Assembly (NCBI RefSeq): GCF_001592745.1 | Contig: NZ_LUKD01000001.1 | Location: 379,384-443,383 of the forward strand | Source: Bdellovibrio bacteriovorus | GTDB taxonomy: Bacteria; Bdellovibrionota; Bdellovibrionia; Bdellovibrionales; Bdellovibrionaceae | Direction: 5' to 3' | DNA: 64,000 nucleotides | Shown here: piece by piece, positions 1-64,000 of the stretch | Position numbering within the stretch: the first letter of the stretch is position 1 | How the letters are laid out: the number at the start of each line of letters is the position of its first letter | Translations under genes and position numbers: made by a program | The notes under the pieces: model-generated | What the model was told of the DNA's origin: nothing | The model's database searches: none | What the model saw: the letters and a program-made list of their open reading frames with translations, nothing else

Positions 1-549
1 CCATAACACATAATTATTATCCAAGCGCACGGATTCAAAGCTGTCTTCCGGATCATAGTTTTCGGTCCAGACATCTGTAGTCAGAACAAACTTCCCACCC
101 GGAGCCAACGAATTGCGCACAGAATTTAAAAACTGCATGCGCTCTTGACGATCGATGATGCTTGATAAGCAGTCGCGGTCATGGATAAGGTCAAACTTTT
201 CACGAAGTTCTTCTAACTGAGTGACGCCATTAACACCGAATGCAATGTCCAGCTCTTGCGCCAACGCTAATTTTTGGACTACAGAGATTGAAGAGCGGTA
301 CACGTCATAAGCCGCCACACGAAATCCCATTTCCGCTAAAGCCATCGCGGCGACTCCGCGACCGGATGATAGATCCAAGGCTTTGCAGCCGAAAGCCTGC
401 GGATAGAATTCATGCACCACTTTTTGTAAGTGAGCGACGGCGTCTCTTTCTGCCAAACCGCCTAACAACAGAATATTGTCTAAAGAAGTGCTTCCTGGAA
501 GAACAGGAACTGCGTTTGTATTAATGTAACCTTGATATAGTGCTTTCAT
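1..549 (-). CDS. class I SAM-dependent methyltransferase (3' end outside window)
   Basis: The gene begins at the ATG at 549-547, preceded by a good GGAGG seven bases upstream, and runs off the left edge after 183 codons. The SAM-binding motif I is ALDLSSGRG (residues 57-65), followed by the acidic end of strand 2 (YD, 81-82) and a FDLIHDRDCL segment (119-128). That last segment resembles the thiopurine/tellurite methyltransferase type, in which an Asp-Arg pair follows strand 4. The GGKFVLTTDV stretch (151-160) is the usual strand 5. The substrate cannot be told. The gene lies 156 bases downstream of an MTA/SAH nucleosidase on the same strand, so methylation and recycling of its by-product may be co-expressed (inference). 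Confidence 0.75.
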   Translation of the reverse strand, partial: MKALYQGYINTNAVPVLPGSTSLDNILLLGGLAERDAVAHLQKVVHEFYPQAFGCKALDLSSGRGVAAMALAEMGFRVAAYDVYRSSISVVQKLALAQELDIAFGVNGVTQLEELREKFDLIHDRDCLSSIIDRQERMQFLNSVRNSLAPGGKFVLTTDVWTENYDPEDSFESVRLDNNYVLW

Positions 550-705
550 ATTTGCCTCCAAGTCAGTTGATACCAGACTTAAAAGCACAGGCGGTGCCAC
601 CGGATTTCGCTCTATAAACGAATAGATTCGCTCTGAATCACCCTCTGCCGGGCGGCCGACAGCGCCTCATGCCGAGACATCGGTACCTGCCGAAGTTCCG
701 ACAGG
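550..705 (-). promoter_or_regulatory. intergenic leader with several small hairpins
   Basis: The transcribed strand between the nucleosidase stop and the methyltransferase start carries several inverted repeats: 686-705 (CCTG..CG paired with CG..CAGG), 672-683 (CCGA/TCGG) and 625-639 (GATTC/GAATC). It also has a GGTGGCACCGCC segment at 590-601. The first hairpin directly follows the nucleosidase stop and could end that transcript, but no U-run follows. I could not match the whole to a known riboswitch class. Confidence 0.3.
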
Positions 706-1431
706 CTAAAGCTCTTCAAGACATGAGACCAACTCCGCACACTTTAAAGCGCTCGACTTAAGGAAATCCTTGTATTGATGTGTCGATTGAGGTTTGAGAG
801 TATCCGCCACCGTCTTGACGATGGCAAACGGAAGGCCCTGCTGTTGGCAGATATAAGCGATCGAGCACGCTTCCATATCGACCATCTTTGCAGAAGGGAC
901 CCGCGCTTTCAGCAGATTCTTGCGTTCTAGCGATCCCACGAACTCACTTCCTGACAACAAGTCCCCGCGAAAAACGCGGAAGGATTTCTGTTTCAGATGA
1001 CTTTCGAATTTTCTATTTAGGTCCTCATTTGCAGGCATGAAAATACTTTTTCTATTTTCTGCAGAGACCGACAGGTGAAGCTCTCCGCACGCCATGATTT
1101 CAGTGCGGTCATCAAAAGTACAAAGGGCATCATGTTGAACGATTCTTTCAGCGATAACAATATCACTGACCGCGAGTTCAGCATCAATGCCTCCGCCAAG
1201 CCCCAACATCAAGACATCGTCATATGTCGAGTCTGCTAGAATTTGTGTCAGAGCAATAGCCGCACTTATAGGTCCGACACCGGTCTTCGCTAGAGTGATT
1301 GAATTTCGAGGAGTGGATTTTTCCCACAAAGTCACATCGGAGTGTTTGAGTTTGCGAGATATAAAACCTTGGAGGGCAGCGAGTTCTGAAAACTCACTCT
1401 CCATAGCTGCTAGTACGAGATGCTTTTTCAT
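706..1431 (-). CDS. mtnN: 5'-methylthioadenosine/S-adenosylhomocysteine nucleosidase family protein
   Basis: A 241-residue member of the nucleoside phosphorylase/nucleosidase fold, close to the 232 residues of E. coli MtnN. These enzymes hydrolyse MTA or SAH to adenine and a thioribosyl product and so relieve product inhibition of methyltransferases. The catalytic set can be placed: Glu11 or Glu13 in the N-terminal AAMESEF, the ribose-binding Glu187 in VDMEACSIAY, and the proton-donating Asp210 in VKTVADT. GLGGGID (77-83) is the conserved glycine-rich turn. The cytoplasmic location is inferred from the lack of a signal peptide. SGSEFV replaces the usual SGDxF, so a related activity such as futalosine hydrolase is not excluded. 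The next gene on the strand is a methyltransferase. Confidence 0.7.
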   Translation of the reverse strand: MKKHLVLAAMESEFSELAALQGFISRKLKHSDVTLWEKSTPRNSITLAKTGVGPISAAIALTQILADSTYDDVLMLGLGGGIDAELAVSDIVIAERIVQHDALCTFDDRTEIMACGELHLSVSAENRKSIFMPANEDLNRKFESHLKQKSFRVFRGDLLSGSEFVGSLERKNLLKARVPSAKMVDMEACSIAYICQQQGLPFAIVKTVADTLKPQSTHQYKDFLKSSALKCAELVSCLEEL

Positions 1432-1621
1432 ACGAAGTATTTTATCAAAGAATTGCGAACATTTATCGACGCAATGTCGCGCGTCATCACTGGGGTGTTA
1501 AGATCCAATCAAGCCGCCTTTAGCATGTATGTCAAAAGTCATTACATAAATGAAACAACTGAAAGGAACCCTTCCCTTCACAGGACTTCACTGGCAAACC
1601 TTTTCGACACGTAAGAAAATT

Positions 1622-1635
1622 GTCCTCAGGAGGAC
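1622..1635 (+). promoter_or_regulatory. palindrome enclosing the Shine-Dalgarno of the receiver gene
   Basis: GTCCTCAGGAGGAC is a perfect inverted repeat that contains the AGGAGG ribosome-binding site used by the ATG at 1642. As RNA it could fold as a five-base-pair stem with a CAGG loop and mask the site. As DNA it could be an operator. It may also be chance. Confidence 0.35.
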
Positions 1636-1641
1636 TGTAGC

Positions 1642-2004
1642 ATGAGCGCGAAAAAAGTACTGATCATCGAGGACGCTAAAGACTTGCTTATGCTTTACAA
1701 ACGTTATTTGCAAAGCCCTGATTGTGAAATTGCAACGGCAACTTCAGCTCACCAAGCTTTAGAATATCTGACCCAAAACAAACCGGATCTTATTGTGATG
1801 GACCTCACTTTTCCCGATATGTCGACAATGGATTTTTACGAAAAGATTGCTGCTATGCCAGAGATTGATTCGGTGAAAAAAATTCTTGTCAGCGGACGCG
1901 ATGATTTGAATACGTGGATGGACGTGTTCAACGCGGAAGAGGGCCTGCGCAAGCCCGTTGAACGCGCGGCAATCACGAAAGCTGTTACTGATAGTTTACG
2001 CTAA
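1642..2004 (+). CDS. single-domain response regulator (CheY-like receiver)
   Basis: The 120-residue protein is one receiver domain with no output domain. The acidic pocket is Glu10-Asp11, the phospho-acceptor is Asp54 in IVMDLTFPDM, the switch Ser is at 84 (LVSG) and the conserved Lys is at 104 (LRKPVE). Such proteins pass phosphate between kinases or bind a target such as a motor. No kinase gene is adjacent, so its partner is unknown. The start is supported by AGGAGG eight bases upstream. An Asn or aromatic residue usual at the end of strand 5 is not obvious. Confidence 0.88.
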   Translation: MSAKKVLIIEDAKDLLMLYKRYLQSPDCEIATATSAHQALEYLTQNKPDLIVMDLTFPDMSTMDFYEKIAAMPEIDSVKKILVSGRDDLNTWMDVFNAEEGLRKPVERAAITKAVTDSLR

Positions 2005-2005
2005 A

Positions 2006-2020
2006 ATCGCCTTCGGCGAT
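2006..2020 (+). terminator. UUCG-loop hairpin after the receiver gene
   Basis: ATCGCC-TTC-GGCGAT forms a stem closed by a stable UUCG-type loop right after the stop codon. No U-run follows, so termination strength is uncertain. Confidence 0.4.
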
Positions 2021-2072
2021 CATGTCCGAAAATAGCCACATTTTTCCTAAAACATAGGATATAGTGGGCTTC

Positions 2073-3524
2073 ATGAACAAGGACGATATCTTTTATCAAG
2101 CCATGCTAGCCCGAGACCCCCGCTTTGACGGGAAGTTTTTTATCGGCGTGAAAACCACGGGTATTTACTGCCGTCCGATTTGCCCGGCCAAACCCAAACG
2201 TGAAAATGTCGAATTTTTTTCTAATGGTTTGCAGGCTGAAAAAGCAGGCTATCGTCCTTGCTTGCGCTGCCGACCTGAAAGTGCACCGCACTCCCCAGCG
2301 TGGGTGGGAAAATCCGCGGTCGTGCAAAGAGCCGTCAAAGTATTAAATGCGAAAGAAAGCTTAAGTTTCAACGAAGATGACTTCGCCGCTCAGTTCGGAG
2401 TCACCGCGCGACACTTGCGGCGTCTGTTTATGGAAGAAATTGGTAAAACTCCAAAGCAGCTCTCTTTTGAAAATCGTTTGAACCTCGCACGCAAACTGAT
2501 TGTAGAAACTTCTTTACCTATCACTGAAGTTGCATTTGCATCGGGATTTGAATCCATCCGTCGCTTTAACGATGCTTTTAAAGACCGCTTTAAAAAAGCC
2601 CCGCGCGATATTCGCCGTAACAAAGTCACACCTGGATCAGGATTAAAAATAAGTCTGTCTTACCGTCCTCCTTTTGATTTCCAGGGACTTTTGCAATCGT
2701 ATCAAAATCACCGGGTGGGAAATTTAGAATGGTTTGACGAAAACACCATGTATCGAGTGGTGGCATTGAACGGACATGTGGGTGTGATTGCCATTTCAGA
2801 TAATCCTGAAAAGTCCTGCCTTCATGTCGAAATTGATTTTCCCGACACGACTCAAATCCCGGCGATCATTTCTCGCGTCCGTCACCTTTTTGACTTGGAT
2901 TCAGATCCGGTGATGATCGCTAATATTTTAGAGACAGATACGGGGATTAAAAAGATTCTGAAAACATCACCGGGAATTCGTCTTCCTTCAGGCTGGGACG
3001 CCTTTGAAATTGCCGTCGCGACAATTCTTGGACAGCTTGTCAGTGTGAAAATGGGCCGAGAGCTTGTGCATGATCTTATTGAGATTGCGGGCCAGGAAAG
3101 CCTTTACGAAAAAGATGGTAAAAGAATCAAACTCTTTCCTTCGGCTTTAGACATCGTTAATGCGGATCTAAGTCGCTTGCGAACCACCAAAGCTCGCAAG
3201 CAAACTTTGATGGAATTTTGTAAAGCCGTTCTAGAAAAGAAGATTTCGTTATCGCCCACCCAGGACGTTGACGTCTTTATGAAGGATGTGCAAAAACTCC
3301 GCGGGATCGGGCCTTGGACCGCGCAATATATGGCATTAAAAGCGCTAAGACATACCGACACCTTTCCTGCCAGTGATTTGATTTTGGCGCGTACGCTGCA
3401 AATTCACGACAAAAAGATTATTGACCAGATGAGTCCCTGGCGCGGTTATGTCGCAGCATTATTTTGGAAGAACTATTCGCAAGACTTAACGAAATCGAAG
3501 ATCGCGAAAAAAAGGAATCCCTGA
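2073..3524 (+). CDS. Ada-AlkA fusion: methylphosphotriester sensor, AraC-type HTH and 3-methyladenine DNA glycosylase
   Basis: Three parts lie in order in this 483-residue protein. Residues 1-70 are an Ada zinc domain with Cys33, Cys37, Cys63 and Cys66 (YCRPICP and CLRCRPES); Cys33 corresponds to the methyl acceptor. Residues about 80-180 are an AraC-type double helix-turn-helix. Residues about 190-480 are an AlkA-like HhH-GPD glycosylase with GIGPWTAQYMALK and the catalytic Asp in FPASD. It should sense alkylated DNA, activate transcription and excise alkylated bases. A GTG nine bases upstream is possible, but the ATG at 2073 lies at a better distance from AGGAT. The next gene overlaps by one base, forming an alkylation-repair operon. 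Confidence 0.9.
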   Translation: MNKDDIFYQAMLARDPRFDGKFFIGVKTTGIYCRPICPAKPKRENVEFFSNGLQAEKAGYRPCLRCRPESAPHSPAWVGKSAVVQRAVKVLNAKESLSFNEDDFAAQFGVTARHLRRLFMEEIGKTPKQLSFENRLNLARKLIVETSLPITEVAFASGFESIRRFNDAFKDRFKKAPRDIRRNKVTPGSGLKISLSYRPPFDFQGLLQSYQNHRVGNLEWFDENTMYRVVALNGHVGVIAISDNPEKSCLHVEIDFPDTTQIPAIISRVRHLFDLDSDPVMIANILETDTGIKKILKTSPGIRLPSGWDAFEIAVATILGQLVSVKMGRELVHDLIEIAGQESLYEKDGKRIKLFPSALDIVNADLSRLRTTKARKQTLMEFCKAVLEKKISLSPTQDVDVFMKDVQKLRGIGPWTAQYMALKALRHTDTFPASDLILARTLQIHDKKIIDQMSPWRGYVAALFWKNYSQDLTKSKIAKKRNP

Positions 3525-4006
3525 TGAATTCGCAAAAGCAGTATTTAATGAAATCTTCTTTAGGCCCTTTGCATATCGTGGCCTCTGAACAAGGGCTTCA
3601 AGGTATTTTCTGGAAAAAGCAGAATATGCCTTTTGATAATTTAACCGATACAAAACATCCGGCCGTGCAATTTATTTTAAAAACTCAAAAACAAATCGAA
3701 GAATATCTCCAGGGCGAGCGTCAGGAATTTGATATTCCCCTGGACCTCATTGGAACCGACTTTCAAAAAAGAGTGTGGTCTCATCTTCAAAAAATCCCTT
3801 ATGGCGAAACTTGTTCTTATAAAGAAATCGCGGTGGCCCTAGGTGATCCCAAAGCCTGTCGCGCCGTGGGGACCGCGAATGGAAGAAATCCGGTTTCAAT
3901 CATTGTTCCCTGCCATCGCGTGATTGCTTCTGATGGCACCTTGGGAGGTTATGCGGGTGGTCTTCCGACGAAATCCTTTCTTCTTAACCTAGAACGAAAA
4001 AAGTAA
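3524..4006 (+). CDS. ogt: methylated-DNA--protein-cysteine S-methyltransferase
   Basis: This 160-residue protein repairs O6-alkylguanine by transfer of the alkyl group to its own cysteine. The active site IIVPCHRVI places the acceptor at Cys130 with His131, and the arginine finger is in ACRAVG (Arg113). The N-terminal RNase H-like domain is short, as in Ogt. The ATG at 3524 shares its A with the TGA stop of the Ada-AlkA gene and has AAAGGAA upstream, so translational coupling is likely. An in-frame start at 3464 would add 20 charged residues inside the upstream gene and has no such support. Confidence 0.93.
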   Translation: MNSQKQYLMKSSLGPLHIVASEQGLQGIFWKKQNMPFDNLTDTKHPAVQFILKTQKQIEEYLQGERQEFDIPLDLIGTDFQKRVWSHLQKIPYGETCSYKEIAVALGDPKACRAVGTANGRNPVSIIVPCHRVIASDGTLGGYAGGLPTKSFLLNLERKK

Positions 4007-4081
4007 GTCTGGTCCCCGTTCGTTGCATACAGTGCAATTAAACATCTTTAAGATCAGGTGGTCCCCTTTCATAATGGGCTC

Positions 4082-5104
4082 ATGCTACAGACTGAAAACC
4101 TCAACAAAATCTGGCTGACTCTTTCAAGCAACTCTTCTTTAAAAAAGAAGGTGCACGGTGAACTGGAACGTCTTTTCCAAGAACCCACTTACCAAGGCTG
4201 GTGGAAGACAGAACCACGCACCCCTTTTGAATTAAGCCTTCCGGATCTTTTTCCGACGCTAAAGCATGTGGGTTTTATTGACGGCGCAAGGCTTCTGGTG
4301 AAGGTCAATCAGATCGGATTTCGCTTGTTCGTCACCGACGGAGCTTGGGTACAAAGTCCTATGCGTGTTTTCCCCGACCCTGATGAAGCACTGGTTCTTT
4401 TAAAGCACGTGGAAAAAAAGGGACTACACACTTGGGCTGATTGGGTGATTGATCCGGCCGCGGGCTGTGGTCACACACCTCTGGGTTTTCAAGGATCCGC
4501 CAAAAGAATCTTCTGTGATGCCAATGCCCGAGCGCTGACATTTGCTTCACTCAATGCCCTTATCAATGATCTTGCCTCTGAACATTGTTTTGGTCTTCTC
4601 AATGACATGAACCGCAAATTTCCCACGCCACTTCGTTTGCAAGGTAAGACTTTGTTCTTAACCAATGTTCCCTTCGCACCGGCCCCGGACGACAGTTCTT
4701 TGGCGCTCAATTCCGGCGGTGGTGAGCATGGCGCCGATTTGCAGATAGCCTCGTTTGAGTTAGTTAAAAAATTTTCTGAACAAAATTCCGTCCCGGTGCG
4801 CGCCTGTTTTTTGACTTGGACCTTAGGCAATGCCACATCGAATGAGTGGGAAGTGCCTCGTCTCTGCCAAGACATTTTTCCAACCGCCAAAATTCAATGG
4901 ACTCTTGAGCAACATGATTATGATGCTCCTGACCTGCCAAATCCGGCACCGTTGCGATCAATGTTGCGTCACTTAGCAAGGTCACAATATGTCGTGAAGC
5001 ACGAAAATAAAAACGTGGAAGAAGCTTATGAAAACTTGGCCGACAAACTGCAAGCGCAAGGTTTTACTCATATCGCTTACGGCTTTCTAGACTGTGAATT
5101 ATAG
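4082..5104 (+). CDS. SAM methyltransferase-like protein
   Basis: A 340-residue protein, probably cytoplasmic. The central part has VIDPAAGCGHTPLGF (122-136), which fits motif I of class I methyltransferases. FLTNVPFAP (192-200) sits where N-methyltransferases such as PrmC or RlmG have NPPY. The second residue of that motif is Val, so the catalytic Asn is present but the usual proline pair is not. The N-terminal 110 residues match nothing I recognise. The start is unsure: the ATG at 4082 has a weak upstream site, while a GTG at 4058 would add eight residues. It stands alone between the repair genes and a hemerythrin gene. Confidence 0.6.
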   Translation: MLQTENLNKIWLTLSSNSSLKKKVHGELERLFQEPTYQGWWKTEPRTPFELSLPDLFPTLKHVGFIDGARLLVKVNQIGFRLFVTDGAWVQSPMRVFPDPDEALVLLKHVEKKGLHTWADWVIDPAAGCGHTPLGFQGSAKRIFCDANARALTFASLNALINDLASEHCFGLLNDMNRKFPTPLRLQGKTLFLTNVPFAPAPDDSSLALNSGGGEHGADLQIASFELVKKFSEQNSVPVRACFLTWTLGNATSNEWEVPRLCQDIFPTAKIQWTLEQHDYDAPDLPNPAPLRSMLRHLARSQYVVKHENKNVEEAYENLADKLQAQGFTHIAYGFLDCEL

Positions 5105-5235
5105 AGGGAAATTCACCACAGGACGTGATGAAGAAAACCCCATCTTGAAATCGACCGCAATCTCATTTGGTTGTCGGGAAGAAGTCTGTTGGCATCCCAA
5201 TTGCTGTTTAAGAGTCTATACTTAAGGAGGATCCT

Positions 5236-5763
5236 ATGAGTAAAAAGCAGACGAAAATTTCCTCTGGAAAAAGCAGCGAACTGGATATTATCAATATGAT
5301 CTTGGAGGATCACAAGCCTCTGAAAGAGTTGATCGAAGTCATGAAAGATTCTGAAAAGGAACTTGAGGAACGACAAGAGGCTTTTGCCCAGTTTGCTCCG
5401 CTTTTAATTTCTCATGCAAAACCAGAAGAACAGTCTCTTTATCGTTATATGAAAGGTGATGAAGAACTTCGTGAAGGCGGTTTTGAAGGGGATGTTGAAC
5501 ATCAACTGGCTGATCAAATGGTCGAAGAAATCATGCGCACCGATGATGACGATTTGTGGAGCGCCCGAGTCAAGGTTTTGGCAGAACTCGTAGAGCATCA
5601 TATTGAAGAAGAAGAGGAAGAGCTTCTTCCTGATTTCAAAAAACACTCTGAAAGCAGTGATCGCGAAAAATTGGGGCAGCTGTTCTTAGAGCTTAAAACT
5701 AAAATTCTTGAGCGTGGTGGCATGGATGCGCCCCATGAAAGAGAATCCCATGCGCGTCACTGA
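5236..5763 (+). CDS. hemerythrin HHE-domain protein
   Basis: A 175-residue four-helix protein with the HHE pattern: His26 (EDHKPLK), His60 and Glu64 (SHAKPEE), His89 (VEHQ), and His121-His122 with following acidic residues (VEHHIEEEEEE). These ligate a di-iron site that binds oxygen or senses redox state. The acidic run LVEHHIEEEEEELLPDF is shared with two further paralogues in this window (31577-32119 and 37044-37592). A strong AAGGAGG precedes the ATG. The cysteine hydrolase gene starts three bases after its stop, so the two are probably co-transcribed. Confidence 0.88.
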   Translation: MSKKQTKISSGKSSELDIINMILEDHKPLKELIEVMKDSEKELEERQEAFAQFAPLLISHAKPEEQSLYRYMKGDEELREGGFEGDVEHQLADQMVEEIMRTDDDDLWSARVKVLAELVEHHIEEEEEELLPDFKKHSESSDREKLGQLFLELKTKILERGGMDAPHERESHARH

Positions 5764-5766
5764 TCT

Positions 5767-6336
5767 ATGAAACCCAACGACGTGAGCCGTCGTCATTCGA
5801 CGGCTCTTCTTATCATCGACATGCTAAACACTTTTGATTTTCCCGAGGGGAAAGATCTTGCGCGCTACACATGGCCTGTTGCCCAAAAAGTCAAAGCTCT
5901 AAAACAGAAACTTAAAAAGAAAAAAGTTCCCGTCATCTATCTTAACGACAACTTCGGTCAATGGCGCTCGGATTCAAAAGAAGTCTATCTGAATTGTGCG
6001 CATGAAGCGTCTCTGGGTTCAGAGATCGCTAAGATTTTAAAACCCGAAGATGATGACTATTTTATCTTAAAGCCTCGACATTCCGGATTCTACTGCACGA
6101 ACTTAGATATTCTTTTAGAAGATTTCGGGGTGAAAAATCTGATACTGACAGGAGTCGCAGGAAATATCTGTGTTTTCTTTACGGCCAACGACGCTCATAT
6201 GCGAGGCTTTAAGATCTGGGTGCCAAAGGATTGTGTCGCCTCTAACACCAAGAAAGATAATGACTACACCTTAGATCAAATGTCACAGGTCTTAGGTATC
6301 AAAACCAGTGCATCGACAAGACCCATTCCTTTTTAA
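5767..6336 (+). CDS. isochorismatase-family cysteine hydrolase
   Basis: The triad of the family can be placed: Asp18 (LIIDMLNTF), Lys102 (ILKPRHSGF) and Cys135 (GVAGNICVFFTANDA). Members hydrolyse amides or vinyl ethers, for example nicotinamide, and the residues seen do not fix the substrate. The length of 189 residues is normal. The gene follows the hemerythrin by three bases. A perfect nine-base-pair hairpin lies within codons 6 to 14. The stop overlaps by four bases the stop of the convergent YeiH-type gene. Confidence 0.85.
   Translation: MKPNDVSRRHSTALLIIDMLNTFDFPEGKDLARYTWPVAQKVKALKQKLKKKKVPVIYLNDNFGQWRSDSKEVYLNCAHEASLGSEIAKILKPEDDDYFILKPRHSGFYCTNLDILLEDFGVKNLILTGVAGNICVFFTANDAHMRGFKIWVPKDCVASNTKKDNDYTLDQMSQVLGIKTSASTRPIPF
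5784..5806 (+). terminator. perfect hairpin inside the 5' coding end of the cysteine hydrolase
   Basis: GAGCCGTCG-TCATT-CGACGGCTC is a nine-base-pair stem followed by TTCTTAT. It looks like an attenuator or terminator, but it lies inside an open reading frame that needs these codons. It could reduce read-through from the hemerythrin gene or hinder initiation at 5767. Confidence 0.4.
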
Positions 6337-7283
6337 CGTATCCAATTTTCTAAGATGGCGCCCAATGAAGTGGTGGCCATGATAACCCAAAGTGCCACAC
6401 CCATGACAAAAGGTTTGATGCCGACACTTTGGACTGTCGCGCGAGTCAGGTTCGCACCAATTAAAAACAAGGTTAGAACTAAAAGACGTTTTGCCACCCA
6501 CTCAATTCCATGTCCTACGGGTTGCAGTGTTGGTATCCAAGTCATGATACCGGCCATGATCAAAAATCCCAGAATAAACCACGGACGCTTTGCTTTAGCC
6601 TCCCCCGCTTCTTGTCCTTGATTCTTATACAGAAGACCAATTCCTAAAGCGATGGGCACGATCCATAAAGCGCGCGCGAGCTTCACTGTCGTCCCCACTT
6701 CCAAAGCATGAGGCCCGTATTGAAGGCTGGCGCCCACAACGGAGCTGGTATCGTGAATGGCTAAGGCACTCCAAAGTCCAAACTGTGTTTCATTCAAATT
6801 AAAATAATGGCCGATATGAGGAAAAATAAATAGAGCCAGAGCATTTAACAAAAACACCGTTCCCAGCGCAACAGTCACTTCCGGGGGACGAGCGCGAATC
6901 ACCGGAGCGACAGCCGCAATCGCACTGCCTCCGCAGATCGTTGTTCCGACAGTGATTAGAGTTGAGGTGTTTTTCTCGACCTTGAAGAAACGCCCCATCA
7001 GGGTTCCTAATAAAAGACCAAATGTAATTCCCACAACCGTGTATCCGATCCCGCGCACACCGACTTGGCTCACAGTGATCAAGTTCATGCCCGCTCCTAA
7101 GCCCACTACAGCAATACTTAAAAGTTGTGACGTCCAAGCTTTCGTTCGCTCTTGATAGGGATTTCCTAAGGTCAATGCCAAAGCCATTCCCGCGATCAAA
7201 GCAACGGCGGAAGACACTTGCGGAAGAAAACAAAGAACAGCGAATAAAGGAAATAAAATACGAGCAATATTATGAGAATTCAT
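6333..7283 (-). CDS. YeiH/UPF0324 family inner-membrane protein
   Basis: A very hydrophobic 316-residue protein with about ten membrane segments. It has the family motifs GLGAGMNL, TVGTTICGGSAIAAVAPVI and ALAIHDTSSVVGA, the last two being the hallmark of the UPF0324 (YeiH) group, sometimes annotated as sulfate exporters without firm proof. I chose the ATG at 7283 because AGAAGG lies upstream, although the spacing is long. The start at 7322 has no ribosome-binding site and would add 13 polar residues. It is convergent with the cysteine hydrolase and probably monocistronic. Confidence 0.85.
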   Translation of the reverse strand: MNSHNIARILFPLFAVLCFLPQVSSAVALIAGMALALTLGNPYQERTKAWTSQLLSIAVVGLGAGMNLITVSQVGVRGIGYTVVGITFGLLLGTLMGRFFKVEKNTSTLITVGTTICGGSAIAAVAPVIRARPPEVTVALGTVFLLNALALFIFPHIGHYFNLNETQFGLWSALAIHDTSSVVGASLQYGPHALEVGTTVKLARALWIVPIALGIGLLYKNQGQEAGEAKAKRPWFILGFLIMAGIMTWIPTLQPVGHGIEWVAKRLLVLTLFLIGANLTRATVQSVGIKPFVMGVALWVIMATTSLGAILENWIR

Positions 7284-7414
7284 GAATGTGATCGTGCCTT
7301 CTTCTGAATGAACCTGCAACATCGCATTTCGTTTTCGCGCGAATACTTTTACTTTTCCGAGGTAAGATAGAGTGGATCTCTCCCAAAATGCCGGCCCTGG
7401 CTAAACGGAGCGCG

Positions 7415-7493
7415 AAAAAAAGGGCCTCTGTCTAAGGATCAGACAGACGGCTTTGCCTGATCTCAAATATAGGTCCTTCCAAACGGCCTTTTT
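7415..7493 (+). promoter_or_regulatory. possible attenuator leader of the FAD/TonB operon
   Basis: Two competing stems share sequence: CTGTCT (7428-7433) with AGACAG (7441-7446), and GATCAG (7437-7442) with CTGATC (7457-7462). The segment closes with a run of A plus GGCC on the left (7415-7426) facing GGCC plus TTTTT on the right (7485-7493), which resembles a terminator. It lies 55 bases before the GTG start at 7548. I do not recognise a known aptamer; the cobalamin-box signature is absent. Confidence 0.3.
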
Positions 7494-7547
7494 CTCGGCA
7501 CGTTCTTTGGATCTAAGCTTCCGAATTAAATTTTTCGGGAGCAGCAC

Positions 7548-9092
7548 GTGAAACGACCCTTTATCTATTCCTTAGCTTTGGCCTTGGTTTTAATCGGCCC
7601 AGCCTCTTGGGCTTCGGCGCCCCGTTGTGATTCCATCTTCCTTCCGAGCGTCTGGGCGGAAAATGGCGGAAAACCTTTTCCTGATGATCTGATTTCACTG
7701 CAAAAGATTGCCCACGAACAACGTGAGGCCGTCAAAGTTTCTGATTTTTTAATGACTGAAATGCGCGCTCAATCACAAGCCTTGAAATCACAATACAAAA
7801 ACAAGATTGTTGAACTGGATGTTCTTTGTTTAGGAGCCGGGCCTCAGTGTGCCGCGGCTTCTCTTGTTTTACGGAACACGAAACTAAGAACCTTGGTTGT
7901 TGAAAAGACAGATCTGGTGGCAAAAACTTTTGCTGAAAAAGATTTTTATATTAACAGCCTCGAGGCCAGCCGCGTTTCTATGCATGACTTCCCAGGAGGC
8001 CACGGAAGCCTTGCTCACTTCACGTCTCAAGGTTACGCGCACTCTTCTCAGTTGGCGGCCCACATTCAGAGTCAGCAGTATGCATCGAAGGTTCCTGTGC
8101 TTTTGAAAACAGAAATCGTCGCGGTTAAGAAAGTTCAAGACGGCGGCCGTACCGTTTTAGAAGTTCTTACTCAAGACGGCCTTACCTTCCGCACGAAAAA
8201 TCTTCTGTTGGGAACGGGCTTAGGAGAAGTCGGCACGAAAGTGAAAGATGGTGGTTACCAAAAGGACTTTGCGCATTTTCTAACTTCTCATGAGGCGCAA
8301 AAAGACTCCCTGCAACCGATCATGAGTACGGATGCTTTTTTGGTTTCACTGAAAGAAAACCGCTTAAAAAATCAAAACGTGCGTGTTCCTCGCGAAATAA
8401 TTTTGATTGGTAATGGGGATGGTTCTCGCATTGCCGTTGAAGCCTTGAATGATAAACATGTGACTTTGCCTGAAGGATTTAAAATCAATTGGATCGGCAA
8501 CAATTTTAAAACAGCCGAAGAATACGTTGCGAGCCAATCAGGCTGGGATCGCTACATAGATAAGATTGTTCCGCACTATCAAAAAGGACGTGTGACGGGT
8601 GTTCCCGGTCACGTTGAAAAGGTGGAAGTCCTGCCTTCGGGTCGCTATCTTGTCACGGTGAAAGATGCGAAGAACAATATCGTCAGTCAAGCCGAGGGCG
8701 ATATGATTGTCGATTCGACTGGATATACGAACCTAAACGGGAAACTACTAACCGACGCCGTGACAACACCCGAACTCGTGGACGTTGTCGGACCATTGAA
8801 AGAGTTGGGTTTGACCGAAACAGTTTTAGCGCGCCAATTTCAAGAAGTGGGCGGCGAAAAACTTCCGATCTATGCCGTGGGGCCCGCCGCAGGAAATTTA
8901 GCGAAAGAGACAGAGCTTGTGAATTCTCCGAATAAAAATCCGGTGGCCATCTTTAATACAGTGGCGCGCACATCCCAATTCGTATCACAGCTATTTGGAG
9001 TCAAAGCTTTAGAAAGTCGTCGTGGAGATCGCGACGAGCGCCCACCGACCAAGTCGGCAGCGCAAATTATTGAAAGTCTGAAAGGCATTTGA
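7548..9092 (+). CDS. exported FAD-dependent oxidoreductase-like protein
   Basis: A 514-residue protein beginning with a Sec-type signal peptide (about residues 1-23, ending ASWASA). A Rossmann FAD motif LGAGPQCAAA (95-104) follows a 70-residue leader, and a second dinucleotide-type motif IGNGDGSRIAVEAL lies near residue 290. DSTGY and AVGPAAGNLA near the C terminus resemble the late FAD contacts of flavin monooxygenases of the ornithine-hydroxylase/NAD(P)-binding type. A flavoprotein with a Sec and not a twin-arginine signal is unusual. The GTG start is backed by GGGAG. TonB and a TonB-dependent receptor follow in the same operon, so a role in processing an imported ligand is a reasonable inference. 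Confidence 0.65.
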   Translation: MKRPFIYSLALALVLIGPASWASAPRCDSIFLPSVWAENGGKPFPDDLISLQKIAHEQREAVKVSDFLMTEMRAQSQALKSQYKNKIVELDVLCLGAGPQCAAASLVLRNTKLRTLVVEKTDLVAKTFAEKDFYINSLEASRVSMHDFPGGHGSLAHFTSQGYAHSSQLAAHIQSQQYASKVPVLLKTEIVAVKKVQDGGRTVLEVLTQDGLTFRTKNLLLGTGLGEVGTKVKDGGYQKDFAHFLTSHEAQKDSLQPIMSTDAFLVSLKENRLKNQNVRVPREIILIGNGDGSRIAVEALNDKHVTLPEGFKINWIGNNFKTAEEYVASQSGWDRYIDKIVPHYQKGRVTGVPGHVEKVEVLPSGRYLVTVKDAKNNIVSQAEGDMIVDSTGYTNLNGKLLTDAVTTPELVDVVGPLKELGLTETVLARQFQEVGGEKLPIYAVGPAAGNLAKETELVNSPNKNPVAIFNTVARTSQFVSQLFGVKALESRRGDRDERPPTKSAAQIIESLKGI

Positions 9093-9123
9093 CTTCAGAT
9101 CGTTTTGTGAGAAGTTCAAAGGG

Positions 9124-9729
9124 TTGAAACTTTCATATTGGATTATATTATCAGTTGCCTTGCATTTATTGGCGGTCACCGCCTTGCACTGGGGTTCCAC
9201 TCCCGTGTCCTCAGATATTATTGAGGTCGTCGATCTGACGGTGATGAATGCGCCGCTGAGTGGGGGCTCTTCTCAGAACAAACTAGCGGCCCCCGCCACT
9301 TCTCAACCAAAAGTTCATCCTTCCACAAGCACGGCATCAGAAAAAGCGATGAAAGCACAAGACACGGCAGCAGATGTCGCGCAAGACGGTCCCGGCGATG
9401 GGACCTCCACCTCAAGCAGTGAATTTGGCGGTGGAACGGCAAGCTATAGCGAGATCACCCGATTTCCCAAGGTGAAAAAAGAAATCAAAGCTCAATATCC
9501 CGAAGAAGCCAAAAAATCAGGCATTGATGGGCCGGTCGTCTTAGAAATTATCATCGACAAACTGGGTCAAGTGCGTGAAGTTCAACTTATCAGCGGCCCC
9601 GGCCATGGTTTGAATGAATCCGCCATCGAAGCCTTGAAAAAATTCGAATTTCAACCAGCTTTCAAAGGCGAAGAATCTGTTGCCGTCAAGATCCGCTACA
9701 CCTATAGATTTAAATTAGAAGTTAACTAG
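9124..9729 (+). CDS. TonB family energy transducer
   Basis: The 201-residue protein has one N-terminal membrane anchor (residues 1-20), a Ser/Pro/Ala/Gly-rich periplasmic linker, and a TonB C-terminal domain from about 115. In that domain YPEEAKKSGIDGPVVLEI, VREVQLISGPG and LNESAIEALKKFEFQPA follow the family pattern. It would couple the inner-membrane proton motive force, via ExbB/ExbD encoded elsewhere, to the outer-membrane receptor in the next gene. The start appears to be a TTG at 9124; no in-frame ATG lies upstream. The linker lacks the long Pro-Lys/Pro-Glu repeats of E. coli TonB and is short. Confidence 0.88.
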   Translation: MKLSYWIILSVALHLLAVTALHWGSTPVSSDIIEVVDLTVMNAPLSGGSSQNKLAAPATSQPKVHPSTSTASEKAMKAQDTAADVAQDGPGDGTSTSSSEFGGGTASYSEITRFPKVKKEIKAQYPEEAKKSGIDGPVVLEIIIDKLGQVREVQLISGPGHGLNESAIEALKKFEFQPAFKGEESVAVKIRYTYRFKLEVN

Positions 9730-9750
9730 TCCGCTCAAAGGAAAACATCT

Positions 9751-11568
9751 GTGAAATACTCGAGTCTCTTACTGACTGCACTTTTAGGCGCTGCCGCGCA
9801 CGCGCAAGAAAACATCCCGTCTTTCGAAACTGTTGTTGAAGACGTCGTTTTTAATACCTCTAATAAAGTCGTTATCGATGAGGAGACTATTAAAGAATCT
9901 CGCGCTCCGAACATCACGACACTGCTTTCAAGCCAGGCCAATATCACCGTGACAAGCACACCTTTTCAACCCAATTCGATCTTCATTCGTGGTGGTGACT
10001 CTAGTCATGTGATGATCATTGTTGATGGCGTTCCTTTTTATGATGCCTCGACCATTCAACGCACTTTCAATTTAAACTCACTGGATATTAAATCCGTTCG
10101 CCGCATTGAAATCATTAAAGGGGGCCAGACGGTTCTTTACGGTGGCCAGGCCTTAAGTGGCGTGATCAAAATCGACACAATTCCTCAAGAGTTTAAAACA
10201 AAGACCGGACTTGAAGGCCAGATCGGCACACAAAATTTCCGCGACATCACCGCCGTTCACACTGAAGCTTTGGATGAAAACAATGCTTTCATCGTACGCG
10301 GACATGGCGCGTGGAGAGATGCAGAGTCTCCCGTTTTAGGATCTTCAGAAACCTACGCTCGTAATAACTGGAATGCCGAAGGGACCTATGCTTGGAAAGG
10401 AGCGGTGGAAGGAAATCTGAAGGCGCTTTTTCTGCAAGACCTGAACGAATCACCCGCTTCCAGTCGCGTGAACAATCGCATTTACGACACGGTGGACTTT
10501 GATCAGTTCACTCGCCAGATCGGTGTTTCGTCGAATTTACGCTTTACTCAAACAGCTTGGGAGCCACGTTTGGCTTTGAGCACACAAAACAGTCTGCGCG
10601 ATTACGATTGGCCTACTGTGGTTCCCGTGGATAATCCCACAGGGACAGAGGAGGATTATGGCGCAAATCTTCGCACGGTGCGCTTGGATTTTACTCCCTA
10701 TAAAGGCGACAACCTGACGGTGATCGGTGGCTTGAGCTATATTTATGAAGATTTCGTCTTTAGAAGTAAGGGTGTTGAACAGGTCAATACCTTCTCTGAA
10801 CAACGTGGCCTTTTCTTAAAAGGCGACTACGCTTGGAACAAGGATTTTTCATTGGCTCTCGGAGGACGTGTTGAAAACTGGGGAGATCAAGACCCGGTGG
10901 GCACATTCCAAGTGGGCCTCACCCTCTTTGAACATACAAAACTAGAAGTCGCTTCGGGCTATAAGATCCCTTCGCTGTTCCAATTGTACTCCCGTTACGG
11001 CAATCCAGATTTGAAAGCTGAAAATGCCAACCAATACAGCTTGATGCAAGAATGGAACATTAATGAAAGCCAGAATCTTTCCGTGACTTTGTTCTATTCT
11101 GAATTTTCAAATCTTCTGCAAATCACGGGTTCCCCGGGCAACATGAAGTACAACAACGTGGCTAAAAGTGAAACTCGCGGTGTCGATGTGGCCTACACGA
11201 TCCGTCCTTTTACGGACGCTAGCGTCGTGGCAACTTACGGATACCAGGAGCCTCGCGATTTAGAAAACGACCGCTGGTTGCTTCGTCGCCCTCTGGTCAA
11301 TGGCAGTCTTCGCTATATTCAGGCTTGGGGAAAACATTCCGGTTCAGTGGAATTGATTGGCGCGGGCACACGTTCTGACTTCGGCGCTACGGGTATTGTG
11401 ACTTTACCTGGATATGTAACAGCCAATGCGGCTTACTCTTACGCACTCAATGAAAAGATGACGGTGTACACTCGTTTAAACAATCTAGCGGATCACCGCT
11501 ATGAAGAGACTTACACGTATTACTCTGAAGGATTTAATGGTTCTTTAGGTGGGGAATACTGGTTCTAA
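9751..11568 (+). CDS. TonB-dependent outer-membrane receptor
   Basis: A 605-residue protein with a signal peptide ending AAAHA. A plug domain (about 35-150) has SIFIRGGDSSHVMIIVDG and IEIIKGGQTVLYGGQALSG. A 22-strand-type barrel follows, with the AENANQYSL receptor motif and a final aromatic residue (GGEYWF). The size fits BtuB-like receptors more than larger siderophore receptors, but the ligand cannot be read from sequence. The GTG start has AAAGGA upstream and lies 21 bases after the TonB stop, the third gene of the FAD-TonB-receptor operon. No TonB box was identified with confidence near the mature N terminus. Confidence 0.92.
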   Translation: MKYSSLLLTALLGAAAHAQENIPSFETVVEDVVFNTSNKVVIDEETIKESRAPNITTLLSSQANITVTSTPFQPNSIFIRGGDSSHVMIIVDGVPFYDASTIQRTFNLNSLDIKSVRRIEIIKGGQTVLYGGQALSGVIKIDTIPQEFKTKTGLEGQIGTQNFRDITAVHTEALDENNAFIVRGHGAWRDAESPVLGSSETYARNNWNAEGTYAWKGAVEGNLKALFLQDLNESPASSRVNNRIYDTVDFDQFTRQIGVSSNLRFTQTAWEPRLALSTQNSLRDYDWPTVVPVDNPTGTEEDYGANLRTVRLDFTPYKGDNLTVIGGLSYIYEDFVFRSKGVEQVNTFSEQRGLFLKGDYAWNKDFSLALGGRVENWGDQDPVGTFQVGLTLFEHTKLEVASGYKIPSLFQLYSRYGNPDLKAENANQYSLMQEWNINESQNLSVTLFYSEFSNLLQITGSPGNMKYNNVAKSETRGVDVAYTIRPFTDASVVATYGYQEPRDLENDRWLLRRPLVNGSLRYIQAWGKHSGSVELIGAGTRSDFGATGIVTLPGYVTANAAYSYALNEKMTVYTRLNNLADHRYEETYTYYSEGFNGSLGGEYWF

Positions 11569-13095
11569 CTAAGAGGCCGCGGGAACACCCGCGGCTTGCG
11601 CCTCAATTTTTTTAACAAATTCCGCCACTTCAAAAATCATCAAGGTGCGTTTGTTTCCCAAGGCGTCATTCATCTCTACTACTTCCTTAATGTCACCTTG
11701 AAGATCTTTATTGGCTTGCGGAGTGAGTACCGCGGGAATACGCAGTTTCATTCCTTCATCCAGCGTGTTGATCGCATCGACTTCATCTACAAGAAGTCCG
11801 TACTTCGCTCGCTCTCCTTTTACAATCAAAACGCGCGACTGACTGCGATCCGATAATGCTGTCATTCCGTAGAAAACGCGAAGATCCACAACCATCACAA
11901 CTTCCCCACGCATATTCATCATACCGGCTATATAGTCTGGATAGCCTGGAGGACAAACCATGTCGTCGGTGTATTTGGCAATCTCGTCGACCGCCCCTAA
12001 ACGCGTCGAAAGCATGTGTTTTAGACGGAAAGATAAATAGGGTTTTCGGTCACTGGCTCTTTTCTGATGTTCCTTCGCACTTTCTTCTTTTTTGCCGTAA
12101 AGCGTTTGGTGACCTCGCGTGATCGCTAAGATCTCTTGATCTGAAAGGATTTGAGTTTCTTTAAGAAGCAAAATATGCAGATCCGGCTGCGGGCATACCA
12201 GTCCCTGCATCATCTCCACTTTTTCTTGCTTGAACATCGGCACTGGCAAAATGTCCTCTTCAAAGAACGTCACAATGCTGTCAACACAATCAACCAGGAA
12301 TCCCACTTGAACTTTATCAAGCTTCAAAATCACAATACGGCGTTCTTCAAGCTCGGGGACGGCTTCCGGCTTTTGAAGCTTTAGAAACATCTGAAAGTCT
12401 AAAATGGGAATGATCGTACCGCGCAAATTAACCATGCCGATACAATGATCGACGGCAAGAACACTTCGTTTGATTTCGGGAACTTTGATAATTTCACTGA
12501 TGCCAGAGATTTTTAAGCCAAATTCCAGGCCGCCTGATTTAAAACTGATGCACTGAGATCGCTTTGACTTCTTCTTTACGACCTCGGTGCGTTCTGAAGT
12601 TTGAGCCTGCTCTAAAATCTGCGGAATGTTTTCAATTTTAATCAGCAGCGCAGGATCAATGACCTCAATAATACGGTCCCCGCCATTCAACTTTAAAACG
12701 CCTCTGACGACGGACTTGGGGCCCTCTATTTTTTCATCCATCCAAGATATATTGTCTTCACTGACATTGAGCATTTCAGAAGTCGCGTCAAAAAGAAGGC
12801 CGATGCGCACTTTATGGATATTTATGATAGCGACTTTTTTGTTATCCTGCCCGGCTGTCGTCGGAAGGTCCAAAAGCTTCGCCATATCTACGATAGGCAC
12901 AACAATGCCGCGAAGATTGAACAACCCCGTCAGATATTCTGGAGCCAAAGGTACGCGGGACACTTTGTCAGGAAAGTTCACCACTTCCTGAAGAGAAGAA
13001 ATAGAGACAGCCAGTTCCGTGTCACTTAAGCGAAAGGACGCGAACATCTGAGTGCTCGCGGTCCGTAGCTTTTTTTGTCCAGATACTGCATCCAT
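11569..13095 (-). CDS. chemotaxis scaffold with three tandem CheW domains
   Basis: The 508-residue protein is made of three CheW-like domains, at about 17-160, 183-320 and 345-495. Each shows the FxLxxxxxAV/FGLKI entry strand and an NLRGxxxPIxD-type centre: LFNLRGIVVPIVDM, MVNLRGTIIPILDF and MMNMRGEVVMVVDL. CheW links chemoreceptors to the kinase CheA; a triple version could bind several partners in an array. It starts 15 bases after the stop of the soluble chemoreceptor gene, with AAAGGAAAA before the ATG, so the two form an operon. Its last codons form a GC-rich hairpin shared with the convergent receptor gene. Confidence 0.9.
   Translation of the reverse strand: MDAVSGQKKLRTASTQMFASFRLSDTELAVSISSLQEVVNFPDKVSRVPLAPEYLTGLFNLRGIVVPIVDMAKLLDLPTTAGQDNKKVAIINIHKVRIGLLFDATSEMLNVSEDNISWMDEKIEGPKSVVRGVLKLNGGDRIIEVIDPALLIKIENIPQILEQAQTSERTEVVKKKSKRSQCISFKSGGLEFGLKISGISEIIKVPEIKRSVLAVDHCIGMVNLRGTIIPILDFQMFLKLQKPEAVPELEERRIVILKLDKVQVGFLVDCVDSIVTFFEEDILPVPMFKQEKVEMMQGLVCPQPDLHILLLKETQILSDQEILAITRGHQTLYGKKEESAKEHQKRASDRKPYLSFRLKHMLSTRLGAVDEIAKYTDDMVCPPGYPDYIAGMMNMRGEVVMVVDLRVFYGMTALSDRSQSRVLIVKGERAKYGLLVDEVDAINTLDEGMKLRIPAVLTPQANKDLQGDIKEVVEMNDALGNKRTLMIFEVAEFVKKIEAQAAGVPAAS
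11576..11595. terminator. hairpin inside the 3' coding end of the triple-CheW gene
   Basis: GCCGCGGG-AACA-CCCGCGGC is an eight-base-pair stem. It encodes the last residues of the CheW protein and also lies eight bases after the stop of the convergent TonB-dependent receptor. A T-run on the plus strand follows only after about a dozen bases, so termination of the receptor transcript is plausible but not certain. Confidence 0.45.
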
Positions 13096-13110
13096 TCGTT
13101 TTCCTTTGGA

Positions 13111-15201
13111 TTAAACTACGAATCTGGAAACGGTTTTATTCAGCTCTTCGGATTCATCCACCAAGGCTTGCGTTGAATGCGCAATCGACTCGGCAGCGGC
13201 CGTTGATTTTTCGGATTCAGTAGAGATATTCTGGATCGCGATGGCGATATATTTAGCCGCACTCGATTGTTCTTCAGCCGCGGCATTCACGTCTGAGATC
13301 GACATAGTCGTTTTCTCGATACCTGCCACGATTTTTCCAAATGCCTCTCCGGCCTGTTTCGAAATTGAGCTTCCTTGTTCCACACGTTTGACGGACTCAT
13401 TAATCAGCTTAGAGATTTCTTTCGTCGCCTGAGAGGATCTTTCAGCAAGTTTACGGACCTCATCCGCGACAACGGAGAATCCTAAACCATGTTCTCCGGC
13501 ACGAGCGGCCTCAATGGCTGCATTGAAAGCGAGCAAGTTTGTTTGACTGGCAATTTCACTGATCACTTTGATAATTTCGCTGATATCTTCTGAAGATTTA
13601 TTGATCAACTCCATTGCTTCAATGGATTTACCAATCGCAAGGTTCCCCGCCTCAGCTTCTTTTTGAGTGACTTTTGCAAGTTCATTGGCTTGACGAGTGT
13701 TATCCGCGATGGATGAGATAGATGCTGTGAACTCCTCGATGGAAGCATTGATTTCTTCAACAGTAGAGCCTAAAGTGGCCGCTCCGATAGCGACAGAAGA
13801 ACTTTGTGTCGCTATCACCTTCGAAGACGAACCGAAATTATGAGCGGAAGTGACTACTTGCGAAACAACCCCACGCAAGTCAGAAATCATTTTTTTAAGC
13901 CCCTGGGCCAACTGCCCGATCGCATCGTCTGAATTCACAGTGATCTCTGATGTTAAGTTTCCATTTGCAGCCGCATTCACGACGGTCAATAACAAATCCA
14001 CTTTTTCTTGATCTTCCTGAGCTTTGCGTTTCACGGCCTGCTCAAGTTCGACTTGCTCTGTGATATCTGATGCAAACTTGACGACTTTATAAGGTCGTCC
14101 GTTCATATCCATGATTGGATTGTAGGTTGCTTGAATCCAAATACGCTTTCCACCCGCGCCAAAGCGCAAGTAGCGACCGGAATCAAACTCTCCACGATTC
14201 AGTTTTCTCCAGAAGTCTTCATACTCTGCACTGCGAGCATATTCAGGTTCACAGAACATACGATGGTGTTTTGTCACGATCTCTGCAGAGCTGTAACCCA
14301 CCGTCTTTAAGAAGTTTTCGTTAGCAGAAATGATTGTGCCATCCATATTGAATTCAATCACTGCTTGAGCTTTACCAATGGCAACAATCTTACCTTCGTA
14401 TTCTGCCGTCTTCATTTTTGATTGAGTGACATCCGTAGCAAACTTAACAACCTTATAGGGTTTCCCATCAGCATCAAAGATGGGATTGTACGAAGCATTG
14501 ATCCAAATCTCTTTGCCGCCTTTACCGAAGCGTTTGAATTCACCGGCCACAAATTCACCGCGAGCTAGCTGTTCCCAAAAAGACTTATATTCCGAAGAGT
14601 TCGCATAATTTTCTTCGCAGAACATACGATGATGTTTTGTTTGAATTTCACCTAATGAATACCCGACAGCGCCTAAGAAGTTTTCGTTGGCGTTGATGAT
14701 AGTCCCGTCCAAATTAAACTCGATCACGGCTTGAGCGCGACCGATCGCGGCCACCTTGCCTTCGTAATCCGCATTCATTCTTTTTGATTTTGTGATGTCT
14801 GTGGCAAATTTGATGACTTTAAAGGGACGACCCACAGAATCAAATACGGGATTGTAGGAAGCGTTGATCCAGATTTCTTTACCGCCTTTACCGAAACGCT
14901 TGAATTCACCTGCAATGAACTGGCCCTTTGCCAAGTTTTCCCAAAAGGATTTATATTCGGGTGTTTTTGCATATTCAGGATCGCAGAACATGGCGTGGTG
15001 ATTGTGCTGGATTTCGCCAAGAGAGTAACCTACGGCCCCTAAAAAGTTCTCGTTCGCCGTAAGAATAGTTCCGTCGAGGTTGAACTCAATCACCGCCTGC
15101 GCACGGTGGAGCGCTTTGATCTCTTCTTTTAACAAAGTCAATTCGTCCACATTAGAAGTATAGGCGATTGTGTCTTCCGCGAATTTCCTAGCAACGCTCA
15201 T
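13111..15201 (-). CDS. soluble methyl-accepting chemotaxis protein with three PAS domains
   Basis: A 696-residue receptor with no membrane segment or signal peptide. Residues 33-154, 155-276 and 277 to about 390 are three very similar PAS domains, each 122 residues per repeat in the first two, with [19 protein letters not shown] and KVVKFATD blocks. A short HAMP-like stretch (about 400-440) and an MCP signalling domain follow. The hairpin tip is [20 protein letters not shown] and then [16 protein letters not shown] domains of this type in BdlA- and Aer2-like receptors sense redox or gas through heme or flavin; which applies here is unknown. The triple-CheW gene is directly downstream. Confidence 0.93.
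14008..15105 (-). repeat. three 366-bp tandem PAS-coding repeats
   Basis: The chemoreceptor gene contains three in-frame units at 14740-15105, 14374-14739 and 14008-14373. The first two are nearly identical at protein level over [17 protein letters not shown]; the third is more diverged ([17 protein letters not shown]). This indicates duplication within the gene. Confidence 0.85.
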
Positions 15202-15441
15202 GAGGGTCTCCCGTAGAATTTGTGTTCGATATCTATTTCGGTAGCCTAGGGATTTGCTAAATATGAAGAAAACGTGACGATCGATTTAAATGCATCTGAC
15301 CTGAATGTTATAAAATTGTAAGTTTGCTACGTTGCTTTTTTGGTGTTCGTTTCAGACATCCGAGTTTATTCACGTTCTATAGGAAAATTTTGTTTATTTT
15401 CTTTAACAACTCGCGAGAGAAATACAAGGGTTCACAAATAA

Positions 15442-15469
15442 AAAAACGGAGATCGAAACCTCCGTTTTT
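15442..15469 (-). terminator. rho-independent terminator of the L,D-transpeptidase gene
   Basis: AAAAACGGAG-ATCGAAAC-CTCCGTTTTT forms a ten-base-pair stem. A-runs on the plus strand give a U-tract on the minus transcript. It lies 25 bases after the transpeptidase stop and is symmetric, so it could work in both directions. Confidence 0.85.
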
Positions 15470-15493
15470 AAGCTTACGCAATGTCTTAGCAGA

Positions 15494-16243
15494 TTATTTT
15501 ACTGCGTAAATCAGGCTTCCGCCTTTAATGTATCCAATGACGTTTTTCAAGTTTTGCATAGAAACTGCAGGGCATCCCCAGCTTCTTCCTTGCTTCACGT
15601 TCGTGTCTTGAACATAGTTCGCTCCATGGATGACAACGGCGCGAGAGCGAGCTTTCGAGTTCGTTGATGACAATCCATCAAGGCGAAGCGAAAGTCCGTG
15701 ACCACCTTGATAAGTTTCAGCCGTGCGGTAGTAACCTAAAGAGCTGGCATGCGCACCTGATGTATTGCTAAACTTTTCCGCATATCCATCGTGGTTTGCA
15801 TCTGAACCTTTACCGTGTGCCACACGAATAGCCCACACGGCTCCCGTCTTCATGGAAATGATATAGAAACGAGGCTCTGAAGAGTGCTTGGCGAAATCAA
15901 TCACGGATACGTAATCCTGATTTCTGAAATTGTTTTTGTTAGCGTCGAAGTAAACCAAAGCCTTTGCGAGTGCATCCGTACGAACCATACGCGTCGGATC
16001 TACGTAATTGTATTTTTGAAGAATGCCTTCACGTTGAGAGTCAGAAAGGCTTTCTGAAGCATCGCGAGGGATTGTGGCATTTGCGCCTGGATTATCGACG
16101 ATTTGTTCCTCTGTAGTGTCATCTGGCAGACTGGCTGTATCACTGCCGCCATTTCCCGCACAAGCCGCTAGGGATAATAAAGAACTTACCAATAGTGTTG
16201 CTGTGAAACGAGAAAAGAACGATTTGTTAACAGTCACTTGCAT
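15494..16243 (-). CDS. lipoprotein murein L,D-transpeptidase (YkuD_2 type)
   Basis: The N terminus is a lipoprotein signal with lipobox SLAAC (Cys28). After a Ser/Asp/Glu-rich linker, the catalytic domain (about 100-249) ends with VIHGANYVQ and GRSWGCPAVSM, which place catalytic His206 and Cys224. This is the L,D-transpeptidase catalytic variant of the DUF/YkuD_2 group, acting on peptidoglycan stem peptides in the periplasm. VAHGKGSDANHDGYAEKFSN is a conserved segment of the group. A paralogue with an extra C-terminal domain lies at 49550-50926. GGAGG precedes the ATG, and a strong terminator follows the stop. Confidence 0.87.
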   Translation of the reverse strand: MQVTVNKSFFSRFTATLLVSSLLSLAACAGNGGSDTASLPDDTTEEQIVDNPGANATIPRDASESLSDSQREGILQKYNYVDPTRMVRTDALAKALVYFDANKNNFRNQDYVSVIDFAKHSSEPRFYIISMKTGAVWAIRVAHGKGSDANHDGYAEKFSNTSGAHASSLGYYRTAETYQGGHGLSLRLDGLSSTNSKARSRAVVIHGANYVQDTNVKQGRSWGCPAVSMQNLKNVIGYIKGGSLIYAVK

Positions 16244-16603
16244 TCAACCTCCAAAGTTGTGTGTGATGTGCATGAACAAACCTTAGCGGATGAAAATTAC
16301 TTCGCAGAAAAAATCGTTACTAAAACACAAAGAATAGGACCAAATACTGAGCGCATTTTGAGAGACCTTTTAGTTCGGGCATTTATTTTGCGTGATGACA
16401 TACCTGTCTTTGTGAATTCACATATATGTCTTTGTGAAATGACAGAAATTTGTATTGAAAACTTCGCGTAAGTTTCTCGGAAAAACAAAAAGACGGTCGC
16501 GAAATTACCCATTCAGTGTGGAAAGTAGAGTTCATTCTCATTCTGAAACAGCAAATTTCTTCAGCACCAGAATTAAGAGCCGAAAAGAATTTATGGGGAA
16601 ATT
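16244..16603. other. divergent promoter region, no gene seen
   Basis: This AT-rich gap separates the transpeptidase (minus) from the cysteine-rich secreted protein (plus) and must hold both promoters. Reading frames within it lack ribosome-binding sites or family features. The notable element is the direct repeat at 16405-16438, listed separately. Confidence 0.6.
16405..16438 (+). repeat. 12-bp direct repeat, 22-bp period
   Basis: TGTCTTTGTGAA occurs at 16405-16416 and again at 16427-16438, two helical turns apart. Between them lies the palindrome GTGAATTCAC (16412-16421). Spacing and symmetry suggest a regulator-binding site in the divergent promoter region. The regulator is unknown. Confidence 0.45.
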
Positions 16604-17827
16604 ATGAAAACCGTCATGACATTTTTATCCGTTCTGTCTTTGTCATTACCTGCTGTGGCGGAGCCGTCAGCCGCGGGTGCTGCGACAGCGGCGGTTGAAC
16701 CTTTGACACCCGATGAATTGATCGCTGTCGGCCTTGAAGAAGTACCGGTCAACTTAAAAGCCATCATTAAAAAAATTGACGCTCTTCCCGCCGCGGTCTC
16801 CGCTATGGATCCAGGCGCTCAACTGGTCATCCCGGAACTGCCTTCCTTTAAAAAAGGTTTTCAAGCTTATGAAGCCAATCGCAAAACCTGCATCAATGAC
16901 CAAACCCGTGCCGCAAAACTATGTCGCGAAGAAACTTCTCCGAACTTGCAAACAACTTTGCAAGGTGTGAACTTGGTTCTAGCAGGCGTAAACAGTTTGG
17001 CCGTCAACGACGCCTGTAAGTCGTTTTCAAAAGCAATGACCTTGGCTCAGGCCGGAATCACGGCTTACACCGTCGCCTGCGGGGCCATGCAGAAGAAATG
17101 TGATTTATCGTGTTCAGCAGCTGCGAGTGGAATGAAAGAAATGATCCAGGCCCTGCACGTTTCAAAAGCCACCTGCACACCAGGGCAGACCGGCGCAGGG
17201 TGCACGGAAGGAATGAGCCAGTTAGAATCACTGTATAACAAAGCTTACACAGAGATGAAAAAAGAGATCAGTCTCCAAAGCAAAAAAACTCTGCACTCAA
17301 AAGAGCAGCTTTGTAAAAAGACTTACGGTCTTCTTTTGGCTTCTTCCGCAGCGTCCTTGGTATCCATTGTATCATCGTTAAAGCAGGGTAAATCCTGTGA
17401 TGAAGAATCAAACGGAAGCGAAGGTGGTGGTGGCGGAACCGCGGCTGTCGCGCTCAGTGAAAAGCAGGAAACAACATCGTCCCAAACTGCGACGCCTTCA
17501 CAATCTTCAGCAACACCGACCCGTGCAACGGAAGTTGCCCCAAGCCTCTCGTCCTCTCCAACTAGCTCCGCAGCGTCGGAATCAGCGAATAGAACGTCTG
17601 ATACGGTGGCCATCGAGGCACCCAACTCTCGTCGCGAACTAGCTTCTTCTCCTACTGAGACTGTCCCAAGTCAGGATTCAGAATTAAGAAAGTATTTACC
17701 GGGAGGAAGCAAAGCGGCCGCTTCCGTATCCGCAGACCCGCACCCAGACATCACCAGTGCAGGCGGGAAATCAAACTTTGAGAAAATGCGAAATCGGTTT
17801 TGGGAGTTGGGACTGCAGGGCGATTAA
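16604..17827 (+). CDS. secreted cysteine-rich protein of unknown function
   Basis: A 407-residue protein with a signal peptide (cleavage after AVA, near residue 19). The first half of the mature protein is helical with about ten cysteines in pairs (KTCIND, AAKLCREE, VNDACKS, TVACGAMQKKCDLSC, KATCTPG, GAGCTEG), which suggests disulfides in the periplasm or outside. From about residue 270 it turns into a Ser/Thr/Ala-rich low-complexity region after a Gly run, then ends with a short charged tail. I recognise no family. GGGGA precedes the ATG. It converges with the membrane-anchored protein at 17830-18540, with only two bases between stops. Confidence 0.75.
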   Translation: MKTVMTFLSVLSLSLPAVAEPSAAGAATAAVEPLTPDELIAVGLEEVPVNLKAIIKKIDALPAAVSAMDPGAQLVIPELPSFKKGFQAYEANRKTCINDQTRAAKLCREETSPNLQTTLQGVNLVLAGVNSLAVNDACKSFSKAMTLAQAGITAYTVACGAMQKKCDLSCSAAASGMKEMIQALHVSKATCTPGQTGAGCTEGMSQLESLYNKAYTEMKKEISLQSKKTLHSKEQLCKKTYGLLLASSAASLVSIVSSLKQGKSCDEESNGSEGGGGGTAAVALSEKQETTSSQTATPSQSSATPTRATEVAPSLSSSPTSSAASESANRTSDTVAIEAPNSRRELASSPTETVPSQDSELRKYLPGGSKAAASVSADPHPDITSAGGKSNFEKMRNRFWELGLQGD

Positions 17828-17829
17828 AA

Positions 17830-18540
17830 CTATTTGCGAAGTTCCAAAGAAGATTCAGCAAGATTGTTTTCCTGCTGGTATCTGACGTTTTCCCAGATCT
17901 TTTTACTGACCGGACCTGGCAACAATCTTTCAATCTCGGATTTCTTCTGAGGTTGCAAGGCGGACCACTGATAAAGCACTTCCGCTTTCACTTCTCCTAA
18001 AGATTTACGAGCTTCCAGACTGTTTGATTTATCTTCGATATATCCATTGCTCACGACATCTTTTAAAACCCCTAAAGCTTCCCCATTCGGAGCGTCTTGC
18101 AGCGACTCTAAAAGAAGGTCTAAAGCCACGTTTTGCAAGATCACCTCATCGACGGTCAACGCGGGGGCTTGCAAAAGCTCACTGAGTGATGAAATCACCC
18201 GGTGGTTCTTTAGCAATTCCTGTCGCTCTTTTTTTTCTGTTTCATCCAAGAAAACTTTCCGATGCATGCGATGAAATGCACTGAGCTCTTTTTTGTAGGC
18301 GTAGTCTTTCCACACGGGAGCACTTTCACCCTTGCGGGCCTCAGGAACCTCCGATGTGGGATTTTGCACTATCGCCGTCGGACCGTCTGACGCCGGAGAC
18401 GCTGGCGCCTCGGGAGAATGTTGCTCGACGCTGGGCTTTTCGTTAGGGCTGTCGTTTTTAACAGAAAGAGAAGTCATGACTAGCATGACTCCTCCGACTG
18501 CAACCGCCCCCACCGCTATGGCTAGCTGTTTTTTATTCAT
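17830..18540 (-). CDS. single-pass membrane protein of unknown function, partner of the Hint lipoprotein
   Basis: The 236-residue protein has an N-terminal membrane anchor (residues 5-27), a Pro/Ser/Glu-rich linker to about 75, and a helical charged C-terminal domain likely to lie in the periplasm. No family is recognised. The stop of the upstream lipoprotein gene and this ATG are separated by one base (TAA-G-ATG), which argues for translational coupling and for a shared role with that Hint-domain lipoprotein. The sequence shows no catalytic motif. Confidence 0.7.
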   Translation of the reverse strand: MNKKQLAIAVGAVAVGGVMLVMTSLSVKNDSPNEKPSVEQHSPEAPASPASDGPTAIVQNPTSEVPEARKGESAPVWKDYAYKKELSAFHRMHRKVFLDETEKKERQELLKNHRVISSLSELLQAPALTVDEVILQNVALDLLLESLQDAPNGEALGVLKDVVSNGYIEDKSNSLEARKSLGEVKAEVLYQWSALQPQKKSEIERLLPGPVSKKIWENVRYQQENNLAESSLELRK

Positions 18541-18541
18541 C

Positions 18542-21283
18542 TTAGAATGCTCCGCGAGTGAGAGTTTTTCTGAACAAGGATCTATTCAACTCTTTCGCAC
18601 CGTCATTTTGGAAGTAAGCCGAACCATTCAAGTATCCATTTAGCACAAGGATATTGTGATGGATCGCTGTTGACTGTACGAAGATGTTATAGACTTTACC
18701 TGTGTATTTCATTGGTGTGATTGATACGATCTCATCCAAGACACCACCTAATTGCACCAGGTCCTCGCCCACTTTGAAGTCTTTCGCTGACTGCATGAAG
18801 CCATTCGAAGCTACAAGTGGATGGTTTGGAGTTACTTTAATTGAGCGGCCCGATTTCATACGCATCAACAAGATGTCGTGTTCCGTATCAAGAAGCTCTG
18901 TCACCCACTGATCCACTTTCGTTTTTTGGATAGCTTTACTTCCCATGCTTTGAGCACTTTGCAATGAAGCTACGAAGGCATAATTCTTCGTCAAGGCTTC
19001 AATGAATGGAACGTACTTCATATCCGTGTTACCTGCTTCTTGGGCAAGAATCAGCTGTTCAGGTGTGGCACATGAAGACACACACACTGTCGCTACGTAC
19101 ACCGTAGATGGCATAGTACATGCCGCATTTTTCGAAGTTGGTGCAATCCATGGTTTTTCTGGGTTGTAAGCACGATCCATGAATGTTGGATACAAGTGCT
19201 GACCGCTAGAATTCAGAGCCACAGATGTCTTACCTGATTTCACTTTCACGTCATCGAACTGAGCCAGGAATTCTTTAATGATTGGCAATTGATCCTGACA
19301 TTTCACCATCCACTCATAACGACCTTGCGCTTGAGAATTGCTTAAGCTGTCTTGCGAACAACGTCTTGCGACGTAGTCACGGCAGTAACTTTCAGCCACC
19401 CAAGGACCATATTGAGTCTCTGTACCTTCCAACTGAACTTTGTGGTCGATACAAGCGTAAGTGCTGACTTTCGTCACATCACGCTTATTCACGATCACAC
19501 CGATCTGATTTGCTGGACATGTTTGTGAGCTGTTAGCTTCTTCAACCGAAGTTGAAGATTCCTGTCTGCGTACAGCTTCTGGGTTGCCGTCACAAACTCT
19601 TTCTTCCACTGGCATAGCTTGACCGGCACAACGTTCGTTACCTACTTGTGTTCCTTTGTCATCAACACACACGAAGATACGTGACTGTTTACCACCACAG
19701 TCCGCAGTACAAGCTGTGAAGTTTTCTGTCGGAACGTATTTATATGTAGGACATGCACCTGGAGTTTTAATAGAACCCTGGTGAGTATTTGAACTTACGA
19801 TTTGACCGTCTTTACAAGTTTGATCTGACACTTCTGTGAAGATATCAAAGAAACCTGTTTCACCGAAAGCACAAGTCAATGGAACTTTCACCTCACCAGT
19901 CACAACATCTGTTTTTACCGTGCCATGGGAACCGAAGTCACCACAACCATTGTGACAAGAGTTTTGGTTGAAAGTATCTGATCCGGAAAGAACTCCGTTA
20001 TTACAAACTCTTTCTTGAGACACGCTCGCGCAAGAACCTGCAGGAGTGCTAGTCGAGTACAATACTTTAGATCCACCATGAGGAAGAACACTTCCATCTG
20101 GCAATCTGCAAGATTGGCCTTCACAAGAACCTTCATTAGTGACTTCTTTTGAGCGAGAGATTTCTACCCAGCTCAATTTTTCACCACTCAACTGACACTG
20201 TTCTTTGATCACGTCACGGTAAGAAATTTCTTTCGTCCCGTTTAATCCGCAGGCCACCGTCTCTGAATAGATGTCACCTTGAGATTCGCGGATTTGATCT
20301 TTCACCTGACATGAACCAGGAACTTCTGGTTCTGGTGTGGGTTCTGGTTCAGGATCTACAGTTCCTTTAGTCACTGTGATGGAATGCTTCAAGTTGAAAA
20401 GAACTTGGTTTGTGTCGCCTTTTAATAAAACGGCGCTCACTTCAAAAGTACCTTCAGCCGCATAAGTATGCTGAACGTTTTGACCTGAAGCACTTCCACC
20501 ATCACCGAAGGCCCAACGGATTGCACCGACTTGATCCGCCAAACATTGCGGCATATATAAAGACAAGCTGACTGGGGAACCGACTTTGGCTTCAGAAGGA
20601 CCTGAAATCGCCGCCGCTGCCGTACAAACCACCTGATCTTCTTCTTCAGAAATCACGATGGTTTGCGAAAGCATTTTTTCACCACCCGGATTGCCGACAA
20701 CCAACACTTTCACCGTGTAAGTACCAGGTTGAGCGTAAGTATGTTGGATGGCGTCCATAGAACTCACAGAAGGAGTTCCGTCACCAAATGTCCAATAGGC
20801 ATCTAGTAAAGTCATATTCTCAGGAATACCAACATCAAATGTCACCGGTTGACCGGCTACACCTACGGTAGGAGCGATCATCACAGGTTCACTGGCGACA
20901 ACCACTGTTTTAAAAGAGACTTCTTGAGACGTCGTACCGCTCACGTCTTGAACTGACGCCGTCATCACGTAAGTACCGGCCTTTTTATAGACCGATGTTA
21001 CGCTGGTCGCCGTTCTTGATGAACCCCCTGCAGCTTTCCACACAACTTCTTGTGCACTATCGCAGGACAACTGCTCGTTGAGCTTGTATTGGATCGCTTC
21101 GTTGGTCTGGCCTACCGACTCACCTTCGATTTTAAGGTTGGCCGTGCTGACCTTTTGCGAACCCGGTTTGCAGGTCAGCGTGGAACTAGATAGATCCATC
21201 ACTTCGCTGCTCTCTTGAGCCTTCTGACACCCCACCGACAGTAACAACAATCCTGTTGCAACTAAACGCATCCCTCTGTTCAT
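18542..21283 (-). CDS. PKD/TSP1-like lipoprotein with C-terminal Hint domain
   Basis: A 913-residue surface-type lipoprotein with lipobox LSVGC (Cys19). Three PKD-like domains follow (about 45-125, 130-210 and 220-300), the last two with FGDG and HTYA. A Pro/Glu spacer and a cysteine-rich region (about 325-735) come next, including a thrombospondin type-1-like piece (FTACTADCGGKQSRIFVC). The C terminus from Cys738 is a Hint domain: SSCATPEQLIL matches intein block A, SIKVTPNHPLV matches block B (Thr818, His821), and KVYNIFVQS with HHNILVLNG matches blocks F and G. Hint domains self-cleave or splice through an N-terminal Cys. The usual terminal His-Asn is replaced, so cleavage is likelier than splicing. 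Confidence 0.8.
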   Translation of the reverse strand: MNRGMRLVATGLLLLSVGCQKAQESSEVMDLSSSTLTCKPGSQKVSTANLKIEGESVGQTNEAIQYKLNEQLSCDSAQEVVWKAAGGSSRTATSVTSVYKKAGTYVMTASVQDVSGTTSQEVSFKTVVVASEPVMIAPTVGVAGQPVTFDVGIPENMTLLDAYWTFGDGTPSVSSMDAIQHTYAQPGTYTVKVLVVGNPGGEKMLSQTIVISEEEDQVVCTAAAAISGPSEAKVGSPVSLSLYMPQCLADQVGAIRWAFGDGGSASGQNVQHTYAAEGTFEVSAVLLKGDTNQVLFNLKHSITVTKGTVDPEPEPTPEPEVPGSCQVKDQIRESQGDIYSETVACGLNGTKEISYRDVIKEQCQLSGEKLSWVEISRSKEVTNEGSCEGQSCRLPDGSVLPHGGSKVLYSTSTPAGSCASVSQERVCNNGVLSGSDTFNQNSCHNGCGDFGSHGTVKTDVVTGEVKVPLTCAFGETGFFDIFTEVSDQTCKDGQIVSSNTHQGSIKTPGACPTYKYVPTENFTACTADCGGKQSRIFVCVDDKGTQVGNERCAGQAMPVEERVCDGNPEAVRRQESSTSVEEANSSQTCPANQIGVIVNKRDVTKVSTYACIDHKVQLEGTETQYGPWVAESYCRDYVARRCSQDSLSNSQAQGRYEWMVKCQDQLPIIKEFLAQFDDVKVKSGKTSVALNSSGQHLYPTFMDRAYNPEKPWIAPTSKNAACTMPSTVYVATVCVSSCATPEQLILAQEAGNTDMKYVPFIEALTKNYAFVASLQSAQSMGSKAIQKTKVDQWVTELLDTEHDILLMRMKSGRSIKVTPNHPLVASNGFMQSAKDFKVGEDLVQLGGVLDEIVSITPMKYTGKVYNIFVQSTAIHHNILVLNGYLNGSAYFQNDGAKELNRSLFRKTLTRGAF

Positions 21284-21456
21284 GGAAAACTCCTGGGTTG
21301 GTAATTCTTATGTTTAATTCTCAACCCAATCTTCGTACGGTCTCAACTTTTTTAAGGGTGTTGGATCATCATGACTTAGTGGACTCTCTAAAGATTTGAC
21401 GCTTTAAAAAGGATTTTTAGAAGTTCATTTTTTTGTCGAAAGTTTGTTCAGGCTTC

Positions 21457-23325
21457 CTATGTCGTCAAGAGACGTTTCGGGAAAAGCAGGGTGACCGTCG
21501 TCCCAGAATCCGCGCCTACAGCGGAATGCACGGATTGCACTTCGATGACTCCATCAAAAAGTCGCATATAATCGCTGACCAGGGTCGTGCCTAGCCCTGT
21601 ACCGGTTTCGTTAGCTGTACCTCGGCGAGAAAAGAGCTTTTTTCCTTTAAAGATATTCTCAAGCTCCTCGGGAGGAATACCGGTCCCTTCGTCTTTCACT
21701 ACAATGCCGATATGTTCATCGCGTTCGACGTAGGAAAGAGTGATTGACTTTCCGGATGCGGAAAATTTGATCGCATTAGATAAAAGATTTAGAAGAACCT
21801 GATTTACCAGCGCCGAATGATCTGCTTTGACGTATTTTCCTGAAGGAACGCGCGAATGAACCCGGATGTTTTTGTTTTCTAATTGCCAGGCGCAGTGCTG
21901 AACAGCCTCTGCACACGCCAGACTTAACTCGACCAGTTGTAACGGAGCCTTGGATTTCAAGGAGTAGACGACTTCTTCATTACGAACCGAATGCAGGATC
22001 TTATCCAGACGCTGAATAGTAAGATTGATCTTTTGCGCGTGTTCACGAACCTTAGGGTGCTCGGCCAGTTCTTCGAGCATTTCTGAATGGTACATCAAAC
22101 CGGATACGGTGTTTGCTACGTCGTGAGAAAGGACACGAACCAAACGATGGTAACGGTCTTTGTCCCCCGCAGCCTGCTGTGCTTGGCGCTTTTCACGGTC
22201 CAATGTTTTGAGTTTGTACGCCAGTCCCAATGACAGGACCAACATTTCTCCAAGATTCGCAAAAAGCAACGAATATTGAGTGACGGAATTTGCTTTCACA
22301 AACCCATGCAAAGAGCCAATCCAGAAAAATGTTCCAATGAATACCACAAGCCAGCTAGCAAGAAAGTACAGCGCCAATTTGTTTTTAAACTTCACTAATG
22401 AATAGACGCCACAGAAAATAAAAAAGAGAATAGCTCCAGCGATGGAAAGATCAATCCAGTATCCAAAAATGAAGAGTTCACGATGGGTGGGAGCAAAAAA
22501 ACTCGCAAGCATCGTCACTATCCCCAACCCGCAGAAGACGGCTGTTCCGTAGTAACCCACGGAAAAATTTTTAGTGATATTCAAAAACCGTCGAACGAAG
22601 ACTGAAGCAGTAAAAAGGGTCACTGACGAAAAGAACATTAAATAGTTTGAGAAAACGAAGTCGGGAGTGGGTATTAAATACGTATCAAAAACACCATGAA
22701 GAACCATGGCGGTTACACCAAAGCTTAACGCGAAAAAAGCGTAACTAATATGATCTTTTTGCGAGGTCGCCAGACCCACAAAGAAGTTATAAACAACCAA
22801 AGACAGAATCCCACCTATATAAAAGAAGAAGACGGCTTTGGCGGTTTCTTCCTCTTTAAGAAATGTCGCTTCATCAATCACCTGCACTTTTGTATTTAAG
22901 GCGTGATGGGAACTTCTTTTTAGATACAGGACTTCTTCACTATGAGGAGGAAGTTCGAGGGGAAACGCGCCGAGCCTTGAGGGATAAAGACGTCTATTAA
23001 GAGGAACACCGGGACCAGAAATTTGCGCAACACCATCTGCTCCATATAATGAAAGACGGCCTGCCAATGGCGAATCTAAAAACAAAATTTTCTTTTCGGT
23101 TGTCGGTGACTCGTTTTGCAATTCGATTCGGATCCAAAGATCTTCTGCGCTATAGCCCATGGCAATTTCGGGCTCTTGAAAAGATGTAAATGAGACATCT
23201 GCGGGATTTTCTATCTGAGGAGAGCTTACTCCCGCCGATAAATTCATTGAAATGCTTGCAAATGCATTCGCAGAAACTAGGAATGAGAACGCAATGATGT
23301 AATACCGAAGTTGAACCAGCGACAT
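21457..23325 (-). CDS. 7TMR-DISM sensor histidine kinase
   Basis: A 622-residue kinase from the ATG at 23325, where a signal peptide begins (SFLVSANAFA). The periplasmic sensor (about 25-180) is of the 7TMR-DISM extracellular type, seven membrane segments span about 190-390, and the kinase core follows. The H-box reads RVLSHDVANTVSGLMYHSEM, the N-box NLLSNAIKFS, and the G-boxes VKDEGTGIPPEEL and GTGLGTTLVSDYM. No receiver is attached and no response regulator gene is adjacent. A longer frame back to 23571 exists but would overlap the DUF1254 gene and hide the signal peptide. No clear Shine-Dalgarno is seen. Confidence 0.88.
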   Translation of the reverse strand: MSLVQLRYYIIAFSFLVSANAFASISMNLSAGVSSPQIENPADVSFTSFQEPEIAMGYSAEDLWIRIELQNESPTTEKKILFLDSPLAGRLSLYGADGVAQISGPGVPLNRRLYPSRLGAFPLELPPHSEEVLYLKRSSHHALNTKVQVIDEATFLKEEETAKAVFFFYIGGILSLVVYNFFVGLATSQKDHISYAFFALSFGVTAMVLHGVFDTYLIPTPDFVFSNYLMFFSSVTLFTASVFVRRFLNITKNFSVGYYGTAVFCGLGIVTMLASFFAPTHRELFIFGYWIDLSIAGAILFFIFCGVYSLVKFKNKLALYFLASWLVVFIGTFFWIGSLHGFVKANSVTQYSLLFANLGEMLVLSLGLAYKLKTLDREKRQAQQAAGDKDRYHRLVRVLSHDVANTVSGLMYHSEMLEELAEHPKVREHAQKINLTIQRLDKILHSVRNEEVVYSLKSKAPLQLVELSLACAEAVQHCAWQLENKNIRVHSRVPSGKYVKADHSALVNQVLLNLLSNAIKFSASGKSITLSYVERDEHIGIVVKDEGTGIPPEELENIFKGKKLFSRRGTANETGTGLGTTLVSDYMRLFDGVIEVQSVHSAVGADSGTTVTLLFPKRLLTT

Positions 23326-23438
23326 GTGGAATTCATTATTGTTCGCGAAGGCAACGAGGTCAACACATCTCCATCCGCGAACGAAGCCGGTGCCATCAAT
23401 GCCTTTAGATGAAATAGAATTGTCCGCAGTGACGAAAG

Positions 23439-24845
23439 CTATTTTTTGGAAAGTGCCGAAGGATTGACGGCTGTCATGCTTGGCTTTTTCCAAAGCCCTT
23501 CTTGCACTTCTTTTGTCGGCGCATACATTCTGAGTACGGCAACGAAGGGTCCGGAAGGTGCGGGCAACCAATTGGCTTCTTTTGATGTTCCGGGAGAATG
23601 CCGTTGAATATAAACCGTCAAGCCACCGTCACTATCGCGCTTAAGCTCGGAAAGCGCACTTGAGCTGATCGCATAGCGGTTCAGCGAATTCTTAGACAGA
23701 TACAAATTTTCGTCATACATGGTTAAGGACCAAAAAGCCTTTACCGGCGGCAGGTTGTTTTTTGTAAATCGCAAAGTGTAGTTATACTTCGAAGCATCTA
23801 ACTTTTCACCGTCGTTGATTTCATCCACGCGCCAAGCAACAGTCACCGCTTCTTCTCGAGAGCTTCCATAGAGTCCGATGTAAGCTCCCACTGCGCGGTT
23901 GAGGTAATTCTCTTTAAAAAATTTTCGTGAGCCGTAAAGATTTCGGGTATCACCCGTATTGTGCGCGACCTCTTGGATCTCGGCCAAACCTTCGGCGAAC
24001 CCTTTTCGAAGAGCCGCGCGCTGTTCAGGATTCAGTCTCGCTAGTTCAAAAGAGCTTCCCGGTATAAGCCCCAAACTTTCGAAATCCGCGCGAAGCGCTT
24101 TTTCATTTTTCAACACCGGCGCCAAGCTGAGAACAAAATTAAAGGCTGAAAAATAGGCATCTGGATCGTTTTTATCCAGAACAGGTGGAAAAGTCACAGC
24201 TGGCTTTACAGGAGGCGATGCCGTCTTCTGAAAAGCACTCAGAGGTAACGCCTGATATTGAGATTGCAGGGACTGAACCTTATCAAGATCCTCAGAATTT
24301 AAAATTTGCATGCGAAATAATGCCAGCGCAAATTCGGTCTCGACCTTAATGACACGCTGAAATCCCGCAGTGCTTCCGCTCCAATGCGGCCCGACGATTA
24401 AGAAAGGCCCGTCTTCCCTACCGTCTTTTCGAGTGCCGATGTAGTCTTCATTGTAGGTGTAAAGATCCACGATTTGAACAGAGTGATAACGATCCTTCGT
24501 GATCTTAGGAAGAGAAATCACGAAAGGCTCTGCACGTAAATCCATCAACAAGTAACCGTAGCCCACATCGAGGTTTTGCGAAGGAACGCGGATGTTTGCA
24601 TTCGGCAAAGAGACTGTGGTGCGCAAAGTATTCACCGTGGCTTTAAAAGACTTTGAATCGCGGTTATAAAATTGATCGTAAATAACACGGACATTTTCGA
24701 CCATGGGGTAGGCATAAATAGTCGCTTTTTTGGCAAGCATTTCTAAGTGACGTGTGCGGGCATCTTCGGATTGAGCATACACGGTGCTCGGAAACAAAAA
24801 CGTCAACACCACCAGCCACATCATACACCCCCACACGATTACCAT
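23439..24845 (-). CDS. secreted DUF1254/DUF1214 protein
   Basis: The 468-residue protein starts with a signal peptide ending STVYAQ. The DUF1254 part (about 35-165) has KKATIYAYPMV, NANIRVPSQNLDVGYG and LPKITKDRYHSVQIVDLYTY. The DUF1214 part (about 330-460) has WSLTMYDENLYLSKNSLNRY and ends with WLPAPSGPFVAVLRMYAP. The family is widespread in bacteria and its biochemical role is not settled. The start at 24845 has a poor site; an ATG eight codons further in follows GGGGG and may be the true one. The 7TMR kinase follows 113 bases downstream on the same strand. Confidence 0.85.
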   Translation of the reverse strand: MVIVWGCMMWLVVLTFLFPSTVYAQSEDARTRHLEMLAKKATIYAYPMVENVRVIYDQFYNRDSKSFKATVNTLRTTVSLPNANIRVPSQNLDVGYGYLLMDLRAEPFVISLPKITKDRYHSVQIVDLYTYNEDYIGTRKDGREDGPFLIVGPHWSGSTAGFQRVIKVETEFALALFRMQILNSEDLDKVQSLQSQYQALPLSAFQKTASPPVKPAVTFPPVLDKNDPDAYFSAFNFVLSLAPVLKNEKALRADFESLGLIPGSSFELARLNPEQRAALRKGFAEGLAEIQEVAHNTGDTRNLYGSRKFFKENYLNRAVGAYIGLYGSSREEAVTVAWRVDEINDGEKLDASKYNYTLRFTKNNLPPVKAFWSLTMYDENLYLSKNSLNRYAISSSALSELKRDSDGGLTVYIQRHSPGTSKEANWLPAPSGPFVAVLRMYAPTKEVQEGLWKKPSMTAVNPSALSKK

Positions 24846-24860
24846 CCTAACGACAAAAAA

Positions 24861-24886
24861 AAAGAGGAGTCCAAAGACTCCTCTTT
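24861..24886 (-). terminator. rho-independent terminator of the SH3-YkuD gene
   Basis: AAAGAGGAGTC-CAAA-GACTCCTCTTT is an eleven-base-pair stem. On the minus strand it is followed by a run of U (24854-24862). It lies between the transpeptidase stop and the DUF1254 start, so it separates the two transcripts. Confidence 0.88.
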
Positions 24887-24920
24887 ACATTGAAATTATA
24901 CAGCTACGTGCAATCAAACA

Positions 24921-26354
24921 CTATTTGCCGTTTACCGGTGGGATCACAAACGAGCCCGCTCTGGCATTTAAGAACTCAGGAACAGAGTTTCTAAAGTCCG
25001 CCAAACCGCTGGTACGGACCGCCCCATTTGTCGCTTGATAGCTTGGATGCGCGTAGTTCGCAAAACGACCTTCGTCAATTAGGAAGTAACCACGGAAGTT
25101 CGAACCGTTTTTAACTTTGTCATCGATCTCATAACGATCGCCCGATTTTCCAGATGCGGCTGACTTCGAGTAATCAAGCGGCGCTACCGTAGGATAACGA
25201 TCTACTTCGTAGACACCTTGCTCGATCAGATTCACATTCAGAATAGCGCGAATGCCCTGGGCGCGGATCGTGGCGGCATCCGAAGTTAAACCGTTGGATT
25301 CACCAGCGCCATTCGTCAACAACATGTATTGCCATTTGTACGACGAAGTTTGATTCGCGTAGCGACGGTAAGGATAACCTTCACGAGTGGCTTCACGCGC
25401 ATAGACACGGTAAACATCAGTTCCTACCGGCAAAAGATGGCGCATATAGGCCACCGCGCGATTTTCAACACGCGTGCAACCATGCGAGCCCGGATTGGCA
25501 AAGAAGTTAATCATTTTGCCGCGAGTGATTTCGATCGGCTTGGAACCGTCTTTACCCCAGCCCATCGTTCCGTGAATCCATTGATAGTTCACGCCGCCGT
25601 TTTCACCTTCCGGAGTCAGCTTCGCTGCATACCAACCAAAAGCACCATAATTGGACTTCTTACCTTGGTCGTTTTTAACAATCCATCTTTGTGAACCCAT
25701 GTACAGACTCATGCTGTCCGTAATTGGTTTTGGAATCGTGCTGATATCTTGACCTTTGGTGTACCAGCGCGGGTAAAAACCAAGACCGTCTTGATAGAAC
25801 TTCACCCATTCAGAAATCTTTCCATGACCCACCCAGGTTTTGTAGGCATTTGGATCTTCTTCTGAACCTTCCTCAGGACGTCCCACAACCATGTCTGTTT
25901 CCATCACCAAAGTATGAGGACAATCCGGAGTCACCGTGCAACGCTCATACACACGAGTTTTTTCCGTCGCTACGTTTTGAATCACGAAATATTTCGACAA
26001 AGGCAGAACGAACTCTTTTTCAGATAAATAATCTTTAGAGACATAGAGCTCACCTTGATTAGAAATGCTGGAAGACTTCACGATCTTCACTTGCACCAAT
26101 GGGGTCGCTGCATTCAACACATCATACACCTCAACGATATCGTTACGATAAAGTTTCCCGACGATATTGCCTGGAGCGGTCGAGTTGCTAGAACGAACGT
26201 TCAAGGAATCGGCTGAAATATAATAGCGCTTTCCCACCACCAGTTGGTCTTTGGATACTGCCTGCTGAGTCCCTGCTGATTGCGCGTAGGTTACCGCGCC
26301 TGAAGCTGTCACCACTAATGCCGCGAGTGCGGCATTGATCAATGAATTTTTCAT
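24921..26354 (-). CDS. L,D-transpeptidase with SH3-like domain
   Basis: A 477-residue secreted protein with signal peptide ending VTYAQ. Residues about 38-112 form a bacterial SH3-like domain (YYISADSLNVRSS...GKLYRNDIVEVY), which may bind peptidoglycan. The YkuD catalytic domain carries IHGTMGWG (His261) and NPGSHGCTRVENRA with His291, Cys293 and Arg295, so all catalytic residues are present. It should make or swap 3-3 cross-links or attach proteins to peptidoglycan. The ATG at 26354 has GGAG nine bases upstream; a frame starting at 26414 would add 20 residues ahead of the signal peptide and is unlikely. The unusual length after the catalytic Cys (about 180 residues) is not explained. Confidence 0.88.
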   Translation of the reverse strand: MKNSLINAALAALVVTASGAVTYAQSAGTQQAVSKDQLVVGKRYYISADSLNVRSSNSTAPGNIVGKLYRNDIVEVYDVLNAATPLVQVKIVKSSSISNQGELYVSKDYLSEKEFVLPLSKYFVIQNVATEKTRVYERCTVTPDCPHTLVMETDMVVGRPEEGSEEDPNAYKTWVGHGKISEWVKFYQDGLGFYPRWYTKGQDISTIPKPITDSMSLYMGSQRWIVKNDQGKKSNYGAFGWYAAKLTPEGENGGVNYQWIHGTMGWGKDGSKPIEITRGKMINFFANPGSHGCTRVENRAVAYMRHLLPVGTDVYRVYAREATREGYPYRRYANQTSSYKWQYMLLTNGAGESNGLTSDAATIRAQGIRAILNVNLIEQGVYEVDRYPTVAPLDYSKSAASGKSGDRYEIDDKVKNGSNFRGYFLIDEGRFANYAHPSYQATNGAVRTSGLADFRNSVPEFLNARAGSFVIPPVNGK

Positions 26355-26558
26355 GTCATCTCCGTTTAATTGCACATGGAGGCAAAGCAAGAAGCATGGC
26401 ACGGCTAAAAGCAAATCAGTTGGAGTACAAGGTGTCCTTCCCGTTTTTTACATGAAGTAATTCCAGGGACTGCCCTAAATTGTAATTAACCGTAATTTGT
26501 ACTTTCCCCCTTCGGGGATTATTCAATGATTTCCGCTCTTAGACCGAAGGAAGCACTG

Positions 26559-27248
26559 ATGTCGATCCTGGAACAACTTCTCGCTCCCATGACACTGTCA
26601 GATTTTTCGACAACTCATTTGTCGCGGGAACCCTATGCGGCGCCGGAAAAAGCGTCTTTTCTTCGCAATTGCCTTTCGTGGAACACACTGAATGAAATCC
26701 TCTATACCGGCCATAAAAATTGCTGGCTCCCTTTACAGGGAAAGCTTCCTATAGAAGAAGAGCTTTGCACGGGACAACTGACTTTCAGTCAGGCACGCAA
26801 AGGGTTTGAATCAGGCCGCACGGTTTTAGTTCGTCATGCCGAGCAAGCCCATCCCCTGTTCGCCGCTGTCGCGCGAGATTTTTATCGATTATTCAACGAA
26901 CCAGTCGATGTTCAACTTTACTGTACACCTTCAGGACAAGAAGGTTTTGACTGGCATTATGATTATGAAGACGTGTTCGTCATTCAAAGCGATGGAGAAA
27001 AAGAATTTCGTCTTCGCAAGAACACGGTGAATCCGGGAGCCTTGATTCAAAAGCCTTCGCAACTTGAGGACTTGCAAAAAGAAACAACTCGCGCGGAGTT
27101 GCGCTGTTATTTAAAACCAGGAGACTGGTTATACATTCCGGCAGGCTATTGGCACAAAGCTTTAGCCCTCACGGATTCTTATCATATTTCTGTGGGCGTT
27201 CTACGTGGTAAAGAAAAAAAGCCTAGCGTCGGAAGCCTCCACCTCTAA
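26559..27248 (+). CDS. cupin-like (JmjC/Cupin_4 type) oxygenase family protein
   Basis: A 229-residue protein with the metal-binding facial triad of Fe(II)/2-oxoglutarate oxygenases: His133 and Asp135 in FDWHYDYEDVFV and His199 in IPAGYWHKALAL. Arg and Lys candidates for 2-oxoglutarate binding lie downstream. Bacterial members of this type include ribosomal-protein hydroxylases such as RoxA and peptide-modifying enzymes, but this one is short and its target is unknown. Of two in-frame ATGs, 26559 is chosen because GAAGGAA precedes it; the one at 26526 has none. The 3' end overlaps the convergent gene by 26 bases. Confidence 0.75.
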   Translation: MSILEQLLAPMTLSDFSTTHLSREPYAAPEKASFLRNCLSWNTLNEILYTGHKNCWLPLQGKLPIEEELCTGQLTFSQARKGFESGRTVLVRHAEQAHPLFAAVARDFYRLFNEPVDVQLYCTPSGQEGFDWHYDYEDVFVIQSDGEKEFRLRKNTVNPGALIQKPSQLEDLQKETTRAELRCYLKPGDWLYIPAGYWHKALALTDSYHISVGVLRGKEKKPSVGSLHL

Positions 27249-29271
27249 AACCGCCACCGCCAAACCCGCCCCCACCGCGAAGCAAAGGTTGATGATCCCC
27301 TGCGGGACGCTCGGGCAAATCGCGACGCTCATTAAAGTTTCCGCTGGCATGCATGTTCTCTAGTTCATTTTTAACGCTTTGATTATCGCGAGCCACATCC
27401 GACCACGTACCGGGACCTGAGTAGCGCTGCCAACTGTCTTTGCCCGTACGACGATAGACTTGTCCGTCTTTGCGAGTGTAGACGATATTGTCGTTATTAC
27501 CCCGAGCGAACTTTGCACCTCCGATGGTGTTGACAGTCATACCTCGCCCCGTGGGCCCAGTGATCACTGAGTGCTTTCCCCATTTTGTATAGACATTCGT
27601 GACATCGACATTCACATAAACGCCACCCCAGCAACATGTGCCCCATCCCCAAGGATACATCATCGTGCTCATCGCAAAGCCCATAAAAAATCCATCGGTG
27701 TAGCCCCAGCCGTAACCCGCGCCGAATCCGTAAGTCGCCGAGGCTGGATACCACACCGTCGAACTTTGATAAGACGGATAGTTATAGCCAGTGCCATAGA
27801 CGATAGTTCCATCTGGCGAAACGTAAGTACCATTGTATCCAGGAGTGTAACCTACAGTGACGACATCCTTCGTAACACTATAAATATGCACATAGGTCAC
27901 ATAATAAAGTGGCGAGGAGGCCGGTATGTTATAAATTTCTTTTGGCACCGCCACTGCTACAACCCAAGGCCCTGCCGGTGAGTCTGAAGAAAACCAAACG
28001 GCATTCTGCACAACATAGTACATTTTATCTTCAACCTTGATGAGCGGCGAATTGCAATTTTTTGCATACTCTAACGAGGTGCCCGTGATTTTTTCCCACT
28101 GAATTCGACCTTGATCGCATTCGATTTTTTGTGGCTTCAGATCTCGTTTCACCGTCGCCGTTTGGGGAATTTGTGTCGCGATCAACGCCTCTGTCGACTG
28201 TGAAGTTCCTGGAACGGAGACCAAGATTTCAGCGACGGGACTGTTCGCAGGGATCTTTTTAAAATCTGCTGGAAGTTCTTTAGCGGAAACATAAGCCCAA
28301 TCCCCAGAAAGATCTTTATTCTTAAACCACCTTCCGGACACCAAGACGTAATACTCGTTACTTTTTGAATCCAAGAAAATGGAATTCGAAGAATTGGACA
28401 TATAAAGAAGACTTGTGCCAGAGATGGACTGATATTGAGGGTCCCCATCGGATTGCAAAAGTTCAGTGGGCTTTGTGGCGATGAAAATTTTAGGTGTTGC
28501 ATTGCCATAAATGCTTTTGCCATCGGTGGTCTTTCCCGCAATGGGATCGACTTTTTTTTCCTTAATCAAATCATCTTTGGTCATTTCGTATTTGGAGGAA
28601 GGACCTTTGCTGATTCGGTATTCACCATGAAGTTCAGAAGCCTCAAACCATTTTCCCAAAGCCCAAAGATAATAAGGCTTTTTGTCTTCATGCATGATAA
28701 GAGCCGAGGAATTGAGTATCCTTTGCACTCCTTTGACTCCTTTGATGTCGGTCCATACGGGCTCTCCATCCACCATAATAAGCAGACTAGGAACCGTTGA
28801 AAAAATGAACTGTGGGGGCGTGTTCTTAAGATCCGCCACTTTTTTTACTTGCTCCCCGTTGACCTCCAAATTTTTTAAGAGCGAAGCATAGGAAATTTCC
28901 ATGCTTTTTCCGGTGAACTGTTTTTCCATTTCTTCTTTCAAAGATTTTTCCTGTTCCGTAAGAGAAGGCAGCGTCACCTGTTGTATTTTTAAATCTCGAA
29001 TATCCACACGGGCTTGATCTTTCGAAATCATGGCGGATCCGGTAACCACCATACTGCCATAACTTTCGTTTTTTCCGTCTTGGACTCTTAAGGCGGCTCG
29101 CGCTTTTAAAACATTATCTTTCAAAGATTCGGCTTGAGGTTGAAACACCGTGACCTTACGTTCATTCGCAATCTTATATTCTTGAGGCCAGCGAGGCTGT
29201 TCCGCCGGAGGTGTTGCGGGAAAAGCCTTTAACGAAAATAAAAGCATCGAAACCATGACAAATTTCTTCAT
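27223..29271 (-). CDS. secreted protein with three internal repeats and Gly/aromatic-rich C terminus
   Basis: The 682-residue protein has a signal peptide ending KAFPA. At about 170-245, 260-345 and 375-450 there are three diverged copies of a module with YYLWALGKWF, YYVLVSGRWF and YYVVQNAVWF cores, followed by a Gly-x-Trp or similar. From about 490 the chain is rich in Gly, Tyr and Trp (TYGFGAGYGWGYTDG, MYPWGWGTCCWGG). It ends in Gly-Phe-Arg repeats (GGGGFGGGGFRGGGFRR). I know of no function. It starts 14 bases after the stop of the Omp85-like gene, so it may be exported or displayed with its help (inference). Confidence 0.7.
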   Translation of the reverse strand: MKKFVMVSMLLFSLKAFPATPPAEQPRWPQEYKIANERKVTVFQPQAESLKDNVLKARAALRVQDGKNESYGSMVVTGSAMISKDQARVDIRDLKIQQVTLPSLTEQEKSLKEEMEKQFTGKSMEISYASLLKNLEVNGEQVKKVADLKNTPPQFIFSTVPSLLIMVDGEPVWTDIKGVKGVQRILNSSALIMHEDKKPYYLWALGKWFEASELHGEYRISKGPSSKYEMTKDDLIKEKKVDPIAGKTTDGKSIYGNATPKIFIATKPTELLQSDGDPQYQSISGTSLLYMSNSSNSIFLDSKSNEYYVLVSGRWFKNKDLSGDWAYVSAKELPADFKKIPANSPVAEILVSVPGTSQSTEALIATQIPQTATVKRDLKPQKIECDQGRIQWEKITGTSLEYAKNCNSPLIKVEDKMYYVVQNAVWFSSDSPAGPWVVAVAVPKEIYNIPASSPLYYVTYVHIYSVTKDVVTVGYTPGYNGTYVSPDGTIVYGTGYNYPSYQSSTVWYPASATYGFGAGYGWGYTDGFFMGFAMSTMMYPWGWGTCCWGGVYVNVDVTNVYTKWGKHSVITGPTGRGMTVNTIGGAKFARGNNDNIVYTRKDGQVYRRTGKDSWQRYSGPGTWSDVARDNQSVKNELENMHASGNFNERRDLPERPAGDHQPLLRGGGGFGGGGFRGGGFRR

Positions 29272-29285
29272 ATCTCCTCCGAAGA

Positions 29286-30503
29286 TTAAAAAGCCTGACC
29301 GACACTAAAGTACCAGGAAATTTCGCCATCACCGCTGGCAACATCGACACGAAAATCGACGGGATTATTGCTGGCGATCTTAAAGCGCAACCCCGTTCCT
29401 CCACTGGTCAAGGTGTCATCGAAATTCACTTCATCCAGATCGTGCACCACCTGTCCCATCCCGGCGAAAAGAACAAGCCCCCAGCGGTCAGTGAAGCGAT
29501 AGCGATATTCCGCTTGCGCCGCCCATAAAACGCGGTCCCGGTATTTACCGGCTTCAAACCCCCGCAAATCACTTTGAGATCCGAACATGGGTAAAGAGTA
29601 AAACGGCACATCACCGTAGACAGTTTCTGCAAGCCCCCTCATTGCGAGAACGTGCGCCGGAGCTAAACCAAAATAGCGATTGTAGGAAAGACTGTAGGTC
29701 TGATAGTCATGATTTTCTCCGAAGTCTTTGTCATGGAATAAAGCGTTTCCACTTAAGAGTCCGCCCTTGGTGGGATAAAAGGTGTCATTTCTGGAATCAT
29801 ACTCGATCTTAAGACCGGGCACCCACGTGGATGTTGTTAACTTTTCATCGATGAAAGCCGGCATATTGAAATCAGGAAAAGTATTCTCCAATTCAAAAGC
29901 CACTAATGTCAGACCGACATAAAGACGATCGAAAATTTTTGGTGTTACTTGCAAACCTGCAAACTTGACATCTTGCTGAAGTAGCACTGAATTTTCTTTG
30001 TTTTGCGGAAAGCGACCCACGCCGTAAAAGTTGGTCAACATACGAGCCGTTCCGAGCGCAACCCCCACTCGCCAACGATCTTCACGCAAACGACCTAAGT
30101 AACCAATGGCTCCTCCGTAAGATTTCTTCTCGGTTCCAAAGGCGGCCGCACCTATGACACTTGGCGACTCCCCTTCTTTGTGGGAAAAAATATACTGCGC
30201 CACCAAGGCCAGTCCCCATTCTTGTGACGGATTGTAAAATGGAATGGGAGCAAGCACCCATTCAGAGTCTTTGTTTTTAATTTGGGGATTGACCGGCAAT
30301 TGTTCAGTGGGTTTAGCCGCATTCAAGTTTCGACGATCCAACGAATCTAAAGCATCAATATCATCGAAATCTGAATACACCCTCGCTTGTGATTGATTGT
30401 AGCTAGAATTCGCGTCGTCCGCATAAGCATCTTCTTGCGCCCAGCAAAAAGCAGGCAGCAAAACTAGGGTCACCACAAAAAGGGCTGCAAATATTCCCCG
30501 CAT
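29286..30503 (-). CDS. Omp85/BamA-like outer-membrane barrel protein
   Basis: A 405-residue outer-membrane protein with signal peptide ending FCWAQ. After an acidic linker of about 60 residues the sequence is a beta barrel with alternating hydrophobic strands, the surface-antigen motif FGSQSDLRGFEAGKYRDR (compare VRGF/Y of BamA), and a terminal aromatic (SVGQAF). No POTRA domain can be fitted between the signal and the barrel, unlike BamA or TamA. Members of this shorter type are found in bacteria without a settled role. It lies between a FadL-like gene and the repeat protein above, all on the minus strand. Confidence 0.78.
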   Translation of the reverse strand: MRGIFAALFVVTLVLLPAFCWAQEDAYADDANSSYNQSQARVYSDFDDIDALDSLDRRNLNAAKPTEQLPVNPQIKNKDSEWVLAPIPFYNPSQEWGLALVAQYIFSHKEGESPSVIGAAAFGTEKKSYGGAIGYLGRLREDRWRVGVALGTARMLTNFYGVGRFPQNKENSVLLQQDVKFAGLQVTPKIFDRLYVGLTLVAFELENTFPDFNMPAFIDEKLTTSTWVPGLKIEYDSRNDTFYPTKGGLLSGNALFHDKDFGENHDYQTYSLSYNRYFGLAPAHVLAMRGLAETVYGDVPFYSLPMFGSQSDLRGFEAGKYRDRVLWAAQAEYRYRFTDRWGLVLFAGMGQVVHDLDEVNFDDTLTSGGTGLRFKIASNNPVDFRVDVASGDGEISWYFSVGQAF

Positions 30504-30552
30504 ATTATTAGTGGATGCTCGTTCCAGAACTCAGTCAAAGCGACTTTTGTTT

Positions 30553-31614
30553 TTAGCGATCTTTCTGCCAAAATTCAAAAGACGCAGAAAAAATCACTCC
30601 GAATTCACTGGACGTTAGAGCCCCTTCTTCATGGCCATTGAAAGTCTGAAAATAAAGACCCATGGTCGATTGATAATGAGCTTGTTTAAAATTCACGCCG
30701 ATACTTCCAAGATCACGAAAATAGGATGCACCAGACATGTGCTGAAAACCAAAAAGCACATCCATTTCAGATCCGCGATACGTGTGTGCTCCCAAAGAAA
30801 GACTCCAGAATTTATCTTGGGGTGATTCAAAGGCATAACTCAGATCCGCTAAGATTTTCCAACGCTCCATGTTCCACCCCTGCCCCATCGTCACTCCTAA
30901 AAGAGGATCTCGGTCCGGAGAGTAGCGGCGCAGATCGTTGGTGACAGAACTTGTGATTGTGTTCCCTTCGGAATCGAGATTCAGGGCTCGCCAACTGATA
31001 GATAGACCTGTCGTGTATTTATCTGAAACTTGCCACATCAGTCCGGGCTGTACGTAAAAGAACATTTGCTGTTGAAAATCTTTTTCAGAGGCGACAGGCG
31101 TTTTTTGAAAAGTCATAACGTCTTTTTCTTGGAAATCGACTCCCACCGTAAACCCCCAGGCCGTTTTGTTTGAAATAGGGCCAGCGTAAGAAAGACCCAC
31201 CAAAGATCTTTCATAAGTGATTTCTGAATCGGAGCTAGAAGTTTGTGTGTACTGGGTGTAATTCGAAAACTCGGAATAAAAAAGACTGAGACGAAGATTT
31301 TCATCATAGGGAGACGAATAGCCTGTAAACAGCGGGCGAGAATTCAATTGCCCTTCGCTTTTTAATCCTTCCCGTTGACCTAATTCAGAGTAACCAATGG
31401 CGGTTCCGGCGACAGACAAAAAAGATTTTTTATCTGCAGCAAACGCTAAACCCGCTGGATTGAATAAAACATTCCCTGCGGAACCCTCAAGGGCCGCGCC
31501 CGCATTTCCTAGAAAAGCCTCAAAGTGACCGGCGGGGCTCGAGATCAACGATCCTTGCGCCGGTTGAAAATAAATATTACTGAATATGGCGATTGTTATT
31601 GTTACGAAGCGCAT
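30553..31614 (-). CDS. FadL/OmpP1-like outer-membrane protein
   Basis: A 353-residue protein with a signal peptide ending PAQG. NAGAALEGSAGNVLFNPAGL (about 37-56) matches the start of the mature FadL/TodX type, where the NPAG turn is typical. The rest alternates like barrel strands and ends SFEFWQKDR, without the usual terminal aromatic. FadL proteins import hydrophobic compounds, but at this level the substrate and even porin function are uncertain. The 5' end overlaps the end of the upstream hemerythrin gene by 38 bases on the same strand, so the two are probably translated from one transcript. Confidence 0.6.
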   Translation of the reverse strand: MRFVTITIAIFSNIYFQPAQGSLISSPAGHFEAFLGNAGAALEGSAGNVLFNPAGLAFAADKKSFLSVAGTAIGYSELGQREGLKSEGQLNSRPLFTGYSSPYDENLRLSLFYSEFSNYTQYTQTSSSDSEITYERSLVGLSYAGPISNKTAWGFTVGVDFQEKDVMTFQKTPVASEKDFQQQMFFYVQPGLMWQVSDKYTTGLSISWRALNLDSEGNTITSSVTNDLRRYSPDRDPLLGVTMGQGWNMERWKILADLSYAFESPQDKFWSLSLGAHTYRGSEMDVLFGFQHMSGASYFRDLGSIGVNFKQAHYQSTMGLYFQTFNGHEEGALTSSEFGVIFSASFEFWQKDR

Positions 31615-32119
31615 CCGACATTTCTGGGGGCATCAGGTTCGTGATCATATCCAAGGTTGTTCCCATGAATCCTTTCTCACTGACTTCCATCTTCATATCC
31701 AAAAATTCGTCTGTCATCGCTTCAGCTTCTTCATCAGTAAAAAGACCTTGTGCGGTGGTGAACATGTGGCCTTCTTCTTCTTGAATGTGATGTTCTAAGG
31801 ACTGGCGGAGTTTCCTTGCGGTGGCCTTCCACGGTAAGTTTGCTTTGTCTTGCACTTGCAGGACACGCAACAGACCTTCGGCTTCCATGTGTTCGCGATA
31901 CGCGTGCATGGCTTCATCTTTAGACGCCTCTAGCATACGTAGAGAGTTGTAAAGCACCGCCTCTTCTGCGCGCGCATGTGGAATCAGAGCTTCGACGATC
32001 TGCTCAATTAAGTCGGACCGTTCTTTCGAGGCTTCTCGAGTCTCATCAAGCTCAAGCAAGCGGGCTAAGAGTTCTTTTACATCGTCATGATCTTTACGGA
32101 GAGCTTCATAAATAAGCAT
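31577..32119 (-). CDS. hemerythrin HHE-domain protein
   Basis: The 180-residue protein has the iron-ligand pattern of the family: His11 (KDHDDV), His48 and Glu52 (IPHARAEE), a central His (YREHMEAEG), and LEHHIQEEEGHMF. About 40 residues beyond the four-helix bundle end with a run of Asn. It is 74 bases downstream of the cyanophycinase gene and overlaps the FadL-like gene. CGAGGA precedes the ATG. One of three paralogues in the window; the other two share more acidic fourth helices. Confidence 0.88.
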   Translation of the reverse strand: MLIYEALRKDHDDVKELLARLLELDETREASKERSDLIEQIVEALIPHARAEEAVLYNSLRMLEASKDEAMHAYREHMEAEGLLRVLQVQDKANLPWKATARKLRQSLEHHIQEEEGHMFTTAQGLFTDEEAEAMTDEFLDMKMEVSEKGFMGTTLDMITNLMPPEMSDALRNNNNRHIQ

Positions 32120-32158
32120 AGTATCCTCGCTTTAAAAATTTATGATTCAACCGCGCGG

Positions 32159-32188
32159 AGCCGGTGGCAAGTCCGGCGTCGGCCGGCT
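32159..32188 (-). other. GC-rich inverted repeat between cphB and hemerythrin
   Basis: AGCCGG (32159-32164) pairs with CCGGCT (32183-32188) around a GC-rich loop. It may weaken read-through from the cyanophycin genes. There is no U-run, so it is not called a terminator. Confidence 0.3.
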
Positions 32189-32192
32189 TGTT

Positions 32193-33047
32193 CTAAGACA
32201 GGGACAGCGCCGTGCGTTTTTTCAAATCAAAGACTTCAGGTTCAGAAAGAACATGTAGCTTCACATCATGAATCGACATCGTCTGGTCCGCAGAGGCCTC
32301 AGAAATATTTGTGTACGTTACGCCCCGGCCATCTAAGACGTAAACTGCATTTTCACCCATGATACGAAACTTTTCATTTTCAACGATGATCGCCGTCCCT
32401 TCATCAATCCCAATTCCCAAGACGCCGGGATTTAGGGCGACCGCCCCCAAAAGTCTGCCAATACGACCCCGCTGAGCAAAGTGCTGATCGATGATTAAAC
32501 TTTCCACAAATCGCATTCCCGGAGCCATCATCCAATTTCCCACCTTGTGGGATTCGGCATTTTCTCCTCCAACAAGCATGATTTCACCCATCACACTTGC
32601 TCCGGCAGATGTTCCTGCAAGCGTTCCACCTTTTTTAAAAACGTCGATGATGTAATCCATCACCAATGTGCCACCAAGCTTACTGGTCAGCTTTAACTGA
32701 TCCCCACCGGTGAAAAAAACCACTTTCGCTTTATCAAACATTTTTTGCAGGTCCATATTACGAACTTCTTCGGGCTGATTGCAGTGAAAGTGTTCGATTT
32801 TTTTGACGCCCAGTTTTTTAAAGATTTCACGGTACTCGGGATAAACTTCTTCGGGCACTTCACTAGCGGCGGTGATAACAATGAGCTTTCCGCCATTCAC
32901 TCGGGCGGCGATTTCTTTTAAGATTCTTTTTTCTCCTGTTTTATCCTCACGTCCTCCAATGATAATGAGTGTTCCGTGGGGATGGAGTACTTTGACATGT
33001 CTGGCTTCAGATCGACGGATCTTTTTCTTTGCGGATTCCATAAACAT
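32193..33047 (-). CDS. cphB: cyanophycinase
   Basis: A 284-residue member of the S51 serine peptidases. Cyanophycinase cuts the Asp-Arg storage polymer to beta-Asp-Arg dipeptides. The nucleophile is Ser147 in GTLAGTSAGASVMG; IIGGREDKTGE (29-39) and FFTGGDQLKL (111-120) are conserved surroundings of the active site, and FVESLIIDQHFAQRGRIGRL is a signature of the family. No signal peptide, so it acts inside the cell on stored polymer. The ATG at 33047 follows AAGAAGGGA and overlaps the dipeptidase gene by 41 bases. It is the third gene after cphA and iadA. Confidence 0.93.
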   Translation of the reverse strand: MFMESAKKKIRRSEARHVKVLHPHGTLIIIGGREDKTGEKRILKEIAARVNGGKLIVITAASEVPEEVYPEYREIFKKLGVKKIEHFHCNQPEEVRNMDLQKMFDKAKVVFFTGGDQLKLTSKLGGTLVMDYIIDVFKKGGTLAGTSAGASVMGEIMLVGGENAESHKVGNWMMAPGMRFVESLIIDQHFAQRGRIGRLLGAVALNPGVLGIGIDEGTAIIVENEKFRIMGENAVYVLDGRGVTYTNISEASADQTMSIHDVKLHVLSEPEVFDLKKRTALSLS

Positions 33048-34164
33048 CAAATTCCCTTCTTGATTCAGGAGGTCTGTTAATGAAATTTAATTTTCCATCT
33101 TTCATCAGGATCTGTCCTCGGGAAATTACATGTTTCATCTCAAAGGTCTGTTTATCAAACACAGCGATGTCGGCGTCACAGCCGACGGCAAGGCGCCCTT
33201 TCCGGCTGAGTTTCAAGGCTTGAGCCGTGTTGCTAGTAAAATGTTTTAACAAGTCCTCGAGTTTAAAACCATGTTTAAGCACACAGGTTCTTAATTCATA
33301 CCAAAGATCTGCAGGTGGGCCTTTGCTGGCGTCAGATGACACGGTCAATTGATCCAAGGGACCTTTCATTTCCAAATAGACTTGATACCAATAACTGAAA
33401 TCACGATCCCACAAATCAAGATCCACGTAACATCCTCGTCGCGCCATCTCGACAGCCTCTTTGATAAGAGCTTCGCTGCGACCGATATGAGTGATGTGAA
33501 AGTTTCCGGGTAAGACGACATGTTTTTCCATCAAATCACGCAAGGTCTGCATTCGGCGATTGCCATCGCCCACATGGATGTGAGAGATGCCTGGCTTATT
33601 TGCCAGCATGCCGCCGACATAGGAATCAATGCAGGCTTTCGCCAAATCCTTAAGATCCGGCTCTGGAGCACGGCGATCGGCGATGGCAAGTTCTCCGACA
33701 CCAATCACTTCGGGAATAAAAATAAGATCGTTACGAACAGAATCCGTCAAAGTTTTCGGAGGACAATCATAACCACCGGTATAGCAGTAGGCCGTCAGCC
33801 CTAACTCATTAAAGGCTTTGCAGCGAGCGATAAGCTCGGGCATAGACTTTGTTGTCGTATCGACTCCAATGGTTCCAATGAGTGTCGTCACACCGCCAGC
33901 GACAGCTTCGGATAATAAAATACTCATGGACTGTGAATGAAAGCCTCCGATTTCGCCACTGCCACCCGCTAAGTGCAGGTGAGGATCAATCAGTCCCGGA
34001 ATCAGATAGCAGCCGGTGCAATCCAGACTTTCGATTTCAAGATCTTTAAGCGTTGCCGCTTCAAGTTTTCCGATTTTACTAATACTAGTCCCTGAGACAA
34101 AAATATCTTGTCCCAGAAACTGTGTACCATCGAAATACTGACCCTTCTGCAGATAGATAAACAT
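33007..34164 (-). CDS. iadA: isoaspartyl dipeptidase-like amidohydrolase
   Basis: The 385-residue metal-dependent hydrolase would split beta-Asp-Arg made by cyanophycinase into aspartate and arginine. Metal ligands fit E. coli IadA: His62 and His64 (IDPHLHLAGG), His197 (HIHVGD), His226 (HITHIGRS) and Asp278 (VSSDAS). Where IadA has the carboxylated bridging Lys162, this protein has Glu158 in GVGELAIADRR, an odd change at a key position. The ATG directly follows the cphA stop (TAA-ATG) and the 3' end overlaps cphB, so the three genes are one operon. Activity on beta-Asp-Arg is inferred from context. Confidence 0.88.
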   Translation of the reverse strand: MFIYLQKGQYFDGTQFLGQDIFVSGTSISKIGKLEAATLKDLEIESLDCTGCYLIPGLIDPHLHLAGGSGEIGGFHSQSMSILLSEAVAGGVTTLIGTIGVDTTTKSMPELIARCKAFNELGLTAYCYTGGYDCPPKTLTDSVRNDLIFIPEVIGVGELAIADRRAPEPDLKDLAKACIDSYVGGMLANKPGISHIHVGDGNRRMQTLRDLMEKHVVLPGNFHITHIGRSEALIKEAVEMARRGCYVDLDLWDRDFSYWYQVYLEMKGPLDQLTVSSDASKGPPADLWYELRTCVLKHGFKLEDLLKHFTSNTAQALKLSRKGRLAVGCDADIAVFDKQTFEMKHVISRGQILMKDGKLNFINRPPESRREFDVYGIRKEKDPSI

Positions 34165-36843
34165 TTATTGCCACGCTACATGGGAGTCTTCCTGATAAGG
34201 TCTTTCCTCGGGCTGCGGAAGATTCAAAATCGACACAGGGTCGTATTCACGCATGGCTTTCATGACCGCGCTAATATCCTCGTAAAGAATCACAAGGATT
34301 TCGTCTTCCTGAATCTCTGAAAGCCCTTGGCTCACAGCCGCGTCCTCTTTCAGACAAATTTCATGTTCCAAACCAGGAAAGTCTTTGTTAAACATCTCGG
34401 CGATAAGTTTTGGTAGCTCTCCATGCAGGCGACCCCGAAGGTCTGCATCATCCCGCAAAATGACTTTATCAAAGTATTCGGCGGCTTTCTTTGCCCCTGA
34501 AAGAATGATTTCTGTGGAGCGATCGCCGGGAAGTCCCAAAACCACCGTCTTCTTGAAATTTGTCCAGCGACGCAGCATCTCACCGACGTTCGTGATTGCA
34601 TCTGCATTGTGACCGTAGTCCAGTATCGCGTAACCAGCCCCGACACGATACAGGTTTAAGCGACCTTTGTTTTCCGATGCGGGGTGGAAGTTCTGAATAG
34701 AGTCTAAAACTCGTTCTGCGGGAATTCCCATTGCGATACTGGCGGCCAACGCTGCCAGTATATTTGAAATTTGGAACTCGGCCATGCCGCCTAAAGTAAT
34801 CGGCATGTCGCTGGCGTAGGCCAAACTTTGCACACTTCCTTTGTACGACATCACTAAGTGACCATCTTCAAGCCAGCACGCATCTCGCCCCATCGACAGT
34901 TGTTCGGCAAATGCAGGACTGTCTGGCTTAGTTGAGAAGACAATGATATTGCAACCATGCTTTTTAACGCGATTGTTATGAATTAATGACATGCAGTGCT
35001 CATCATCAGCATTGAGCACCAAAGTTCCCCCACGCCGAACACGTTCAGCGACAAGCGATTTGATCCACAAAATATCGTCCACCGTTTCGATGCCATCTTG
35101 TCCGATGTGATCGGAACGAATATTCGTAATTATGCCCACGTCCGACCAATCATAGGCCAAGCCACCACGAAGCAAACCTCCGCGAGCTAATTCTAAAACC
35201 GCGCAATCGACGGCTTGATCACTTAATACCATGTCTGCTGAGAGTGGACCTGAACAGTCACCCGAACATATTTTCTTTTCACCAATCCAGATACCATCAG
35301 TATTTGTCATACCGACGCATTTTTTTCCATTGTCGGACATAATTTTATGAAGAAGCCGTGCTACGGTTGTTTTGCCGTTCGTTCCCGTCACACTTAAAAT
35401 AGGAATACGAGCTTCTTCTTCATCTTTATACATCATATCGACAATCATCGAACCTACATGCGGCTCATCTTCTTTCTTATCCAGAAGATGCATCCGCAAA
35501 CCCGGCCCCGCATTCACTTCAATTATGACAAGTCCACCTTCTGCAATGGACTTCGTAATATCCTTAGAAATTATGTCGATCCCACAGATGTCCAGACCGA
35601 CCAAACGCGCGATGCGCTCACAAAGGATTCGCACTTCTGGTGACGCGGATTGAGTCACATCAATCGCCGTTCCGCCACTAGAGAGATTGGCATTCCCACG
35701 CAGGGTGATTTTTTGATCGGCGCTTGGGATGCTTTCGACATTCAGACCTTGTTTTACCAGATGCTGCGTGAGGATCGGGTCGATAACAACTTTAGAAAGA
35801 TAGCTTTCATGCCCATCACCACGTAAAGGATCTGAGTTGAGCTTTTCTATGAGATTGGCAATAGTGCTTTTCCCATCGCCGACCACAAAAGGTGGCACGC
35901 GCTCTGCCGCCGCCGCGAACTTGCCATCAATAACCAACACACGATAGTCCCGGCCTTGCTGCATTTCTTCAATAATGAAACGCGACGAGAGGGCCTTCGC
36001 ATTATGGTAAGCCTGCTTTAACTCTTCCACGTTTTGGAGGTTTAAGTGAACTCCCTCGCCGTGATGACCATCAAAAGGTTTCAAAACATACGGAGCAGAA
36101 AGCCCTTCAATCGCAGAAGCAATTTCTTCTTCATCATAAATAGTAACTCCATGGGGAACAGGGATTAGTGCTTGTCGCAAGAGAGATTTTGTCATCTCTT
36201 TGTCTTGCACTAGATCCGCCGCGATCAAGCTTGTGCGATCGGTGATCGCCGATTGCACGCGTCTCTGCTTCACACCATAACCCAATTGAATCAGACTTTC
36301 TGATCCAATACGTTTTGTGGGAATTTTCTTTTTCTTTGCGGCCTTAACTAAGCACTCAGCACTTGGACCCAATGCACTTCGTTTATACGCCTTTTTAATA
36401 TTGTTTAAGAAATAAGGAACGTCGACACTGGTGTTGTGCAACACATCTTCAACGAGATTGAAAGCCGAACGAAGGCATTCCACCATGCCTCCCTCATTAT
36501 CAAAGCGAATGATCACATCGTACAGGCCCGGCTTCCCTGCATAACGAGACTTACCATATGTCATATCCATGCCACTCATCGTAGAAAGTTCCAATGCCAC
36601 GTGCTCAATGATGTGAGCCATATAGGTGCCTCTTTCTAAGCGTTGGAAAAATCCCCCAGGAACGCCTGGTGAACACGTATGATCGTAAAGACTGGGAAGA
36701 GCTGTTTTAAGCCCATCGACAAAACCAGGAATTTCATTGCTGGGCTTATCTGTCCACTCTTCAAGACTCACTCTCATGACCATAACGGGAAGATGGTGAT
36801 AGACATTGGGACCATAGATCGGTTTAAAACTGACGATTTTCAT
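34165..36843 (-). CDS. cphA: cyanophycin synthetase
   Basis: An 892-residue enzyme that builds multi-L-arginyl-poly-L-aspartate from Asp, Arg and ATP, as an intracellular nitrogen store. The N-domain has AHIIEHVALEL (His77, His81, Glu85), the site linked to primer trimming. An ATP-grasp domain spans about 190-455, with LKPFDGHHGEGV and IIEVNAGPGLRMHLL. The Mur ligase-like domain has the P-loop VTGTNGKTTVARLL (487-493 for the core) and later LDYGHNADAI. The length matches CphA1. The ATG at 36843 has GGAG seven bases upstream; a frame from 36894 would add 17 residues not typical of the family. Confidence 0.96.
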   Translation of the reverse strand: MKIVSFKPIYGPNVYHHLPVMVMRVSLEEWTDKPSNEIPGFVDGLKTALPSLYDHTCSPGVPGGFFQRLERGTYMAHIIEHVALELSTMSGMDMTYGKSRYAGKPGLYDVIIRFDNEGGMVECLRSAFNLVEDVLHNTSVDVPYFLNNIKKAYKRSALGPSAECLVKAAKKKKIPTKRIGSESLIQLGYGVKQRRVQSAITDRTSLIAADLVQDKEMTKSLLRQALIPVPHGVTIYDEEEIASAIEGLSAPYVLKPFDGHHGEGVHLNLQNVEELKQAYHNAKALSSRFIIEEMQQGRDYRVLVIDGKFAAAAERVPPFVVGDGKSTIANLIEKLNSDPLRGDGHESYLSKVVIDPILTQHLVKQGLNVESIPSADQKITLRGNANLSSGGTAIDVTQSASPEVRILCERIARLVGLDICGIDIISKDITKSIAEGGLVIIEVNAGPGLRMHLLDKKEDEPHVGSMIVDMMYKDEEEARIPILSVTGTNGKTTVARLLHKIMSDNGKKCVGMTNTDGIWIGEKKICSGDCSGPLSADMVLSDQAVDCAVLELARGGLLRGGLAYDWSDVGIITNIRSDHIGQDGIETVDDILWIKSLVAERVRRGGTLVLNADDEHCMSLIHNNRVKKHGCNIIVFSTKPDSPAFAEQLSMGRDACWLEDGHLVMSYKGSVQSLAYASDMPITLGGMAEFQISNILAALAASIAMGIPAERVLDSIQNFHPASENKGRLNLYRVGAGYAILDYGHNADAITNVGEMLRRWTNFKKTVVLGLPGDRSTEIILSGAKKAAEYFDKVILRDDADLRGRLHGELPKLIAEMFNKDFPGLEHEICLKEDAAVSQGLSEIQEDEILVILYEDISAVMKAMREYDPVSILNLPQPEERPYQEDSHVAWQ

Positions 36844-37006
36844 GAAGCAGCTCCATTTGCAACCACTACAATTAACACGTCGTTTTGTAGGCAAGCCAAC
36901 AGGCGATCTTAAAATTTCTGACTTTTAATTACGCCCTGAGTTTTTTCATTGTCGTTTGTCCACAGAGTTTATTTTAGCTTGATTCGGGACAAAAATTTCT
37001 TGGGAA

Positions 37007-37038
37007 AAAGCCGTATTGCTGTTTGGCAACACGGCTTT
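37007..37038 (-). terminator. bidirectional-type terminator after the hemerythrin gene
   Basis: AAAGCCGT (37007-37014) pairs with ACGGCTTT (37031-37038), extended by TTGC/GCAA inside. A-runs on the left give U on the minus transcript, and TTTTT lies on the right. It separates the hemerythrin gene from cphA. Confidence 0.8.
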
Positions 37039-37043
37039 CATTT

Positions 37044-37592
37044 TTAGATCTGACGTTGATGAGAGCTCGAATGGCTGTGCTTTTGACTCAGAGGATGCAT
37101 CAGAATTTCTATGTCCTCTTCCAAAGCTTCCTCCACTTTGGTTTTGTATTTATTTTTCATTTCTTTCATATCTTCAGCAATTTGTTGCTCTTGTTCTTTC
37201 GTAAACCATTTTTTAGCTTGCGGAAAGATTTCGCCTTCTTCTTCTTCGACGTGGTGTTCGACGATCTCACAAAGAACTTTGATTTTTGCTTTCCATTCTT
37301 CTTCTTCCGCATCCATACGAGAAAGCTCATTTAAAAGAAGCGCCATCACGTGATGTTCTTCTCCGCCTTCCCACGCCAGCTCTTCTCCTTCTTTTTCTTT
37401 AGCGGCCGTTTTTAAGGGCTCATAGAAAACTTGCTCTTCAGCTTTGGCATGGGCCGTGAGTTCTGTTTTTAAAGTATCGAAAAGATGTTCAGCTTCAGCG
37501 TATTCTTCGCCGTCCAGACAGTCTTCGATTTTTTCAAAAAGTTTTTCGACTTCGCGGTGGTCTTTTTTCAGCACGTCATAAATGCTTGCCAT
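37044..37592 (-). CDS. hemerythrin HHE-domain protein with His-rich tail
   Basis: A 182-residue protein with HHE ligands His11 (KKDHREVEK), His48 and Glu52 (TAHAKAEE), His80-His81 (GGEEHHVM) and LCEIVEHHVEEEEGEIFP. The C-terminal tail HPLSQKHSHSSSHQRQI is rich in His and Ser and could bind metal. The ATG at 37592 has a GGGGGG run six bases upstream; the frame from 37625 would add 11 residues without support. It lies upstream of cphA but a terminator separates them, so it is likely its own transcript, divergent from the small protein at 37752. Confidence 0.88.
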   Translation of the reverse strand: MASIYDVLKKDHREVEKLFEKIEDCLDGEEYAEAEHLFDTLKTELTAHAKAEEQVFYEPLKTAAKEKEGEELAWEGGEEHHVMALLLNELSRMDAEEEEWKAKIKVLCEIVEHHVEEEEGEIFPQAKKWFTKEQEQQIAEDMKEMKNKYKTKVEEALEEDIEILMHPLSQKHSHSSSHQRQI

Positions 37593-37751
37593 AATTACCC
37601 CCCTTTTTATCCTTATAGGCTCCACAATACCTTTTCAAAATATGAGTGAGCACATCCTGTGTCGAATGACGTGGTCGTTTCCGTTTCTTCGTCGAGGGGA
37701 AAAAATGACAAGTTTTGATAAGATGAAGGAGTGAAATAACCAGGAGGTCTT

Positions 37752-37955
37752 ATGCATACCCATGGAAGATCCGTTAAAGGTCATATCAAAGACACCGAGC
37801 GCGATAAAAAGCAGGATAGCTATCAAACCACCGGCGGAAGACAGAATATGCGCCAAACCCCTGAAAAGAACACTCACAATTATACGCGAGATGATCTGGG
37901 ATACAGTGACCGTGACACCCGCGGCTACGACAAACATCACAAAGGAAATTATTAA
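37752..37955 (+). CDS. small hydrophilic protein, 67 residues
   Basis: The protein is almost wholly polar (His, Lys, Arg, Asp, Gln, Thr) with HTHGRSVKGHIKDTERDKK at its start and a His/Lys/Gly/Tyr C-terminal end. No Cys, no hydrophobic core, so it is probably disordered, like small stress-induced proteins. It has an excellent AGGAGG six bases before the ATG and a strong terminator just after the stop, which together support a real gene. No family recognised. Confidence 0.75.
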   Translation: MHTHGRSVKGHIKDTERDKKQDSYQTTGGRQNMRQTPEKNTHNYTRDDLGYSDRDTRGYDKHHKGNY

Positions 37956-37956
37956 A

Positions 37957-37983
37957 AAAAGCCCGCGTTTATCGCGGGCTTTT
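37957..37983. terminator. bidirectional rho-independent terminator
   Basis: AAAAGCCCGCG-TTTAT-CGCGGGCTTTT is an eleven-base-pair stem flanked by A on the left and T on the right. It serves the small protein gene (plus) and the convergent alcohol dehydrogenase gene (minus). Confidence 0.92.
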
Positions 37984-37987
37984 CAAT

Positions 37988-39157
37988 TTAATTTTTGATA
38001 ACGACTTTGACGCAACTGTCTTGTTTATCTTTAAACATCTTGTATGCGTCCGGTGCTTGATCGATGGAAATGCGATGAGTGATAAGGAACGATGGATCCA
38101 CTCTTCCTTGCAAAATCAGATCTAAAAGTTCTGGCATATACTTTTTGACATGAGTTTGTCCCATCTTCATCGTCAAAGCTTTCCCGAACGCTGCTCCCAT
38201 GGGAACTTTATCAAGCAAGCCTCCATAAACACCTGGAATCGAAACGGTCCCCCCCTTTCGGCAGGCCTGAATCGCTTGGCGAAGTGCTACAGGTCGATCC
38301 GTCGTCATCTTCGCTACCATTTTCACATGCTCGTATTTGCTGTAAAGATCCGTCCCATGCGCTTCCATTCCCACCGCATCAATGCAAGAGTCAGGGCCGC
38401 GTCCACCCGTCATGATATTCAAAGAATCCAGCACGTCGACCTCTTCATAGTTTAAGGTCTCGGCATTGCAAACCTCACGGGCCATACGCAAACGCTCTGG
38501 AACATGGTCAATAGCGATCACGCGCTCAGCTCCCAGCAAATACGCACTTTGGATTGCAAAAAGTCCAACGGGTCCACAACCCCAGACCGCGACTGTATCA
38601 CCTCTTTGAATATTGCAGTTCACCGCGGCCATGTATCCCGTGGGAAAGATATCACTAAGAAAAAGCAATTTATCATCGTCCATATCTTTGGGAACAACCA
38701 ATGGCCCCACATCCCCATATGGGACGCGCGCATACTCGGCCTGGCCGCCGGCATAACCGCCATACATGTGCGAATAACCGAACAGACCAGCACCACCGTG
38801 ACCGTAAACTTTTTCCGCAACTTCGGGTTTGGGATTGCTGTTATCACAAAGAGAGTAATCCTTGCGCTCACAGAAAAAACAATGACCGCATGAGATATTA
38901 AACGGCACAACGACTTTATCACCGATCTTTAAGTTTTTCACGCTGGGACCCAGCTCAACAACTTCACCCATAAACTCATGCCCTAAGATATCCCCTTTTT
39001 GCATCGTCGGAATAACACCGTCGTACAAATGCAGATCAGAACCACAAATCGCCGTCGAGGTGATCTTCACCACAATATCGCGAGGATTGAGAATGCGTGG
39101 ATCTGGAACCTTTTCAACTTCAACATGGTTACTTCCTTGCCAACAAACTGCTCTCAT
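37988..39157 (-). CDS. zinc-dependent alcohol dehydrogenase family protein
   Basis: A 389-residue medium-chain dehydrogenase. Catalytic zinc ligands lie in ICGSDLHLY and LGHEFMGEV, and structural zinc cysteines in [17 protein letters not shown]. The NAD site is [12 protein letters not shown] with an acidic Asp at the end of the next strand (VIAIDHV). The long insert [20 protein letters not shown] and the overall length place it near the glutathione-independent formaldehyde dehydrogenase type, but the substrate is uncertain. It is the last gene of a three-gene minus-strand unit: GH2, SRPBCC, then this. Confidence 0.88.
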
Positions 39158-39168
39158 CGGTGCCTCCT

Positions 39169-39735
39169 TTAATGAAGTGCCGTTTTAGTTTCGTGTTCTC
39201 GATTATTTCCTGCGGGCTGCCCTTCGACGGTCGGTATTTCTCGGGCTTCAAAAAGGGCACGCAATTTAAACAAATTTAAACGCAGATTTCGGCCGGGACT
39301 TTCCCCAAGAAGTTTTTCAAAAAGCTCGGTGATTTTTCCGCCGGGAAGATCATAGGCTAGTTTTACTTTTACTTGTGTTCCTCGACCGTAGGGTAGTTCC
39401 AAAAACTCCACTCGACCGGAATGTTGAAGATCTTCGGTGGCGCCGACTGATTTCCATGCAATTAAAGAAAAAGGCACTTCCTGAACAATTTCACAGTCCC
39501 ACTCGATGGTCTTTTTACCCTTAAGGGCTTTCCAAACCCAATGCGATTTCGTCTCTGAAGTCACAACGACGGATTCTAACTGCTCTGTAAAAAGAGTGAA
39601 GTGTGTTACATCCCGCCAGAAGTTATAGAGCTCCTTAGCAGAAGCTTGGATGGTGATTGCCTCCTCTGTGTAAACATCATCGGGCAAGGTGTTTACACGC
39701 TGGCTTTCCTTCGAGCTGACTATTTCTTTTTCCAT
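39169..39735 (-). CDS. SRPBCC (START-like) family protein
   Basis: The 188-residue protein has the START/Bet v1-like pattern: an entry strand [20 protein letters not shown], then [20 protein letters not shown] and a long C-terminal helix. Members bind hydrophobic ligands in a cavity; many bacterial ones of the cyclase/dehydrase group are found beside short stress operons. No catalytic residues are implied. AAGGAG precedes the ATG. It sits 23 bases after the GH2 stop and 11 bases before the alcohol dehydrogenase start, so it is in one operon with both. Confidence 0.82.
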
Positions 39736-39758
39736 GACTTCTCCTTTCTTGAAGAGAA

Positions 39759-41609
39759 TTAAAGATCTAAATCTGGTTCAGGGGGTGGCAGCGGCGGCGG
39801 CTGAGGCGTCGACAGGAGTTCTCCGCGAGTGTACCCCGCTCCACGAGTGGCGCGTGCCATTGCATTGATTGAAAATTTCGGTGTGCGATCGGCTTTGAAA
39901 AGCCCATTGGCTTCTTGGAAAGTGTCGGTAAATTGCGTGTAACAAAATCCGCAAAAAAGATCGACACGGTGGATGGCATCCATCAACTTCTCATACTTTC
40001 TTCTAAACTCTCCCGATGATTGCACTGACGAATACCCCCAAGTGGAAGTTCTTTCGGATGGATCGACAAAGGCGATACCACCAAACTCCGTGATCATCAC
40101 TGGTTGACCTCCGTGCGGATAACCTTCAACAGTCAGGACACGTCCCCCAGGACGATACTTCGTTAGCACATCGCCAATGTTTTGATGAGAAGTGTACTTT
40201 TTCAAAATACGTTCAGGCTGATCATCGTAGTCATGAATTCCTAAAAGGTCTGTCGCCGTACTTTCCCAACCGTCATTTCCGATGCAGGGCCGTGTCGGAT
40301 CTAAGGTTTTAGTGATGTGATACAGGGCTTGCACACAATGCTGATGACTTTCTTTTTCTGCCAAGTCCGGCACTCCCCAGGATTCGTTGAAAGGCACCCA
40401 AAGAATTACACTGGGATGATTCATATCTCGATCTATGACTTCGACCCATTCTTTCAGAATTCTTTCCACCGATTCATGCGTGAAGCGGTAGGCACTGGGC
40501 ATTTCACCCCACACCACAAGTCCCAAAACATCCGCCCAATAGAAGAATTCAGGATCCTCGATCTTTTGATGCTTTCGGACTCCATTAAATCCCGCTGCTT
40601 TAATCAATTCGATGTCCGTTTTTAAAGACTCGGATGACGGAGGTGTCATAAATGTGTCGGGCCAGTATCCTTGATCCAGAACCATGCGCAAATAGTAAGG
40701 TCGGCCATTCAACATGAAGCGATCGCCGTGAAAGGCCACACTTCGCAAAGCCGTATAGCTTTTCACTTTATCCAAAAGAAAATTACGATCCCACAGCTCA
40801 ACATGAACTGTAATCAACGTAGGCTTTTCAGGACTCCATAAAAGTTCGTTGCGAAAGTCATCAATACCTGGATCCGAAAAAGCGATGCGACGGTGCACTT
40901 CTTTGTGAACGACATCGTAAGAGTCTTGAGCCAACAGTTTTCCATCACATTCCATACGTACGCGCACTTGAAGACCGTCAGCACAAGGACCGGCGACAAA
41001 AACTTCGCATCCTACTTCCCATCTTTCAATGAGCGGAGTCAGACGCAATTTTTCTATGTATGTTTCAAAAACTTCCTCAATCCAAACGGTCTGCCAAATT
41101 CCACTGGTGCGTGGATACCAGATACTGTGTGGGTCTTTTTGCCAGTCTTGTTTTCCACGCGGCTTTGCTAAGTCGAAAGGATCGTCGTCCGCACAGACTG
41201 AAATCACTTGATCACCGGTATCGCTTAAGGCCTCGGTGATGTCCAGTGTAAAAGGTGTATGACCCCCTTCATGACTGCCTATATACGAACCGTTCACCCA
41301 AACTTTCGCTTCGTAGTCAACGGCACCAAAATGCAAGAGTATTCGCTTGCGTGCAATTCGTTGCACCTCAAAGCGACGTTGGTACCAACAGCGAGGATGA
41401 AATCCCGTATCGCCGATTCCACTGGCTTTACACTCTGGCACAAAAGGCACCTGGATTTTAAGTGGCCATTCTTTAATTTGTGACGGGTGTGAAAATACCT
41501 GTGCATCATCAAACAAAAAAGACCAACTGCCGTTGAGTGACATCCAATTACTTCGTTGAAAGTTTTTTCGAGGATACGGATCTAAGGTGATTTCATTTCG
41601 CTGTGGCAT
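39759..41609 (-). CDS. glycoside hydrolase family 2 protein
   Basis: A 616-residue enzyme with the GH2 order: sugar-binding jelly roll (about 20-190), immunoglobulin-like domain (about 190-290) and TIM barrel. The acid/base is Glu409 in WVPFNESWGV and the nucleophile is Glu508 in MITEFGGIAF. It has no signal peptide, so it should act in the cytoplasm, or its substrate must enter the cell. Substrate type (galactoside, mannoside, glucuronide) is not determined. A Pro/Asp-rich tail ends the protein. The ATG at 41609 follows GGAGGG; a start at 41690 would add 27 residues with no family match. It is divergent from the glycosyltransferase operon. Confidence 0.85.
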   Translation of the reverse strand: MPQRNEITLDPYPRKNFQRSNWMSLNGSWSFLFDDAQVFSHPSQIKEWPLKIQVPFVPECKASGIGDTGFHPRCWYQRRFEVQRIARKRILLHFGAVDYEAKVWVNGSYIGSHEGGHTPFTLDITEALSDTGDQVISVCADDDPFDLAKPRGKQDWQKDPHSIWYPRTSGIWQTVWIEEVFETYIEKLRLTPLIERWEVGCEVFVAGPCADGLQVRVRMECDGKLLAQDSYDVVHKEVHRRIAFSDPGIDDFRNELLWSPEKPTLITVHVELWDRNFLLDKVKSYTALRSVAFHGDRFMLNGRPYYLRMVLDQGYWPDTFMTPPSSESLKTDIELIKAAGFNGVRKHQKIEDPEFFYWADVLGLVVWGEMPSAYRFTHESVERILKEWVEVIDRDMNHPSVILWVPFNESWGVPDLAEKESHQHCVQALYHITKTLDPTRPCIGNDGWESTATDLLGIHDYDDQPERILKKYTSHQNIGDVLTKYRPGGRVLTVEGYPHGGQPVMITEFGGIAFVDPSERTSTWGYSSVQSSGEFRRKYEKLMDAIHRVDLFCGFCYTQFTDTFQEANGLFKADRTPKFSINAMARATRGAGYTRGELLSTPQPPPLPPPEPDLDL

Positions 41610-41785
41610 GGAACCCTCCGCGTTAGCTAGAGCGCAACTGCTTCTAAATATGAAAGCCTGTTGTCGTTTTCGCACTATGTATTTAGGCACCGGCCTCGGA
41701 GACCTTTTGAAACCGCATTCAAATTGGATTCAAAATAAAACTCACCAAAAAACATTTTCCCTCAACAACTTTCGAAAGGTGCAAC

Positions 41786-42970
41786 ATGAGTCTTACTTGT
41801 GAAGCTTCAGACTTGCTTGTGTTCTCTCATCTCCGCTGGAACTTTGTATTCCAAAGACCTCAACATCTTATGTCGCGTTTCGCGACCTTTCGTCGAGTGT
41901 ACTTCATCGAAGAGCCGATTTTTCATTCGGCCGATGAAGCGGAGTTGGAACTTCATCAGTCCAAAGAAGGTGTGACCGTGGTCGTCCCTCACCTCCCAGA
42001 AAAAATCGGAGCGAAGGATCATGATTTAGTTCTGCAAAAGCTGCTGGATAATTTAATGAATGAAGAAATGATTGAAGACTACGCGGCCTGGTACTACACG
42101 CCGATGGCGCTGAACTTCAGTCGTCATCTTTCGCCTTCCGTCACTATTTATGACTGCATGGATGAGCTTTCTAAATTCCACGGTGCCCCCCGCGAACTAT
42201 TAGACCGCGAGCAAGAACTATTAACGAAGGCCGACTTGGTATTCACCGGTGGCTACTCGCTGTATGAAGCAAAAAAAGACCGACATGAACATGTTCATCC
42301 GTTTCCAAGTGGAATCGACATTCATCACTTCAATACGGCTCGAGGCAATAAGAATGATCCCGAAGATCAAAAACACATTCCTCATCCACGCATGGGCTTT
42401 ATTGGCGTGATTGACGAAAGAATGGATATTGATCTTGTTCGCCAGACGGCAGAACTTCGTCCCGACTGGAACTTTATTATGATTGGCCCCGTCGTAAAGA
42501 TCGATCCTGCAAGCTTACCGCAGCTTCCCAATATTTATTATCTAGGTAAGAAGGACTATGCCGATCTTCCAAAATACATGGCGGGTTGGGATTGTGCCTT
42601 GATGCCTTTCGCGCGCAACGAGGCCACTCGTTTTATCAGTCCCACTAAAACTCCGGAATATTTGGCCGCCGGCTGTCCCGTGGTTTCCACACCTATTCGC
42701 GACGTGGTGGAGCCCTACGGCAATCGCAAACTTGTCGCCATTGGCGAAACCGCGCAAGAATTTGTGGCTCATATCGAAGAGGCTCTGGATCGCAACAAGT
42801 ACGATGCCGACTGGCTGGATGTTGTTGATGAATTTTTAAAAGACATCACTTGGGACGAGACCTGGAAAAAGATGGCGCATTTAGAAACACATCATACCCG
42901 TCTCAAAGCCATGCTACCGGGATTGAAGAACACGGATTCCATGAACATCAACTTTTTACGAGGAATGTGA
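41786..42970 (+). CDS. glycosyltransferase, GT4-like
   Basis: A 394-residue protein with a GT-B fold outline. The N-terminal part has FSHLRWNFVFQRPQHLMSRF, typical of a group found next to UDP-galactopyranose mutase. HPFPSGIDIHHF and GFIGVIDERMDIDLV begin the C-terminal domain, and PTKTPEYLAAGCPVVSTP near 295-315 is the nucleotide-sugar site with its Glu. It probably transfers a sugar, perhaps galactofuranose given the glf gene two genes downstream (inference). The next gene begins three bases after its stop. Confidence 0.85.
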   Translation: MSLTCEASDLLVFSHLRWNFVFQRPQHLMSRFATFRRVYFIEEPIFHSADEAELELHQSKEGVTVVVPHLPEKIGAKDHDLVLQKLLDNLMNEEMIEDYAAWYYTPMALNFSRHLSPSVTIYDCMDELSKFHGAPRELLDREQELLTKADLVFTGGYSLYEAKKDRHEHVHPFPSGIDIHHFNTARGNKNDPEDQKHIPHPRMGFIGVIDERMDIDLVRQTAELRPDWNFIMIGPVVKIDPASLPQLPNIYYLGKKDYADLPKYMAGWDCALMPFARNEATRFISPTKTPEYLAAGCPVVSTPIRDVVEPYGNRKLVAIGETAQEFVAHIEEALDRNKYDADWLDVVDEFLKDITWDETWKKMAHLETHHTRLKAMLPGLKNTDSMNINFLRGM

Positions 42971-42973
42971 TTT

Positions 42974-45142
42974 GTGACCAAACCAGAAATTTGGATAGGC
43001 ATGGAATGCACGTTGAATCGGGTTGGTAACAGATACTTTAACCAGCTTGATTATAACGGCCACCTTCTTAGAGATAGCGACTTAGATATGTTTGCCCAAT
43101 TAGGTGCTAAACGCATTCGCTATCCTTGTGTTTGGGAGCAGGTCTCAAGCAAAGAAGGCGTCTATAGCTGGCAGGGCATGGACCAGCGCTTGGACGCTCT
43201 TCGAAAACGGGGACTTGTGCCCATCGCAGGACTGCTTCATCATGGAAGTGGTCCCCTATTCACGAATCTTTTAGATCCCCAGTTCCCTGAAAAATTGGCG
43301 CGTTATGCGCGCGACTTCGCAAGCCGCTATCCTTGGATTAATGACTACACTCCTATCAACGAAATTCTAACCACAGCCCGCTTTAGCTGTCTTTATGGCC
43401 ATTGGTTTCCTCATCGTCACGACGATCGTAGCTTCACGAAAGCGCTGTACTTACAGTGCAAGGCCACGTCCATGGCCATGCAGGAGATTCGCAAAATCAA
43501 CCCCGAGGCCCGACTGATTCAAACCGAAGACATGGGACGTGTTGAAAGCACCGAGCTGCTGACTTACCAACGCGATTTTGAAAACAATCGTCGCTGGTTA
43601 AGCTTTGATCTTTTAATGGGAAAGGTTGATTCGGCCCATCCTCTTTACACCTATGTAAAACACGGTGTGACCGACGCCGAATTAAAATGGCTGCAAGACA
43701 ATCCATGCATCCCTGATATTCTAGGTATCAATCACTATCAGCTTAGCAATCGCTATTTAGATGAACGCTTAGAGCACTATCCTTCTTTCCTGCACGGAGG
43801 GAATCATCTGCACGCTTATGCGGATGTCGGTGCTATCGATACCGGGCAACTTGTCTCTGCGTCACCCTACACTATTTTCAAAGAAGTCTGGGATCGTTAC
43901 CATCTGCCGCTCGCCGTCACCGAAGTTCATACGCGCGGGTACCGTGAAGATCAAATGCTGTGGATGTCAGAAATTTGGCAAGCCACCACGAAACTTTTGA
44001 CAGAGGGTGCTGATATTCGTGCGGTCACGGCCTGGAGTCTTCTCGGAACCTTCAACTGGAATACGCTGTGCACACGTGATGAAAGATTTTACGAACCCGG
44101 AGTGTATGACCTGCGCACGCCGGACGGTAAACCTCGCGCCACCGTTTTGACGAAGATGGTGAAGTCGCTTTCGGAAACAGGGACATTTGAGCATCCGCTT
44201 TTAAACGAAACTGTGCGTTGGCGAAATCCCTCGCGGGCGCTCTATGCTCCGGCTTCTCTGTATTCAGAACTTTCCGTACCGTCAAAAAATCGCAAAGCCG
44301 TTTTAATTACTGGAGGAAGAGGAACTTTGGGTCGCGCATTTGCTCGTGTGTGTGCTATTCGTAACATCCCCTACTTTCTTTTAGATCGCAGTCGCTTGGA
44401 TATAACCAACCGCGAAAAGGTGCGCGAGATTCTGAATGATATCAAACCTTGGGCGGTGATCAATGCCGCAGGCTATGTCAAAGTCGATCGCGCGGAATTT
44501 GAGGCCTTGAAATGTTTTAAAGAAAATGTCGAAGGTCCTCGCATCTTAGCCGAAGAATGCGCAAAGGATCACATCGCATTTCTGACTTTTTCGTCCGACA
44601 TGGTTTTTGATGGGCTTCAAGAGAATCCTTATTTAGAAAGCAGTCAGGTAGCTCCGTTGAATGTTTATGGGCGATCTAAAGCTCAAGCTGAAGAAAAAGT
44701 TCTGACCGCCTACGATCAGGCCCTGGTGGTACGTACAAGTTCCTTCTTTGGCCCCTGGGACGAATACAACTTTATCACTCGATGTTTAAAAACTGTTAAT
44801 CGTAATTTGAATTTTTATGCACCGGAAGACACGAAGGTTTCGCCGACATATGTGCCGGATCTTGTGAACGCCAGTTTGGATCTTCTGGTCGATCAGGAAA
44901 AAGGATTGATTCATTTAACAAACGACGCCGATGTCAGTTGGTCCGACTTTGCCGCGATGGCGGCCAGTCATCTTCCGGAAAACAAATCCGACTACATCAT
45001 CAAAAAGTCGTACCAAGAAATGGGAGCCGTGGCACGTCGGCCAGCCCACAGTTCATTAAGCAGTGAACGCTATCGACTGCTGCCACGTTTAGAAGATGCT
45101 TTGGACAGATACTTTCAACAACTGGAAATAGCGATTCAATAA
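42974..45142 (+). CDS. fusion of GH1-like glycosidase and RmlD-like sugar-nucleotide reductase
   Basis: Two enzymes in one 722-residue chain. Residues 1-410 resemble family 1 glycosidases, with acid/base Glu130 in DYTPINEILTTARF and nucleophile Glu317 in LPLAVTEVHTRGY. From about 440 a short-chain reductase of the RmlD type begins: AVLITGGRGTLGRAFA is the dinucleotide site, INAAGYVKVDRAE and NVYGRSKAQAEE (Tyr-x-x-x-Lys) the catalytic parts, and LVVRTSSFFGP a typical later block. RmlD reduces 4-keto sugars. How hydrolysis and reduction connect is unclear. The start is GTG at 42974, helped by GAGGAA upstream, and glf follows nine bases after the stop. Confidence 0.85.
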   Translation: MTKPEIWIGMECTLNRVGNRYFNQLDYNGHLLRDSDLDMFAQLGAKRIRYPCVWEQVSSKEGVYSWQGMDQRLDALRKRGLVPIAGLLHHGSGPLFTNLLDPQFPEKLARYARDFASRYPWINDYTPINEILTTARFSCLYGHWFPHRHDDRSFTKALYLQCKATSMAMQEIRKINPEARLIQTEDMGRVESTELLTYQRDFENNRRWLSFDLLMGKVDSAHPLYTYVKHGVTDAELKWLQDNPCIPDILGINHYQLSNRYLDERLEHYPSFLHGGNHLHAYADVGAIDTGQLVSASPYTIFKEVWDRYHLPLAVTEVHTRGYREDQMLWMSEIWQATTKLLTEGADIRAVTAWSLLGTFNWNTLCTRDERFYEPGVYDLRTPDGKPRATVLTKMVKSLSETGTFEHPLLNETVRWRNPSRALYAPASLYSELSVPSKNRKAVLITGGRGTLGRAFARVCAIRNIPYFLLDRSRLDITNREKVREILNDIKPWAVINAAGYVKVDRAEFEALKCFKENVEGPRILAEECAKDHIAFLTFSSDMVFDGLQENPYLESSQVAPLNVYGRSKAQAEEKVLTAYDQALVVRTSSFFGPWDEYNFITRCLKTVNRNLNFYAPEDTKVSPTYVPDLVNASLDLLVDQEKGLIHLTNDADVSWSDFAAMAASHLPENKSDYIIKKSYQEMGAVARRPAHSSLSSERYRLLPRLEDALDRYFQQLEIAIQ

Positions 45143-45151
45143 GGAGACAAC

Positions 45152-46300
45152 ATGAAAACGGAAATTGGAATTGCAGGTGCTGGATTCGCAGGAGCCGTTT
45201 TAGCCCGAGAACTTGCCGAAACGGGTCGCTTTAAAATCACGGTGTTTGATGAGCGCGAACACATTGCGGGAAACTGTCACACCGTCCGTGATCCCGAAAC
45301 CGGCGTTATGGTGCATGAGTATGGTCCGCATATTTTTAATACCAGTCGCCAAGATGTCTGGGACTATGTCAACCGCTGGTCCCCCTTCATTCCTTTTACA
45401 AATCGTGTGAAGGCCGTCACGGAAAAAGGTGTTTTCTCTTTGCCAGTCAATCTTTTGACCATCAATCAGTTCTTTCAAAAAAAAATGACTCCTCTAGAAG
45501 CCGAAGAATTTATTAAAGAGCAAAGTAAGAAGGATATTTCAGAACCTCAAACTTTTGAAGAGCAGGCTTTGAAATTCTTAGGACCCGATCTTTATCGAAA
45601 TTTCTTTTATGGTTACACGAAAAAACAATGGGGTGTTGAACCTACAGAACTGCCCGCCTCGATCTTAAAGCGTCTGCCCGTGCGGTTTAACTATGACGAC
45701 AACTACTACAATCAGAAATACCAGGGCATCCCACAAGAAGGATACACGGCTATTGTCAAAAAAATCCTGGATCACCCTGCGATTGAGGTCCGTCTAAAAA
45801 CGCGTCTGTCTCCGGAAGACAAATCCAAGTTCCATCATATCTTTTGGAGTGGTCCTATGGACGGGTATTTTAAATTTAAATTAGGACGTCTGCGCTACCG
45901 CACTTTGAAGTTTGAGCGCTTTACTGCCGAGGGCGATTTTCAAGGAAATCCGGTCATCAATTATTGCGAAGAACAAGTCCCGTACACACGCATCACCGAA
46001 CACAAGCACTTCGCCCCCTGGGAAGAACACCAAAAGACGGTCTGCTTTAAAGAGTACAGCGCCCTGTGTACGGAAAAAGATACGCCTTACTATCCCTTGC
46101 GTCTTTCTGAAGACATGTCGTTGTTAAAACAATACATGGAGCTTGCAGAGTCAGAAAAAAATGTGACCTTCATCGGTCGCCTCGGAACCTATCGCTATCT
46201 CGACATGCATGTCGTGATCGGCGAATCCCTAGATCTTGCCAAAGTATGTTTAGACAAAAACACAGCAGAATGGCCCCGCTTTAGCCATTCTCCGATTTAA
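45152..46300 (+). CDS. glf: UDP-galactopyranose mutase
   Basis: The 382-residue flavoenzyme converts UDP-galactopyranose to UDP-galactofuranose. The FAD site is GIAGAGFAGAVLARELAE (6-23) with Glu at the end of strand 2 (VFDEREHIAGNCHT). HEYGPHIFNTS is the hallmark substrate-side loop, followed by YGYTKKQWG. The late LGTYRYLDMHVVIGESL closes the FAD site. Galactofuranose occurs in some lipopolysaccharides and capsules. AAGGAG precedes the ATG. It stands in the glycosyltransferase, GH1-RmlD, glf, galE order, which supports a surface-glycan role. Confidence 0.95.
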   Translation: MKTEIGIAGAGFAGAVLARELAETGRFKITVFDEREHIAGNCHTVRDPETGVMVHEYGPHIFNTSRQDVWDYVNRWSPFIPFTNRVKAVTEKGVFSLPVNLLTINQFFQKKMTPLEAEEFIKEQSKKDISEPQTFEEQALKFLGPDLYRNFFYGYTKKQWGVEPTELPASILKRLPVRFNYDDNYYNQKYQGIPQEGYTAIVKKILDHPAIEVRLKTRLSPEDKSKFHHIFWSGPMDGYFKFKLGRLRYRTLKFERFTAEGDFQGNPVINYCEEQVPYTRITEHKHFAPWEEHQKTVCFKEYSALCTEKDTPYYPLRLSEDMSLLKQYMELAESEKNVTFIGRLGTYRYLDMHVVIGESLDLAKVCLDKNTAEWPRFSHSPI

Positions 46301-46312
46301 AGGAGGAAAGTT

Positions 46313-47335
46313 ATGCGTGTATTAGTTACTGGCGGCGCCGGTTACATCGGAAGTCACGTGGTTCGCCAACTTATTGAGGAAGGTCACCAAGTGCTGGTCC
46401 TTGATGACCTGTCAGAGGGGCATTTAAAGGCGGTTCATCCGGAAGCTCTTTTTATTCCCGGAAGCACGGCCCACTCGGAACTATTGGTTAAAACTTTTCA
46501 AGAATACAGAATCGAGGCTGTTTTGCACTTTGCCGCAAATATCGAAGTGGCAGAAAGCGTCGAGAACCCATACAAATATTATCACAACAATGTTTCAAAT
46601 ACGGTGACACTTTTGCACGCTATGCATGAAGCGAAAGTAGAAAAGCTGGTCTTTTCATCCACTGCCGCAGTGTACGGTGAACCGCAAGAAATTCCGGTCG
46701 AAGAGCATCACTTACGTCAACCGGTAAATCCCTATGGCAAAAGTAAAATGATGGTTGAAATGGTCATCGAGGATTTTGCCAAAGCCTATGGCTTGCAGTA
46801 CGCAATCCTAAGATACTTCAACGTCTGCGGAGCAGCCCCCGATGCAACGATAGGGGAAGATCATCCGCACGAAACTCACTTGATTCCGCGCATTTTAAAA
46901 TCGGCACTGCAAGCCCAGCCCGAGGTCAAAATATTCGGAACCGACTATCCCACGCCCGATGGAACCTGCGTACGCGATTATGTGCACGTCATGGATTTAG
47001 CGACCGCGCATACTTTAGCTTTAACTTCTTTAAGACCCGGTAATAACGAAGTCTATAATATCGGAAGTGAAAAAGGTTTTTCCGTGCGTGAAATTCTGCA
47101 AGCCTGCGAAAGAGCAACGCAGGTTGAATTTATCGTCAAAGAAGAAAAGCGTCGGCCCGGAGACCCCGCTGTGCTGGTCGCCAGCAGCCAAAAAATCCAA
47201 CGTAAATTAGGATGGCAACGAATGTATCCGCACATTGACACCATCATCGCCCACGCCTGGAACTGGCATCGCACTCATCCCAACGGCTACAGCGAAAAGC
47301 ACGCGGAATTCAAAACACAGTATCAACAACTTTAG
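46313..47335 (+). CDS. galE: UDP-glucose 4-epimerase
   Basis: A 340-residue extended short-chain reductase with NAD site VTGGAGYIGSHVVRQL (4-19) and the catalytic pair in VNPYGKSKMMVE (Tyr-x-x-x-Lys). The Ser/Thr of the site is in VFSSTAAVYGEP, and ATIGEDHPHETHLIPR and DGTCVRDYVHVMDLA are GalE signatures. It would supply UDP-galactose to the mutase encoded directly upstream. AGGAGG lies before the ATG, 12 bases after the glf stop. All parts expected of the family are present. Confidence 0.95.
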   Translation: MRVLVTGGAGYIGSHVVRQLIEEGHQVLVLDDLSEGHLKAVHPEALFIPGSTAHSELLVKTFQEYRIEAVLHFAANIEVAESVENPYKYYHNNVSNTVTLLHAMHEAKVEKLVFSSTAAVYGEPQEIPVEEHHLRQPVNPYGKSKMMVEMVIEDFAKAYGLQYAILRYFNVCGAAPDATIGEDHPHETHLIPRILKSALQAQPEVKIFGTDYPTPDGTCVRDYVHVMDLATAHTLALTSLRPGNNEVYNIGSEKGFSVREILQACERATQVEFIVKEEKRRPGDPAVLVASSQKIQRKLGWQRMYPHIDTIIAHAWNWHRTHPNGYSEKHAEFKTQYQQL

Positions 47336-47343
47336 GAGGAACT

Positions 47344-48450
47344 ATGAGAGACAATCAAAAAATCCGTTATGCCGTTGTCGGTTTAGGACATATCGCGCAG
47401 ACGGCCGTTCTGCCGGGTTTCAAAAATGCCAAAAACTCGGTACTGACCGCTTTGGTCTCTGGCGACGAAACCAAACTGAAAAAGTTAGGAAAAAAATATA
47501 AGGTCGAAAATCTTTATCACTACGATGATTATGAAGAATGTCTGAGCAGTGGTTTGATTGATGCCGTCTATATTGCCACCCCGAATGTGCATCACCGTGA
47601 GTTTGCGGAAAAAGCGGCCTATCACGGCATTCACGTCCTTACTGAAAAACCCATCGCTACTACGGTCTCTGACGCGATCTCGATGATGAGAGCCGCCGAC
47701 CGGAATGACGTGAAAATGATGGTGGCTTACCGTCTTCACTTTGATCCAGCCAACCTTAAGGCCATTGAGATTGCACAAAGCGGCAAGCTGGGCGAGTTGC
47801 GCATTTTCAACTCTCTATTTTCCTATCAACTGACAGATCCTACCAACATCCGCCTTCAGGCAGAGCAAGGTGGCGGACCACTTTTAGATATCGGTGTTTA
47901 TTGTTTAAATGCCGCTCGTTACCTTTTCCGTGATGAGCCTGTGGAATGCTTTGCTTGGACGATGAATAGTTCTGATGAACGTTTTAGCGAAGTTGAAGAG
48001 ATGATGTCGGTAACATTGCGTTTTCCTGAAACTCGTGTGGCTACTTTCACGATCAGTTTCGGTGCTTCCGACACCGCTTCATATGACGTTGTCGGCACCA
48101 AGGGCTGCCTGCGTTTAGAGAACGCTTATGAGTACGCCGAGGACATGGAGCTGACGACGACAATCAATGGAAAAGACAAAACCTACACTTTCAAAAAACA
48201 CGATCAGTTTGGTCCAGAGCTGGAATACTTCTCTGAATGTATCTTGAAAGATCAACAACCAGAACCTTCCGCAGAAGAGGGTCTTCTTGATATTAAGATT
48301 ATTGAGGCTCTATTTGAGTCAGCGCGATACGGTAGACCAGTCAAACTCGACTACTTCAAAAAAACGACTCGCCCATCGGAAGCGCAAAAAATTAAAAAGC
48401 CGGCTCGGTCGGAACCCGATGTCGTTCACGCCCGCAGCCCTCACAATTAA
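47344..48450 (+). CDS. Gfo/Idh/MocA family oxidoreductase
   Basis: A 368-residue NAD(P)-dependent dehydrogenase of sugars or related compounds. The N-terminal Rossmann fold starts YAVVGLGHIAQTAVLPGF, and VLTEKPIATTV holds the Glu-Lys-Pro motif with catalytic Lys. GGGPLLDIGVYCLNAARYLF matches the conserved Asp-x-x-x-His-type site, here D-I-G-V-Y, so His is replaced by Tyr. The closest general type is the glucose-fructose oxidoreductase group. It follows galE by eight bases with AGGAGG. A 30-residue basic tail (residues 340-368) is not part of the domain. Confidence 0.88.
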   Translation: MRDNQKIRYAVVGLGHIAQTAVLPGFKNAKNSVLTALVSGDETKLKKLGKKYKVENLYHYDDYEECLSSGLIDAVYIATPNVHHREFAEKAAYHGIHVLTEKPIATTVSDAISMMRAADRNDVKMMVAYRLHFDPANLKAIEIAQSGKLGELRIFNSLFSYQLTDPTNIRLQAEQGGGPLLDIGVYCLNAARYLFRDEPVECFAWTMNSSDERFSEVEEMMSVTLRFPETRVATFTISFGASDTASYDVVGTKGCLRLENAYEYAEDMELTTTINGKDKTYTFKKHDQFGPELEYFSECILKDQQPEPSAEEGLLDIKIIEALFESARYGRPVKLDYFKKTTRPSEAQKIKKPARSEPDVVHARSPHN

Positions 48451-48489
48451 TAACTTGGCTGACATTTCAGCCATAACAAGGAGGAAGAC

Positions 48490-49242
48490 ATGGCTACTAG
48501 ATCAACCAGCTCAAGGAGCTCATCAGGCCGTAGCTCTACTGGCAGAACTCGTTCTTCGTCATCTGGTTCGGGCTCACGCTCGAGCACATCATCATCTCGC
48601 TCAGGCGGATCAAGCTCTCGCTCTGGCGGTGAATCCACTCGTCGCGCGTCAGGAAGCTCGTCGGGTCGCGGTTACGAAGATATCTACGAATCTCGTGGTG
48701 GCGGACGTGGCTCCTATGAAGACTATGGTGGCCAAGGTTCTCGCCGCTATCAAGATTACGGAGGCAGAGACGACATGTACGAATCTCGCGGTGGTGGTCG
48801 CGGATCAGACGACTACGGCAGAGAAGACTACGGTCGTTATGAAGGATCACGCAACTATAGCGGCGGTTATGGTTCGGAAAGAGAACCATCTCGTGGTTAT
48901 GGCAGCAGCGAACGTTGGAGTGAAGAACGCGGTTCTTCAAGAGGCGGTTCAGGTCGTTACAGCGATCAAGAGCGTGGCATGAGTCAACGTCGCTACTCTG
49001 AAGACTTCGACGATGACCGCTCTTCACGTTATGGTCGTGGAGGTTCAAGCTCAAGTCGCGGTCAAGGCACGAACTACAGCAGTCGTGATTTTGACGACGA
49101 CCGCATGAGCCGAAACTTCAGCGACGACGACGAAGATACAAGATACGGACGCAGCGGTAGCAGCCGTTGGGAAGATGAGGATGATGACATGGATGACTAT
49201 GATGAAGTCAACCGCAGTCACCGCTCATCAAACACTTACTAA
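48490..49242 (+). CDS. disordered Ser/Arg/Gly/Asp/Tyr-rich protein
   Basis: The whole 250-residue chain is low complexity. Residues 1-65 are Ser/Arg/Gly (TSSRSSSGRSSTGRTRSSSS), like SR and RGG proteins. Residues about 66-140 hold repeats of YESRGGGRGS and DYGGxxxRYxDYGG. The last 70 residues alternate acidic runs (DFDDDR twice, DEDDDMDDYDE) with RYGRxGSS. There is no Cys, almost no aliphatic residue and no signal peptide. Such composition suggests binding to nucleic acid or polymers, or condensate formation. AAGGAGGAAG six bases before the ATG strongly supports translation. It is last in the glf/galE operon, 39 bases after the oxidoreductase. Confidence 0.8.
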   Translation: MATRSTSSRSSSGRSSTGRTRSSSSGSGSRSSTSSSRSGGSSSRSGGESTRRASGSSSGRGYEDIYESRGGGRGSYEDYGGQGSRRYQDYGGRDDMYESRGGGRGSDDYGREDYGRYEGSRNYSGGYGSEREPSRGYGSSERWSEERGSSRGGSGRYSDQERGMSQRRYSEDFDDDRSSRYGRGGSSSSRGQGTNYSSRDFDDDRMSRNFSDDDEDTRYGRSGSSRWEDEDDDMDDYDEVNRSHRSSNTY

Positions 49243-49549
49243 ATCTTTCGCGCGGGAAGACCTATAAACGAAACAGGTCTTCCTGCCACATCTCCCGAAA
49301 TTTGAAAACGACATCTATTCAACATTCTTTTTCTTTGCAGTTACATTTTGGAACTAGCCACAAGAACCGCTCCCCGAGCGGCTTTCAAGACATTCTCTTA
49401 TTTCACACATCCATCGTCTGGTTTATTACAGAATGAGGTCCTGTTCTTCAAAACCCTTGTCCTGATTTTGAAGTATTCGTAATGTTTTATACACAGTCCG
49501 GGTAAGTCCTCCGTTAGTGTTTGTTAACGCACAAATTCATGGAGGAATA
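49243..49549 (+). other. intergenic region with two hairpins
   Basis: GGAAGACCT (49255-49263) pairs with AGGTCTTCC (49275-49283) just after the disordered-protein stop, and CCGCTC-CCC-GAGCGG (49367-49381) is followed by CTTTC. Either may end the upstream transcript, though neither has a strong U-run. The rest must hold the promoter of the transpeptidase-lysozyme gene. No further gene seen. Confidence 0.5.
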
Positions 49550-50926
49550 ATGCCAATTAGCAAAAAGAAAACATTATTCTCACGTTTCAGCACTGCGCTT
49601 TTAACTACATCTCTTCTCACGATGGTTGCCTGTAGCAACGGTGGCGGAGGAGAAGTCGCTCTCCCGGATGACCCGACATCAGAAGGAGCAGCCGAAGCAC
49701 CTTCGGGAACGGTGGAAAAACCCATCACCGAAACACCAGGAAGTGTGACCGACTCACAAAGAGAAGCCATTCTCAAAAACTATGACCACGTCGATCCCTC
49801 CCACATAGTCCCTTATAAATCTTTGGAAGACGCGCTTATTTACTTCCACCAAAACAAATCGCGATTCTCGAATCAAAATTATCTTTCCATTATCAACTTC
49901 GGACAAAGCTCTAAAGAAAAACGTTTCTATATCATTGATATGAAAACCGGAAGCGTATGGGCGATGCACGTAGCCCATGGAAAGGGTTCGGATTCCAACC
50001 ACGACGGTATGGCTGAGAAGTTCAGCAACGTCTCTGGTTCCAATGCCAGCTCTTTGGGTGTTTATAAAGCGGCAGAGTCTTATAACGGCAGCAATGGTCT
50101 TTCGTTGCGCCTTGATGGACTTTCTTCGACGAACTCCAATGCCCGTTCACGCGCTATCGTCATTCATGGTGCGAACTACGTCCAAGAATCCAATGTGATT
50201 CAAGGTCGTAGCTGGGGATGCCCGGCAGTCGCGATGGAAAATCGTGATGCCGTTATTAAGTATCTAAAAGGTGGCAGTATGGTTTACGCCGTGGTCGACA
50301 CAGGCGGCACCGAAGCTCCTTCTGTCCCGTCGGTTCCTTCTGACGGCACTTATACCATGCATGCCCTTTCTTGGGAGACTTCAAGCAATCCCGAAAGAAA
50401 GCAATGGTCACAATACCTCATGAAACTTCTTTTAAACGACTGGAGTTCATTGCTTAACGGCGCAAGTGACATGAAAGACTTCTGTCCACGTTACGCCTCT
50501 TTAAGCAATCATGATCGTGCCAACGTGTGGGCGCAGCTTTTCTCAGCAATGACAAAATTCGAAAGCAATTACAATCCTCTGTCTAGAATGCACGAAACAA
50601 CGATGGGTACTGATCCTATCACGAAAAAACCCGTGTATTCCGAGGGTCTATTGCAGCTTTCTTATCAAGACATCACGGGTTGGAATTTCTGTAAGTTTGA
50701 TTGGAACAAGGATAAAAACTTAAGTGCGACGAGCCCTAAGAAGACGATTCTTGATCCGTACATCAACCTTCACTGCGGTGTCGGCATCATGGCAAAACAA
50801 GTGGCACGCAAAGGTGTCATTAAATTAGGAACTGGTGCTTATTGGGCCGTGATTAAAACCAATAGCAAGTATCAAAAAATCAGCCAGATCACTTCGATGG
50901 TCAGAGCTCTTCCGCTTTGTAAATAA
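49550..50926 (+). CDS. lipoprotein L,D-transpeptidase fused to a lysozyme-like (SLT) domain
   Basis: A 458-residue protein with lipobox TMVAC (Cys28). Residues about 70-250 are a YkuD_2 L,D-transpeptidase with VIHGANYVQ (His206) and GRSWGCPAVAM (Cys224), closely similar to the protein at 15494-16243. After a Pro/Ser linker, residues about 270-458 look like a lytic transglycosylase: MTKFESNYNPLSR (candidate catalytic Glu338), YSEGLLQLSYQDI (364-373) and DPYINLHCGVGIMA match the Glu, Ser-x-Gly-Leu-x-Q and NI/NL blocks of SLT domains. It could cut glycan strands and join stem peptides at one site. GGAGGAATA precedes the ATG at 49550. Confidence 0.83.
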   Translation: MPISKKKTLFSRFSTALLTTSLLTMVACSNGGGGEVALPDDPTSEGAAEAPSGTVEKPITETPGSVTDSQREAILKNYDHVDPSHIVPYKSLEDALIYFHQNKSRFSNQNYLSIINFGQSSKEKRFYIIDMKTGSVWAMHVAHGKGSDSNHDGMAEKFSNVSGSNASSLGVYKAAESYNGSNGLSLRLDGLSSTNSNARSRAIVIHGANYVQESNVIQGRSWGCPAVAMENRDAVIKYLKGGSMVYAVVDTGGTEAPSVPSVPSDGTYTMHALSWETSSNPERKQWSQYLMKLLLNDWSSLLNGASDMKDFCPRYASLSNHDRANVWAQLFSAMTKFESNYNPLSRMHETTMGTDPITKKPVYSEGLLQLSYQDITGWNFCKFDWNKDKNLSATSPKKTILDPYINLHCGVGIMAKQVARKGVIKLGTGAYWAVIKTNSKYQKISQITSMVRALPLCK

Positions 50927-50955
50927 TCCGTCTTTGCGAAAATCTTGAAACCACC

Positions 50956-50988
50956 GCTGGGGCCCCATTCTGGGGCCTTGGCTTTTTT
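50956..50988 (+). terminator. rho-independent terminator after the transpeptidase-lysozyme gene
   Basis: A twelve-base-pair stem (50956-50967 with 50971-50982, including G-U pairs) closes on a TTC loop and is followed by TTTTTT. It lies 30 bases after the stop codon. Confidence 0.88.
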
Positions 50989-51673
50989 AGTAGCTGCGCT
51001 TTGAACGAATCCACAGACGAATCGGAGAGAGTTCTTTTTCCGTGATCCCGACGAAATGAGCGTGAATCTTGAACAAGGGCTCAGTACCAGTCAATTCCTC
51101 ACAAGAATCAATACGCAGAGGAATTTTGGGAATACCAATTTCTTCAAATAAAGGTGAGTTCATACGCAGAATTTTACCTACGGGCACCGCTGTTGAAGAA
51201 GAAATAGTCACTCCTAATTCAGACAAAGCGGTGATCTCTGTTTTCGTCTCCCATTCCGCCTTAAAGCGCACACTGGCAGAGGAAAATTGAACCGTGTCTT
51301 CAGGTTTCTTAACCAACAGATTGCGAATCTTCGCTAAAAGCAACTCGGGGTCGATCGGCTTCACAATATAGTCATTCACACCGGATTCTATCCCCTTTTC
51401 AATATCCGATTTTTCTCGTTTGCCCGTCAAAAGTATCACGGGTATTTTCGCCAAAAGAGGTTGCTTACGGATCGTGCGAGTGAGCGCATAGCCGTCACCG
51501 CTTCCAGGCATCACGGCATCGGTAATTACGAGGTCAAAGGCGCTTTGCGCCAACGAATGCAAAGCTTCTACGGCATTTGTGCAAGCAGTAACAAGGTGTC
51601 CATCTTTGCCGAGAAGCGCTTCCAGTGTTAACAAAACACTTCTTTGGTCATCTACAATTAATATTTTTGCCAT
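50987..51673 (-). CDS. response regulator with PilZ-like C-terminal domain
   Basis: Residues 1-120 of 228 are a receiver with DDQ at the acidic pocket, ITDAVMPGSGDGY around the phospho-acceptor Asp, and YIVKPID with the conserved Lys. The rest (about 130-228) has ITALSELGVTISSSTAV and a later beta-rich part ending RLWIRSKR, reminiscent of PilZ domains, but the Arg-x-x-x-Arg motif for c-di-GMP is not clear, so binding is doubtful. It starts 21 bases after the hybrid kinase stop and is likely its partner. Confidence 0.8.
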   Translation of the reverse strand: MAKILIVDDQRSVLLTLEALLGKDGHLVTACTNAVEALHSLAQSAFDLVITDAVMPGSGDGYALTRTIRKQPLLAKIPVILLTGKREKSDIEKGIESGVNDYIVKPIDPELLLAKIRNLLVKKPEDTVQFSSASVRFKAEWETKTEITALSELGVTISSSTAVPVGKILRMNSPLFEEIGIPKIPLRIDSCEELTGTEPLFKIHAHFVGITEKELSPIRLWIRSKRSY

Positions 51674-51694
51674 CGCTTCTCCTTCCTGCCCTGA

Positions 51695-54190
51695 TTAGGC
51701 GGCTTTCTTTTCTGCTAAATATGTTTTGAGTTCATTTAAAGACGTTGTGAACTGTTCTTCAATCTGTGTGATGAAGTCTGCGGCCGACGGCACTTCGGTC
51801 AATTGTTCCACCGTCGCGCAAAGCTCTGCCAATCTTTGTGCTCCTAAAGTGGCCGCCGCTGACTTTAAGGCATGAGCCGCTTCGCTTAAACCGGTCACGT
51901 CAAATTCTTGGAAAGATTTTTTCATCGAAGAAATCAATCCGGGAGCTGAAAACTCCAGATCCTCAATCAAGACCGCCACGAGGTTTTGATCTTTTACGAC
52001 GTAACTTTCTAATTGAGCGAGAGCTTTTAAATCCAAAGTGATTTCTTGAGCCGGAAGCCATCGTTGCAAAACCTCTAGCAGGTGCTGAAGTTCAATCGGT
52101 TTGGCTAAAAAGCCGTTCATGCCGGATTCGGTGTAAATACTTTTATCCGCACCACCTGCATCAGCTGTTAGTGCAATGACCGGCGTCTGAGCTTTTTCAC
52201 CTTTCAGCTGACGAATGCGTTTCGTTGCCTCAAAACCGTTTAATACCGGCATCTGGCAATCCATAAAGATCAAATCATATTTCTGATGCTGGCATTTTTC
52301 AAAAGCCACCAGACCATTGCTTGCTAGATCCACATCCAGCCCCAGTTTGCGCAGATAGTTCTGTGCTACACGTTGGTTCACTACTTGATCTTCTACAACT
52401 AAGACAGTGCCTTTAAAGATTTTTGCAAACTTCGTATCACTGAATCTAGGAATGTCCTGTTCATTTGCTATCGGCAAAGTCACCGTGAACCAGAAATTCG
52501 ATCCCAGACCCACGACACTCTCGACGCCTATTTCACCCTGCATGAGATCCACAAGTTGCTTACAGATGGAAAGACCTAAGCCGGTGCCGCCCGCTTTGGC
52601 GCCATTCTTAGTTTGAAAATATTTTTGAAACAAGGAGCGCCGTTCTTCTTCCTTTAAGCCAGGGCCGGTGTCTTTGACCTCAAACTTCAAAGCATAAGAA
52701 TTTCCCTGCGGAACTGCGCTGATATCCAAACTGACAAAGCCTTTGTCAGTGAACTTCACTGCATTTCCAATAAGATTCATTAAAATCTGACGAAGTCGTC
52801 CTGCATCCCCGACGAAGTATTTGGGCATTTTGTCAGAGATATGCATCTTTAAGCCCACGTTCTTTTCAGCGACCGTGGCCTTAAACATCTCAGTGATATC
52901 TCGTGCCAAGAATTTTAAATCGAAAGCCTGAGGATCTAAACTGACTTTGCCCGCCTCAATTTTTGAATAATCCAAGATATCGTTGATCAACATCAGTAAA
53001 GATTCCGCCGATCTTTTAACCGTCCCGACGTATTCTTTTTGCTCTTCATTCAGAGGCGTATCCGCTAAGAGTGTCGTCATCCCAATGACACCATTCATGG
53101 GTGTACGGATCTCATGGCTCATGGCTGCTAAAAAGTCTGATTTCTTTAAAGACGCTTCTAAAGCGGCTTCTCGGGCTCGAGCCCATTCTTGTTCAATCAT
53201 TTTCCGACGACTGACGTCACGGAAAACAACAAGCGCTCCGGCGATGCCTCCGTCGATATCATTCAAGGACCGACTGCTGAGCGATATGTAAGTGCCCTGT
53301 GGGTGAGTTTCATTCTGCACAAATATTTCTAAATCATCGACTTGTTCCCCACGTAATGCGCGATAAAACGGAAGATTCTTTTGAGTGTAGATTTCACCAC
53401 TAACCACATTGAAAAAACCGATTTCTTCCACACTGACTTCTGTCGCTACGTCTTTAACATGCGTGCCGATGATTCTTTGTGCTGCCGCATTGTAATGAGT
53501 GAAGGAGCCTTTACTGTCGGTGACAACCAAAGCTTCGCTCATACTATTTAAAATCGTGTCTAAAAGAATAGAGCGGGTTTGTAAGGAAGCCGCCAAAGTT
53601 TTTTGCTTACGCGCTTCCTGTTTTTGCCAGACACGACTGAAAACCAAGAGAGCCATTAAAAGACCAACGACCACTCCTAAGAATTCAATACGCTGCCAAA
53701 AAGGGGCCGAAGCCGAATTCAGAGGAAAGATTTTCGTCACTTCCGTTAAAACCGAAGCGCTGGCTGGCAAACGTATCGTCCGCCCTTGCTGTCGCTCCGT
53801 TAAAACTTTATTTACAGATTCAAAATGAGTGTGCAAAACTCGGTTCAACTGCACGGCTTTCTTTTGAAGGGCGGCATCACCCGTTACAAGTTTTGTTAAC
53901 AAACCCATCTGATAATTCAGCAATAAGACTTGCTGATTGTAATCAGCTAAGTCTTGAGCTTTGCGGTGATGGATAAAAAGTTTCTCGGACGCTTCAGCAC
54001 GTTCAATAATTTCGCCGATCTTATGCAAAGTAACGACCACCTCTTGCGGAGTTTCCTTCGTCGCCACTTTCGTCAGGAAATGGGGATGTTGATAAAGGTA
54101 AACTCCGAGCGCACAGAAAAGAACTAAGGCTAGCTCTACTCCCCATTTCGCCACAAAAGTTTTAAAAAACGATGCTGAATTCATAAGCAT
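51695..54190 (-). CDS. hybrid sensor histidine kinase (PAS-HisKA-HATPase-REC-HPt)
   Basis: The 831-residue kinase has two membrane segments (17-34 and 170-187) enclosing a helical periplasmic sensor. A PAS domain spans about 208-330, and the DHp helix has AAMSHEIRTPMNGVIGM (His359). The ATPase has NLIGNAVKFTD and GTGLGLSICKQLVDLM. A receiver (about 600-715) has VVEDQVVNQ and FMDCQMPVLNGFEA, and a C-terminal HPt domain has EAAHALKSAAATLGA. This is a full internal phosphorelay, which could end on the response regulator encoded directly downstream. The start is either the first ATG or the one two codons later; no strong ribosome site decides. Confidence 0.93.
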   Translation of the reverse strand: MLMNSASFFKTFVAKWGVELALVLFCALGVYLYQHPHFLTKVATKETPQEVVVTLHKIGEIIERAEASEKLFIHHRKAQDLADYNQQVLLLNYQMGLLTKLVTGDAALQKKAVQLNRVLHTHFESVNKVLTERQQGRTIRLPASASVLTEVTKIFPLNSASAPFWQRIEFLGVVVGLLMALLVFSRVWQKQEARKQKTLAASLQTRSILLDTILNSMSEALVVTDSKGSFTHYNAAAQRIIGTHVKDVATEVSVEEIGFFNVVSGEIYTQKNLPFYRALRGEQVDDLEIFVQNETHPQGTYISLSSRSLNDIDGGIAGALVVFRDVSRRKMIEQEWARAREAALEASLKKSDFLAAMSHEIRTPMNGVIGMTTLLADTPLNEEQKEYVGTVKRSAESLLMLINDILDYSKIEAGKVSLDPQAFDLKFLARDITEMFKATVAEKNVGLKMHISDKMPKYFVGDAGRLRQILMNLIGNAVKFTDKGFVSLDISAVPQGNSYALKFEVKDTGPGLKEEERRSLFQKYFQTKNGAKAGGTGLGLSICKQLVDLMQGEIGVESVVGLGSNFWFTVTLPIANEQDIPRFSDTKFAKIFKGTVLVVEDQVVNQRVAQNYLRKLGLDVDLASNGLVAFEKCQHQKYDLIFMDCQMPVLNGFEATKRIRQLKGEKAQTPVIALTADAGGADKSIYTESGMNGFLAKPIELQHLLEVLQRWLPAQEITLDLKALAQLESYVVKDQNLVAVLIEDLEFSAPGLISSMKKSFQEFDVTGLSEAAHALKSAAATLGAQRLAELCATVEQLTEVPSAADFITQIEEQFTTSLNELKTYLAEKKAA

Positions 54191-54259
54191 CTTTTCGGCT
54201 ATTTACGTCTTGAAATGAAATGTTCTGCGGCCATTCTAGACCAAAGACAGAAGACTCAC

Positions 54260-55072
54260 TTATTGAAGGCTTTTATATTTCTTCTGCGCATCCGGCGAAT
54301 AATACCGGTTATAAACCTTAATGAACTCTGCATCGAGTTTAAACTCCTTGCGCAAAGACTCAGTTTTAGCGACGACCTCTTTACCGAACTCAGATTTTTC
54401 GCAGCCCACACGTGGATCCAACACTTCCAGACCCTCTTTCACAAAATAGAAGGTGAATTTATCGTTGTCGGCTTCGAAGGGATAACCTAGATAAACGTCA
54501 ATACGGCCCAATCCTAATAAAGCTTTGAGCTCATGATCGACATTCAAACTTTTCTTCTCCACCAATTTGACTTCATTTTTTTTTGCTAGGCTGGAGTTGA
54601 TTTTCTTGCCATAAAATCTTTCAGCAACCAAACCGAGAGTCAGACTTTCATCCTTGAGAATCCGATCGAAATCGATCAAGCCCGGCTTCACCACATACTT
54701 TGAAATCTTAGGGTCATCTTTTCGCGTAATCACGCCCGCTGGATATCCTTGCAGAAGCGGGGTTCCGAACTCAATGAATTTCGCGCGCTCCGGATTTTTT
54801 AAAACCATCAACGAGCACACTTTCATCTTTTTTTTCAACTGCTGCAAAATGCGTAAGAAAGGCACTTCGACGACTTGATGTTTGTATTCAGGCATTCGAG
54901 CCGTGAGCAGTTGATGGATCTCGACCATGTATCCTGGAGGACTGGCGCGAAAATCAACAGCCGGCGGCAGATCAAAAAAGAGCCAATATATCGTCTGCGG
55001 AGCTTTTGCTGGCGCCTGGGCCCAGGCTGAATAGAAACTTAAGATAATCAACAAGAAGGTGCAGACTCTCAT
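54260..55072 (-). CDS. periplasmic solute-binding protein-like (SBP family 3 type)
   Basis: A 270-residue protein with signal peptide ending SAWAQA. It follows the outline of amino-acid-type binding proteins: an early PPGYMVEIHQLL, then VCSLMVLKNPERAKFIEFGTPL, where these proteins have the ligand-coordinating Arg, and a late DVYLGYPFEAD. No transporter genes are adjacent, so it may act in sensing or as an orphan binding protein. Its ATG overlaps the TGA of the ybaK-like gene (ATGA), so translation is coupled. Confidence 0.72.
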   Translation of the reverse strand: MRVCTFLLIILSFYSAWAQAPAKAPQTIYWLFFDLPPAVDFRASPPGYMVEIHQLLTARMPEYKHQVVEVPFLRILQQLKKKMKVCSLMVLKNPERAKFIEFGTPLLQGYPAGVITRKDDPKISKYVVKPGLIDFDRILKDESLTLGLVAERFYGKKINSSLAKKNEVKLVEKKSLNVDHELKALLGLGRIDVYLGYPFEADNDKFTFYFVKEGLEVLDPRVGCEKSEFGKEVVAKTESLRKEFKLDAEFIKVYNRYYSPDAQKKYKSLQ

Positions 55073-55563
55073 TCGCGAACTCCCACCGTGACCAGTTGAG
55101 GATTTAAAAGGCGAAGAACTTCCTTCGGCGACATGGAAACTAAAAAACCTCGTTTGCCGCCATTGATATAGATCACGTCTAAATCAGCGATGCTTTTTTC
55201 CATAAACACGGGCATTTTTCGTTTAGTACCAAAGGGGGATGTCCCTCCGACCTGATAACCCGAATGTCGATCGGCCACTTCCGGTTTGCACGGAGAAATC
55301 GTTTTCACACCCAATTCACGCGCCAACTGTTTGGTCGAAACTTGCAAATCACCGTGCATAAGTACAACGAGCGGAGACTTGTCGTCAGCTTCCATGATCA
55401 GAGTTTTAATGACGATGTGTTCGTCAACTCCCAATTGCTGCGAGGAATGCTTCGTCCCGCCTTTTTCCTGATACGGAAAAAGATGACCCATGTAGCTCAC
55501 GTTATGAGCCAGGAGTTCACGTATCGCCAGAGTCATAGGGAACTTTTCTTTATCAGTCATCAT
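55069..55563 (-). CDS. ybaK: YbaK/EbsC-type aminoacyl-tRNA deacylase
   Basis: The 164-residue protein is a single YbaK domain, which clears mischarged aminoacyl-tRNA such as Cys-tRNA(Pro). Conserved parts are KTLIMEADDKSPLVVLMHGD, LQVSTKQLARELGVKT with the catalytic-site Lys nearby, and GYQVGGTSPFGTKRKMPVFM, the Gly-x-x-Pro loop of the family. The size fits E. coli YbaK (159). It is first in a two-gene unit with the binding protein; a link between the two is not obvious. Confidence 0.9.
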   Translation of the reverse strand: MMTDKEKFPMTLAIRELLAHNVSYMGHLFPYQEKGGTKHSSQQLGVDEHIVIKTLIMEADDKSPLVVLMHGDLQVSTKQLARELGVKTISPCKPEVADRHSGYQVGGTSPFGTKRKMPVFMEKSIADLDVIYINGGKRGFLVSMSPKEVLRLLNPQLVTVGVRE

Positions 55564-55608
55564 CTATGACACTAGCACCTGCCTTGCAACAGAAGCAATG
55601 AAAGCTTT

Positions 55609-56742
55609 TTACTTACTATTCGCACAAAGCGCGGGGACTAAAGCATTCGTCGGCTCGACACGAGCACGTGTTCCAAACATTTGAGCCGCGTGATGAAGGG
55701 CATTCTTGAAGGAACCGCTGCCTACCGGATAAACTTCATAGCCATCACGGTATGTCGGTGTATAACCTACACCGAAGATCTTCGCTTTTTGGTTTCCCTC
55801 TTTAGAAAGACCGACATAGGCCACAGTGCCGGTTTTTCTTTGCACGTCTTTTTGGAAAGCCACGAAATTTCCTAACGAGTATACAATCAAAGCCTCACGC
55901 CCGTCGGTCGTTACGTATTTTTCCCAAGGCTGTAAAACATGGGGATGAGAGCCTATGACGGCGGTAGCCCCCGCCTCTAAGAATTTGCGAGCGAAACTTT
56001 TCTGCTTGCTATCGGGAGTATGACTGTATTCCACGCCCCAGTGCGGAAGCACGATCACCGCATCAACATCGGAACGCGACGAAAGATTCTTGATAATGCT
56101 AAGAATTCTTTCGGTGTTATAGCAGGAAAGAACTTGGTCTTTGTGATCCGTGCGCCCATTCGTCATTTCCGTGCAACCTAAAAAAGCCACGCGCATGTTG
56201 CGAATGGTAGCGATACGATGAAAGTCGGCATTGCGTTCTTCGGCGATGCGAGTTCCCACAACTGGAAGTCCAATATTTCGAGCCGCTTGAATGGTACGAT
56301 CCACACCGATCGCGTGGCGATCCAAGGAGTGGTTATTGGCGACCGTCAAAAGATCATATCCTGACTTTTGCAAGTCCGACAAAATGCGCGGATGGAAGTT
56401 AAAGACCATGTTCGTGCCAGAGTAAATATTCAAGTCGTAAGTAAACCCCACGTCGCCGTGGTCTCTTCCCATTTTATCGATACCCAAAGCTGCGGGGCCT
56501 TCTAAGTTCCCCACAGAAAAATCAGCCTTTTGCATCAGTCCGTTCGTGCGGTTCCAGATCTGAGAGAAGTCTTTACTTCCCGCCATCACTGATTTGTAAA
56601 GCATGTCGTGAATAAGAATATCACCGACAAAAGAAAGAGTGGCGATCTGATTGCGAGCATCGCAAGAGGTTGAATAAGTCAAATCCGGTCCCGCATGGGC
56701 TGTAAACGCGAATAATAAGGAAGTGATAATATATTTTTTCAT
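55609..56742 (-). CDS. CapA-family (poly-gamma-glutamate synthesis type) metallophosphatase-like protein
   Basis: A 377-residue secreted protein with signal peptide ending TAHA. The calcineurin-like fold shows in SFVGDILIHDMLY, SVGNLEGPA, LTVANNHSLDRHAIG and GSHPHVLQPWE, which carry the Asp, Asn and His residues of the family. CapA of Bacillus anchors or transports poly-gamma-glutamate, but many homologues occur without capsule genes, as here. There is no capB or capC beside it. It would act in the periplasm. Confidence 0.87.
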   Translation of the reverse strand: MKKYIITSLLFAFTAHAGPDLTYSTSCDARNQIATLSFVGDILIHDMLYKSVMAGSKDFSQIWNRTNGLMQKADFSVGNLEGPAALGIDKMGRDHGDVGFTYDLNIYSGTNMVFNFHPRILSDLQKSGYDLLTVANNHSLDRHAIGVDRTIQAARNIGLPVVGTRIAEERNADFHRIATIRNMRVAFLGCTEMTNGRTDHKDQVLSCYNTERILSIIKNLSSRSDVDAVIVLPHWGVEYSHTPDSKQKSFARKFLEAGATAVIGSHPHVLQPWEKYVTTDGREALIVYSLGNFVAFQKDVQRKTGTVAYVGLSKEGNQKAKIFGVGYTPTYRDGYEVYPVGSGSFKNALHHAAQMFGTRARVEPTNALVPALCANSK

Positions 56743-56892
56743 AGTTCTATTCTTATTCCGCTTTCATGGCCGAGGAATCATCACCGTGCGCCGACGTGAA
56801 AATACATGAGGGAGGCTTTTCATGCCCTTTTCACCTCCTTTTTGACAAGGAATTTTACTGACAATCCCTGCGGCCAAATCTAAATTGCAGAG

Positions 56893-58113
56893 ATGTTTAT
56901 AAATATTTCTCCCTTGAGACAGTACCGCGATTTCCGACTTCTTTTCTTCGGCCAAATGATTTCATTTTTAGGAAGCATGGTGAGCTATGTCGCCATCCCC
57001 TATCAGGTTTACGAATTGACGAAAGACAACTGGCTGGTCGGCCTTTTGGGCCTGGTGCAGTTGGGCCCCGTTTTAATCTTTGGGATCCTGGGCGGCACCT
57101 ACGCTGATCGTTTGGATCGCAGGAAGCTGCTTCTAGTTTCTGAATTTTTCATGAGCTTGATGATTTTAGGTTTGACGTTAAACGCTTGGAGCGACAAACC
57201 CTCGGTGCCATTGATCTTTATCCTGGTCGCGCTTTTCCAAAGCATCCTGGGCTTTCACCGTCCCGCCATGGATGCTCTGACTCAGAAAATCGTTGATAAA
57301 AAAGACTATGCCGCCGTCGGGGCGTTAGGCAGTTTCCGCTATTCTGCAGGCGCCATCGTGGGCCCCGCTTTAGGTGGAATTTTGATTGCGAGCTTTGGAA
57401 TCAAGGGAGCCTACCTATTTGATTTTATCAGCTTTGTGGCGGCCTTTATTGCCCTTTACCTGATGTCCAAGATTCCGAATCCAGAGAAAAGGGATAATTC
57501 TCCATGGACTGACGCCAAAGAGGGTCTTAAGTATGCGGTCTCCAAGCCGGAGCTCATCGGAACTTATCTGATTGATATCGTCGCCATGGCCTTTGCCTTT
57601 CCAGTGGCGCTATTCCCTTCTATGTCGGAACAATGGGGAGGAGCTTCCGCTGCGGGGTTCTTGTTCTCTGCCATGGCGGTTGGTTCTTTGGTCATGACCG
57701 TTTTTAGCGGCTGGACATCCAAGGTCTCTCGACACGGTCGAGCCGTCGTGATCGCCGCCACACTGTGGGCCGTATTTATTATCGGAGTGGGCTATGCCCA
57801 ACATCTTTGGGTGGCGCTTTTATTCCTTGGCTTAGCCGGCGCCGCCGACATGATGAGCGGACTTTTCCGCGGTATTATCTGGAATGAAACCGTTCCGAAT
57901 GAGTTGCGGGGACGTCTTTCCGGGATAGAAATGATCTCGTATATGTCAGGCCCCCTGATTGGCAATGCGCGTGCGGGCTGGATGGCTGCGAAAGTCTCTG
58001 TGCCTTTTAGTATCAGCGTGGGCGGAGCGATCTGCGCTGTGGCGGTTATCGTGACGGCGTTTTGTCTTCCAAAGTTTTGGCGCTACCACGGACACGCCTC
58101 GCATACTTCATAA
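56893..58113 (+). CDS. MFS transporter of the EntS/MFS_3 type
   Basis: A 406-residue protein with twelve hydrophobic segments. The loop between segments 2 and 3 reads GGTYADRLDRRKLLL, the A-motif of the major facilitator superfamily. FRLLFFGQMISFLGSMVSY at the start and ELRGRLSGIEM in the second half are typical of the enterobactin-exporter (EntS) group. Substrate unknown; a siderophore export role is only a possibility, and no siderophore synthesis genes are seen here. The last 68 bases overlap the convergent gene at 58046-58735. Confidence 0.88.
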   Translation: MFINISPLRQYRDFRLLFFGQMISFLGSMVSYVAIPYQVYELTKDNWLVGLLGLVQLGPVLIFGILGGTYADRLDRRKLLLVSEFFMSLMILGLTLNAWSDKPSVPLIFILVALFQSILGFHRPAMDALTQKIVDKKDYAAVGALGSFRYSAGAIVGPALGGILIASFGIKGAYLFDFISFVAAFIALYLMSKIPNPEKRDNSPWTDAKEGLKYAVSKPELIGTYLIDIVAMAFAFPVALFPSMSEQWGGASAAGFLFSAMAVGSLVMTVFSGWTSKVSRHGRAVVIAATLWAVFIIGVGYAQHLWVALLFLGLAGAADMMSGLFRGIIWNETVPNELRGRLSGIEMISYMSGPLIGNARAGWMAAKVSVPFSISVGGAICAVAVIVTAFCLPKFWRYHGHASHTS

Positions 58114-58735
58114 ATAAATTTTCTTCGCCGAGGGTTTTTAATAAGAAGGCCTCGGCCTTTTCTTCACTGATCTCTTGAGACTGCAACCACAGGTCTTCAA
58201 ACAAAGTCTGTGTCGCTGCCATGTTGAGCGAAGGAAAACTCGAGTCGTCGACTTCGCCAAATCCGACAATGAAAAGATAATTCCACAACGGCTTCATCGC
58301 GCGATTGTAATGGCTTTCCATCATCTTCCCCTGCCAGCCCAAATTTTCCTTGATGATTTTTGTCGACTGGGGCGAATCCATCAGGAAGCTATCCAAAGCC
58401 TCTTGCGAGGCCTTCGGCAAATGAATAAAACCTTTCGATGTTCCCAGGTAAGCCAATAAATTTATGAATACTTTTTTAGAGAAGAACGTAGCCCGATTGC
58501 GAAACCACTTCGCATAGACGACTTCTTCGCTGCGAGACAGTTCTTCGCGCAAAATCCACATTTCTCCTACACGATCATCGGCATCGGAGTCCCAGCCCCA
58601 CACCATTTCACTGCGCGGATAAAGCTCCGACCACAGACTGGAAGGCTCCTTTTGATTTTGCAAAGGATAAACTAAAAGACACCCGCGGCGCTCGATGGCT
58701 TCCACCATCTTTCTTTTTTTAGTCTTCGACGTCAT
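58046..58735 (-). CDS. conserved-looking protein of unknown function
   Basis: A 229-residue soluble protein with a basic start (TSKTKKRKMVEAIERRG), a WSELYPRSEMVWGWDSDADD segment and a helical C-terminal half. No signal, no membrane segment, no motif recognised. It overlaps the cytochrome lipoprotein gene upstream by 17 bases on the same strand, so the two are likely one operon, which is odd for a cytoplasmic and a periplasmic product. Its 3' end overlaps the MFS gene. Confidence 0.65.
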   Translation of the reverse strand: MTSKTKKRKMVEAIERRGCLLVYPLQNQKEPSSLWSELYPRSEMVWGWDSDADDRVGEMWILREELSRSEEVVYAKWFRNRATFFSKKVFINLLAYLGTSKGFIHLPKASQEALDSFLMDSPQSTKIIKENLGWQGKMMESHYNRAMKPLWNYLFIVGFGEVDDSSFPSLNMAATQTLFEDLWLQSQEISEEKAEAFLLKTLGEENLFMKYARRVRGSAKTLEDKTPSR

Positions 58736-59132
58736 AGTTAGAATAGTCTAACTCGGTCTTCATCGGAGCACCAGCCTCTAACCATGCTTTTAACAAACTA
58801 TATTGTCGGGGGGTGAGGCTTGCGTTCATCGGCATAGCACGTTCAACAATGGTCTTTTGATAAATACGTTGCGCGTTTTCGAGGACTTCTTCATACACAT
58901 CAGTTCCGATGCCTCCGCGGATCATTCCCTGCGCCCGATTGTGACATTCGTAACAGCTGGCTGCGAAGACTTCACGGCTGACGATGAAAAACTGCAGATC
59001 CTCGGCCGCCACGGGCTTAGAATCGCCCACCGGTGCCAAAGTTCCCTCTTTGTCGTTCTCATCTTTGGAGCCACTGCAGGCACTAAAACAGACGGATAAA
59101 AGCAAGACCGCGAAGAAAGACGAAAGTCTCAT
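58719..59132 (-). CDS. lipoprotein c-type cytochrome
   Basis: The 137-residue protein has lipobox CFSAC (Cys19) and a single heme-binding site AASCYECHNRAQG (Cys60, Cys63, His64). ERAMPMNASLTPRQYSLLKAW supplies a Met (100 or 102) as likely distal ligand, in the MP-x-x-x-x-L pattern found in small monoheme cytochromes. It would be anchored in the envelope and carry electrons, for which no reductase or oxidase is adjacent. The ATG at 59132 has TAGGAGG upstream; the start at 59153 would disturb the lipoprotein signal. Confidence 0.83.
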   Translation of the reverse strand: MRLSSFFAVLLLSVCFSACSGSKDENDKEGTLAPVGDSKPVAAEDLQFFIVSREVFAASCYECHNRAQGMIRGGIGTDVYEEVLENAQRIYQKTIVERAMPMNASLTPRQYSLLKAWLEAGAPMKTELDYSNYDVED

Positions 59133-59223
59133 GAAGCCTCCTAAGATTTGCACCTCCCCATTTTGAAAGAGAATGCACTTAGGTCAATGTGTAGTTCATC
59201 ACGGATTTGCTAAATGCTAAGAG

Positions 59224-59970
59224 CTAGTTGATTTCGTCTTCGGATTCGAATTTAAGATCGAGGAAATCTAACAAAGAAGCATCGGCCGCTTTCGGAATTT
59301 CTGGAGCCACACGATTCAAGATACGTCTTTGCCGAGCCATCACATAAATCGACGGTCGATCAATGCGGAAACGACGGGGATTAGGTAACACGGCTGCAAT
59401 GAGAGAAGCCTCTGCCGGAGAAAGTCTTTTAGCAGTTTTTTTAAAGAACTTTTGTGAAGCCGCTTCCACACCATAAACGCCAGGACCTAACTCGATCACA
59501 TTTAGATAAACTTCCAAGATGCGCTCTTTCGGCCAAACGAACTCAATAAGAACTGTGAAGTAAGCTTCAAAGCCTTTGCGAATCCAATCTCTTTGTGGCC
59601 ATAGGAACACATTCTTTGCTGTTTGCTGACTGATGGTCGACGCACCCTTTTTACGCTTATGGGTTTTGTTGTATTTCAGGGCTTTTTGAATGGCGTCGTA
59701 GTCAAAGCCGTTATGCTCAAAGAAGCGATAGTCTTCGGCTTTTAAAACAGCTCTTTGCACAGAAGGCGAGATTTCTTCTAGGGACACCCAGTCTTTCGAG
59801 ATCCCCACAAACTTTTCACCCCACAGGGACTCCACCGAGCGAATCACCATCAGGGGCGTGATAAAGACCGGCACGAATCGATAAAACAAAACGGCACCCA
59901 AGCTGCTTACAAAAAAGAGCAGCACAAGCTTCGTGATCCAATTTCGAATTCGGGGCCAGTATTTTTTCAT
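59224..59970 (-). CDS. mtgA: monofunctional peptidoglycan glycosyltransferase
   Basis: A 248-residue enzyme with one N-terminal membrane anchor (about 12-32) that polymerises glycan strands from lipid II. The GT51 motifs are in order: KAEDYRFFEHNGFDYDAI with the catalytic Glu, KGASTISQQTAKNVFL with the second Glu replaced by context, KERILEVYLNVIELG, and GVEAASQKFF. There is no transpeptidase domain, and the length suits MtgA. The ATG at 59970 begins the anchor; the frame from 60021 overlaps the glyoxalase gene and adds 17 residues. Confidence 0.92.
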   Translation of the reverse strand: MKKYWPRIRNWITKLVLLFFVSSLGAVLFYRFVPVFITPLMVIRSVESLWGEKFVGISKDWVSLEEISPSVQRAVLKAEDYRFFEHNGFDYDAIQKALKYNKTHKRKKGASTISQQTAKNVFLWPQRDWIRKGFEAYFTVLIEFVWPKERILEVYLNVIELGPGVYGVEAASQKFFKKTAKRLSPAEASLIAAVLPNPRRFRIDRPSIYVMARQRRILNRVAPEIPKAADASLLDFLDLKFESEDEIN

Positions 59971-59980
59971 GAATAACGTT

Positions 59981-60457
59981 CTAGAGAAGACCTGGTTGCA
60001 CGATCTCAACCCAATAGTCATCTGGATCTTTGATAAAGGCGATATTTTTCATGCCGCCTTCACCCAGTTTTTTCTGAAAAGGCACTCCCATGCGCTCAAA
60101 ACGGGCGCAGGCTTCTTGAATATTGGGAACAGAGATGCAGATATGACCAAAACCACGAGGTTCCGTGTTTCCGTTGTGGTAAGGCGTCTTTTCTTGCTCT
60201 TCAGTACCCCAATTGTGAGTTAACTCTAGAACGGCTTGTCTGCCGAAGGTGTATTTGGCATTGGCTTCATTTTCGGAAGGCACGGCCTCCCCTTCAGGAA
60301 CATACGCTAGAAAGAAAAGGGAAAACTTCCATTCAGCATAATCCAACTTACGAACCAACTTCATTCCCAAAACGTTTGTGTAAAATTCCAACGACGCTTT
60401 GGGATCTTTAATGCGCATCATCGTATGATTAAATACGTAACCTTTTGTCTCTGACAT
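59981..60457 (-). CDS. gloA: lactoylglutathione lyase (glyoxalase I)
   Basis: The 158-residue enzyme isomerises the hemithioacetal of methylglyoxal and glutathione. Metal ligands can be assigned: His11 (FNHTMMRIKD), Glu78 (AVLELTHNW), His105 (GFGHICISV) and Glu151 (YWVEIVQ). SLEFYTNVLGMKLVRKLDY is a conserved N-terminal block. The length and the insert before HNWG resemble the longer, zinc-type glyoxalases as in Pseudomonas and eukaryotes, in contrast to the short nickel-type of E. coli. It precedes mtgA by ten bases on the same strand. Confidence 0.93.
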   Translation of the reverse strand: MSETKGYVFNHTMMRIKDPKASLEFYTNVLGMKLVRKLDYAEWKFSLFFLAYVPEGEAVPSENEANAKYTFGRQAVLELTHNWGTEEQEKTPYHNGNTEPRGFGHICISVPNIQEACARFERMGVPFQKKLGEGGMKNIAFIKDPDDYWVEIVQPGLL

Positions 60458-60587
60458 AATTTTCCTCTTGCGTTCAAACTAACATAAATTGGTAACACCA
60501 TAAAGACCGCATTTGCGAGGAAGGCTAGAAACCCCACCCAAAATGCCACCAGATTCATTTGGCCTAGCCCTTGCTATACCCCTAACC

Positions 60588-60603
60588 AGGTGACCGATGT
60601 CAC
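60588..60603. promoter_or_regulatory. palindrome in the gloA/DUF4360 divergent region
   Basis: GGTGAC-CGAT-GTCACC is a perfect six-base inverted repeat with a four-base spacer, 37 bases before the ATG at 60641. It could be an operator or an mRNA hairpin. The regulator is unknown. Confidence 0.35.
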
Positions 60604-60640
60604 CACTCTTCGGGGGAAGAGAGTTTAATTGGGGGAAACT

Positions 60641-61387
60641 ATGTGGCGAGGACTCGCACATCTAACTGGTCTTTTGGTTTTGGCATTATCAATTCAATCC
60701 AACGCACAAACTCCGCCGGGAGTTCGTATTCAAAGTATTCAAGCTGTTGGCAGCGGATGTCCTGTAGGTTCACACAGCGCTAATATTTCACCAGATGGTC
60801 AGACGTTTTCTCTTCTATTAGATAATTTTGTCGCCTCATCGACAATGCAAAATCCCATCGCTCGTTTGATGTGTGAATTGAAAGTCAGCTTCTATGTTCC
60901 AGCCGGATGGACTTTTGCGGTTCTTAGCGCCGATTACCGTGGCTTTGCTTACGCTGAAGCGGGAACCGTCACACAACACCAAGCTCTTTATTCTTTTGAT
61001 GGCAGTAAACCTAAAAACGAAAGACCGGGCTACGAAAACGGTGGAACTTACAACTTCCGTGCTCAAGAATTCAGAGGTCCCTACAACGACAACTATTACA
61101 TCAAACACAATATCGATCCGCGAGTCGCACCTTGGGCTCCGTGCAGCTCGCAATCTGTGCAAACTCTTTATGTCACAACATTCTTAATGGCTCGAAACTT
61201 AAATCTATCTTCACTTGTTGAATCGACAATCTCTTTAGATAGCATCGATGGACAAGTGCAGTCGCAGCGTTACTCGCTGGCATGGAAACAGTGCACTCCA
61301 TCACGAGTGACACCACCGACGAAAGATCCAGGCACACCACGTCCCGCGCCGCCTCGCGATCCAGGTCGTCCACCAAGATACAGATAA
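60641..61387 (+). CDS. secreted DUF4360 family protein with Pro-rich tail
   Basis: The 248-residue protein has a signal peptide ending QSNAQ. The DUF4360 pattern is clear: AVGSGCPVGSHSANISPDGQ near the mature start, LLLDNFVA, YVPAGWTFAVLSADYRGFAY, and a late WAPCSSQ/WKQCTPS. Four conserved cysteines suggest two disulfides. DUF4360 is known from secreted fungal and bacterial proteins without defined function. The tail of about 25 residues is Pro/Arg-rich (PRPAPPRDPGRPP). GGGGGAAACT marks the ATG at 60641. A second copy lies 70 bases downstream. Confidence 0.83.
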   Translation: MWRGLAHLTGLLVLALSIQSNAQTPPGVRIQSIQAVGSGCPVGSHSANISPDGQTFSLLLDNFVASSTMQNPIARLMCELKVSFYVPAGWTFAVLSADYRGFAYAEAGTVTQHQALYSFDGSKPKNERPGYENGGTYNFRAQEFRGPYNDNYYIKHNIDPRVAPWAPCSSQSVQTLYVTTFLMARNLNLSSLVESTISLDSIDGQVQSQRYSLAWKQCTPSRVTPPTKDPGTPRPAPPRDPGRPPRYR

Positions 61388-61457
61388 TCAAAAACAGAAA
61401 TTAGAAAAACAAAATAACAACTTTTAAATGGAAAAATAAACCATAAGGGGGAAGTGT

Positions 61458-62051
61458 ATGAAAAAAATGATGTTAATGGGTCTTCTGGGAGTGGTGTCAG
61501 CACTCAGTCTTCAGGCGAATGCGCAAGTGCGCTTGGGTGAGCCTGCTTACGGTGGTACAGGTTGTCCTGCGGGATCAGCAAGTGTCACTTTGAGTCCTGA
61601 CCAACAGGCTTTAAGTATCTTGTTTGATAACTACGTGGCTGAAGCCGGTGGCGGTCGTCGTATTGATCGTAAATCGTGCAACATCTCCGTTCCAGTGCAT
61701 GTGCCTTCTGGATACAGTGTTTCTATTTTTCAAGTGGACTACCGTGGTTTTAACTCGGTGCCTCGCGGAGGCCTTTCTCGCTTTGACGCGGAATACTTCT
61801 GGGCAGGTGCACGTGGACCTCGCGTTTCTAGAACTTTCATGGGACCGGTGAGCGATGTTTACACGATCTCTGATGGTTTGATTGCAAGTGCCCAAGTGTG
61901 GTCTCCGTGTGGAGCGAGCGTGAATCTAAGAATCAATACGTCGATGATGGCTCAAGCGAACTCTCGCGGTGAGCAAACTTTGGCGACAGTGGACAGTGCC
62001 GATGTGACTTCAGGCCTAATCTACCACCTAAGATGGCAACGTTGCCGCTAG
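61458..62051 (+). CDS. secreted DUF4360 family protein
   Basis: A 197-residue paralogue of the upstream gene, with signal peptide ending LQANAQ. The same blocks appear: YGGTGCPAGSASVTLSPDQQ, LFDNYVAEAGG, HVPSGYSVSIFQVDYRGFNS, and VWSPCGAS and LRWQRCR. It lacks the Pro-rich tail, so the two copies may differ in surface attachment. GGGGGAAGTGT precedes the ATG. The two genes are in tandem and probably arose by duplication followed by clear divergence. Confidence 0.83.
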   Translation: MKKMMLMGLLGVVSALSLQANAQVRLGEPAYGGTGCPAGSASVTLSPDQQALSILFDNYVAEAGGGRRIDRKSCNISVPVHVPSGYSVSIFQVDYRGFNSVPRGGLSRFDAEYFWAGARGPRVSRTFMGPVSDVYTISDGLIASAQVWSPCGASVNLRINTSMMAQANSRGEQTLATVDSADVTSGLIYHLRWQRCR

Positions 62052-62144
62052 GTTGAATTTGGCGGGGCTTCCGGTCGGCAAAAGTAGATGTCTTTAAGGC
62101 GAAAATGCGTTAGAGTCTGCTTTTAAACACCAGGAGCCCAGCCG

Positions 62145-62627
62145 ATGTCCAAATCGCCTCAACACTCTCAAGCCCTTCAAGTACGCCACGCGTTGTGGGA
62201 TCTTCAAAAAGAAGTTTTAAACTCTCTTAAAGCAGAATTCGATCAAGAAAACGGTTATCAAGCCGCTCCTACAGAATGGTTTCAAGTTTTAATGACGGCC
62301 GAACGCTATGCTTGGCTTCGTGAACTGACGACTTTGATGGCCGATATCGATATCATGACCGAGCTTGAATTCATCACCGAACAACACTTGGGAACGGCTC
62401 GCTCTGAAATTGAAAGAATGTTGATTGATTTGAGTTCCGACGACGCTTTCAATAAACAATTCCGCGAACTTCTTATGTCAGGCACTGCCCTGCTGCCTTT
62501 GCATTCACAGCTTCGTGCTAGTTTACAAAATTTGCCGAAGTCTGAGTTGTCCAAAGATCAAACTCTTGCTGAACGAAAGAATTGGCACGAAGAACACCGT
62601 CATCAGGCAAAAAAGCGCCGCAACTAA
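62145..62627 (+). CDS. small soluble protein of unknown function
   Basis: The 160-residue protein is mostly helical, with no signal or membrane segment. TEWFQVLMTAERYAWLRELT and MADIDIMTELEFITEQ are its most distinctive segments, and the C terminus is basic (HEEHRHQAKKRRN). No family recognised. AGGAG lies before the ATG. It is the first of two unknown genes on the plus strand, 79 bases before the next. Confidence 0.68.
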   Translation: MSKSPQHSQALQVRHALWDLQKEVLNSLKAEFDQENGYQAAPTEWFQVLMTAERYAWLRELTTLMADIDIMTELEFITEQHLGTARSEIERMLIDLSSDDAFNKQFRELLMSGTALLPLHSQLRASLQNLPKSELSKDQTLAERKNWHEEHRHQAKKRRN

Positions 62628-62658
62628 AGACGGTTTTAAAAAAAACATATCCTTACTT

Positions 62659-62704
62659 AAACCTCCCCGAGGGTAGTCTTTTTCTGACGTCTTGGTGGAG
62701 GTTT
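62659..62704 (+). promoter_or_regulatory. leader able to mask the ribosome-binding site
   Basis: AAACCTCC (62659-62666) is perfectly complementary to GGAGGTTT (62697-62704), the Shine-Dalgarno of the ATG at 62706. The same CCTC can instead pair locally with GAGG (62669-62672) in a three-base loop. Two exclusive folds, one masking and one freeing the site, are therefore possible. Confidence 0.4.
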
Positions 62705-62705
62705 T

Positions 62706-63395
62706 ATGTTTCATAGACTCTTCTTCACATCCTTACTCATCGGCGGAAGTCTTTTGTTCTTGGCTCTTTTTGGCTCTCACCTAGAGCCGATGATTCGTTC
62801 TAACGTCGCTACGCAAAAGTTTTTGATTTGGGTGAACTCTCCATTTAGCAGTCAGAAAGTGAATGCTGAAGACCTGGATGAAATGCGCCGTGAACCATTG
62901 CAGGCTCAGCGTGGAACCCTGCCGTCACCATCGAAAAAAGTGTGGGAATTAACATTGAACGAAACCACCGAAGCTCAACTGGCGGACTGGATTCGTCACC
63001 GCAAGATCGCGTGCTCTAAAAGTTCCAAAGGTTATAACTATATCAAGTGTAAAAAGGTTCCTTTGGTGGCGCTGGGTCTTCCCTATGTGAATTCCTTTGC
63101 AGAACTTGATTTCACGATCGATGCACACAACAGGCTTATCTTCGTAGGGCTTTTGCATCGCCAACTGGAAACCGTCAAGGCGTTGTCTTTGCTCGAAAAT
63201 ATTTCGGCTTCTTTAAACTCGCGATTGGGGTCGCCTAGTCGCAGTCCCGCCTCTTTGACTCCGGAAGAATTGGATCATTCGCTTGAAGCTTTAAGTTACG
63301 AATATAAGTTTAAAGATTATATCGCGCGTGTGACGGCTTCAAAACTTTCTACAACGGGAATTATCTTGTACGAACAGCATATTTACATTCCTTAG
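62706..63395 (+). CDS. membrane-anchored protein of unknown function
   Basis: A 229-residue protein with an N-terminal hydrophobic segment (about residues 6-25) that is a membrane anchor or uncleaved signal. The mature part has KVWELTLNETTEAQLADWI and a single disulfide-type pair (Cys in KIACSKSS and YIKCKKV). A mixed alpha/beta region follows, with AELDFTIDAHNRLIFVGLLH. I recognise no family. Its translation may be controlled by the leader described above. It converges with the rtcB gene, eight bases between stops. Confidence 0.68.
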   Translation: MFHRLFFTSLLIGGSLLFLALFGSHLEPMIRSNVATQKFLIWVNSPFSSQKVNAEDLDEMRREPLQAQRGTLPSPSKKVWELTLNETTEAQLADWIRHRKIACSKSSKGYNYIKCKKVPLVALGLPYVNSFAELDFTIDAHNRLIFVGLLHRQLETVKALSLLENISASLNSRLGSPSRSPASLTPEELDHSLEALSYEYKFKDYIARVTASKLSTTGIILYEQHIYIP

Positions 63396-63403
63396 CAGAA
63401 TGT

Positions 63404-64000
63404 CTAACCCTTCACGCACAGCACTTGTTTTAAAACAGCAACGACTTCGACCAGATCTTCTTGATTCTTCATCACTTGATCAATGTCCTTATATGCCGAA
63501 GGAATTTCATCGATCACGCCGGAGTCTTTGCGGCATTCCACCCCGCTTGTTTGTTCGATCAAGTCGGTGATATCAAAACGACGTTTTGCTTCACCGCGCG
63601 ACATTCTTCGTCCGGCGCCGTGAGCACAGGAGTTAAATGATTCTGGATTACCCTTACCTCGCACGATGTACGAGCGTGCCCCCATGGAGCCAGGAATGAT
63701 ACCCATGTCACCGCGCTCTGCCCGCACGGCTCCTTTGCGTGTGACTAGCACGTCTTCACCATAGTGAATTTCGCGAGTCGCGTAATTGTGATGGCAATTG
63801 ACCTTCATCGAAAAGGGCACCGGGGCTCCCTTCATTCCGATATGAAATGAAATAGCGTGAAGAACACGACGAAGCATCTCTTCGCGATTTTCTAAAGCAT
63901 ACTCTTGCGCCCATTCTAAATCACGCATGTAGGTTTCATATTCAGCTGTGCCTTCGACATAGTAAGCCAGATCGGGATCTGGAAGTACCGTCGCCAGCTT
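63404..64000 (-). CDS. rtcB: RtcB-type RNA ligase (5' end outside window)
   Basis: The last 199 codons of an RtcB homologue, open at the right edge. RtcB joins 2',3'-cyclic phosphate or 3'-phosphate RNA ends to 5'-OH ends using GTP and manganese. FNSCAHGAGRRMSRGEAKRR contains the His that takes GMP, and KVNCHHNYATRE carries metal-binding His residues. PGSMGARSYIVRGKG and the late SAYKDIDQVMKNQEDLVEVV are also conserved. The Ser-Cys-Ala-His variant of the usual Ser-x-Ser-His block suggests the short RtcB subtype. Neighbouring regulators (RtcR, RtcA) are not seen within the window. Confidence 0.9.
   Translation of the reverse strand, partial: KLATVLPDPDLAYYVEGTAEYETYMRDLEWAQEYALENREEMLRRVLHAISFHIGMKGAPVPFSMKVNCHHNYATREIHYGEDVLVTRKGAVRAERGDMGIIPGSMGARSYIVRGKGNPESFNSCAHGAGRRMSRGEAKRRFDITDLIEQTSGVECRKDSGVIDEIPSAYKDIDQVMKNQEDLVEVVAVLKQVLCVKG

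Follow-up and report, generated by a model that had tools for sequence, protein, structure and literature searches.

The window (the whole 64,000-nucleotide stretch of DNA that was analysed) carries on its reverse strand a gene for a 913-aa lipoprotein that ends in a predicted Hint domain, followed one base later by a gene for a 236-aa protein, here called the partner (Table 1). Both had been picked out in a preliminary description from the sequence. Its account of the larger protein as a lipoprotein with PKD and thrombospondin-like parts is borne out by a lipobox with Cys19 and by Pfam matches above cut-off, at E 2.5e-28 for PKD. Its account of the next gene as a single-pass membrane protein separated by a one-base gap agrees with the gene ends (18540/18542) and with the one predicted N-terminal transmembrane helix. 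Orthologues of the Hint lipoprotein were present in 14 of 24 genomes of the genus, the window's own included.

Table 1. Positions in the window of the Hint lipoprotein gene, its parts and the partner gene
Feature	Position	Strand	Basis
Hint lipoprotein gene, 913 aa, C-type BIL, Bd2400 orthologue by sequence	18542..21283	-	ORF, orthologues, Bd2400 primers
Predicted lipoprotein signal peptide and lipobox LLSVGC19, lipidated Cys19 (residues 1-19)	21227..21283	-	sequence MNRGMRLVATGLLLLSVGC
PKD repeats (about residues 138-306)	20366..20872	-	Pfam PKD, three stretches; ColH PKD matches
Thrombospondin type 1-like domain (residues 520-565)	19589..19726	-	Pfam PF19030 (TSP1_ADAMTS) E 1.2e-5, above cut-off
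Secreted four-cysteine domain (residues 636-737; C642, C662, C722, C734)	19073..19378	-	49/49 relatives; stand-alone copies
Cys738, putative Hint nucleophile, predicted cleavage point	19070..19072	-	Cys in 48/49; aligned with intein residue 1 / hedgehog Cys258
Hint fold (residues 738-888)	18620..19072	-	AlphaFold model and fold search, Pfam/PDB profiles
Block B TPNH (Thr818, His821)	18821..18832	-	T/S 49/49, His 49/49
Conserved ~25-residue tail after the Hint	18545..18619	-	alignment, 49-member census
Partner gene, 236 aa: TM helix (residues 3-23), disordered linker, helical domain (about 75-236)	17830..18540	-	co-occurrence, synteny, fusion, AlphaFold

The Hint domain and the four-cysteine domain ahead of it

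Searched as a single full-length sequence, the 913-aa protein matched the Pfam families Intein_splicing (E 0.001) and PT-HINT (E 0.024), both below cut-off, and the Intein_splicing match improved to 6.7e-5 when residues 624-913 were searched alone. Intein_splicing was matched by 23 of 24 relatives, and a family profile compared with solved structures found inteins (5.6e-6) and the Clostridium BIL domain 2lwy (4.3e-5). We also examined an AlphaFold model (mean pLDDT 71.7, with the Hint part mostly at about 65-93), an output that gives no active-site or disulfide geometry. A fold search with this model returned inteins (best Z 18.0 over about 138 residues), the C. thermocellum BIL domain 2lwy (Z 16.8) and the hedgehog autoprocessing domain 1at0 (Z 15.9), with Cys738 (model residue 115) superposing on intein residue 1 and hedgehog Cys258. 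Family profiles, matches to PDB profiles and the predicted structure thus agree on the Hint fold from Cys738 that the preliminary description had proposed, and on this evidence the C-terminal ~175 residues are an intein/hedgehog-type Hint domain starting at that cysteine.

Relatives were drawn from 369 genomes of the phylum, and the 49 members with the upstream domain were aligned. In this alignment of highly divergent relatives, the position of Cys738 is Cys in 48/49, and the block B positions Thr/Ser818 and His821 are kept in 49/49 each, so that the nucleophile and the block B residues hold across the family. Asn866 is likewise present in all 49, Gly887 is also invariant, and the residue before Cys738 is Ser or Gly in 48/49. 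Forty-seven of the 49 have no cysteine after Cys738. In the fusion protein L113, two post-nucleophile cysteines fall beyond the Hint, within the partner-like part, while the single extra cysteine of L095 accompanies loss of the nucleophile. L095, where Gly takes the place of the nucleophile, also carries a low-complexity insertion of ~78 residues (a PGQH repeat) in its Hint.

At the far end of the domain, the penultimate-His and terminal-Asn positions of inteins correspond to Gly887 and Ser888, followed by Ala889, and the C-terminal His-Asn plus Cys/Ser/Thr of splicing inteins is not present. Position 888 is Asn in 0/49 relatives, with Ser, Thr, Asp or Ala there instead. Because Asn never occupies the intein terminal position, splicing to a C-terminal extein is unlikely, as had already been argued from the missing His-Asn. 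In the short tail that follows, Gln892 and Asn900 are nearly invariant across the 49-member census.

The conserved unit extends ~100 residues ahead of Cys738, beyond the Hint alone, and contains C642, C662, C722 and C734 in 49/49. The N-termini ahead of this four-cysteine/Hint unit vary: Bdellovibrio has lipoproteins of 900-1000 residues (the long form), and elsewhere there are secreted forms of ~300 residues (the short form). The four-cysteine domain, which had no convincing PDB relative by sequence, also occurs without a Hint: G002 has three such genes in a row (L128) and G023 has two (L104), and one copy each lies in G276 (L121), G308 (L129) and G348 (L126). The tandem genes are small and secreted, with the four-cysteine domain only and proline-rich tails. 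Most of the stand-alone copies keep the four cysteines without the fifth, the equivalent of Cys738; the exceptions are L126, which lacks the fourth cysteine, and L129, which stops at the domain end. Because most copies keep the four without the nucleophile, the simplest reading is that the four cysteines are part of a cargo domain and that Cys738 is left free, and we infer two disulfides in the cargo domain and a free Hint nucleophile. We also considered a redox trap in which Cys734 pairs with Cys738, and rejected it as the default, as most stand-alone copies have the Cys734 equivalent without Cys738.

The downstream partner gene

The partner was found in 47 of the 52 Hint-positive genomes and in 0 of the 317 Hint-negative genomes (Fisher p 3e-54, a test that ignores shared ancestry; neighbouring genes can also disappear together). 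These counts, from 369 genomes, used E <= 1e-30 for the Hint protein (52 genomes) and E <= 1e-20 for the partner (47 genomes). Among the five Hint genomes without a strong partner match, G202 and G203 carry fusions, G046 has a partner at the locus (L087), G091 has a weak partner match, and in G163 the locus lies on a short contig. In the fusions, the helical part of the partner follows directly after the Hint on the same chain (L113, independent E 6e-9; L114, 1e-3).

Long-form Hint genes, a plasmid copy included, have a partner relative directly downstream. Most short-form operons place ahead of the partner a lipoprotein gene (~630 residues) whose product has a subtilase-type (Peptidase_S8) domain. 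The gene for this subtilase-like lipoprotein separates the short Hint gene from that of the partner in L085, L086, L087, L111 and L118; its catalytic regions look degenerate in some, as does the catalytic Ser region in L118. We discarded the possibility that this gene encodes the N-terminal half of the long form, split off as a separate protein, since the two have no similarity.

The partner was modelled alone, and its helical domain was predicted with a pLDDT of about 98. The partner had no convincing match among Pfam families or solved structures, and its fold had no Foldseek match at E <= 0.001. The best VIA match (Z 8.5) was to HEAT/designed helical repeats and lies within the range of a common arrangement. 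One residue, Lys185, is conserved in over 90% of partners, with Arg in some. Judged from genome sequences, the partner is an obligate component of the Hint system, and it is probably co-transcribed with the Hint lipoprotein gene. We found no description of a Hint-associated, membrane-anchored helical partner, and the accessible texts on Bd2400 and C-type BILs do not contain the partner gene, the Hint-partner fusion, the subtilase-like lipoprotein or the stand-alone domains.

Relation to Bd2400 and to other Hint proteins

Primers for qPCR of Bd2400 of B. bacteriovorus have been published (PMC11271337). They match the Hint DNA of an orthologue in a sister genome (L012) exactly, with a spacing of about 121 bp, and the forward primer covers the codons for ATPEQQI, immediately after the nucleophile. 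From this exact, correctly spaced match, we identify the 913-aa gene, by sequence and synteny, as a direct orthologue of Bd2400 in another species, with about 55% identity to the single-contig genomes of the genus that bear the primer site. We take Bd2400 to be the protein of Dori-Bachash et al. 2009, going by the title of that paper and the citation given with the primers. C-type BILs with a "putative predator-specific domain 1" (PPS-1) are described in Bdellovibrio in the part of PMC9185962 that cites that work (PMID 19153786), and the four-cysteine domain is probably this PPS-1. The Hint protein therefore belongs to an already-described predator family (Bd2400, C-type BIL).

The Hint domain shares its fold (Z 16.8), its block A Cys, its block B His and a secreted or surface-located host protein with A- and B-type BILs such as 2lwy. 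Unlike those, it lacks the C-terminal His-Asn and always stands C-terminal, behind the four-cysteine domain. The preliminary description had taken hedgehog as the model for this layout, and the hedgehog Hog domain (1at0) is indeed alike in fold (Z 15.9), in having a secreted cargo before a C-terminal Hint, in lacking a C-terminal Asn and in having Ser or Gly ahead of the nucleophile. As nearest kin, however, hedgehog is not supported: the domain is of the bacterial intein-like kind, and Bd2400, its orthologue, has been published as C-type. No sterol or adduct recognition region follows the Hint, only ~25 residues in place of the sterol-recognition region of hedgehog, and no sterol acceptor is known here. 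The family profile gave no meaningful alignment with an approximate query sequence of vertebrate Hog from which to place the catalytic Asp (D46 of Hog), which serves to activate the acceptor. Burglin 2008 (PMC2362128) described certain secreted bacterial Hint proteins (MXAN_6253, plu1731 and others) as a group that has conserved cysteines upstream. Compared by description only, that group is alike in being secreted, with a C-terminal Hint and upstream cysteines, but two upstream cysteines are reported there versus four here.

The phylum has a further subfamily of secreted Hint proteins whose cysteine pattern differs, ITAP..RC....WC.CGCFHPDT (L123, L124, L097, L098, L099, L125), and in L097 a partner-like gene lies two bases downstream.

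Predicted self-cleavage and alternative readings

From the sequences and the structural model, we consider it likely that the 913-aa protein is an envelope lipoprotein whose C-type Hint cleaves itself at Cys738, with the partner assisting or directing the reaction. After export, disulfides would form in the four-cysteine domain (C642, C662, C722, C734), and Cys738, as the sole unpaired cysteine, would attack the preceding peptide bond in an N-S acyl shift aided by Thr818 and His821. Water or an external nucleophile would then resolve the thioester, leaving a lipid-anchored fragment of ~77 kDa (computed mass) that ends in the four-cysteine domain and releasing a Hint fragment computed at ~19.5 kDa. 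Most likely, the partner would dock on the Hint or its tail, timing or directing the reaction. Against self-cleavage stands L095, a natural relative in which Gly replaces the nucleophile. That loss, together with the missing terminal Asn, would also fit a Hint that has lost its activity and serves as a structural or binding module, a reading we regard as quite improbable, as Cys738 and His821 are near-invariant and other cysteines nearly excluded throughout the phylum. Delivery of a polymorphic toxin, with a PT-HINT-type Hint freeing a C-terminal toxin and the neighbouring gene encoding its immunity protein, would accommodate the weak PT-HINT match and the small size of that gene. Nevertheless, no toxin domain was found C-terminal to the Hint, where there is only a short conserved tail, the partner is on the same chain in two species, and neither part is polymorphic, both being conserved, all of which makes this reading exceedingly improbable.

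The fate of the thioester admits another outcome. In a hedgehog-type ligation, it would be passed to a lipid, glycan or amine, so that the four-cysteine end became covalently joined to another envelope component, with the partner presenting or being the acceptor. The Hint resembles that of hedgehog in having neither a C-terminal Asn nor a +1 nucleophile, and the obligate, membrane-anchored partner, with Lys185 kept in over 90%, is fused in two species where hedgehog has its adduct-recognition region. However, most members have only ~25 residues after the Hint, no acceptor is known, and the hedgehog catalytic Asp could not be placed with the approximate Hog query. Lys185 need not be the acceptor either, because it is Arg in some partners. 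We hold ligation to be unlikely. A more specific and rather doubtful version is a protein-conjugation system, in which the Hint would turn the C-terminus of the secreted four-cysteine domain into an activated thioester. The acceptor would come from the partner, which is in some cases part of the same chain and in others accompanied by the subtilase-like lipoprotein, and the domain would end up covalently bound to a component of the envelope, either ahead of prey contact or while it takes place.

BIL domains are not known to work with a second protein. Here a second gene, strictly linked to the Hint gene across a phylum and fused to it in two species, points to a bacterial Hint reaction that another protein may assist or direct. 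The Hint family has been described before, and the obligate partner is what merits further attention; through it, the cellular role of BIL domains becomes open to experiment in B. bacteriovorus HD100, a laboratory predator, with Bd2400 and its following gene.

Viral contigs gave one weak Hint match, and plasmids gave one match, from Bdellovibrio: plasmid pBdHAGR2 of Bdellovibrio sp. HAGR004 (L127; AP029178.1, 26808-43602) carries the full Hint-lipoprotein and partner pair, all annotated as hypothetical. Within the window, two further genes lie near the pair. One, at 15494-16243 (-), encodes a lipoprotein that by eye resembles a murein L,D-transpeptidase; the other, at 16604-17827 (+) and convergent to the partner gene, encodes a 407-aa secreted protein found elsewhere only at the locus of the closest relative (L066).
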